A stretch of 33,798 nt of DNA, taken from NCBI GenBank assembly GCA_025351825.1, contig JANXVE010000024.1, forward strand, positions 1-33,798, read 5' to 3'. Origin of the DNA: Chamaesiphon sp. 341R_metabat_111 (GTDB lineage: Bacteria > Cyanobacteriota > Cyanobacteriia > Cyanobacteriales > Chamaesiphonaceae). The position numbers were made by a program, and so were the translations under genes. The notes under the pieces were generated by a model. That model was given only the letters and a program-made list of their open reading frames with translations, did no database searches and had not been told where the DNA came from. Of the stretch, positions 1-33,798 are shown one piece after another. How positions within the stretch are numbered: position 1 is the first letter of the stretch; every line of letters begins with the position of its first letter.

Positions 1-118
1 AATGTTGATATGCCTGTGCTAATGTCGCAGATTGTTGGACATGATAACCAGCTTGGTGAAGATGCCAAGTCAATAGCGATCGTAAGTTATGATTGCCTTC
101 AATAACATGAATCTGCAC
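1..118 (-). CDS. Response regulator receiver domain, N-terminus only (runs off the left edge)
   Basis: Reading the minus strand from a GTG at 118 gives 39 residues beginning MQIHVIEGNHNLRSLLTWHL and continuing with HQAGYHVQQSATLAQAYQH. This is the beta1-alpha1-beta2 start of a CheY-like receiver (pattern: VIEDN, LRxLL, hLxxAGYxV), the input half of OmpR-type two-component regulators. The phosphoacceptor Asp and any output domain lie outside the window. The usual acidic pair after beta1 (E-D-D or E-D-N) reads E-G-N here, so metal binding may be altered. I chose GTG because it puts beta1 right after the start; no clear ribosome binding site is visible. The partner kinase cannot be named. Confidence 0.6.
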   Translation of the reverse strand, partial: MQIHVIEGNHNLRSLLTWHLHQAGYHVQQSATLAQAYQH

Positions 119-397
119 GCTTTTTCAAGAGATGATTGCTGATTTTGGTTAGATATTCTCTAGGATTGGAACATTAGTAAATATCCGAACAGTCTAGATA
201 GTGTATACCTGTGTGGTTCGATCGTAACCAAAAGTCTGTGATGGGGATCGCTATTCTTCCGATTTGTTTAAGCCAACGCGATGCGAACTGCAAATGTGTA
301 TTTCCCACCCCCAATTTAACAAAAAGTCGCCTAGACTGTAATAATGTCAGACCGAACAATTTTGATATATCCTATTTAGTATGTCCAGGATTAAGCC
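119..397. other. Intergenic region between divergent genes
   Basis: This stretch separates the leftward response regulator from the rightward DUF6761 gene, so it should carry both promoters. Open frames here are short and resemble no known family. I see no tRNA, no strong hairpin and no repeat. An AGGA at about 388-391 lies 6 bases before the ATG at 398 and is the likely ribosome binding site for the downstream gene. Confidence 0.4.
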
Positions 398-649
398 ATG
401 CTGCAAACTATAGAAACAGTCGGATACTATCAAAAGATTACTGATGCCTTAGTCGAAATGTGGCACCGAGGCTATCGCTTCGATGATTTGCGCTTATATC
501 TCGATGGATATTTAGCAGCACTGAGAAGTACCAATGTGCTAGAAGCGTATCAGATCAATCGGGTCGAAGAGGAAGTGATGCGGTATATTTACGATCCTTC
601 CAACTTTGAGTTACTCGAATTGCAGCGAGAACCAGATTATCGGTATTAA
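398..649 (+). CDS. DUF6761 family small cyanobacterial protein
   Basis: The gene encodes an 83-residue soluble, acidic, probably all-helical protein. The segment RGYRFDDLRLYLDGYLAALR (residues 25-44) and the near-C-terminal YDPSNFELLELQREPDYRY region match what I recall of the small cyanobacterial DUF6761 family. Its function is unknown. There is no signal peptide, membrane segment or cysteine pair. The ATG is preceded by AGGA at good spacing. It stands alone, followed by a long perfect palindrome at 727-806 that could end transcription. The family name is from memory; that the gene is real is more certain than its label. Confidence 0.7.
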   Translation: MLQTIETVGYYQKITDALVEMWHRGYRFDDLRLYLDGYLAALRSTNVLEAYQINRVEEEVMRYIYDPSNFELLELQREPDYRY

Positions 650-726
650 TCAGTGGATAGTGAATGGTGGATGTAAATATCCAAGCTACTTGCATCTTAC
701 ACGTGTAGAGAAATATTATTACTAAT

Positions 727-806
727 CGTAGATTTTAGGGTACCCACGAGGGGCACCCCTACAAGTTATCTGTAGGGGTGCCCCTCGTGGGTACCCTAGA
801 TCTACG
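727..806. repeat. Dispersed palindromic repeat, copy 1
   Basis: Perfect 27-base inverted arms lie at 737-763 and 771-797 with a 7-base loop (AGTTATC). The arms contain GGGTACCC and GGGGCACCCCTACA, and the palindrome is framed by CGTAGAT on the left and ATCTACG on the right. Related copies are at 4055-4115 and 11677-11806. It lies between convergent genes (DUF6761 on plus, glutaredoxin on minus), where a strong hairpin could serve as a two-way terminator. No coding capacity. Confidence 0.9.
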
Positions 807-867
807 CCTAGTAATAGTCGATATGTATTGATGCAAGATGTGAAACGATCGAGTTAGCGATCGACTA

Positions 868-1191
868 TCAACTAGCTAAAGCAACTTCCACCATTTGCTG
901 AAGTTCGCCTTTTTGATATAGCTCAGTCAACACATCCGAACCGCCGATGAATTCGCCATTGATATAGACTTGGGGAATTGTCGGCCAGTTAGAATACTCT
1001 TTTACACCTTGGCGGATATCTTGGTCGGCTAAAACATCGACTGTTTCATAAGGTACACCCAAAATGTTCAGAATTTGGACGACTTGGTTGGAAAATCCAC
1101 ATTGAGGCATTAATTTATTGCCTTTCATGAACACCATGATTTTGTTGTCTTTGATGAGCGTGCCGATTGTTTCTGCTGCTGGAGTAGTCAT
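868..1191 (-). CDS. grxD: Grx4-family monothiol glutaredoxin (CGFS type)
   Basis: A 107-residue single-domain glutaredoxin. The active site is CGFS at residues 31-34, with Lys23 upstream, the WPTIPQVYINGEFIGGSDVL segment (69-88) holding the cis-Pro (73), and the GG-SD glutathione-binding turn. CGFS glutaredoxins are poor oxidoreductases; they bind a glutathione-ligated [2Fe-2S] cluster as a bridged dimer and pass it to client proteins. The gene follows bolA by 43 bases on the same strand. CGFS glutaredoxins and BolA proteins form mixed [2Fe-2S] complexes, so co-transcription makes sense. The length is normal for the single-domain family and the ATG start is unambiguous. Confidence 0.95.
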   Translation of the reverse strand: MTTPAAETIGTLIKDNKIMVFMKGNKLMPQCGFSNQVVQILNILGVPYETVDVLADQDIRQGVKEYSNWPTIPQVYINGEFIGGSDVLTELYQKGELQQMVEVALAS

Positions 1192-1234
1192 AGTTCAAAG
1201 AGTGGGGAGTAGGGAATAGAGCGTAGAGAAATAC

Positions 1235-1492
1235 CTAGTTCTCAGCTTGCCATGTGGCGGGGGTGTAAGTCTTGAGGGCGAGAGCATGAATCGCACCACT
1301 CGCCATTGGTTCTTTTACGGCTGCGTAAACTAGTTGATGCTGTTGGATCAGTGATTTGCCTTCAAACTGAGCAGAAATCACCACTGCTTGATAATGATCG
1401 CCACCACCTGTGAGATCGGTGATTTGAACGATTGCTTCAGGGATACCTGCTTCAATACTGGATTTAACTTGACTTGGAGTGATTGCGCTCAT
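1235..1492 (-). CDS. BolA family protein
   Basis: An 85-residue BolA/YrbA-type protein. The core is LTGGGDHYQAVVIS (residues 27-40), then SLIQQHQLVYAAV, ending in the signature IHALALKTYTP (68-78) with the invariant His69 that can serve as a cluster ligand. BolA proteins partner CGFS glutaredoxins in a [2Fe-2S]-bridged heterodimer used for Fe-S trafficking or iron sensing. The gene sits 44 bases downstream of ndhN and 43 bases upstream of the glutaredoxin, all on the minus strand, which suggests a small operon. It is full length. A DNA-binding transcription factor role, as proposed for E. coli BolA, cannot be judged from this sequence. Confidence 0.92.
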   Translation of the reverse strand: MSAITPSQVKSSIEAGIPEAIVQITDLTGGGDHYQAVVISAQFEGKSLIQQHQLVYAAVKEPMASGAIHALALKTYTPATWQAEN

Positions 1493-1536
1493 TGGGAAAG
1501 AAATAGGAAAACTTGCGATCGACTATCAACTATCAA

Positions 1537-1983
1537 CTATACCAATGAGGCTAGTTGTACCCAGCGAAATTCCCTGTCGCCGCCTAGTTCGATGACTACT
1601 TTGATTCTAGGATCGATCGAAGGTAATTCGGTTAAGTAGGCTAGTTCTTGACTAGATAATACCTGACCGTCAACTATCCACAAGACCAAGCCTTTGGATG
1701 TGGGGCGCAGGTGGGCGAGATAGGTATCGAGAATGGGTGGAATGTAATAGGTGCGAATTTCCTTTTTACCAACGTGGGGGGGGCGGACTCCGTGGACTCC
1801 AGTCAGATAAGTACTAAGATCGCCTAAGCCTCTAGCAGATATCCGCATACTCTCATAGCCAGTTGCCCGAAGTCGCCGTTGGTAGCGACCTTCATAGCCA
1901 CCTTCGAGGGGAGCGTACACACCCAGGGAGCCGGATTGTTCGAGATCGCGGATAAATGGCTTACCAGTCGTAATTAGGGGCAT
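1537..1983 (-). CDS. ndhN: NAD(P)H-quinone oxidoreductase subunit N
   Basis: NdhN is a cyanobacteria- and plastid-specific peripheral subunit of the NDH-1 complex, which drives cyclic and respiratory electron flow from ferredoxin to plastoquinone in the thylakoid membrane. The 148 residues from the ATG at 1983 show family blocks: ITTGKPFIRDLEQSGSLGVY at the N-terminus, EGRYQRRLRATGY, ARGLGDL-YLTGVHGVRPPH, YYIPPILD, KGLVLWIVDGQVLSSQELAY and KVVIELGGDREFRW near the end. An upstream ATG at 2028 would add 15 residues unlike the family. The 1983 start is preferred because the family N-terminus begins there and a GAGGA lies about 8 bases before it. It leads the ndhN-bolA-glutaredoxin group. Confidence 0.94.
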   Translation of the reverse strand: MPLITTGKPFIRDLEQSGSLGVYAPLEGGYEGRYQRRLRATGYESMRISARGLGDLSTYLTGVHGVRPPHVGKKEIRTYYIPPILDTYLAHLRPTSKGLVLWIVDGQVLSSQELAYLTELPSIDPRIKVVIELGGDREFRWVQLASLV

Positions 1984-2148
1984 TTCGACATCCTCGTGAT
2001 GAATCGATCGATTGCTGACGATCGACAATTAGTATTTGAGTGTAGACCGATCGACGATGGATCGATCACTATTCCCTAGTTTTGGTTCTAGTCGATTAGC
2101 TTACTTCTGTTCTAATTATGCCACGAGTAGGGGATTGACGGTCTAAAT

Positions 2149-2889
2149 CTAGTCAAGGATATTGACTCCATCATAGACGAGTGCAACTAATTCATTGTGT
2201 TCGTTGAATTCGATCGCCGTTGGTTTAGGGGTCAGAATCGTGATATTGTCAAACGCCCAGCAACAACCGCAGAATTTGGCTAAGTCAACCAGTGGCTGAA
2301 TTTGAGGGATATCGAAACCAATCTGGTAAAAGTAATCAAAATAGCTCAGGTAAGCAATTCGATAATCTTGCATTGCGGCTGGTAGGGACGCAGGATCGAT
2401 TTGGGGATGATGTTTTTTGACTTCGGCAATGGAGACGCGATTGAGAAAGTCACCCAGCGGATCGAAAGCAATCTTCTGATCTTCGCCAGTAATTGCCCGA
2501 GGATTGCCGTAGGCTTTGACAACTTCCATAAACTCTGGGCTGATTTGACTATTGATGATTCGATCGCAGCTACTAGAGATGCGATTGAGAATTGTAGTGC
2601 CGACATCGACTAAATCTGGACGGTTCGCTAAAATTGTCATGGCAGTGAGCGGGTTCTCCGTCCACAGAATCCGCGATCGATCTAATCCAGCATATTGATA
2701 ACAATCATTAATTGCTTTTTCGGCGAGTTCTCGATCTGTTGTTCGATCGACGAGAATTTCATCCCACCTTTTCCTACTTTGAGGAATAAAATCTACTTCC
2801 AATTTAACTAATTTGCGAGGACCACTTTCCACTTTGGATAGGTATTGGGCTAAAGATTCACTTTCGGCCGATTTAGTTGGGAGATCCAT
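2149..2889 (-). CDS. DUF6745-like protein of unknown function
   Basis: A 246-residue soluble protein. Two blocks recall DUF6745 proteins. Residues 52-80 hold AEKAINDCYQYAGL followed by ILWTENPLTA, resembling the family's pattern of Ala-rich helix, Tyr, Gly-Leu and Trp-x-x-SPL. Residues 208-246 hold GCCWAFDNITILTPKPTAIE and end VALVYDGVNILD, resembling the family's WWWF / PxxI / YxDG tail. Family function is unknown and no catalytic motif stands out, though a CGCC cysteine cluster (207-210) is present. There is no signal peptide or membrane span. It lies 165 bases upstream of ndhN in the same direction; co-transcription is uncertain. Confidence is good that it is a gene and moderate for the family. 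Confidence 0.7.
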   Translation of the reverse strand: MDLPTKSAESESLAQYLSKVESGPRKLVKLEVDFIPQSRKRWDEILVDRTTDRELAEKAINDCYQYAGLDRSRILWTENPLTAMTILANRPDLVDVGTTILNRISSSCDRIINSQISPEFMEVVKAYGNPRAITGEDQKIAFDPLGDFLNRVSIAEVKKHHPQIDPASLPAAMQDYRIAYLSYFDYFYQIGFDIPQIQPLVDLAKFCGCCWAFDNITILTPKPTAIEFNEHNELVALVYDGVNILD

Positions 2890-2994
2890 AGATAAAAATA
2901 AGATGCTTTAAGTTGTAGCTAGCTATACCCTGGTATGGGTAACAGCAAGAATTTTAATAAACGGGGGGTTTGAAAATGAGGGCTGGAGCGGAGG

Positions 2995-3195
2995 TCAAAT
3001 CGACATTGAATCATCCACTGATGATGATGACTTTGACTCGCTCAAGATGTCTACATTATTATAGATAATACCCAAAATCTTTCCTTGACGATCGATCTTA
3101 ATTTTGAAGGCTTGGGTGTAAGAATTGCCAGCTCCTAAACTATCCAGTACCAGCCACAGGATTTGGCTAGATCGGTGATGATTTGGATTTGGCAA
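2995..3195 (-). pseudogene. Short ORF, possible remnant of a larger gene
   Basis: A 66-residue frame opens directly after a stop codon and has only a TTG (3195) as start. It encodes a segment ILWLVLDSLGAGNSYTQAF, then FKIKIDRQGKILGIIYNNVD and a Ser/Asp-rich tail. It looks like the C-terminal end of a beta-rich protein rather than a complete one. The last block resembles the C-terminus of the DUF6745-like protein just downstream (LVALVYDGVNILD). It could be a 5'-truncated relative, a small real gene, or chance. Its start lies 36 bases from the divergent start at 3232, leaving little room for a promoter. Confidence 0.35.
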
Positions 3196-3231
3196 ATTGG
3201 ATTAGTCGATCTGTAATAGGGATGTGAAATT

Positions 3232-3807
3232 TTGAGCTGTGATAAAACTAATTTGCGCCGTCAATTTCTCCAGCAGCGACAGGAGTTACCCGCCCGATTG
3301 TGGAGATCTCAGAGCGATCGCATCTGCCATCAGCTCTCAGTTTGTCCTCAATTCATGGCAGCACGGACGATCCTCGCCTACCACAGCCATCGCCAAGAGC
3401 CAACGTTAGACTATTTATTTACCCACACTCACAAGCAATGGGGCTTACCTCGATCTGTAGGTAAAGAGCTACTGTGGCACCGCTGGCAGCCCTCAGCACC
3501 ACTGGTAACTGGCAAATATAGCATTCTAGAACCCGATCCAGAATCACCCGTACTCACGCCCGATTTGGTGGATTTAATCCTAGTTCCGGCAGTTGCGATC
3601 GATGCCCGTGGTTATCGGTTGGGTTATGGCGGTGGTTATTATGATAGATTGCGGTCAGACCCAAGATGGCGAAAGATTCCCACGATCGGGATTATATTTG
3701 ATTTTAGCTATGTCGAGACGCTCCCGACGGACGTTTGGGATTTACCGCTAGATGCAGTTTGCACGGAATTAGGCTTTCATATACTAGTGAGACAGCCCAA
3801 TGTGTAA
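3232..3807 (+). CDS. 5-formyltetrahydrofolate cyclo-ligase
   Basis: A 191-residue enzyme that converts 5-formyl-THF to 5,10-methenyl-THF using ATP, returning stored folate to the one-carbon pool in the cytosol. Family marks are the N-terminal K-x-x-LRRQFLQQRQ (residues 5-17), the mid-region DLILVPAVAID-RGYRLGYGGGYYDR (about 112-139) with its glycine-rich phosphate-binding loop, and the closing TDVWDLPLDAVCTE. The start is TTG at 3232; no in-frame ATG lies near, and this start gives the normal family length. An AGGGAT about 11 bases upstream may be the binding site. The stop lies 4 bases before the MITE-like element. Confidence 0.93.
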   Translation: MSCDKTNLRRQFLQQRQELPARLWRSQSDRICHQLSVCPQFMAARTILAYHSHRQEPTLDYLFTHTHKQWGLPRSVGKELLWHRWQPSAPLVTGKYSILEPDPESPVLTPDLVDLILVPAVAIDARGYRLGYGGGYYDRLRSDPRWRKIPTIGIIFDFSYVETLPTDVWDLPLDAVCTELGFHILVRQPNV

Positions 3808-3811
3808 ATAA

Positions 3812-4039
3812 TATAGAACCCATTTGAGATCTTTTTAGTTCCTAGTCGAGGAGGGTAGGTTTTGTTTAAAATCGAACATAGCATCGACATTAGATTGCAT
3901 AAACCTACCCCTACAGATCCATGAAGCATTTGGCGAGCCAACCGTAGGGGCTGGTTTATGCTAGTAATTGTCGCCTAACACTATCATCTTCCAACAAAAC
4001 CTGCCCTCCCTTACAAGAAGATCTCAAATGGGTTCTATA
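3812..4039. mobile_element. MITE-like non-autonomous element with 22-bp perfect terminal inverted repeats
   Basis: The 228-base segment begins TATAGAACCCATTTGAGATC and ends with its exact complement; 22 bases match perfectly at 3812-3833 and 4018-4039. Further inside, smaller arms also pair (GGTAGGTTTTGTT with AACAAAACCTGCC, CATAAACC with GGTTTATG, CCCCTAC with GTAGGGG), so the whole element is a long imperfect palindrome. It has no coding capacity. The outermost TA on each side could be a TA target duplication, as made by IS630/Tc1-mariner and some IS5-group transposases. The parent transposase is not in the window. It sits right after the cyclo-ligase stop codon and could act as its terminator. 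Confidence 0.8.
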
Positions 4040-4054
4040 GTTGCGACAACCCGT

Positions 4055-4115
4055 GGGTACCCATGAAGGGCACCCCTACAGGTAACTTGTGTAGGGGTGC
4101 TCTTCATGGGTACCC
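4055..4115. repeat. Dispersed palindromic repeat, copy 2
   Basis: Inverted arms GGGTACCCATGAAGGGCACC...ACA (4055-4080) and its complement at 4090-4115 pair over 26 bases with one mismatch; the loop is 9 bases (4081-4089). The right flank TTAGATCTACG matches the flanks of copies 1 and 3. The left CGTAGAT flank is missing, perhaps lost when the neighbouring MITE-like element arrived 15 bases away. It lies 39 bases before the start of the serine hydrolase gene. Confidence 0.88.
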
Positions 4116-4154
4116 TTAGATCTACGCTACCCACTATCCCCTATTCCCTACCAC

Positions 4155-5105
4155 ATGCATTTCTACCAGTCAAACCCGATCCTCACCACCCTTGCCGAAC
4201 AAGCTCTCGCCAGCACTTGGGCAAAATTTCCCGACCTGAATCGCGAACAAATTGCCCTCACCTGGCTAGTGTACGATCGACCAATTCCCGTTAATACTGG
4301 TGGAGCGATTACGGCGGATGAGTTGTGGAAATATCCGGTAAGGGGTTTCAATTATCGCGGTGGCGAACGGACTTATCCCGCAAGTATTGTCAAGCTATTT
4401 TACTTATTAGCGATGCACGAGTGGCTGCAACAGGGTATGGCCGAACCTTCTGCCGAACTCGATCGAGCGATGCGGGACATGGTTGTAGACTCAAATAATG
4501 ATGCTACTAGTCTGGTTGTCGATACCCTTACAGGTACCACCAGCGGGCCAGAACTCTCACCAGGGCCATTTACCACCTGGAAGAGCCAGCGCAATCTGAT
4601 TAACCGCTACTATCAATCCCTGGGCTGGCCAGAACTAGATCCGATCAATGTCAATCAAAAGCCTTGGAATGAAGGCCCCTATGGACGAGAGCGGATGTTT
4701 GTGGGGGAAATGCGGGAAAACCGGAATATGTTGACCACAGATGCCGTAGCGCGATTGATGCATAGTATCGTCGGTGGTGCCGCAGTGAGCAGCGATCGAT
4801 CGAGTCAAATAATGCAGCTACTTCAGCGAGATCTCAACTGGGCTGGAGTCACCCCCGATCTAGGTGAGGAGAATCAGGTAAATGGCTTTCTCGGCGCGGG
4901 TCTACCACCTGAGAGTCACATCTGGTCGAAAGCAGGTTGGACATCCCAGACGCGCCACGATGCAGCTTATATCGAATCACCAAATCGACAGCCCTATCTT
5001 CTAATTATCTTTACCGAGGGCACTGCCAGTCAAAATCGGCATATTCTCCCATTTATCTCCAATTTACTAGCAACCGCCATGTCTGAGATCGAGACATTCG
5101 AGTGA
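4155..5105 (+). CDS. Class A beta-lactamase-like serine hydrolase
   Basis: A 316-residue member of the serine beta-lactamase / penicillin-binding fold. The active-site tetrad S-I-V-K is at residues 77-80 (in YPASIVK), the SDN-box equivalent reads S113-N-N, and the KTG-box equivalent reads K259-A-G with following SQT. The middle has RNMLTTDAVARLM, typical of the class A helical domain. Such proteins open beta-lactams or act on cell-wall or ester substrates; the substitutions in two boxes make true lactamase activity uncertain. No signal peptide is visible from the ATG at 4155, although the family is usually exported. No good ribosome binding site is seen. The upstream sequence is repeat-derived, so the native 5' end may have been replaced. 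Confidence 0.85.
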   Translation: MHFYQSNPILTTLAEQALASTWAKFPDLNREQIALTWLVYDRPIPVNTGGAITADELWKYPVRGFNYRGGERTYPASIVKLFYLLAMHEWLQQGMAEPSAELDRAMRDMVVDSNNDATSLVVDTLTGTTSGPELSPGPFTTWKSQRNLINRYYQSLGWPELDPINVNQKPWNEGPYGRERMFVGEMRENRNMLTTDAVARLMHSIVGGAAVSSDRSSQIMQLLQRDLNWAGVTPDLGEENQVNGFLGAGLPPESHIWSKAGWTSQTRHDAAYIESPNRQPYLLIIFTEGTASQNRHILPFISNLLATAMSEIETFE

Positions 5106-5223
5106 GGGGATTTCAATGGAGGAAACTATATAATCAATTATTCAGTCTAAGTCCTTACTAGGATTTCGATTGCAAGTAGTTAATTCACATCACCAATCTC
5201 TCAAGGAGTAATCAGCACCTGAT

Positions 5224-5883
5224 ATGATCCCACCTATCGTCACCACTCCAGCTTTACAATCACATAATTCGATTCCAGCCACTCAAACTAATGCGAGTGC
5301 AATCAAAGCAGTTAAAGTAGCTCCAATCCAGCTTGCTGACTCGAATTGGAAAAACCAAGCACCTTTAACCAGCCCCGATCTCCAAACCACCCCAAAACTC
5401 CAAATCGCCCAATCGGAACTACCTGGAACTTCGCCTCAAGCTCCGCCATCACCAAGCATCCGAGATACAGGTAATGGCTATCCGACCAGAATTCCCCAGA
5501 ATTATGTTGGTCCAGCAATTGGAATTGGGAATGGTTCCACCAATTTTGGAGTGGTTAGCAGATTCCCCTTCTCCCAAAATTACTCGATTCGTCCATCAGC
5601 ATTTTTTGGTAACAACAACACGGTGTTGCGCGTGCCTGTTACCTATGATTTTACCCTCGGTGACAAAGAACCATTTGAACGCAATCCCTTACTCACTTTT
5701 CATGCTGGTGGTGGGGTGCAATTTAGTTCCATAGGCGGCACTGCTCAAGGTGACAAATTTGGCTTGTTAGGCACTATTGGTGTTGACATCAATCTCTATG
5801 ATGGGATCGCGATCCTCGCTAGTTACAATACTGATTTTGGCAATGTGAACGGTACTAATATTGGGCTTGGGTTTGAGTTCTAA
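5224..5883 (+). CDS. Outer-membrane beta-barrel-like protein lacking a visible signal peptide
   Basis: A 219-residue protein. Residues 1-90 are low-complexity and rich in Pro, Thr, Ser and Gln. Residues 92-219 alternate hydrophobic and polar residues with many Gly and Asn (VGPAIGIGNGSTNFGVVSRF, FHAGGGVQFSS, GLLGTIGVDINLYDG, NIGLGFEF) and end in Phe, as outer-membrane barrels do. This looks like a small porin-like or OmpA-like barrel. The frame is closed by a TAA at 5209-5211, so no upstream signal peptide can be added. AAGGAG at about 5204-5209 is 15 bases from the ATG, longer than ideal. Cytoplasmic accumulation makes no sense for a barrel, so a 5' truncation or frameshift is possible. Confidence 0.65.
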   Translation: MIPPIVTTPALQSHNSIPATQTNASAIKAVKVAPIQLADSNWKNQAPLTSPDLQTTPKLQIAQSELPGTSPQAPPSPSIRDTGNGYPTRIPQNYVGPAIGIGNGSTNFGVVSRFPFSQNYSIRPSAFFGNNNTVLRVPVTYDFTLGDKEPFERNPLLTFHAGGGVQFSSIGGTAQGDKFGLLGTIGVDINLYDGIAILASYNTDFGNVNGTNIGLGFEF

Positions 5884-5944
5884 TTAATCGATAGTTGGGT
5901 TAGGAGTTATGGTTTTTGGCTCTATTAATGATGTATCCTCAAGC

Positions 5945-7213
5945 CTAACTCCCGATCTTAATTGGTAAATCAACCGTAAATTCTGTCCAGCCATTACTAC
6001 TGACAACGTTGATTTTGCCATTCAATTGCTCTACGAGTTTTTGGACTAAAGATAAGCCCAGTCCTGTCCCTTGTTGCGATCGATTATTGCCAGGTACACG
6101 ATAGAACTTGTCGAAGATGTGTGGCAGGTGCTGTGTAGCGATCGCGGCTTGATTCCTAATCTGGATTGTCAAGAGTTCGGATTTGAGATTGCTATCGATC
6201 GATACCAAGATATCACCACCAATACAGGTATATTTACAGGCATTATTTAATAACTCTGTCATAATTTTGGTCAGACAAATTCGATCTGTTAAAACAGTTG
6301 AAATTGAATTAGAGATCGATACAGTAATCTTTTGTTGAGATTCATCAGCACGACAAGCAAATGATTCCACCGTGGTTGATAGCCAATCTTCAAGCTCGAT
6401 CGATTCGACATTAGCTCGATCGTCAGTTGAGCCTTTTTTCTGAAGCAGCGCAGTTTCTAATCGCTGTAAGTCTAGAATATTGTTAATTAATTCTACTTCT
6501 CGATCGCATTCTTGCTCCAATACAGCTAAATATCTTTCCGCTGGATGCCCTGCTAATAGATTGGTAAGTTCAGTGTCTGTTCTCATACTAATTCTCAACA
6601 TCCGCATTGCCATTTTAATATTCATCAATGGTGCCCGCAAATCGTGAGTAATATTATTGATAAAATCATCCTTCTTCTGGCAAATTAGCTCCAATTCATC
6701 GACTCGTTCGATCGATTCTGCCAGATATGATAGTGGTGTCGAACTAGCTACCGCAGGTTGAGTCGCGATAAATTCTGACAGCAAATTCATCGCCGCTAGT
6801 AATTGCTGCCCTAACGCTTGCACCCAAGACAAATCTTGAGCTGTCCAAACACTATTGAGATTTCCGCGCAGACAAATCCTACCCCACAATTTACTCTGGT
6901 TATTGCTGTAGAGATCTAGCTGCTCTAATAGTGGAATAAATACATATCGATCGCAAATATCGATATTCATCACCGTCGTCATCGCTGTAAATTCGACGAT
7001 ATCTCGCTGCTGCAACCGACGATCGATCTCTTGAGCTTTTTCAGGTTCTAAATTTAAGCTCAATTGTCCCAGATCTGGTAACTGCGCGATCGTCAACCAG
7101 CGATGTAACTGTGGTTGGTATTGTTCGATTGACACTCCCTCTAGTACTAAAATTTCCTTGATTTGGGCAGCGGTAAGTTGACATAGATGCGTTGAGTCGA
7201 TATGACTGGACAT
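5945..7213 (-). CDS. Sensor histidine kinase with N-terminal GAF-like region
   Basis: A 422-residue cytoplasmic two-component kinase, counted from the ATG at 7213; a TTG at 7222 is possible but has no support. Residues 1-150 resemble a GAF sensor. A linker helix leads to the HisKA box NITHDLRAPLMNIKMAM with phosphoacceptor His190. The ATPase part has the N box ELLNNACKYT (about 320-329), the F region FDKFYRVPG and the G2 box GTGLGLSLVQKLVEQL (382-397). The G1 box, normally D-x-G-x-G, reads RNQAAI, a degenerate form I associate with one cyanobacterial kinase subfamily. There are no membrane spans. No regulator gene is adjacent. It diverges from the HEAT-repeat gene. Confidence 0.9.
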   Translation of the reverse strand: MSSHIDSTHLCQLTAAQIKEILVLEGVSIEQYQPQLHRWLTIAQLPDLGQLSLNLEPEKAQEIDRRLQQRDIVEFTAMTTVMNIDICDRYVFIPLLEQLDLYSNNQSKLWGRICLRGNLNSVWTAQDLSWVQALGQQLLAAMNLLSEFIATQPAVASSTPLSYLAESIERVDELELICQKKDDFINNITHDLRAPLMNIKMAMRMLRISMRTDTELTNLLAGHPAERYLAVLEQECDREVELINNILDLQRLETALLQKKGSTDDRANVESIELEDWLSTTVESFACRADESQQKITVSISNSISTVLTDRICLTKIMTELLNNACKYTCIGGDILVSIDSNLKSELLTIQIRNQAAIATQHLPHIFDKFYRVPGNNRSQQGTGLGLSLVQKLVEQLNGKINVVSSNGWTEFTVDLPIKIGS

Positions 7214-7311
7214 AGAAGGCAATCGGGGAAAGTTGGGGATAAGCGTTGAAGGTTAGTCCTGAGATTAATAAAATTTGTTACAATCTAGGAACAAAGCATG
7301 GTAAAAAGTAT

Positions 7312-8019
7312 ATGAGCGATCTTCCAGCGGAACAACTACGCCAACGAGAACCAGCAGAAATAGCCTCAGTATCCACACAGTTGGAAAGTCCAGATTTGCG
7401 AGATCGGATGTTAGCATTGGCATCACTGCGCGATTTTCCCGCTGATGTCGCACTACCATTGATCAAAAAAGTGCTCAATGATGAAAGCCTACAGTTGCGA
7501 TCGATGGCAGTATTTGCACTGGGGGTCAAAGGTACACCAGAATCTTACCCGATTTTGATCGAGATCCTCGCGAACGATCCAGATTATGGCATTCGGGCTG
7601 ATGCCGCAGGTGCCCTCGGCTACCTCGAAGATATCCGTGCTTTTGAAGCACTAGTTCGAGCATTTTATGAAGATACTGACTGGCTGGTGCGGTTTAGCGC
7701 GGCTGTATCCCTCGGCAATCTCAAAGATCCCCGTGCTTTTAATGTCTTGATGCGTGCTCTAGACTCACCAGAAATTGTGCTCCAACAAGCAGCAATTGCC
7801 GCATTAGGCGAAATTAAAGCAGTTGCCGCAATCGATCGATTATTATTATTTGTTGATTCTGAAGACTGGCTCGTTCGCCAACGTTTGGCTGAATCACTCG
7901 GACAACTACCCACACCAAAAAGTATCTCCGCGCTCAAGTATCTTGCCAGAGATAGCCAGCCAAATGTCGCCGCCGCCGCCACTATTTGGCTCCAACGAAT
8001 TGAAGACAGCAAGGAATAG
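7312..8019 (+). CDS. NblB-like HEAT-repeat protein
   Basis: A 235-residue alpha-solenoid made of about six HEAT repeats, each ending in an Ala/Leu/Gly helix: LRSMAVFALGVKG, IRADAAGALGYLED, VRFSAAVSLGNLKD, LQQAAIAALGEI and VRQRLAESLGQL, at about 31-residue intervals. The arrangement matches cyanobacterial NblB, a phycobilisome degradation factor related to the CpcE/PecE lyase-isomerase chaperones. The next gene on the same strand is a phycobilin lyase, which supports a job on phycobiliproteins. I set the start at ATG 7312, where the family N-terminus MSDLPAEQLRQREP begins; a TTG at 7246 would add 22 unrelated residues. A possible -10 lies around TACAAT at 7279-7284. Confidence 0.82.
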   Translation: MSDLPAEQLRQREPAEIASVSTQLESPDLRDRMLALASLRDFPADVALPLIKKVLNDESLQLRSMAVFALGVKGTPESYPILIEILANDPDYGIRADAAGALGYLEDIRAFEALVRAFYEDTDWLVRFSAAVSLGNLKDPRAFNVLMRALDSPEIVLQQAAIAALGEIKAVAAIDRLLLFVDSEDWLVRQRLAESLGQLPTPKSISALKYLARDSQPNVAAAATIWLQRIEDSKE

Positions 8020-8108
8020 GGAATAGGGGATCGGCAATCAGAAGTTATACTAGTTATTGATTTAGATAAATTTTTTAAGATAATTATTCTATTCCCTATT
8101 CCCTATCC
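8013..8108 (+). terminator. Inverted repeat of GGAATAG units spanning the HEAT-lyase gap
   Basis: GGAATAGGGAATAGGGGA (8013-8030) overlaps the stop codon of the HEAT gene. The complementary run TCTATTCCCTATTCCCTATC lies at 8088-8107, just before the lyase start. Fourteen bases can pair across an AT-rich loop of about 60 bases. The units also form a 7-base tandem repeat. A read-through hairpin could partly separate the two genes, but the long loop and missing T-run make efficient termination doubtful. Confidence 0.4.
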
Positions 8109-8116
8109 TCTTATTT

Positions 8117-8650
8117 ATGAATGTCCGCGAATTTTTTGAATTAAGTGCTGGCAAATGGTTTTCCCAAAAGACTAGTCAGCATCTAACTTTGAAACAGTCA
8201 GAACATGGAAAATCCGATTTAGTAATTGAGATTCTAGCCAGCGATCATCCCCAAGCGATCCAACTCTGTCAACAAGCAAGTGTCGAGCCTAGCTCGATTT
8301 GGGGTGGCGTAAAATATACCTGGAAAGGCACAATTGCCTGGGATACACCCACCAAGAACTCGCCAAATCAGCAGGGTGAATCGATCGCGATTGCCATCTC
8401 TGACACACCAGAAGCTAGAACTGGCAGACTATTTCACACATCCACCAGCAACGCCAAATCACTTCAGACAGCTCAATACACGCTGGGCGATGATGACGCA
8501 CTCACTCTAATCACCACAACAGGAGATACTAATTCTTCAGAACGAGTGTGGTTTGAAAGCAACAACGTTCGAGTCCGCACCACCATTACCACTCAAGCAA
8601 ATGGTGATTCACTCGCTTCCTTCTACTCAGAGATTCGCATGGGAGGGTAA
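8117..8650 (+). CDS. Phycobiliprotein chromophore lyase, CpcS/CpeS family
   Basis: A 177-residue lipocalin-fold lyase that attaches phycocyanobilin or a related bilin to the conserved beta-subunit cysteine of phycobiliproteins or allophycocyanin. The N-terminus MNVREFFELSAGKWFSQKTS is the family signature. Later blocks are GGVKYTWKGTIAWD, YTLGDDDALTLITT, ERVWFESNNVRVRTT and the closing ASFYSEIRMGG. The length is standard. It lies 97 bases after the NblB-like gene on the same strand. Whether it is CpcS-I, CpcU or a CpeS type cannot be settled without phylogeny. The ATG start fits the family N-terminus exactly. Confidence 0.92.
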   Translation: MNVREFFELSAGKWFSQKTSQHLTLKQSEHGKSDLVIEILASDHPQAIQLCQQASVEPSSIWGGVKYTWKGTIAWDTPTKNSPNQQGESIAIAISDTPEARTGRLFHTSTSNAKSLQTAQYTLGDDDALTLITTTGDTNSSERVWFESNNVRVRTTITTQANGDSLASFYSEIRMGG

Positions 8651-8660
8651 GTCAGTTAAT

Positions 8661-8690
8661 AATTGAGAATTGAGGATTGAGAATTGATAG
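8661..8690. repeat. Short tandem heptamer repeat (AATTGAG type)
   Basis: AATTGAGAATTGAGGATTGA followed by GAATTGATAG is about four imperfect copies of a 7-base unit. The same unit in complement (AATTCTC) is at 30168-30193. Such short tandemly repeated sequences are common between cyanobacterial genes. A C-rich run (CTCCCATCCCCCC and similar, about 8712-8746) follows before desB. Confidence 0.75.
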
Positions 8691-8819
8691 CTAATTCAAT
8701 TCTCCCCAGTCTCCCATCCCCCCGCGCTCCCCATCCCCCTATCCCAACTTGTTGCCAAATTTATATCGAAATGTAAGAATGCGGTTGGGCAATTATTATT
8801 AGGTAAATTTTAAAAATAC

Positions 8820-9881
8820 GTGCAATCTAATCTAGTCGAATCAGCCAATCCTAACGAAGCTCCATTTGAGCGAGAACGGCTTCCCTTCACGATCCAAGAT
8901 GTCCGCGCAGCGATACCCAAACATTGTTTTGAGCCTTCCACCTGGAGATCGTTATCTTATTTCTTCCGCGATGTCGTAATTGTAGCTGGACTGTACGCGA
9001 TCGCCTACAAGTTAGATAATTGGTTGTTTTACCCAGTATTCTGGTTCATGCAGGCAACGATGTTCTGGGCACTGTTCGTCATCGGACATGATTGCGGACA
9101 TGGTTCATTTTCTCGCTACAAGTGGCTCAACAACCTTGTTGGACACATCACCCACTCATTCATTTTGGTACCGTATCACGGCTGGCGAATCAGTCATCGA
9201 ACGCACCATCACAACACTGGCAACATCGAAACCGACGAAAGTTGGTATCCAGTATCAGAAGCTAAATACGATGATATGAAAGGCTGGGAGAAATTTCTCC
9301 GGTTCGACTTAACTCTACTATTAGCTTATCCTCTGTACTTATTCCGACGTTCCCCTGAGCGTCCAGGCGGTTCACACTTCCACCCAGCTAGTCCCCTATT
9401 TCGCGAGTCGGAAAAATGGGATGTCATCACCAGCAGTATCTGCTGTGCTGTCATGGTTGGTTTAGTCGCTGCGGGTACATTTACCTGGGGTTGGCTGTGG
9501 TTGGTGAAGTTTTACCTGATGCCTTATCTCGGATTTGTCGTCTGGTTGGATTTAGTTACTTTTCTCCATCACACCGACGATGATATCCCTTGGTATCGCG
9601 GCAAAGACTGGTACTTCCTCAAAGGTGCGCTGTCTACGATCGATCATGACTATGGTTTGATTAATGATATCCACCACAATATCGGTACCCACGTCGCTCA
9701 CCACATCTTCCTCACCATCCCTCACTACCACCTCATCGAGGCAACAGAGGCGATTAAACCAGTATTAGGCGAGTACTATCACAAATCCGATCGTTCCATC
9801 TGGGATGCCTTCTGGGATGCCAAGGAGAACTGTCATTTTGTCACCAATACGGGGACGAAGATTTATTATCAAGCGAAGTAG
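8820..9881 (+). CDS. desB: Omega-3 (delta-15) acyl-lipid desaturase
   Basis: A 353-residue integral membrane di-iron desaturase that adds the omega-3 double bond to glycerolipid fatty acids, using ferredoxin, to keep membranes fluid in the cold. The three histidine boxes are HDCGH (90-94), HRTHH (126-130) and HVAHH (291-295). DesB-specific context is strong: PYHGWRISHRTHH, TDESWYPVSE, YLFRRSP, VTFLHHTDDDIPWYRG and KGALSTIDHDYG. Hydrophobic spans lie around 50-90 and 203-245. The start is GTG at 8820 and no in-frame ATG precedes it; AGGT lies 15 bases upstream. The C-terminus is slightly shorter than the Synechocystis protein as I recall it. Confidence 0.95.
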   Translation: MQSNLVESANPNEAPFERERLPFTIQDVRAAIPKHCFEPSTWRSLSYFFRDVVIVAGLYAIAYKLDNWLFYPVFWFMQATMFWALFVIGHDCGHGSFSRYKWLNNLVGHITHSFILVPYHGWRISHRTHHHNTGNIETDESWYPVSEAKYDDMKGWEKFLRFDLTLLLAYPLYLFRRSPERPGGSHFHPASPLFRESEKWDVITSSICCAVMVGLVAAGTFTWGWLWLVKFYLMPYLGFVVWLDLVTFLHHTDDDIPWYRGKDWYFLKGALSTIDHDYGLINDIHHNIGTHVAHHIFLTIPHYHLIEATEAIKPVLGEYYHKSDRSIWDAFWDAKENCHFVTNTGTKIYYQAK

Positions 9882-9887
9882 CCGTTT

Positions 9888-9929
9888 GGGAGCGTGGGAG
9901 CGTGGGAGCGTGGGGGCGCGGGGGCGCGG
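9888..9929. repeat. 8-base GC-rich tandem repeat after desB
   Basis: Three copies of GGGAGCGT (9888-9911) are followed by two of GGGGGCGC (9912-9927). A partly complementary C-rich run (CTCCCATGCTCC, CTCCCACGCCCCC) lies at about 9960-9990, so the transcript could fold into a GC-rich stem. It may serve as the desB terminator. The sequence is far more GC-rich than its surroundings. Confidence 0.75.
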
Positions 9930-10054
9930 GAGTAAGATGCAAGAAGCAAGCGTCTCCTATCTCCCATGCTCCCTATCTCCCACGCCCCCAACCCCTCCCA
10001 CACTTAACCATCTTGCTCTAATCTAGAAGGTAATAACATTAGGAGTTAATCAAA

Positions 10055-10378
10055 GTGAGTAGCGTTACCGTCATTAATGATTCACAATTTGAGAATGAAG
10101 TTTTACAAGCTGAATTACCTGTCCTAGTATACCTTTGGGCGGCATGGTGTGGCCCGTGCAAGCTGGTTTCACCTTCGATCGACTGGATTGCTGCTAATTA
10201 TGCCGATCGAGTTAAAGTAGTCAAGATGGACATAGATCCCAATCCTGCTACTGTCAAAGCTTACAAAGTAGAAGGCGTTCCCGCAATCCGACTATTCAAA
10301 GGCAATGAGATGATCCACGCCTGGGAAGGCGCAATCAGCAAAGATAAACTGAAAGTAATGCTCGATAGTAATCTCTAA
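10055..10378 (+). CDS. Thioredoxin
   Basis: A 107-residue thioredoxin. It has the classical redox site WCGPC at residues 31-35, the buried VKMDIDPNP strand and the cis-Pro loop GVPAIRLFKGNE (Pro76). It reduces disulfides of target proteins using electrons from ferredoxin- or NADPH-thioredoxin reductase. The start is GTG at 10055, with AGGAG at 10041-10045, 9 bases upstream, a strong site that decides the start. Which thioredoxin class it belongs to (m, x or y type) is not clear by eye. The gene is closed by a good terminator hairpin at 10421. Confidence 0.92.
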   Translation: MSSVTVINDSQFENEVLQAELPVLVYLWAAWCGPCKLVSPSIDWIAANYADRVKVVKMDIDPNPATVKAYKVEGVPAIRLFKGNEMIHAWEGAISKDKLKVMLDSNL

Positions 10379-10420
10379 AGATAAACATCGACATATTTTA
10401 GAACTAGCTGAAATCTGAAT

Positions 10421-10446
10421 GGTGGGCAATGCCCACCCTAATTTTT
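10421..10446 (+). terminator. Rho-independent terminator after thioredoxin
   Basis: Perfect 7-base arms GGTGGGC and GCCCACC with a 3-base loop (10421-10437) are followed by CTAATTTTT. It lies 43 bases after the thioredoxin stop and just before the aminotransferase gene. The stem sequence resembles a widespread GGTGGGCAATGCCCACC repeat, of which imperfect relatives occur at about 16136 and 20803. Confidence 0.75.
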
Positions 10447-10468
10447 AGCTAAAGCCTAAAGCCTAATT

Positions 10469-11632
10469 ATGCAGTTTTCCCAACGCCTCCAACCATTAAA
10501 AAGTAATGTATTTGCCGATATGGATCGGGCGAAGGGAAGAGCGCGGGGACTGGGACGGGAGATTATCGATCTATCGTTGGGTTCCTCGGATCTACCAACA
10601 CCAGCCCATGTTATTGCCGCAATTCAATCGGCATTAATCGATCCAAGTACCCACGGTTATTTACTATTTAATGGTACGCGGATATTTCGGGAAGCTGTGG
10701 CGAATTGGTACACGAATAAGTATGGAATCGATGTAGATCCAGAAACAGAAGTATTGCCGTTAATTGGTTCACAAGAAGGCACTGCACATTTACCATTAGC
10801 AATTCTCGAACCTGGTGATGTTGCCCTGCTAATGGATCCTGGATATCCTTCCCACGCAGGCGGTGTATATCTGGCTGGGGGTGAAGTTTATTCGATGCCC
10901 CTACTTGCCCAAAATGGATTCTTGCCTGTACTGGCTGATATTCCGCCTGCAACCCTGGCAAAAGCGCGGATGATGGTGTTGAGCTATCCCCACAATCCTA
11001 CCACCGCGATCGCGCCCCTAGCCTTCTTTGAGGAAGCCGTCGCTTTTTGTCAGCAGCACAATATTGCCCTCGTGCATGACTTTCCCTATGGGGATATGGT
11101 GTTTAGCGACGTTCGGGTACCATCGATCTTGCAAGCAGATCGCGAAAAAAGCGTCTCGATCGAGTTTTTTACGATGTCTAAGTCTTATAATATGGGCGGG
11201 TTTAGAGTCGGGTATGCGATCGGTAATCGGGAGTTAATTCAAGCTCTGCGCCAAGTTAAGGCGGTAGTCGATTTCAATCAATATCTAGGAATCTTGCACG
11301 GTGCAGTCGCCGCGCTCAATGGCGAACAAACCTGTGTACAGCATACAGTCAATACTTTCAAACAGCGGCGCGATACGTTTGTCAAGGCTTTGAATCAGAT
11401 TGGGTGGGATGTGCCGACACCTGATGCGACGATGTATATCTGGGCAAAATTACCACCGAAATGGGCGAGTGATTCAATTGCATTCTGTACGGAGTTAGTC
11501 TGTCAAACTGGTGTAGCGGCTTCGCCTGGGGTCGGTTTTGGCAAGTGTGGCGAGGGCTATGTACGATTTGCGTTGGTACATGAACCAGCTAAGTTACAGC
11601 TTGCAGTCGATCGAATTTCAAAGTTTTTGTAG
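10469..11632 (+). CDS. Class I/II PLP-dependent aminotransferase (LL-DAP/aspartate aminotransferase-like)
   Basis: A 387-residue fold-type I aminotransferase. The cofactor lysine is Lys238 in TMSKSYNMGGFRVGYAIG. Other PLP contacts are Asn176 (SYPHNPTT), the Asp204-x-x-Tyr207 pair in HDFPYGDM, and a C-terminal substrate-binding Arg in GYVRFALVHEP. The N-terminus VFADMDRAKGRA and IIDLSLGSSDLPTP are typical of proteins annotated as LL-diaminopimelate or aspartate/succinyl-DAP aminotransferases in cyanobacteria. It differs from canonical DapL, which is longer and begins differently, so the substrate remains open. It is a soluble, full-length protein with an ATG start. No biosynthetic neighbour helps. 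Confidence 0.85.
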   Translation: MQFSQRLQPLKSNVFADMDRAKGRARGLGREIIDLSLGSSDLPTPAHVIAAIQSALIDPSTHGYLLFNGTRIFREAVANWYTNKYGIDVDPETEVLPLIGSQEGTAHLPLAILEPGDVALLMDPGYPSHAGGVYLAGGEVYSMPLLAQNGFLPVLADIPPATLAKARMMVLSYPHNPTTAIAPLAFFEEAVAFCQQHNIALVHDFPYGDMVFSDVRVPSILQADREKSVSIEFFTMSKSYNMGGFRVGYAIGNRELIQALRQVKAVVDFNQYLGILHGAVAALNGEQTCVQHTVNTFKQRRDTFVKALNQIGWDVPTPDATMYIWAKLPPKWASDSIAFCTELVCQTGVAASPGVGFGKCGEGYVRFALVHEPAKLQLAVDRISKFL

Positions 11633-11676
11633 AGTATACTCATGTCCTGCACCAGTTTGAACATACTAGTGCTAAC

Positions 11677-11806
11677 CGTAGATCTTAGGGTACCCACGAG
11701 GGGCACCCCTACAAGTTATCTGTAGGGGTGCCCTGTCTTGTCGTTTTCTTATTCGGGGGGAACCCCCGAATAAAAACGCCGCTTAATGGGTACCCTGATA
11801 TCTACG
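11677..11806. repeat. Dispersed palindromic repeat, copy 3, interrupted by a second palindrome
   Basis: The left arm and loop (CGTAGATCTTAGGGTACCCA onward, loop AGTTATC) match copy 1 base for base. The right arm starts normally (TGTAGGGGTGCCC) but is broken at about 11734. About 53 foreign bases follow before it resumes at ATGGGTACCCT and ends TCTACG. The foreign part holds its own palindrome, TTATTCGGGGG / CCCCCGAATAA (11749-11759 and 11763-11773, 3-base loop), with further pairing of CGTTTT and AAAACG. The whole lies between convergent genes. Confidence 0.85.
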
Positions 11807-11826
11807 CTTAATAATTTACGATCCAA

Positions 11827-12687
11827 TTATTTTCCATGAGACTTTGGAATTACTAATCGCATCCCGCTCTTCTTGCCATCGGCATCCCCCTGATAGCGAG
11901 GGATAATATGAATTGTGGCATGGTTCATGGCTTGTCCTGCCGCTTTGTTGATATTCATCCCGACATTAAATCCATCGGGTTGAAATTCTTTAGTCAAAAT
12001 TTCCTGAACTTTATTCGCCATTAGCCAACAGGCTGATTGTTCTTTTGCAGGTAGTTCAAAATAGTTGCTAACATGTCGTTTAGGTACAATTAGAACATGC
12101 CCTCGACTGAGTGGATAGCCATCAAACATCGCATAGGCAGTTGCTGATTCTGTAAGTAAATTTAGCTTACGGTGAGGATTGCAGAAGATACAGTTATTCG
12201 GTGAATTCCACTGATGATTGTAATGAACATATTCATAGATCTCACAGTAATCATTTATCTGAATAGATTTGAAGGGTAACTTAACAGTGCATTGATATGT
12301 CGGTTTCTTGTGAACGTAATGTTCGCGAAATCCCTCTTTCTTTAAGTCGCGCCTGACTGCATAATATGCTTTACCACCAGGCTTGAGTAGATGAGCGACA
12401 TTCATCAGCACATCAGCCTGAGCCTCTGGCATCAAAACATTCAGGACATAACAGCAAATAATCGAATCAAATTTGCCACCAGGATATATGGGGAAATAAT
12501 GTGGATCGTAACCAGTGATATCCAAACCCTTTTGCTGTAAGAATTTAACATCGTTTCCCAAGCCACAACCAAAATCAAGAATGCTACCTGTGAGCAAGTT
12601 TTGACTTAATAAAAAGTGGACTGGCGATGATAATTTGATGCGATCGATCGCAGTTAAATGACTGAAATTATTTGCTTGTTTTCGCAT
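11827..12687 (-). CDS. Fusion of a class I SAM methyltransferase and a HIT-domain protein
   Basis: A 286-residue two-domain protein. Residues about 10-115 are a short Rossmann methyltransferase: motif I ILDFGCGLGNDVKFL (36-50), an acidic end of beta2 in GYDP (Asp61), FDSIICCYVLNVL and LLKPGGKAYYAVR. Residues 165-286 are a HIT domain: CIFCN (Cys166, Cys169, a likely zinc or structural pair), FDGYPLSRGHVLIVPKRHVS and the histidine triad region NHATIHIIPRYQGD. HIT proteins hydrolyse nucleotide phosphoramidates or dinucleoside polyphosphates. Here the middle triad position is Thr258 between His256 and His260, so hydrolysis may be altered. The substrate of the methyltransferase is unknown. I recall the same architecture annotated as a bifunctional methyltransferase/HIT protein elsewhere. 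Confidence 0.85.
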   Translation of the reverse strand: MRKQANNFSHLTAIDRIKLSSPVHFLLSQNLLTGSILDFGCGLGNDVKFLQQKGLDITGYDPHYFPIYPGGKFDSIICCYVLNVLMPEAQADVLMNVAHLLKPGGKAYYAVRRDLKKEGFREHYVHKKPTYQCTVKLPFKSIQINDYCEIYEYVHYNHQWNSPNNCIFCNPHRKLNLLTESATAYAMFDGYPLSRGHVLIVPKRHVSNYFELPAKEQSACWLMANKVQEILTKEFQPDGFNVGMNINKAAGQAMNHATIHIIPRYQGDADGKKSGMRLVIPKSHGK

Positions 12688-13045
12688 GAGATTAGTCCGG
12701 TACGAAAAATCAGGATCGAGGTTTAGTGGCAGCTCAAGAGGAAAATTAAGTCGTTCTGAAGATTCTTATCATCTGTTAGATTTATTAATATTTGAGCAAT
12801 CTGTAAATTCAGCAAATCTTCACTTACTTATAATTCCCCAAACATCGGTTCAAATATGACTTTGTGCGATCTAAATAATTTAGCCGATGGATCTTAGCGA
12901 TCGTAACTTTTGTAATACATAGCATAGCTATCGTAAATACCGATCCTAGCAAGCTGCTGAGACTGACTACAATGAATAGGTACCAATCGCGAGCCAAAAT
13001 TGCCGTGATTGTTGCTTATATGAAATTTTTATTTCCAGTCGCATC
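12688..13045. other. Intergenic region between divergent methyltransferase-HIT and clpB
   Basis: About 358 bases hold the promoters of both flanking genes. The region is AT-rich and has no open frame of note. I looked for the CIRCE heat-shock operator (TTAGCACTC, 9 bases, GAGTGCTAA) expected before some chaperone genes and did not find it. I see no tRNA, long hairpin or repeat. Confidence 0.5.
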
Positions 13046-15670
13046 ATGCAACCGAATAACCCCGAACAATTTACTGAAAAAGCTTTTCAGGCGATTACCA
13101 ATACCCTCGACGTAGCCAAAGCTGCCCAGCAGCAGCAGATGGAGTCGGAGCATTTGCTCAAAGCATTGCTCGAACAAGATAGCTTGGCAACGAGTATCCT
13201 CACTAAGGCGGGCGTAAATCTGAGTCAATTTCGCCAGGGAGTGGATAGTTTTATCCAGAAACAACCGAAGATATCTGGTGGAATTAGTTCGGTGTATCTG
13301 GGGCGGAGCGTGGATACGTTGCTCGATAGGGCTGATAAATATCGAAAGGATTATGGTGATGAGTTCATTTCGATCGAACATCTGTTATTGGCGTACCCTC
13401 AAGACGATCGATTTGGCAAACAATTTTTTGCAGAATTTAAGTTAGAAGAAAGTAAATTAAAAACAATCGTCTCTCAAATTCGAGGTAGTCAAACTGTGAA
13501 CGATCGCAATCCTGAAGGTAAATATGAATCACTTTCTAAATACGGTCGAGATCTGACTGATTTTGCCCGTCGTGGTAAGCTCGATCCAGTAATTGGTCGG
13601 GATGATGAAATTCGCCGCACGATTCAGATCTTATCACGTCGGACTAAAAATAATCCCGTCTTAATTGGTGAGCCTGGAGTTGGCAAAACGGCAATCGCCG
13701 AAGGGTTAGCCCAGCGAATTATTCGTGGGGATGTGCCACAATCTCTCAAAGATCGACAGCTAATTTCACTAGATATGGGTGCCCTGATTGCGGGTGCCAA
13801 ATATCGGGGTGAATTTGAAGAACGGCTCAAAGCTGTCCTTAAAGAAGTTACTGAATCAGAAGGACATATTATCTTATTTATCGATGAGATTCATACAGTC
13901 GTTGGAGCTGGTGCCAGCCAAGGGGCAATGGATGCTGGGAACTTGCTCAAACCGATGATGGCACGGGGTGAGCTGCGGTGTATCGGTGCAACAACTCTGG
14001 ATGAATATCGCAAGTACATTGAGAAAGATGCTGCCCTAGAACGTCGATTTCAACAAGTATATGTAGATCAACCGACTGTTACAGATACGATCTCAATTTT
14101 ACGTGGTTTGAAAGAACGCTATGAAGTGCATCATGGTGTCAAAATTTCTGATAATGCCCTAGTAGCTGCGGCAACATTGTCTACTCGCTATATAAGTGAC
14201 AGATTCCTGCCAGATAAAGCGATCGATCTGATGGATGAAGCTGCTGCTAAACTGAAGATGGAGATCACCTCTAAGCCAGAGGAACTGGATGAGATCGATC
14301 GCAAAGTGCTGCAATTAGAAATGGAGCGGCTATCTGTTAATAAAGACACATCTACACCCGCCCGCGAACGCCTGCAAAAGATTGAAAAAGAACTAGCAGA
14401 TCTCAAAGAAGATCAACGTACCTTAACCGCCCAATGGCAATCTGAAAAAGATATTATCACCAGTATCCAAACCATCAAAGAAGAGATGGATACAGTTAAT
14501 ATTGAAATCCAGCAAGCCGAGCGTACCTACGAACTCGCCCTCGCTTCCGCGCTCAAATATGGCAAACTTACCGAACTACAACAGAAACTAGAAGCTGCTG
14601 AAGTCAACCTCGCCCAATCCCAAACCACCGGAAAATCCCTACTCCGCGAAGAAGTCACCGAATCTGACATCGCCGAAATTATCTCCAAGTGGACGGGGAT
14701 TCCCCTCACCAAACTAGTCGAAACCGAACGAGAAAAACTCCTCTTCCTCGAAGACGAGCTGCACCGTCGCGTCGTTGGACAAGAAGAAGCCGTAACCGCC
14801 GTTGCAGAGGCGATTCAGCGTTCCCGCGCTGGACTATCTGACCCCAACCGTCCAATTGCCAGCTTCATCTTCCTTGGCCCCACAGGGGTCGGAAAAACCG
14901 AATTGGCTAAAACACTCGCCAACTACCTATTTGATGCCGAGGATGCCCTAATTCGCATCGATATGTCCGAATATATGGAGAAGCACGCCGTCTCGCGGTT
15001 GATTGGTGCGCCGCCTGGATATGTCGGTTATGAGGAGGGCGGACAGCTCACCGAAACCATCCGTCGTCGCCCCTATGCCGTAATCCTATTCGACGAAATC
15101 GAGAAAGCGCATCCCGATGTTTTCAACGTATTATTACAGGTACTAGACGATGGGCTCGTCACAGATTCCCAAGGACGGACGGTAGATTTCAAGAATACCG
15201 TAATTATCATGACCAGTAATATTGGTTCCCAATATATCTTGGATCTCGCTGGTGATGACTCTAAATATAATGAGATGAAATCTCGTGTGCTCGAAGCTCT
15301 AGGTCATAGCTTCCGCCCTGAATTTCTCAATCGGATCGATGATACAATCATTTTCCACAGTCTCCAAAAAGACCAGCTCCGCAGCATCGTCAAGATTCAA
15401 ATCGCGCGGCTAGAACAACGATTAGTCGATCGAAAGTTGTCACTCAAACTCGCAGATTCTGCCCTCGATTTCCTCACCAATGTTGGCTACGATCCAGTCT
15501 ATGGAGCGCGTCCACTCAAGCGGACGATTCAGAAAGAGTTAGAAACCATCCTCGCCAAAGGAATTTTGCGCGGTGATTTCAAAGAAGGTGATACGGTATT
15601 TGTCGAAGTCCAAAACGATCATCTCACCTTTAGTCGGCTACCTGGAAATATTGTGACTCAGGAAGCATGA
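13046..15670 (+). CDS. clpB: ATP-dependent disaggregase chaperone ClpB
   Basis: An 874-residue Hsp100 hexameric AAA+ chaperone that threads aggregated proteins through its pore together with DnaK. In order: the N domain with two Clp-N repeats (about 1-145), AAA-1 with Walker A GEPGVGKT (208-215) and Walker B FIDE (278-281), the pore loop [10 protein letters not shown] (252-261), the coiled-coil middle domain (about 400-525), AAA-2 with Walker A GPTGVGKT (611-618), pore loop GYVGYEEGG and Walker [13 protein letters not shown], and the C-terminal D2-small domain. There is no ClpP-docking IGF/IGL loop pattern that I could spot, consistent with ClpB. Cyanobacteria often have two ClpBs; which paralogue this is needs phylogeny. 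The stop lies in the loop of a small GAAGCA/TGCTTC hairpin. Confidence 0.96.
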
Positions 15671-15810
15671 TGCTTCAGATAGGCAGAGACATTCTGCTTT
15701 TGCACGAGAAGTATGCTGAATTTTTTGGTCTATTTACCCGAATTTGGGTGAATAGGTGGAAAGTTTCCGACTAATATATATTTAGGTTACTACAACCGAG
15801 TATCATCGCT

Positions 15811-16125
15811 GTGTCAAAGTTCCTTGTTCCTGTTAATGTCTTATTTTTAATTTCCGCTACAGCATTTTACTTTTTTCGATTTTCATTACCAGACTCTCAC
15901 ATAGTTAGATGTGTGTGGAAGTCAGGAGGACAACCGTCTATTGGGGATGTTCTTACTTTTGAAGATTCTTCAATTAAGATTAAGTCTGGTTCTATCTATG
16001 AAAATGATGTAGTTTTTGCTGAAATAACCCAAAAGCAGTTCAGACCTTTCGTTGGCAACACGATAACTATCAAGGACATTAAAACTGGCATTTCAGGCGT
16101 TTACCATGAAAAGGGTTGTAAGTAG
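15811..16125 (+). CDS. Small membrane-anchored protein of unknown function
   Basis: I do not recognise this 104-residue protein. Residues 3-23 form one hydrophobic helix (FLVPVNVLFLISATAFYFF) after a single Lys, so the rest, a beta-rich region of about 80 residues with Cys34 and Cys103, would face the periplasm or lumen. The start is GTG at 15811. The DNA is clearly more AT-rich than clpB upstream, suggesting transfer. It lies about 110 bases before the RelA/SpoT-like gene in the same direction, but a small hairpin follows its stop. It could be an orphan secreted protein or a partner of the next gene. Confidence 0.55.
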   Translation: MSKFLVPVNVLFLISATAFYFFRFSLPDSHIVRCVWKSGGQPSIGDVLTFEDSSIKIKSGSIYENDVVFAEITQKQFRPFVGNTITIKDIKTGISGVYHEKGCK

Positions 16126-16234
16126 CCAGCCAGTAAGGTGAGCATTGCCTACCCTACATTTCTACATTTCTGTTTACTTACTTTTCCCAAGCCTGAAGAG
16201 GTGAAGACGCACCTTGCCACCGTGAAAAAATCAC

Positions 16235-16795
16235 ATGAATAAAATCAGCCAAACAAAACAGCTTGTTAGCGAGATCAATCGTTTGCATTGTGATTTTTCA
16301 AAAGATTATTTTGAAACAGGGTGGGTCGAAAAAATCAACCTTTCTAGAACCATCACCCATATACCTGTCCCTCATATCTATAAATATCGTCTAACCTTAC
16401 ACGAGAGCGTGAACGATTACCTGATGACGGCAGACATCGATATAAAATATTTTTACCGAGTCAAAACCCGCGAAAGTATAGACGACAAAATTGAACGCTT
16501 TTCAGAGCGAGAAGATCGATACCCTGTCAATAACTGGCTCAATGATATTTTTGGCGCGCGCATTATTTTAACAGCCGCAGAAATCACAGCCGTGATGGAT
16601 CTACTCGATGACTGGCAAGATGAACTAAGCCTAAAAAACTGGTACTTGCGTAACAAAGAAGATTATAAAGGCTTGCATATTTACTTTAAAAATAAAAGCA
16701 ACTTTTACTTCCCTTGGGAACTGCAAATTTGGGATGCAGAGGATATTCAAAGCAATATTCAAAACCACGAAAAATTTAAACGGAACTTTATCTAA
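16235..16795 (+). CDS. RelA/SpoT-type nucleotide synthetase-like protein (small alarmone synthetase-like)
   Basis: A 186-residue single-domain protein with the synthetase motifs of the RelA/SpoT fold. These are Y-R75-V-K77-T-R-E-S81-x-x-x-K85 (pyrophosphate donor site), D104-I-F-G-A-R109 (metal ligand), D-Y144-K-G-L-H148 (normally YR-x-x-H, guanine stacking) and E162-L-Q164-I (normally E-I-Q-I-R). No hydrolase, TGS or ACT domain is present. Small alarmone synthetases transfer pyrophosphate from ATP to GDP/GTP; toxic versions instead pyrophosphorylate adenine nucleotides or tRNA. The ELQIWD ending of the last motif is atypical. It sits in an AT-rich islet between clpB and the urea transporter. 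A starvation role or a toxin role are both open. Confidence 0.72.
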   Translation: MNKISQTKQLVSEINRLHCDFSKDYFETGWVEKINLSRTITHIPVPHIYKYRLTLHESVNDYLMTADIDIKYFYRVKTRESIDDKIERFSEREDRYPVNNWLNDIFGARIILTAAEITAVMDLLDDWQDELSLKNWYLRNKEDYKGLHIYFKNKSNFYFPWELQIWDAEDIQSNIQNHEKFKRNFI

Positions 16796-16804
16796 AAATT
16801 GGAG

Positions 16805-16969
16805 GTGGTAATCGATCTTGAAACTGGAGTATTTGAAGTAGATGCCAGTGAGGTTGCTGCTGGCAATCGACTCGAAGCCAGTCACCCTGATGCTCAAATC
16901 TGGGTGATTCGCATTGGTGCTCGCTGTGTCCGTCGATTTGGCGGACGCACAAAGAAACCCCTCGCCTAA
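16805..16969 (+). CDS. 54-residue small protein or gene fragment following the RelA/SpoT-like gene
   Basis: A GTG at 16805 opens a 54-residue frame: VIDLETGVFEVDASEVAAGN, then a block with HPDAQIWVIRIGARCVRRFG and a basic tail. It is in the same frame as the upstream gene, whose TAA lies only 9 bases before. No stop codon intervenes, so it is also the region a read-through product would include. GGAG touches the GTG directly, too close to be a normal binding site. I recall similar small cyanobacterial proteins starting near VIDxETG, but I know no function. It is either a genuine tiny gene with a poor start or the 3' remainder of a longer one. It ends 5 bases before the convergent urtE stop. 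Confidence 0.5.
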   Translation: MVIDLETGVFEVDASEVAAGNRLEASHPDAQIWVIRIGARCVRRFGGRTKKPLA

Positions 16970-16974
16970 CAAAA

Positions 16975-17673
16975 CTACACCGCTAAGAATTGTTTAATCA
17001 CATCCTGACTTAATTCACTCGTCGCACCTGAAGCCACAATTCCGCCCTTTTGCATCGCATAATAGCTATCCGCCTGTCTGACAAAGTGCAAATGTTGCTC
17101 CACTAATAATACTGATACACCCATCGTCTCGACGACTCTTCTTACCGCCGCTTCGATGTCCAAAATAATTGAAGGTTGAATCCCCTCTGTCGGCTCATCC
17201 AAGACAAGTAAACGTGGATTTCCCATCAACGCTCGTGCAATGGCTAATTGCTGCTGTTGTCCGCCACTCAAGTCCCCACCCATCCGTGTCAGCATGGTTT
17301 TTAAAACCGGAAAGAGTTCAAATATCTCCGGTGAAATACTAGCTGATTTGGTACTTTTCCCCCGCGCTTCTAGTCCCAACAATAGATTTTCTTCAACAGT
17401 TAATCTGGGAATAATTTCCCGCCCTTGGGGTACATAACCAATCCCCATTCTAGCGCGTAGATCTGGTGATTTATCATTAATAATCTGTCCATCCAGGGAA
17501 ATTTGCCCGATCCGAGGTTTGAGCAGTCCAATGATACTCTTCATCAAGGTAGTTTTACCTACACCATTTCGACCGATTAGACATACCATTTTACCTGCGG
17601 GAACGTGTAAATCAACATTTCGCAGAATATGGCTTTCACCGTAATAAACATTTAGATTAGATATTTCTAGCAT
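16975..17673 (-). CDS. urtE: Urea ABC transporter ATP-binding protein UrtE
   Basis: A 232-residue LivF-type ATPase, the last gene of the urea importer operon. It has Walker A GRNGVGKTT (about 33-41), Q loop region IGYVPQGREIIPRLTVEENL, ABC signature LSGGQQQQLAIARAL (about 134-148), Walker B LLVLDEPTEGIQP and the switch His in LLVEQHLHF. UrtE and UrtD power the UrtBC channel, importing urea at very low concentrations for use as nitrogen. It starts 15 bases after the urtD stop, clearly co-transcribed. The length is normal. No urease genes are in the window, so the urea must be used by genes elsewhere. Confidence 0.95.
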   Translation of the reverse strand: MLEISNLNVYYGESHILRNVDLHVPAGKMVCLIGRNGVGKTTLMKSIIGLLKPRIGQISLDGQIINDKSPDLRARMGIGYVPQGREIIPRLTVEENLLLGLEARGKSTKSASISPEIFELFPVLKTMLTRMGGDLSGGQQQQLAIARALMGNPRLLVLDEPTEGIQPSIILDIEAAVRRVVETMGVSVLLVEQHLHFVRQADSYYAMQKGGIVASGATSELSQDVIKQFLAV

Positions 17674-17688
17674 GATTAAATTACGATC

Positions 17689-18444
17689 TTAACGATCGAT
17701 CGATTGTGGTTGACCGAGATATACTTCGATCACTCGTGGATCGTTTTGAACTTCATCAATTGTGCCTTCACACAATACTGTTCCTTGATGTAGGACTGTT
17801 ACCTTTCGCGCAATTTGACGAACGAATTCCATGTCGTGTTCGATCACCAGAATTGCATGACTTTCGGCAAGTGTGACGAGTAGATTCCCGACATTTTCAG
17901 TTTCTTCATCGGTCAATCCCGCCACAGGTTCATCGACGAGTAATAGCTCTGGTGATTGAGCAACTAGCATCCCAATTTCTAGTCTCTGCTTCTCACCGTG
18001 AGAAAGCAAACTTGCAGATCGATCGGCTTTAACTGCTAATCCAATTGTTTCTAATAGTATCCAAACTCGATCGCGTTCTGGCCCCGACATCTTACCAAAT
18101 AGTGTACCAAAAACACCCTTTGTTTGATTAGCAGCTAGTTCGAGGTTTTCACGAGCGGTGAGATTGAGGTAGACTCTGGGAGTTTGAAATTTGCGACCAA
18201 TTCCCATGCGGGAGATTTGGGCTTCTGAGTAGCGGCGGATATTTTTACCTTTGAATAATACTTGCCCAGCAGTAGGTTTGATTTTGCCAGTAATTAGATC
18301 TAGAAAGGTAGTTTTACCCGCACCATTAGGGCCAATTACCACACGCAATTCGCCAGGTGCCATGCTAAAGTTGAGATTATCGATCGCTTTAAAGCCATCA
18401 AAATCCATTGTCAGATTTTCAGTTACTAGGATGCTCTCGTTCAC
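17689..18444 (-). CDS. urtD: Urea ABC transporter ATP-binding protein UrtD
   Basis: A 251-residue LivG-type ATPase. It has Walker A GPNGAGKTTFLDLITG (about 38-53), a Q loop in IGRKFQTPRVYLNLTARENL, the signature variant LSHGEKQRLEIGMLVA (about 143-158), Walker B LLLVDEPVAGLTDEE and switch His in LVIEHDMEFV. The LSHGEKQ signature and GRKFQTPRVY segment distinguish UrtD from UrtE. The start is GTG at 18444, which lies inside the end of urtC (26-base overlap), suggesting translational coupling. It acts on the cytoplasmic face of the plasma membrane. Confidence 0.95.
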   Translation of the reverse strand: MNESILVTENLTMDFDGFKAIDNLNFSMAPGELRVVIGPNGAGKTTFLDLITGKIKPTAGQVLFKGKNIRRYSEAQISRMGIGRKFQTPRVYLNLTARENLELAANQTKGVFGTLFGKMSGPERDRVWILLETIGLAVKADRSASLLSHGEKQRLEIGMLVAQSPELLLVDEPVAGLTDEETENVGNLLVTLAESHAILVIEHDMEFVRQIARKVTVLHQGTVLCEGTIDEVQNDPRVIEVYLGQPQSIDR

Positions 18445-19546
18445 TTTGTACCTCTGGATCTAAATCGATATTTGGATAGGTGCTAATCGGTTGCTGACGA
18501 CGATAGAATAGTTTCCGCAAACCCACGACTCCATCGGGCAATACTGTGACAACAATCAGAAATAGTGCTCCCTGAAAAAACAGCCACACTTCTGGAAATT
18601 GCTCACTGAGGAGGCTTTTGGCAAAGTTAACTAACAGCGTACCCAAAATCGCGCCCACCAGTGTGCCACGCCCTCCTGCTGCCACCCAAATCACCATTTC
18701 GATCGAGAAGCCAATATCCATCAATTGGGGCGATACTCGTCCGGTTTGAATGGTGTAGAAGGCACCGCCAATAGCAGCGAGTGCAGCAGAAACAGCAAAG
18801 ACAACTACCTTGAATCCAGTCGGATTGTAGCCAGAAAACCTCAATCGATTCTCATCATCGCGGATTGCAACTAATAAATTGCCAAATCTACCGCTTGTCA
18901 GCCATCGACATAGTGCATAAGCGAACATCAATGCGATAATCGTCAGGATATAAAATGTGAATTGATAGGTACTAATATCAGCACCTAAAATAGTTTTAAA
19001 ATCGGTTAAACCATTGGTGCCATTAAATAATTTTTGCTGCCCATTGAAGAAGTTAAAGAAGACAACGGTAGCCGCTTGAGTCAATATCGAAAAATATACA
19101 CCCCTAATCCGATTACGAAAGACTAAATAACCGAGTAATCCACCGATAATAGTGGGAATAAGTAAGATCGCTAGGAGCGTAAAATTAAAATCATGAAATG
19201 GTTGCCAAAAGCTTGGTAGCTCAGTCACACCATAGAGATTCATAAACTCTGGCAGTTGATTTGCAGCATCTTTGGGAATCTGCAATTTCAGATACATTGC
19301 CAGCAGATAACCACCAAGTGCGAAGAATACGCCATGTCCCATACTGAGTAGTCCAGTATAACCCCAAATCAAATCGATGCCTAAAGCTGCGATCGACAAA
19401 GCCAAGAATCTACCCAATAAACTCAGTCTAAAGTCAGTTAGGAGCCAAGGGATAATCAAAATTAGGATTAATGCGATCGTAACCACAATTCCAGCTTCTA
19501 TTAATAATCGATTGTCTCGTTTCTTTTTCGGAACAAGAGTAATCAT
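18419..19546 (-). CDS. urtC: Urea ABC transporter permease UrtC
   Basis: A 375-residue LivM-type inner-membrane permease with about ten hydrophobic helices, beginning at LLIEAGIVVTIALILILIIP. Family blocks are LGIDLIWGYTGLLSMGHGVF, LVFRNRIRGVYFSILTQA, NLLVAIRDDENRLRFSGYNP (the cytoplasmic EAA-like coupling loop that meets the ATPases) and VAAGGRGTLVGAILGTLLVN. With UrtB it forms the urea channel. The ATG is at 19546, 57 bases after urtB, and its 3' end overlaps urtD. Nothing is missing relative to the family. Confidence 0.95.
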   Translation of the reverse strand: MITLVPKKKRDNRLLIEAGIVVTIALILILIIPWLLTDFRLSLLGRFLALSIAALGIDLIWGYTGLLSMGHGVFFALGGYLLAMYLKLQIPKDAANQLPEFMNLYGVTELPSFWQPFHDFNFTLLAILLIPTIIGGLLGYLVFRNRIRGVYFSILTQAATVVFFNFFNGQQKLFNGTNGLTDFKTILGADISTYQFTFYILTIIALMFAYALCRWLTSGRFGNLLVAIRDDENRLRFSGYNPTGFKVVVFAVSAALAAIGGAFYTIQTGRVSPQLMDIGFSIEMVIWVAAGGRGTLVGAILGTLLVNFAKSLLSEQFPEVWLFFQGALFLIVVTVLPDGVVGLRKLFYRRQQPISTYPNIDLDPEVQSEREHPSN

Positions 19547-19603
19547 AAGTTAAGCAATTAATGATTGATAATTTTATTTATTAACGTAGCACAACGCACC
19601 AAC

Positions 19604-20764
19604 TTATAATTCAACATTACGCCCCTTCTGGGGAAATATCCCACCAGGACGAACCTGCAAGAAGGTAATAATCAGTGCAAATACCATCACCTTTGCCATA
19701 CTAGTAGTAGCAAAAAAAGTAAAGAAATCAGCAACAGGTTGAATCGGCGCAAATATAGTAGCAAGATTTCCCGAACCAATCAGATAACTAGCAGTGCCAA
19801 TACTCAGCGCAGCAATAATCGTTCCCGCTAACTTACCAACACCACCGACTACTACCACCATAAAAGTATCAACCACATAGTTTTGTCCAGTATTTGGACC
19901 GACAGAACCAAGTAAACTGATTGCACATCCCGCTACTCCAGCCAGCCCCGAACCGAGGGCAAATGTAAACGCATCGACTTGAGCAGTCGGGATACCCAGA
20001 CAAGCACTCATCTGCCGATTTTGAGTCACCGCTCGAATTCTGAGTCCCCAATTTGTCTGCTGGAGAAATAAATAGATGCCCACTAAACAAATAACGGTAA
20101 TTGCCATGATAAATAACCGACTATATGGCAATTGAAAATCACCAATTGGGAAACCACCCCGCAACCATTCAGGAGCAGTAACATCGACATTTTGAGCACC
20201 AAACCAAGGCTTTGTAATCGTCAGACCGTATGTTTGAGCGAGAAAAATGCTAACAGCCGCACTAATTGCGATCGATAGTGGTAGTATGATTGCGATCGTG
20301 CCGTTCCTGATTCGATCGAAGTCTGGGCGACGTTTAATTAACCACATCCCGCCGAAGAATAGGAGTGAGAATGTAGCGATCGCGATCGACAGTCCCAAGC
20401 TAATACTGCGAACAAGTTGCTGTAAGATTAGACTTACACCCCAAGTCGCTAATAGAGTTTCTAGCGGTCGTCCATACAGAAATCTAATTACACCTCTCTC
20501 TAACACCAATCCCACTGCTGCGGCAACGATGAAAGCAGCAATTAGAGCAAAGAATATATAAAATTCAAATAGGGGCGCAGGGAGTGTTTTGAAGATGTTT
20601 TGAACGACAAATGTTGTGTAAGCTCCGAGCATCATCAATTCGCCATGTGCGAGATTAATTACGCCCATTAAACCAAATACGATCGCCAGTCCTAAGGCTG
20701 AAATAAGTAGGACTGAGCCAATACTTACCCCGTTAAAAATAGATTCTAATAATCCTGATAACAC
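19604..20764 (-). CDS. urtB: Urea ABC transporter permease UrtB
   Basis: A 386-residue LivH-type permease. The N-terminus GVSIGSVLLISALGLAIVFG and LMGVINLAHGELMMLGAYTT are the standard first helices. FLYGRPLETLLATWGVSLIL, the coupling loop RAVTQNRQMSACLGIPT and the Gly-rich VVVVGGVGKLAGTIIAALSI follow. About nine to ten membrane helices are present. The start is GTG at 20764. Between it and urtA lies a strong hairpin (20803-20839), which probably lowers urtB-E expression relative to the binding protein. Confidence 0.95.
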   Translation of the reverse strand: MLSGLLESIFNGVSIGSVLLISALGLAIVFGLMGVINLAHGELMMLGAYTTFVVQNIFKTLPAPLFEFYIFFALIAAFIVAAAVGLVLERGVIRFLYGRPLETLLATWGVSLILQQLVRSISLGLSIAIATFSLLFFGGMWLIKRRPDFDRIRNGTIAIILPLSIAISAAVSIFLAQTYGLTITKPWFGAQNVDVTAPEWLRGGFPIGDFQLPYSRLFIMAITVICLVGIYLFLQQTNWGLRIRAVTQNRQMSACLGIPTAQVDAFTFALGSGLAGVAGCAISLLGSVGPNTGQNYVVDTFMVVVVGGVGKLAGTIIAALSIGTASYLIGSGNLATIFAPIQPVADFFTFFATTSMAKVMVFALIITFLQVRPGGIFPQKGRNVEL

Positions 20765-20802
20765 AATTAGTGAATGGTGGATAGTGAATAGTGAATAGAT
20801 AA

Positions 20803-20839
20803 ATGTAGGGTGGGCATCAAGACAATGCTCACCCTACAT
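20803..20839 (-). terminator. Attenuating hairpin between urtA and urtB
   Basis: Arms ATGTAGGGTGGGCAT (20803-20817) and ATGCTCACCCTACAT (20825-20839) pair over 15 bases with one mismatch and a 7-base loop. It lies 16 bases beyond the urtA stop. There is no T-run in the minus-strand reading, so partial termination or mRNA 3'-end protection fits better than full termination. This matches the usual need for more binding protein than permease. The stem is a relative of the GGTGGGCAATGCCCACC repeat. Confidence 0.65.
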
Positions 20840-20854
20840 CTTGTTAACGATTAA

Positions 20855-22189
20855 CTAAGCCTTAGCTTTGTACTTGCCACCTTTGGCTGGATCTGACCAA
20901 TCGCAAGCAAAACCTTTAGTTTCGGTTACATATTGATTCCAAGGAATCGGCTTAATTGCTTCCTTCGATTCAGAGACAATCTTGAACATCCCATCTGCGC
21001 CGATCTCACCGATGCGGACAAATTTGGATAAGTGATGATTATTTTCCATCGTCACTTTACCTTCTGGGGCATCAAAAGTTAGACCATTAGCTGCTTTACG
21101 AACTGCTTCTAGTTCAAAAGTCTTGGCTTTTTCGACTGCCATCTTCCACATATACACCATGATATATGCAGCTTCCATCGGATCGTTGACTACTCTTTCT
21201 GCACCATATTTTTTCTTGAAGCTGTCAACGAAAGTTTTATTTGCTGGCGTATTCACAGTTTGGAAATAGTTCCAGGAAGCATAATGACCTTTGAGGTATT
21301 CTACCCCGATCGCTTTGACTTCTTCTTCGGCTACACTGACGGACATCACCGGATATTTATCAGCTTTCAAACCAGCACTTTGCATCTGCTTGAAGAAAGC
21401 AACGTTACTATCACCATTTAGAGTATTAAAAATGACTCCGCCGTTGGGTAAGGCTTTCTTAATTTTGGCAATAATTGGGGTAACTTCGTTGTTTCCTAAA
21501 GGTAAATAATCTTCCCCGACAGCTTTACCACCTTTAGCTTTTAATTGAGCTTTGATAATCGTATTTGCTGTACGGGGAAACACATAGTCAGAACCCACGA
21601 GGAAAAATTCTTTACCTTTATTTTTTAGCAGCCAATCTACCGCAGGCTCAATTTGTTGATTCGGTGCTGCACCAGTATAGAAGACATTTTGCGAACATTC
21701 TTGTCCTTCATATTGAACGGGATACCAGAGCATGTGCTTTTTCCCTTCAAATACAGGTAGAACAGCTTTCCTACTGGCGGATGTCCAGCAACCGAAAACT
21801 GTTGCTACTTTATCTTGGTCGATCAATTTCTTGGCTTTCTCCGCAAATTTGTCCCAATCAGAAGCACCATCTTCCACGATTGCTTCGATTTGTTTGCCTA
21901 GTACGCCACCCTTGGCATTAATTTCGGAGATCGCTAGTTGTTCGGCATCAACAACGCTTTTTTCACTAATTGCCATCGTGCCACTGAGGGAGTGCAAGAT
22001 GCCAACTTTGACGGTATTACCATTCGCTGCTACGGGTGCATCACTTGGACTTGCACTAGTCGCTGGAGCTGTAGTTGGAGTCTTTGTGGGACTAGATCCT
22101 GGCTTAGTGCAGGCATTGAGAATTACGGTACCCGCAAGTCCAGCACCACCCAATAAAATGAATCTCCGTCGTCCAAATTGATTTGCCAT
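20855..22189 (-). CDS. urtA: Urea-binding lipoprotein UrtA
   Basis: A 444-residue periplasmic substrate-binding protein. The N-terminus [20 protein letters not shown] has a twin-arginine-type motif (RRRF, 7-10), a hydrophobic stretch and a lipobox ending I-L-N-A-Cys27, followed by a Pro/Thr/Ser linker (28-55). The mature part [20 protein letters not shown] (starting about residue 60) is the UrtA fold; [38 protein letters not shown] and YVFPRTANT line the urea pocket in the family. It is the first gene of urtABCDE. An NtcA box and matching -10 lie upstream. A Tat-exported lipoprotein is the likely fate. Confidence 0.96.
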
Positions 22190-22225
22190 AATTATTTAAC
22201 TCTACTCTTCACACAAGACTAATTG

Positions 22226-22253
22226 GCTGAGATACTAATGCTAATATCTCAGC
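22226..22253. promoter_or_regulatory. Inverted repeat covering the -10 of the urtA promoter
   Basis: Perfect 9-base arms GCTGAGATA (22226-22234) and TATCTCAGC (22245-22253) flank the 10-base centre CTAATGCTAA. The -10 hexamer overlaps the left arm. Because the predicted start site is at about 22225, the repeat would mostly not be transcribed, so it is more likely a DNA operator for a dimeric regulator than an RNA hairpin. Confidence 0.55.
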
Positions 22254-22273
22254 TTTTGCGTATATTGCAATAC
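22232..22273 (-). promoter_or_regulatory. NtcA-activated promoter of the urt operon
   Basis: The NtcA consensus GTA-N8-TAC is matched perfectly (GTATATTGCAATAC on plus, 22260-22273). Read on the minus strand, exactly 22 bases after it comes TAGTAT (22237-22232), fitting the TAN3T -10 of class II NtcA promoters. Transcription should begin near 22225, about 36 bases before the urtA ATG. NtcA is the global nitrogen regulator of cyanobacteria, activated by 2-oxoglutarate, so urea uptake should rise when ammonium is scarce. This is the best-supported regulatory site in the window. Confidence 0.88.
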
Positions 22274-22417
22274 AAATCATTAAAATTTTACAAACATTAG
22301 GACTAATTGCTGAATCATTGCAAATCTAAAGATTTTTAAACTGCAAAATCGCCTCAACTGGATAACTCAGTTCGAGGATGTGTCGTCAGAAATTTTGGTT
22401 TGAGCGGGTGAGGATGT

Positions 22418-24058
<1,641 letters not shown>

Positions 24059-24163
24059 CTACCTACTCGATTACTGCCAGAAACGGCAAGCCGTTCGACT
24101 AAATCATTGTAGACTAATCACTGTCAATTGCTCTGTGCTACGAACTCACAATCCCACCAATCT

Positions 24164-24850
24164 CTATCCTTGTGACAATTGCTGCACAAAGACATCGTGC
24201 TCTGCTGCTGCTAAACCTGCCTGTAATACTGCCAAAACCTTCACCATATCTCCAGCGAGTAAATCTTCTACTGCCAGCCACAAACCTGGAAATACTCGAC
24301 TCCGAATTGTCCCATCGGCATCTGTCGGTAAAGAGATATAGTCACCATCTTGCAAGCAAAACCAATCCACTCGTCGATCGAACACCTGCCAGACGATATA
24401 TTCAGGAATACCATTGCGGCGGTAGGCACGCTTTTTATCACCAAGATCGATTGCCGCACTGCTGGCGGCGATCTCCACCACCAATTCTGGTGCCCCTTCA
24501 ATGTAGTCATCCTCACTCAGACGAGATCGACCACCACATTCTGATTCGATCAGTAGTACAGCATCTGGCTGAGGTTCATTATCTAAATCTAACCGGACTG
24601 TCGGTGCATCTCCCAGTGCCACTCCTGGTGTTGTCACCATGTAATTTCCCAACCACGTCATCAAACTAGCGTGGGGTTGTCCGTGACTTCTAAAGCGTAG
24701 TGCAGCAGCCATGTAGACAATTCCTTCGATTAGTTCGGCGTGCTTGAGCGGTGGCATGGCATTGTACCGTCGCTCGAATTCGTAGCGGGTAAGCCTATCG
24801 CCGTTTTCTAGTGGTGGAATGAGCCGATACTGAGCGGGTGTTTTCACCAT
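24164..24850 (-). CDS. Uma2 family endonuclease-like protein
   Basis: A 228-residue PD-(D/E)XK-fold protein of the Uma2/DUF820 family, which is hugely expanded in cyanobacteria and whose true role is unknown. Family blocks are LTRYEFERRYNAMP, HAELIEGIVYM, the catalytic Asp in EPQPDAVLLI (about 92-101), PELVVEIAASSAAIDLGDKK with the Glu and Lys (about 120-139), and YRRNGIPEYIVW. All core catalytic positions appear intact. Some Uma2 genes travel with mobile elements, but no transposase is near. It is 120 bases upstream of pyrG, same strand. It is a full-length gene with an ATG start. Confidence 0.9.
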   Translation of the reverse strand: MVKTPAQYRLIPPLENGDRLTRYEFERRYNAMPPLKHAELIEGIVYMAAALRFRSHGQPHASLMTWLGNYMVTTPGVALGDAPTVRLDLDNEPQPDAVLLIESECGGRSRLSEDDYIEGAPELVVEIAASSAAIDLGDKKRAYRRNGIPEYIVWQVFDRRVDWFCLQDGDYISLPTDADGTIRSRVFPGLWLAVEDLLAGDMVKVLAVLQAGLAAAEHDVFVQQLSQG

Positions 24851-24913
24851 TGCATCTGCCAGATTAAGAGTTCAAAAAGCTTGCTCTAATTATAGTTGAG
24901 AGTCGAGCAGCAA

Positions 24914-25645
24914 CTATTCACTAATTTTCAACTCTGTTAAATCAGAAATCGACACATCAGCCATCGCCAAAGGCTGCGAGGATCTGCCCCAAGAGATGCC
25001 AATACAGCCCGCTGCACCGCCTTTGCTGCCCATCATCATGTCCCACGTACTATCGCCAACCATCAGAGTTCTAGCTGGATCTACCCCCAGTTCCTGACAG
25101 GCAAATTGAAACAAGCGCGGATCGGGTTTGGCAAATTGGAGATCGGAACCCAATAGTACCTGGAAATAAGGTTGGAGCTTGTGATAGTTGGCAAAATTGA
25201 CGACTTGACTGGTTGTTGCTGCCGATACAATTCCCATTTTAATTCCCGCTGCTGCAAAAGATGCGATCGAGTCCTGACAGCCAGGAAACATCGCAGCAGG
25301 CGTAGATTCCATCACTCGATCGACTTCAGTAAAGGCTTGGCGTACAATCTCTACAGCCGCACTCCAACCTCGCCCCGTTTCGGCAATATAAGCAGCCGCT
25401 GCAATTTCATTCTCATAGCGACTTCCCACTGCTTGCAATCCGGCGGGATCTAGAGTCAGTCCATTTACGCCAAAAGCCATCAATAGCGGTTCGCCCACAC
25501 CTGGAATTTGAGCGTCAATTAACCGTGCGCGTTTTTGGGCAAGATTGCGGAGGTAGTCTCCAGAGTCTTCGAGGGTACCATCTTTGTCGAAGATAATCGC
25601 TTGGATATCTGAGAATTTGTGAGTAAGACAATCAATTGAAATCAT
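24914..25645 (-). CDS. HAD-superfamily phosphatase (phosphoglycolate phosphatase-like)
   Basis: A 243-residue HAD subfamily IA hydrolase. Motif I is IIFDKDGTLEDSGD with nucleophile Asp20 and acid/base Asp22. A helical cap (about 30-120) follows. Motif II is in IVSAATTSQVVNF, motif III Lys in LQFAKPDPRLFQFA, and motif IV is MVGDSTWDMMMGSKGGAAGC. It removes phosphate from a small metabolite. 2-Phosphoglycolate is the likely guess from similarity, but the substrate is not fixed by the motifs. It is cytosolic and full length, with an ATG start. It is divergent from the stress-protein gene and 63 bases upstream of the Uma2 gene on the same strand. Confidence 0.87.
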   Translation of the reverse strand: MISIDCLTHKFSDIQAIIFDKDGTLEDSGDYLRNLAQKRARLIDAQIPGVGEPLLMAFGVNGLTLDPAGLQAVGSRYENEIAAAAYIAETGRGWSAAVEIVRQAFTEVDRVMESTPAAMFPGCQDSIASFAAAGIKMGIVSAATTSQVVNFANYHKLQPYFQVLLGSDLQFAKPDPRLFQFACQELGVDPARTLMVGDSTWDMMMGSKGGAAGCIGISWGRSSQPLAMADVSISDLTELKISE

Positions 25646-25718
25646 AGTGCGATCGTGAGGGCAGCCATATCCATTTAACTACCCTAACTGCATCTTGACA
25701 CTAAATAATAAATAATAT

Positions 25719-25748
25719 TGCGATCGAGATCGGATTAGTCCGATCGCA
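25719..25748. promoter_or_regulatory. HIP1-like inverted repeat between the divergent phosphatase and stress-protein genes
   Basis: TGCGATCG (25719-25726) is mirrored by CGATCGCA (25741-25748), and inside it ATCGGA / TCCGAT (25729-25734, 25739-25744) can pair around TTAG. The repeat lies in the shared promoter region of two divergent genes. It may be an operator, or merely two HIP1-type octamers close together, since GCGATCG is over-represented throughout this genome. Confidence 0.35.
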
Positions 25749-25844
25749 GTGCAAGATCGAAAGCATAACAAATTTTTAATAGCTCACGCTGAACCAGCTT
25801 TAAGTCACCACCAAATAATTTAATAAATCAGGGGGACAGCTCGA

Positions 25845-26690
25845 ATGATGCAGAAAATTTTGATTGCCGTTGCTGGATTGGGAAAATGCGAACAGATGCT
25901 CAAAGTGTTAATGGAAATTCCCACCATTCAGGGCGCAAATGTGACCATTTTACACGTTGTTTCGCCGCAAGTCACTGCTGAATTGATGGCAGCGAAACTC
26001 ACTGCTGGTGGTAAAATTCTCGCCGATGCGATCGAGTATCTCAAGCTCGATCCTGCTAAAGTTAATGTCAGACTAAAACAAGGTGAACCAAAGGATACTG
26101 TCTGTCAAGTTGCCGAGGAAGAACAATCCGATCTGATTATCATGGGTTCGCGGGGATTGAATCGGCTTAGTTCGATTTTAGCCAATTCTGTCAGTCAATA
26201 TGTATTTCAGCTTACTTCTCGCCCGATGTTGCTAGTCAAGGATGATGTAAGCATCAAAAGTATCAATCGGGTTTTGGTTGGGTACGACAATTCTATCCCT
26301 GCCCAACAATCGTTACAGTTAGCATTATCTCTCCTCCGTGATGTCAAGGGTAGTCAACTACTGATCGTTCAAGTTAAAGCTGAGAGCCGAGCAGTCGATG
26401 CACTGACTAAACCAGAACAAGATCCCATTTTCGCGCCTGCTATTGCTGAAGCAAAAAAGCAAGGAGTAGCTTACAAATGTATCCTTGCTAGTGGTAATCC
26501 TGGCAAGGAAATCTGTAATGCTGCCGAAGAATTTCATGCCGATCTAGTAATCATTGGCTCACCAGAACGTCGCCCTTCGATCGCCAAAAACCTACCAGAT
26601 CTCGATCGATTACTCGGCAACTCAATCTCTGACTACGTAAGAGTTAAAACACCCTGCCCACTACTCTTGACTCGATCGACTGTTGGTTAA
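25845..26690 (+). CDS. Tandem-domain universal stress protein
   Basis: A 281-residue protein made of two UspA domains (about 3-137 and 145-279). Domain 1 ends with the ATP-loop pattern IIMGSRGLNRLSSILANSVS (G-2x-G-9x-GS/T-like). Domain 2 has VIIGSPERRPSIAKN, then LLGNSISDYV, with the glycine spacing less regular. Tandem Usps bind ATP or other nucleotides and help survive starvation, redox stress or darkness; the exact role differs between paralogues. GGGGGA at 25831-25836, 8 bases before the ATG, supports the start. It is followed by the second MITE-like element. Confidence 0.9.
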   Translation: MMQKILIAVAGLGKCEQMLKVLMEIPTIQGANVTILHVVSPQVTAELMAAKLTAGGKILADAIEYLKLDPAKVNVRLKQGEPKDTVCQVAEEEQSDLIIMGSRGLNRLSSILANSVSQYVFQLTSRPMLLVKDDVSIKSINRVLVGYDNSIPAQQSLQLALSLLRDVKGSQLLIVQVKAESRAVDALTKPEQDPIFAPAIAEAKKQGVAYKCILASGNPGKEICNAAEEFHADLVIIGSPERRPSIAKNLPDLDRLLGNSISDYVRVKTPCPLLLTRSTVG

Positions 26691-26754
26691 TGCAGCACTT
26701 TCTAGTAACATGCAGTACGTTATTAGAGCGGGGAGTGGTGACAAATAAGTTAAA

Positions 26755-26889
26755 TAGACCTCTTGCGTGAATCCAGAATTGCTCATATTTCGATCGGTGA
26801 CTTAGAATCTAAAAGCCCTATTGCTAATAACTAACAACTAGTAACTAACAACTAAAACACCATGATTTGATATTCGTGCAAGAGGTCTA
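26755..26889. mobile_element. MITE-like non-autonomous element with TAGACCTCTTGC ends
   Basis: A 135-base segment begins TAGACCTCTTGC and ends GCAAGAGGTCTA, 12 perfect bases, with pairing continuing imperfectly (GTGAAT against ATTCGT). The outer TA on each side could be a target duplication. Inside lies an A-rich stretch with tandem CTAACAACTA units (about 26829-26854). It has no coding capacity and no transposase nearby. It lies between convergent genes (the stress protein on plus and the acyltransferase on minus). The ends differ from those of the element at 3812. Confidence 0.7.
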
Positions 26890-26910
26890 ATAACTAACAG
26901 CTTATGAAAG

Positions 26911-28038
26911 TTATGATAGTCTAGAAATCAGTGATTTCCCTAACAAGATCCCTGAAGTTTCGATGTATTTTTGACTGAGCTTGGCAACAGTAAAGGTAAA
27001 GCGCGTAACTAAAACGATCGAACAGATTAGTAATAGCTCTGGCAGGATCCCTTTTTTTAGTGTTAGTCCAATTCCTGGCACTAAATACCAGGCAAACATA
27101 AAGTGAAATATATACATCGAGTAAGAGGCTCGTCCAATTTCTGCTATCAATATATTTAAGTGTTTTAGATTTCTCAAAATATTTAGTAAAAATACAAATG
27201 AGATTCCAGCAATAACTGGTAAGGATATGGCAACTAACCAATATTGCTTGCTTGGCAATAAGATCATTCCAACTATCGTGACTGCAATAAAAATTGCAAT
27301 CTGAACGGGCATTGATAATTTAATCGGAATTTTATAATGATGGTGGAAAAAGATTGTCATTCCCAGCAAGAATACTGGTAATTGATTGACGAGATTGTAA
27401 TAGATAAATGAATTATCATCAATTATAATCTTAAACACTTGCTGGAGAACTAACTGGGTGACTATATCTAATAGTATAGACAAACAAATTAAGTTGTAAA
27501 GAGAGATGATCCCATACTTTTTGTAAGCTCGATCGAATAAGCTAAACAAAAACGGAAATAACCAATAGAAAGCCATTTCAGTACCGATCGACCAACCTCC
27601 AGGCACGATATTATTATTAGCCGACGGGATAAATCCGTGAATAAATAGGATGTTTGCCAAAATTGTCCCGAAATTATATTGTGAATATGGCATCTTAATC
27701 AGATCTAAGATGTGCATATTTGATTCTGCTAAAAAATATGCGATCGTTGCCACATAATATAGAGGAGCAATCCTAAAAAATCTTCGGATCCAAAAGGAGA
27801 TTAATGGTCGTTTTTCCTCTGCTCTCCTAATCCTAGAAAAACATAAAGTGTAAGCAGATGCAACAAAAAAGAGCTGCACACCCATCTGTCCATATCGAGC
27901 GATATTGCCAACTAATTGAGATAACCCATTAACAGCTTGACTGGTATGAACGAGCATCACCATCAAAATTGCAATGCCTCTCAAAACATCGATGTAGTCT
28001 AACTTCTCAACAGAACTAACTAGCTTGACTTCACCCAT
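26911..28038 (-). CDS. Acyltransferase-3 family integral membrane protein (OafA/YrhL-like)
   Basis: A 375-residue protein with about ten membrane helices, starting KLDYIDVLRGIAILMVMLVH, the family signature with the conserved His and R-G-I. FWIRRFFRIAPLYYVATIAY holds the conserved R-R-F-x-R-I-x-P motif. Such enzymes move acetyl or other acyl groups onto surface sugars or lipids. The start is uncertain: a TTG at 28053 has AGGAG only one base away, so I prefer the ATG at 28038. Codon use and AT content are clearly different from the neighbours (AT-rich), suggesting transfer. The acceptor is unknown; a glycosyltransferase lies further right, but not in an operon with it. Confidence 0.88.
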   Translation of the reverse strand: MGEVKLVSSVEKLDYIDVLRGIAILMVMLVHTSQAVNGLSQLVGNIARYGQMGVQLFFVASAYTLCFSRIRRAEEKRPLISFWIRRFFRIAPLYYVATIAYFLAESNMHILDLIKMPYSQYNFGTILANILFIHGFIPSANNNIVPGGWSIGTEMAFYWLFPFLFSLFDRAYKKYGIISLYNLICLSILLDIVTQLVLQQVFKIIIDDNSFIYYNLVNQLPVFLLGMTIFFHHHYKIPIKLSMPVQIAIFIAVTIVGMILLPSKQYWLVAISLPVIAGISFVFLLNILRNLKHLNILIAEIGRASYSMYIFHFMFAWYLVPGIGLTLKKGILPELLLICSIVLVTRFTFTVAKLSQKYIETSGILLGKSLISRLS

Positions 28039-28117
28039 CTCGATCGTTTCCAAACTCCTATCTTATCGGCATTTAGGCACCTATTCGATCGGCAATCGCG
28101 AAAAAGATCGCCCATCC

Positions 28118-28126
28118 TGCTAAGAT
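28118..28126 (+). promoter_or_regulatory. Possible extended -10 promoter of the FHA gene
   Basis: TGCTAAGAT reads as an extended -10 (TG-N-TAAGAT) 25 bases before the GTG at 28151. The longer string CTGCTAAGATCGATC is repeated at the same relative place before the GT9 gene (31801-31815). No convincing -35 is visible, as expected for an extended -10. Confidence 0.35.
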
Positions 28127-28150
28127 CGATCGATACTCTGTCAACAGATC

Positions 28151-30097
28151 GTGCAAATCCGCTTGCTGTGGGAAGATCCAGTCACTGGAGAGTCCAAAGA
28201 ACCCCTGTTAACAGTCCCGATTGCGTTGGGGCGGGAATTTGAGCGACTTCCCAACAGTTTAGAAGGGCAAAGAGTCTGTCGCATCGTTCTGAATAGTTTA
28301 GAGGTATCGCGGTATCATGCCTCGATCGAGCTTCAGCAGGATAAACTGATGATTATCGATCGAGGCAGTAGCAATGGGATCGTAGTTAACGGTCAAAAAC
28401 AGACTCAGAGCCAGATCGAGCCTGGAGACACGATCCAAATCGGCAACTATCAGATTTCGATCGCCCTGCCGAGTACTACGCCTGCAACTCCATCGCAAAT
28501 TAGATTCAATTCTGTCACAAATCGACCAGATCCCCGTGTTACGCCACCACCTGTCGTGCCAGTTAATAGCTGCCTACCACCAATTTTTCAACAGGGAGAG
28601 ATAGATCCACAAGCCATTCACGCCACCGGATTACCTGTCGAAGAAGTCGAATATGCCACGATTGGCGGCGGTTTGGGGAGTTTTATTTGGGTGGATTTAC
28701 TGCGGGTGGGTGGAGTGAGTTCAGAGCAAGTGCGAGTACTGGGGATGGAGCAGCAACCCTATGGACGCTATCAGCAACTCTGTCTCAATGCCCAGATTGT
28801 GCCCCAAGAGCGGCTGAGATCGCCTGCGGATGCCTGTCCCGATAATCTTTGGGGTTTTCCCAACTATGCGACCTTGGAAGCGATTAGGGGCATCGCTAAG
28901 GGGAAGTTGAAATCAAGCTTGGGTTATCTCTGGCAAGTATTCGCCGAACCAACACTCGCCCACACTTATACGCCCAAATCTGGCGATGTAATCGCGGCGA
29001 TCGATCGAGAAGCCGCCCGCATTAGTTGGCGGAAGATGATTAGAACAGCCCACGTTCAGGCGATCCGCAAGACTACCGATGGTCGATATGCGATCGTCTA
29101 CACCTGTCAACAGCCCACTGATTATGCCTGTACGATTGCCCGCTACGTACATATTGCGACTGGATATCCCGCATTACAATTTCTGCCAGATCTCCAAGCT
29201 TATCGCGATCGTACCCAGGATTTCAAAACTGTAGTAAACGCTTACGAATCTCACGAACATATCTACGAGCATTTAGCCACACATGGCGGCACAGTTCTAT
29301 TACGCGGCACAGGCATCGTCGCCGCCCGCATTCTCCAAAAGATCTATACGATTAGGCGAGATAATAATCGAGTCGAAATTAGGGTGATTCAGTTGCTTCG
29401 CTCCGCTAAAACTGAGGGCAATAAATACGGTTTAGCCGATCGAAAAGTCGAACACAATTATGAATTCCAGCCGTTCAATTGGCCAAAATCAGCCTGGGGT
29501 GGACAGTATAAATCAACCCTCGAACATGCCACATTAGAACAGCGTCAGCACCTCTTCGCCGACTGGGGTGGTGTGACGACAATGAATCGTCCCGATTGGC
29601 GCAAAATTATTACGGGCGGCATCAATAAAGGCTGGTATCAAATCGTCTACGGTGAAGTTCAGCACGTTTTACCCAGAGCTAGTAACAACGGCACGATTAC
29701 CACCGTCAGAGAGTCAGGAGTCAAAGGTGAGATTAGGCTAGAATCAGACTTCATCATTGATGCCACCGCTGTGGATGCGCCAATTATGGCAAGCCCCCTG
29801 CTTCAAGATTTAGTGCAGCAATATAACTTGCCAATCAATCAGCTTGGGAGATTGACAGTTACGCCTGATTTTGAATTAGTAGAAATGGCAAATCAAACAG
29901 GTAAAATCTACGCATCTGGCTCGATTACTTTAGGAAATTACTATGCACCTGTAGATAGTTTTCTCGGACTTCAATACGCCGCATTTCAGACGATCCAGGA
30001 TTTACTCGCGCGGAATGCGATCGAATTGAAACCCCTAGTTCTAGCTCGCTCCCTCACTCAATGGTGGAAATGGATCGGCAATCGATCGCCTGATTAG
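28151..30097 (+). CDS. FHA domain fused to a FAD/NAD(P)-binding oxidoreductase-like domain
   Basis: A 648-residue protein. Residues 20-106 are a forkhead-associated domain that binds phosphothreonine: G27-R28, then S53-R-Y-H56, S73-S-N-G76 and N80-G81, all key positions present. A Pro-rich linker (about 108-145) follows. From about 166 on comes a nucleotide-binding fold opening with YATIGGGLGSFIWVDLLR (168-185; a G-G-G-x-G-S dinucleotide loop), continuing with GYLWQVFAEPT, VHIATGYPALQFLP and IDATAVDAPI, and ending IYASGSITLGNYYAPVDSFL, which resembles the final FAD-contacting segment of flavin monooxygenases. The enzyme substrate is unknown. The FHA part suggests Ser/Thr-kinase control. The start is GTG at 28151. 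No kinase gene is adjacent. Confidence 0.8.
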   Translation: MQIRLLWEDPVTGESKEPLLTVPIALGREFERLPNSLEGQRVCRIVLNSLEVSRYHASIELQQDKLMIIDRGSSNGIVVNGQKQTQSQIEPGDTIQIGNYQISIALPSTTPATPSQIRFNSVTNRPDPRVTPPPVVPVNSCLPPIFQQGEIDPQAIHATGLPVEEVEYATIGGGLGSFIWVDLLRVGGVSSEQVRVLGMEQQPYGRYQQLCLNAQIVPQERLRSPADACPDNLWGFPNYATLEAIRGIAKGKLKSSLGYLWQVFAEPTLAHTYTPKSGDVIAAIDREAARISWRKMIRTAHVQAIRKTTDGRYAIVYTCQQPTDYACTIARYVHIATGYPALQFLPDLQAYRDRTQDFKTVVNAYESHEHIYEHLATHGGTVLLRGTGIVAARILQKIYTIRRDNNRVEIRVIQLLRSAKTEGNKYGLADRKVEHNYEFQPFNWPKSAWGGQYKSTLEHATLEQRQHLFADWGGVTTMNRPDWRKIITGGINKGWYQIVYGEVQHVLPRASNNGTITTVRESGVKGEIRLESDFIIDATAVDAPIMASPLLQDLVQQYNLPINQLGRLTVTPDFELVEMANQTGKIYASGSITLGNYYAPVDSFLGLQYAAFQTIQDLLARNAIELKPLVLARSLTQWWKWIGNRSPD

Positions 30098-30167
30098 TTG
30101 AATTCACAAATTGTTATAATTAAGCAACACCATCAAAACAAAGATAAGGTGTCTAGATTCCAACTAT

Positions 30168-30193
30168 CAATTCTCAATTCTCAATTCTCAATT
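30168..30193. repeat. Short tandem heptamer repeat (AATTCTC type)
   Basis: CAATTCTCAATTCTCAATTC and onward is just over three copies of a 7-base unit, the complement of the repeat at 8661. It ends five bases before the AAGGAG of the next gene, so it lies in that gene's 5' leader. Confidence 0.8.
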
Positions 30194-30211
30194 ATTTAAG
30201 GAGTTTCGATC

Positions 30212-30853
30212 GTGTACGCAGTTGTTTCGGCAGATCGCATTTCAATTCCACCAGGTTCGGTACTGAGAATTCCTGGCTCGTGGTCAGATTTTTGTCAATT
30301 ACGCGATAGTCGGGGTGATGGCTCAATTCCCCGTCTACGATATCGTCACGGAGAAATTTTATTGATGAGTCCATTACCCCGCCACGGAAGAGAAGCAAAT
30401 ATCATTGCCGATATCGTCAAAGTTTTGCTGGACAATGAAGATCGCATTTATGAAGCGTTTACGCCGATTACGATGGAGTTGCCCGATGTGGGCGGCATTG
30501 AGCCAGATTATTGTTTCTATATTGATAATTGGCAAGCCGCTGTAGGCAAAGATCGAATTGACTGGCAGGTAGATTTACCGCCAGATCTAGCAATTGAAAT
30601 CGATGTGACTAGTTTCACTTCAGAGTTAGATTTTTTGCCTTTTAAAGTTCCAGAAGTGTGGCTGTTTAAAAAGTATCAATTAACAATTTATCAGCTAATC
30701 GCTGGTAGGTATGAAATCAGCGAAGCTAGTCGTTATTTTCCAAATATATCGCTTCCAGAAACGATCGATAGTTGTTTTACAACGGCAAAGGAGAAAGGTA
30801 CTAGCGTGGCAATTAGTGAACTTCGTCGATCGTTGTTAAAACCTAAAGCCTAA
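30212..30853 (+). CDS. Uma2 family protein with a shortened catalytic region
   Basis: A 213-residue Uma2/DUF820 protein. Blocks are RIPGSWSDFCQLRD, RLRYRHGEILLMSPLPRHGR (41-60), GGIEPDYCFYIDNW with catalytic Asp99, and LPPDLAIEIDVTS with Glu129. After this the usual stretch of LP-I-Y-A-x-x-GVPEVW reads FLPFKVPEVWLF, about five or six residues shorter than I expect. The helix that usually carries further conserved residues is therefore clipped. The start is GTG at 30212 with AAGGAG 8 bases before, a strong site. Whether it is still active is open. It is the second Uma2 gene in the window and is quite divergent from the one at 24164. Confidence 0.85.
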   Translation: MYAVVSADRISIPPGSVLRIPGSWSDFCQLRDSRGDGSIPRLRYRHGEILLMSPLPRHGREANIIADIVKVLLDNEDRIYEAFTPITMELPDVGGIEPDYCFYIDNWQAAVGKDRIDWQVDLPPDLAIEIDVTSFTSELDFLPFKVPEVWLFKKYQLTIYQLIAGRYEISEASRYFPNISLPETIDSCFTTAKEKGTSVAISELRRSLLKPKA

Positions 30854-30967
30854 AATCTAACTAACAGGTATCCAGACGGACACAGAACTATTTTCACACG
30901 CAAAATAGCCTCAACCATTAGCATTAGTTACAATGTTGATACCATCTAAGTTGATGAAGCATCAATA

Positions 30968-31330
30968 TCAAAAAAACTTTAAACTCTCAACCGCAGTAAT
31001 TAACTCAGGTACAGTATCAGCCGCCCAATTCCCTTCGCAACTGCGGCTAGTACTCAGAATTAATCGCAAACTATATTTACTTGGAAATCCCGCTACCTGC
31101 ATCCAAATTAATTCACTTTCGGCTTCACAGGCGATGCTCTCTTCGTCCATTAATTCTGTTTGGATCGATCGCATATTATCGACCAACTGCCCAAGTAATC
31201 TACAAAAATCTGCTAGTTCAGCACTAGTTAGTTCAAAAGCCCAATCATCGCCACCAACTAATCCTTGATATTCGCCTGCTGGATTCCAACCAATTCGCCA
31301 TCCAGCACCAGACTTGAGGACTTTTTTCAT
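30968..31330 (-). CDS. DUF1818 family protein
   Basis: A 120-residue soluble protein conserved in cyanobacteria, with unknown function. The N-terminus KSGAGWRIGWNPAGEYQGLV, then GGDDWAFELTSAELADFCRL, the central ELMDEESIACEAESELIWMQ and SLRLILSTSRSCEGNWAADT match the DUF1818 pattern as I recall it. There is no signal or membrane segment. It is downstream of rpoZ on the same strand, 135 bases away, with GC-rich hairpins in between. The start is ATG at 31330. Confidence 0.8.
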   Translation of the reverse strand: MKKVLKSGAGWRIGWNPAGEYQGLVGGDDWAFELTSAELADFCRLLGQLVDNMRSIQTELMDEESIACEAESELIWMQVAGFPSKYSLRLILSTSRSCEGNWAADTVPELITAVESLKFF

Positions 31331-31383
31331 AGACGTAATGTGTGTTATTTCGGATCATAACGCACCGAAACAATTCTTGAGTT

Positions 31384-31455
31384 GTTGTGGAGATCTATAC
31401 CCACCCCGCCCTACGGGCACCCCTCCTTGGAGGGGATTTTCCACACATAGTTGAT
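31384..31455. repeat. GC-rich nested hairpins between rpoZ and DUF1818
   Basis: CCCCTCCTTGGAGGGG (31420-31435) is a near-perfect 16-base palindrome. CCGCCCTACGGGC lies just left of it. The pair is framed by TTGTGGAGA (31385-31393) and TTTTCCACACA (31437-31447), which can also pair. For the leftward rpoZ transcript this could be a terminator or processing site. It looks like another dispersed palindromic repeat type. Confidence 0.55.
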
Positions 31456-31465
31456 ATTGGGCTAA

Positions 31466-31702
31466 TTAATCTCCCAAAATTTCGGGCTGAGTGAGTTCAT
31501 CGGACATCTCGATGATCGCGCGCATTACAGGTTTGATTAATGGATCGTCGATATTTTCCGATTCGTAGCGATGGCGTTTTTTTGCACGGTTGGCTACTTG
31601 AACGGTGATTTTGTAGCGATTAGAAGCTGCGCCAATCAGTTCCTCTGCCCGATAAGCAATCTGGATCGAGTCAAAGTGAGAATGGGTACGACGTTGAATC
31701 AT
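31466..31702 (-). CDS. rpoZ: RNA polymerase omega subunit
   Basis: A 78-residue cyanobacterial-type omega, the small subunit that aids assembly of beta' in RNA polymerase and favours primary sigma binding. The core [20 protein letters not shown] (10-29) followed by [14 protein letters not shown] is the family signature, and [20 protein letters not shown] at the end is specific to cyanobacteria. The length is normal. The ATG at 31702 is clear. It is divergent from the glycosyltransferase gene with about 141 bases between them. Confidence 0.96.
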
Positions 31703-31801
31703 AGTTGTTTTGATACAGTTCTAGCTTTCTCTAGTGTACCTGAGGAATCCGGCAATTAGTCAGCAAGTTATTGCCTCCGATCGCAATGAAGTCCCGATTA
31801 C

Positions 31802-31810
31802 TGCTAAGAT
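31802..31810 (+). promoter_or_regulatory. Possible extended -10 promoter of the GT9 gene
   Basis: TGCTAAGAT lies 34 bases before the ATG at 31844, inside the longer string shared with the FHA gene promoter. It overlaps a 14-base perfect palindrome, TAAGATCGATCTTA (31805-31818), which could be an operator. No clear -35 is seen. Confidence 0.35.
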
Positions 31811-31843
31811 CGATCTTATCAAACAGCAGTAACTTGAGTACAA

Positions 31844-32806
31844 ATGCGTATCCTGGCTCTTGTCCCTGGTGGAATTAGCGATCAAATCCTGTTCTTCCCC
31901 ACAATCGATAATCTCAAAGGACGTTACCCAGAGGCAGAAATAGATGTGGTAGTCGAACCACGAGCGACGGCAGCATATCGCGTTTCCAAATCTGTTGACA
32001 AGGTAATCTCGTTCGACTTCAAAGATACAAATGGCCCTGCGGATTGGGGGAATCTTTTAGGTATTCTGCGCGATCGGGAGTACGATATGGCGATGTCTCT
32101 AGGTCGAAGATTTGGGGTGGGCTTTCTCCTGTGGTTGACTGGAATCCCAGTCAGAATCGGTTTTGATACTGGTGTCAGCAAATTATTTCTCTCCAATCCA
32201 GTCGCGCTCAATCTCGACCAATACGCAGCGCAAATGTATCACGATTTGGTTAAAGGTTTGGGTATAACCGATCCTTGCCCTGACTTGACCATAAATGTAC
32301 CAAAAGCCGATATTGACTGGGCAGAAGCCGAACAGCAGCGATTGGGGATTAAGGACAGTGGCTATGTCTTAATCCACGGTGGTGCGAGTAAGTTGTCTCA
32401 GAAACTGGGAGTCGATAAAATCTATCCGGTGCTTCAGTGGCAACAGATCATTAAAGATTTGCAGACTAGGCAACCAAATATACCAGTAGTCATCGTCAAA
32501 GGCCCAGATGATGCTGAGTTTATAGAATCATTTCTAGCTGTCTGCCCCGATCTTAAAGCGATCGCTCCAACAGATATTGGTAAACTCGCAGCGATGATTG
32601 CTGGCGCAAATCTGATGCTATGTACAAACAGCGCGCCGATGCACCTAGCTGTGGCTGTCGGTACTTATACGATCGCATTATTTGGTCCCAGCGATCCGAA
32701 TAAGCTGTTGCCGAAGAATGGTCGATCGTTTTCAATCAAATCTCGGACAGGCCAAATCGCTGATATTCCACCTTCAGATGTGTTAGAGAAGATCTGGAAA
32801 GGCTAG
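31844..32806 (+). CDS. Glycosyltransferase family 9 (heptosyltransferase-like)
   Basis: A 320-residue GT-B-fold enzyme related to ADP-heptose:LPS heptosyltransferases. The N-terminus MRILALVPGGISDQILFFPT holds the acceptor-side Gly-Asp-like loop (here GGISDQ), DVVVEPRATAAYR is the second strand, and the C-terminal donor site has LCTNSAPMHLAVAVGTYTIA followed by LFGPSDPNKLLP, a clear GT9 signature. It probably adds a sugar to lipopolysaccharide or another surface glycan at the inner face of the plasma membrane. Cyanobacteria generally lack canonical heptose inner cores, so the donor sugar is uncertain. It has an ATG start and is full length. Confidence 0.88.
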   Translation: MRILALVPGGISDQILFFPTIDNLKGRYPEAEIDVVVEPRATAAYRVSKSVDKVISFDFKDTNGPADWGNLLGILRDREYDMAMSLGRRFGVGFLLWLTGIPVRIGFDTGVSKLFLSNPVALNLDQYAAQMYHDLVKGLGITDPCPDLTINVPKADIDWAEAEQQRLGIKDSGYVLIHGGASKLSQKLGVDKIYPVLQWQQIIKDLQTRQPNIPVVIVKGPDDAEFIESFLAVCPDLKAIAPTDIGKLAAMIAGANLMLCTNSAPMHLAVAVGTYTIALFGPSDPNKLLPKNGRSFSIKSRTGQIADIPPSDVLEKIWKG

Positions 32807-32956
32807 ATTTTTAGTTGAGGGTTGATAATTGAGAGTCGATCGCTACTGAACTTTTCGAGAGTAGTCTAGATAATGAATAGTAGTTACTATCTAGGTTTCA
32901 GAGTTTCATTAATTCAGTTTTTGGTTGTAATTATCAACCATCAACTATCAACTAAT

Positions 32957-33798
32957 TTACGGGCAGTCTTGGGATAACAAGCATTGTCTTTGACACAGAA
33001 TCAACCCGAACCAGGATTGAGTATCTGTCCAGACTTTGAGTGGTTGGAGGGCACGATCGGTCAAAATATCGGTTAACGCTGGAATATTGAACTTCCGCGA
33101 GATTTCGGTGTGAATAGTTTCACCAGCTTTGAAGCTTATTTCTAGATCCAGTGCCTTCAATTTAACAGATTGCTCGATCGAACTCTTGAGGTGCATTTCT
33201 ATTTGACTGGCGACGGGATTAAAGAAGGCGTAATGCTCAAAATGGTCGAGATTGAAATTTCCATCGAATCGATCGTTCAGGTGGCGCAATACGTTTAAAT
33301 TAAAAGCAGCAGTTACACCCTGAGCGTCGTTGTAAGCCGCTTCCAGAATGTCGATCGGTTTTTGGAGGTCTACACCCAAAAGAAAGAATTCACCAGGCTG
33401 AAGTGCCTGCTGGACTTGAGTGAGAAAGATATCTCTAGATCGATCGTCCAAGTTGCCCATCGTACTGCCCAGGAACATCAATAGCCGATTTTCGATGATG
33501 CGGGGTGGGAGATTTTCGAGGGCGCGTTCGTAGGTACCTGCGACACCGCAGACATTGAGCTGGGGATAGGTTGCTAGTAAATCGAGGGCAGTAGAATGGA
33601 GAATACCCGCGCTAACATCGATCGGGTAGTAATGTAGAGGGTCGGGGAGCTGACTGTAGGCTGTGAGCAAAGTATGAGTTTTGCGAGAGCTGCCACTACC
33701 AAGTTCGATCAATTCACAGGCTCCGGTGAGGGCAATGATTTCCGAGACGTAGGTTTCGAGGATTGCTTGCTCGGTGCGGGTGGGATAGTATTCAGGTA
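32957..33798 (-). CDS. egtD: L-histidine N-alpha-methyltransferase EgtD, 5' end outside the window
   Basis: The frame runs through the right edge with no start: its first visible residues are PEYYPTRTEQAILETYVSEI, then the SAM motif LIELGSGSSRKTHTLL. Later come YYPIDVSAGILHSTA, LLMFLGSTMGNLDD, GEFFLLGVDLQKP, LEAAYNDAQGVTAAFNLNVL and the C-terminal SRKFNIPALTDIL and TDTQSWFGLILC. These are EgtD hallmarks: it trimethylates histidine to hercynine, the first step of ergothioneine synthesis, an antioxidant thiol. About 281 residues are visible; I estimate some 40 are missing. EgtB, its usual partner, may lie just beyond the edge. A TTG at 33712 is not the start. Confidence 0.9.
   Translation of the reverse strand, partial: PEYYPTRTEQAILETYVSEIIALTGACELIELGSGSSRKTHTLLTAYSQLPDPLHYYPIDVSAGILHSTALDLLATYPQLNVCGVAGTYERALENLPPRIIENRLLMFLGSTMGNLDDRSRDIFLTQVQQALQPGEFFLLGVDLQKPIDILEAAYNDAQGVTAAFNLNVLRHLNDRFDGNFNLDHFEHYAFFNPVASQIEMHLKSSIEQSVKLKALDLEISFKAGETIHTEISRKFNIPALTDILTDRALQPLKVWTDTQSWFGLILCQRQCLLSQDCP

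Follow-up and report, generated by a model that had tools for sequence, protein, structure and literature searches.

What can a HIT domain do once the nucleophilic histidine of its triad has been replaced, and what would it bring to a methyltransferase to which it is joined? The question is raised by a gene of a Chamaesiphon-like cyanobacterium located in the window, that is the whole stretch of 33,798 nucleotides that was analysed. HIT enzymes act through a covalent histidine-nucleotide intermediate. An earlier note on this DNA had read in one frame a SAM-binding motif and a C-terminal HIT domain with the triad H-A-T-I-H, Thr standing at the nucleophile position. It had proposed either a two-step enzyme acting on a nucleotide-linked or capped substrate or a HIT part limited to ligand binding.

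The fusion protein and its predicted fold

The gene occupies positions 11827–12687 of the reverse strand, the strand on which all its parts described below lie, and is a single ORF of 286 aa, uninterrupted from ATG to stop. Residues 6–158 (12214–12672) match the Pfam profile Methyltransf_23 of class I SAM-dependent methyltransferases (47.5 bits, cut-off 27) and include SAM-binding motif I, DFGCGLG (residues 38–44, 12556–12576). The HIT domain follows (residues 164–282, 11842–12198), with a PF01230 score of 66.6 bits, above the gathering threshold of 21.5. It contains CIFC (residues 166–169), RGHVLIVPKRH (residues 195–205) and HATIH (residues 256–260, 11908–11922), Thr258 being encoded by ACA. 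ORF, residue positions and Pfam matches thus confirm the two-domain reading: this is a real protein, with a class I methyltransferase followed by a HIT domain. Against the NCBIfam model NF052622 (Ap4A phosphorylase/ATP adenylyltransferase), it scored 63, below the cut-off of 290.

A first structural model, computed from 38 rows, had a mean pLDDT of 66.9 and a pTM of 0.58, and its HIT part was weak. After addition of viral HIT rows, a second model gave a mean pLDDT of 70.6 and a pTM of 0.52, with blocks of residues 171–270 at pLDDT 69–95 and residues 116–137 below 50. When compared with solved structures using VIA-align, the predicted HIT half matched Fhit (6fit) with Z 15.1 and rmsd 2.2 over 104 residues, other HIT entries being tied within 1. 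The complex of FHIT H96N with a substrate analogue (2fhi) scored Z 13.8 and the HINT1 H112N entries Z 12.1. The HIT half is therefore predicted to adopt the HIT fold; model confidence was modest, and the models are informative for this fold and not for the placement of the two halves.

Distribution of the fusion

Full-length matches to the fusion were obtained in 30 of 292 genomes sampled across the cyanobacterial phylum, the window's own included, and all 30 belong to the window's own order. Within this order, the fusion was present in 15 of 15 genomes of one family. In a scan of genome contigs, queried with exact peptides of the window's fusion protein, the best 80 of 144 relatives were all cyanobacterial (some identical to sequences of the 292-genome scan), and the closest relatives among the matches listed were Chamaesiphon proteins, with up to 91 percent identity. 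No match covered 80 percent of the query in the 139 plasmid records or the 32 phage records with a match, and in viral contigs the matches of the best 80 of 152 relatives all fell within the HIT half or at its edge.

A total of 111 loci with a match were parsed and 109 intact full-length fused ORFs were aligned. Two loci were dropped: L002, a TIGR04096 paralogue from the window's own genome scoring 636.7 bits, and L006, which has one internal stop. Addition of 11 rows (nine from the one-family genome scan, two from another search) gave 120 fused rows, 111 of them distinct. A sequencing error joining two separate genes, a case raised in the earlier note, is rejected by these 120 intact rows, each in one frame: the fusion is neither an error nor peculiar to one strain. 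The dropped orthologue L006 (genome G197), which is counted among the 30 genomes above, carries its in-frame stop in the methyltransferase half; this copy of the gene may be decaying, or the stop may stem from an assembly error.

The nucleophile position of the triad

Profile alignments to the solved HIT proteins 3imi, 1y23, 2eo4 and 3l7x run without gap through the triad, which places Thr258 on the nucleophilic His, as the earlier note had read it. The window protein thereby departs from the H-x-H-x-H triad with middle His by which HIT hydrolases and transferases are recognised. The flanking H256 and H260 are present in 120/120 fused rows, and position 258 is other than His in 109/120. The residues found there are Ser (61), Ala (26), His (11), Thr (10), Asn (8), Leu (2), Gly (1) and Gln (1); among the 111 distinct rows, the counts are Ser 58, Ala 23, His 11, Thr 8, Asn 7, Leu 2, Gly 1 and Gln 1. 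The Ser type includes the proteins of Fischerella thermalis PCC 7521 (L075) and Chlorogloeopsis fritschii PCC 6912 (L065). To the question of whether the architecture carries His or Thr in the middle of its triad, the answer is that both occur and that most members have Ser or Ala. A catalytic His at an offset, which the earlier note had envisaged, is rejected: the triad alignment is free of gaps and the His, where present, stands in the same column.

How this residue changed was examined on a quick, unrooted tree of the 120 rows, built leaving out the position-258 column. The starred branches of this tree force at least four His/non-His changes; in a first tree (109 rows, 6 with His), two His changes were sufficient. 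By parsimony, position 258 underwent 14 changes, a number exceeded by 27 of 119 HIT sites, and positions 256 and 260 none. The rows keeping His are confined to families f9 and f15, and f9 also holds members with Leu, Asn and Gln. Individual clades hold on to one replacement: a starred clade of 25 rows has Ala, the Chamaesiphon clade has Thr and a large clade has Ser. With such constancy, the replacement is not free drift, and the residue that took the place of His may have a function of its own.

As a control, we took the non-fused HIT rows found at E 1e-5 by a profile of the fused HIT half, a profile that missed 4 of 27 cyanobacterial HINT loci. The middle His was present in all 112 aligned rows (80 viral, near-copies included, 23 cyanobacterial HINT and 9 other). 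Because all of these keep it, His is likely to be ancestral at position 258; we infer this polarity from the control rows, as unrooted trees cannot separate loss from regain. The alignments thus suggest that the nucleophile was probably lost repeatedly in the fused HIT domain. Given the 11 rows with His, some members of the family may still be catalytic.

Could the HIT half still work as a hydrolase or transferase by another route, for example with H260 or a bound metal activating water? The invariance of H256 and H260, together with the 11/120 rows that keep the middle His, would agree with this. We nevertheless regard it as improbable: no single replacement is kept, Ala, Leu and Gly are unable to act as nucleophile, and the H96N change is reported to abolish cleavage by FHIT (PMC4074825).

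The HIT pocket

Beside the altered position, H197, H205, N245, Q252, P263, R264 and R277 are present in 120/120 fused rows, and D189 and G251 in 119/120. In a joint alignment of 19 fused rows and 36 viral HIT rows, the latter all keeping the middle His, G239, F240, N241, G243, N245, G251, Q252, H260 and R264 are invariant. We take D189, H197, N245, Q252 and H260 to be residues of the nucleotide pocket; D189, N245, Q252 and H260 presumably match ligand contacts of HINT1 and Fhit.

One pocket position has changed. The residue that follows GQ, which we assume to contact the alpha-phosphate, is Thr or Ser in 36/36 viral HIT rows. In the 120 fused rows it is Asn (59), Ser (26), Lys (22), Ala (8), Thr (3) or His (2), so that 91 rows have neither Ser nor Thr and 29 have one of them; all 11 His-keeping rows have Lys. 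As this residue is altered in 91/120 rows, it is the phosphate side of the pocket that appears changed and not the pocket as a whole. The conservation pattern is that of a pocket probably kept for binding, with its chemistry relaxed.

A candidate zinc site

The CxxC of the HIT domain (C166 and C169, 12181–12192) may provide zinc ligands together with H205 and H256; the four residues are present in 120/120 fused rows. In the viral HIT proteins, the first triad His is replaced by Trp or Tyr in 34/36 aligned rows, and most rows have Asn or Asp at position 205. When all 80 viral rows are considered, 65 combine Trp or Tyr at the first triad position with the absence of CxxC, the first His is retained in 3, of which 2 have CxxC, and 12 are left unclassified by this pattern. 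The putative assignment of the four residues to zinc comes from this joint absence, viral rows without the first His being also without CxxC and mostly without H205. The coupling between CxxC and first His seems partial and not strict, given that cyanobacterial HINT rows have the first His without CxxC. Two HIT proteins containing zinc according to their titles (3o0m, 3r6f) were among the fold matches. H256 may thus be retained for zinc, and not for catalysis or the pocket.

The fully conserved candidate zinc site would also agree with a HIT half that is only structural, or serves for dimerisation, without any ligand; HIT proteins do dimerise. This explanation appears quite unlikely to us, since D189, H197, N245, Q252 and H260 are as conserved as in the viral rows, beyond what a scaffold would need.

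Other triad variants were seen among the relatives. A common viral HIT family (L140–L219, for example L143:3908-4282 and L158:3926-4315) has W/Y-P-H-x-H with the middle His kept, a mirror image of the triad loss in the fused family. A stand-alone cyanobacterial HIT protein (L127:3331-3768) has the triad Q-A-H-I-H, with the first His lost and the middle one kept, and lacks CxxC and H205; its gene overlaps the end of another gene, judged murE-like by reading alone.

The methyltransferase half

In the methyltransferase (METHYLTRANSFERASE) half, D38, G40, G42, D46, D61, Y80–N83, R112, R113, D114, G119, R121, Y131 and Q132 are invariant in 120/120 rows. This half thus keeps its glycine-rich SAM motif I. 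Several of the invariant residues fall in the segment VRRD...GFR.HY...K.TYQ (residues 111–132, 12292–12357), in which Y124 and T130 are present in 119/120 rows and which, from its conservation, is a candidate for substrate recognition.

Residues 10–85 resemble TIGR04096, a DNA phosphorothioation-associated putative methyltransferase, with a score of 62.8 bits, below the NCBIfam cut-off of 150. The likeness covers this region and a T-[FY]-Q triplet, and the long C-terminal part of TIGR04096 is absent from the fusion protein; the relationship is a distant one. Three larger cyanobacterial proteins from the same searches are true TIGR04096 members (662.7, 781.3 and 636.7 bits), one of which is encoded elsewhere in the window's own genome (L135, 636.7 bits). 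The triplet is common to the fusion, the TIGR04096 members and stand-alone methyltransferases of Chroococcidiopsis plasmids; it was found in P0002, P0006, P0007, P0008, L132, L133 and L135, that of P0002 being out of register in the alignment with the fused family. One Chroococcidiopsis plasmid methyltransferase adjoins a PAPS-reductase-like gene. Sharing of the triplet weakly suggests an origin among nucleic-acid-modifying enzymes.

No dnd gene was named among the 10 window proteins scanned, and the neighbours of 80 loci were clustered without family assignment. PADLOC gave two weak matches, of the HIT half to ThsC and of the methyltransferase half to mad2. The best PHROGs match (phrog_19494, HIT half, 78 bits) is of unknown function, and weaker ones are named methyltransferase and tRNA methyltransferase. 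Two gene pairs were noted in passing: in a Chroococcidiopsis plasmid (L136:3935-5429), a stand-alone TIGR04096-like methyltransferase (132.5 bits against the cut-off of 150) is followed by a PAPS-reductase-like gene, and in phage phiSASD1 (L114:3117-4444), an AANH/PAPS-reductase-like gene is followed by a HIT gene.

Genomic context

In the window, clpB is transcribed divergently from the fusion gene, and an aminotransferase gene convergently with it. Clustering of the neighbours of 80 loci showed sharing only within clades: Microcoleus-type genomes have a gene for a 189-aa protein and another that, from reading alone, was named Hsp70-like, and some Chamaesiphon share an aminotransferase gene. 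A conserved operon is therefore rejected. The listing of conserved neighbours proposed in the earlier note yielded none across the family, clpB included, and since sharing stops at the clade, the neighbours give no functional link or clue to the substrate. Scans of the window for promoters and terminators gave results near chance. The same genome encodes a separate HINT-type protein with the triad HLHLH (G000 C119, L241), so that the cell need not rely on the fused domain for HIT chemistry.

These data bear on a tentative explanation, to which we give some credit without favouring it, in which the disabled HIT domain would be an allosteric gate: a receptor for a stress nucleotide (Ap3A, Ap4A or Ap3G) that switches a methyltransferase acting on an unrelated substrate. 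The invariant segment of the methyltransferase half is what would be expected if this half recognised its substrate alone. FHIT H96N is thought to signal as the uncut substrate complex (PMC4074825), and in Synechococcus PCC 6301, heat is reported to increase Ap3A, Ap3G, Ap4A and Ap4G, and heavy metals to increase Ap4A (PMC7705103, which cites Palfi 1991), so cyanobacteria plausibly make ligands for the HIT pocket. On the other hand, the position of clpB beside the fusion gene is not conserved outside the window, and no CIRCE element was detected in the window with up to 3 mismatches.

Further features were recorded around the locus. In the gap between the convergent genes (window 11680–11810), inspection by eye shows a perfect inverted repeat of 13 bp, GGGCACCCCTACA/TGTAGGGGTGCCC, with additional inverted sequence around it; it may be a terminator acting in both directions or a small mobile repeat. 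On the forward strand, positions 16235–16795 encode a 186-aa protein with a borderline RelA/SpoT match (26.5 bits against 27), possibly a small alarmone synthetase or a relic.

In 4 of the 12 plasmid HIT regions examined (Polaromonas, Aromatoleum, Hymenobacter and Persicobacter, the HNH match of Hymenobacter being below the Pfam cut-off), the HIT gene is directly beside an HNH endonuclease gene. HIT and HNH domains are also joined in one cyanobacterial protein. The HIT-HNH loci recorded (L115:5989-7456, L267:3007-4379, L270:1951-3336, L272:1921-3309 and L130:2709-3710) possibly represent a two-gene nuclease module.

Proposed function

The reading that we favour, with moderate confidence, is that the HIT domain is a binding-only nucleotide module serving the methyltransferase, presenting a substrate to it or gating it. 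It is based on the resemblance of an invariant pocket beside a lost nucleophile to the FHIT H96N and HINT1 H112N mutants. Of the two options of the earlier note, ligand binding is the one favoured by 109/120 non-His rows with invariant pocket residues, and a two-step enzyme that cuts by way of the usual histidine could be envisaged only for the 11 rows in which this residue is still present.

In such a scheme, the pocket would keep its ability to hold a nucleotide, and the most likely ligand would be a nucleotide-linked end or a purine nucleoside 5'-(poly)phosphate; it may be nucleotide-linked or capped, as the earlier note had proposed. With Ser, Ala, Thr or Asn in place of the nucleophile, the covalent histidine-nucleotide intermediate would no longer be formed. 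As first choice, the bound, uncut ligand would be part of the methyltransferase substrate; alternatively, it would switch the methyltransferase. The two halves presumably communicate.

A more specific form of the presenting module, which we consider unlikely, is a dinucleoside-polyphosphate methyltransferase, in which the HIT pocket would grip an uncut NpnN, as an alarmone or as a capped RNA 5' end, for methylation by its partner. Methylated NpnN caps are described as stabilising, and the methyltransferases responsible were still sought in 2020 according to one report (PMC7044304); a report of 2021 describes the making of these caps as undeciphered (PMC8131947). If true, this reading would supply the missing methylase of NpnN alarmones or RNA caps. 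More generally, the binding-only module would single out the fusion as a cyanobacterial methyltransferase that may be directed or gated by nucleotides.

Comparison with known systems

Both domains and the effect of nucleophile loss are already known; in a limited search of the open-licence literature, we found no description of a methyltransferase-HIT fusion or of natural nucleophile loss in it. With the Fhit and HINT branches (PF01230), the fusion protein shares the predicted fold and the pocket motifs GH, GFN.G.N, GQ and H...H. It differs from them by its methyltransferase partner, by the absence of the nucleophilic His in most rows and by the residue after GQ. Among the matches seen, the closest non-fused HIT halves are stand-alone HIT proteins with an RGG[VI]R tail from plasmids, viruses and cyanobacteria (45 percent identity to the fused HIT half in G036 and L140, 41.5–43.6 percent in Polaromonas and Jeotgalibacillus plasmids). 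In contrast to the fusion, these keep the middle His and have no methyltransferase joined.

Joining of an enzyme to an Fhit domain has a precedent in NitFhit, the Rosetta-stone fusion of worm and fly; there, the partner is a nitrilase, and the fly protein is reported to have Ap3A hydrolase activity (PMC9913352).

The nearest parallels for the triad are FHIT H96N and HINT1 H112N, changed at the same position, by engineering in these mutants and naturally in most of the fused family. FHIT H96N is reported to bind substrate tightly without cleavage and to retain tumour-suppressor activity (PMC4074825), and HINT1 H112N to be defective in AMP-NH2 hydrolysis and still to induce apoptosis, HINT1 being an Ap4A target (PMC6789022). 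If natural HIT domains have lost the nucleophile and kept the pocket, evolution would have produced its own version of the FHIT H96N trap. Such domains would offer a ready-made test of HIT domains as nucleotide receptors in bacteria; the His-keeping and His-lacking members of one family provide a natural series.
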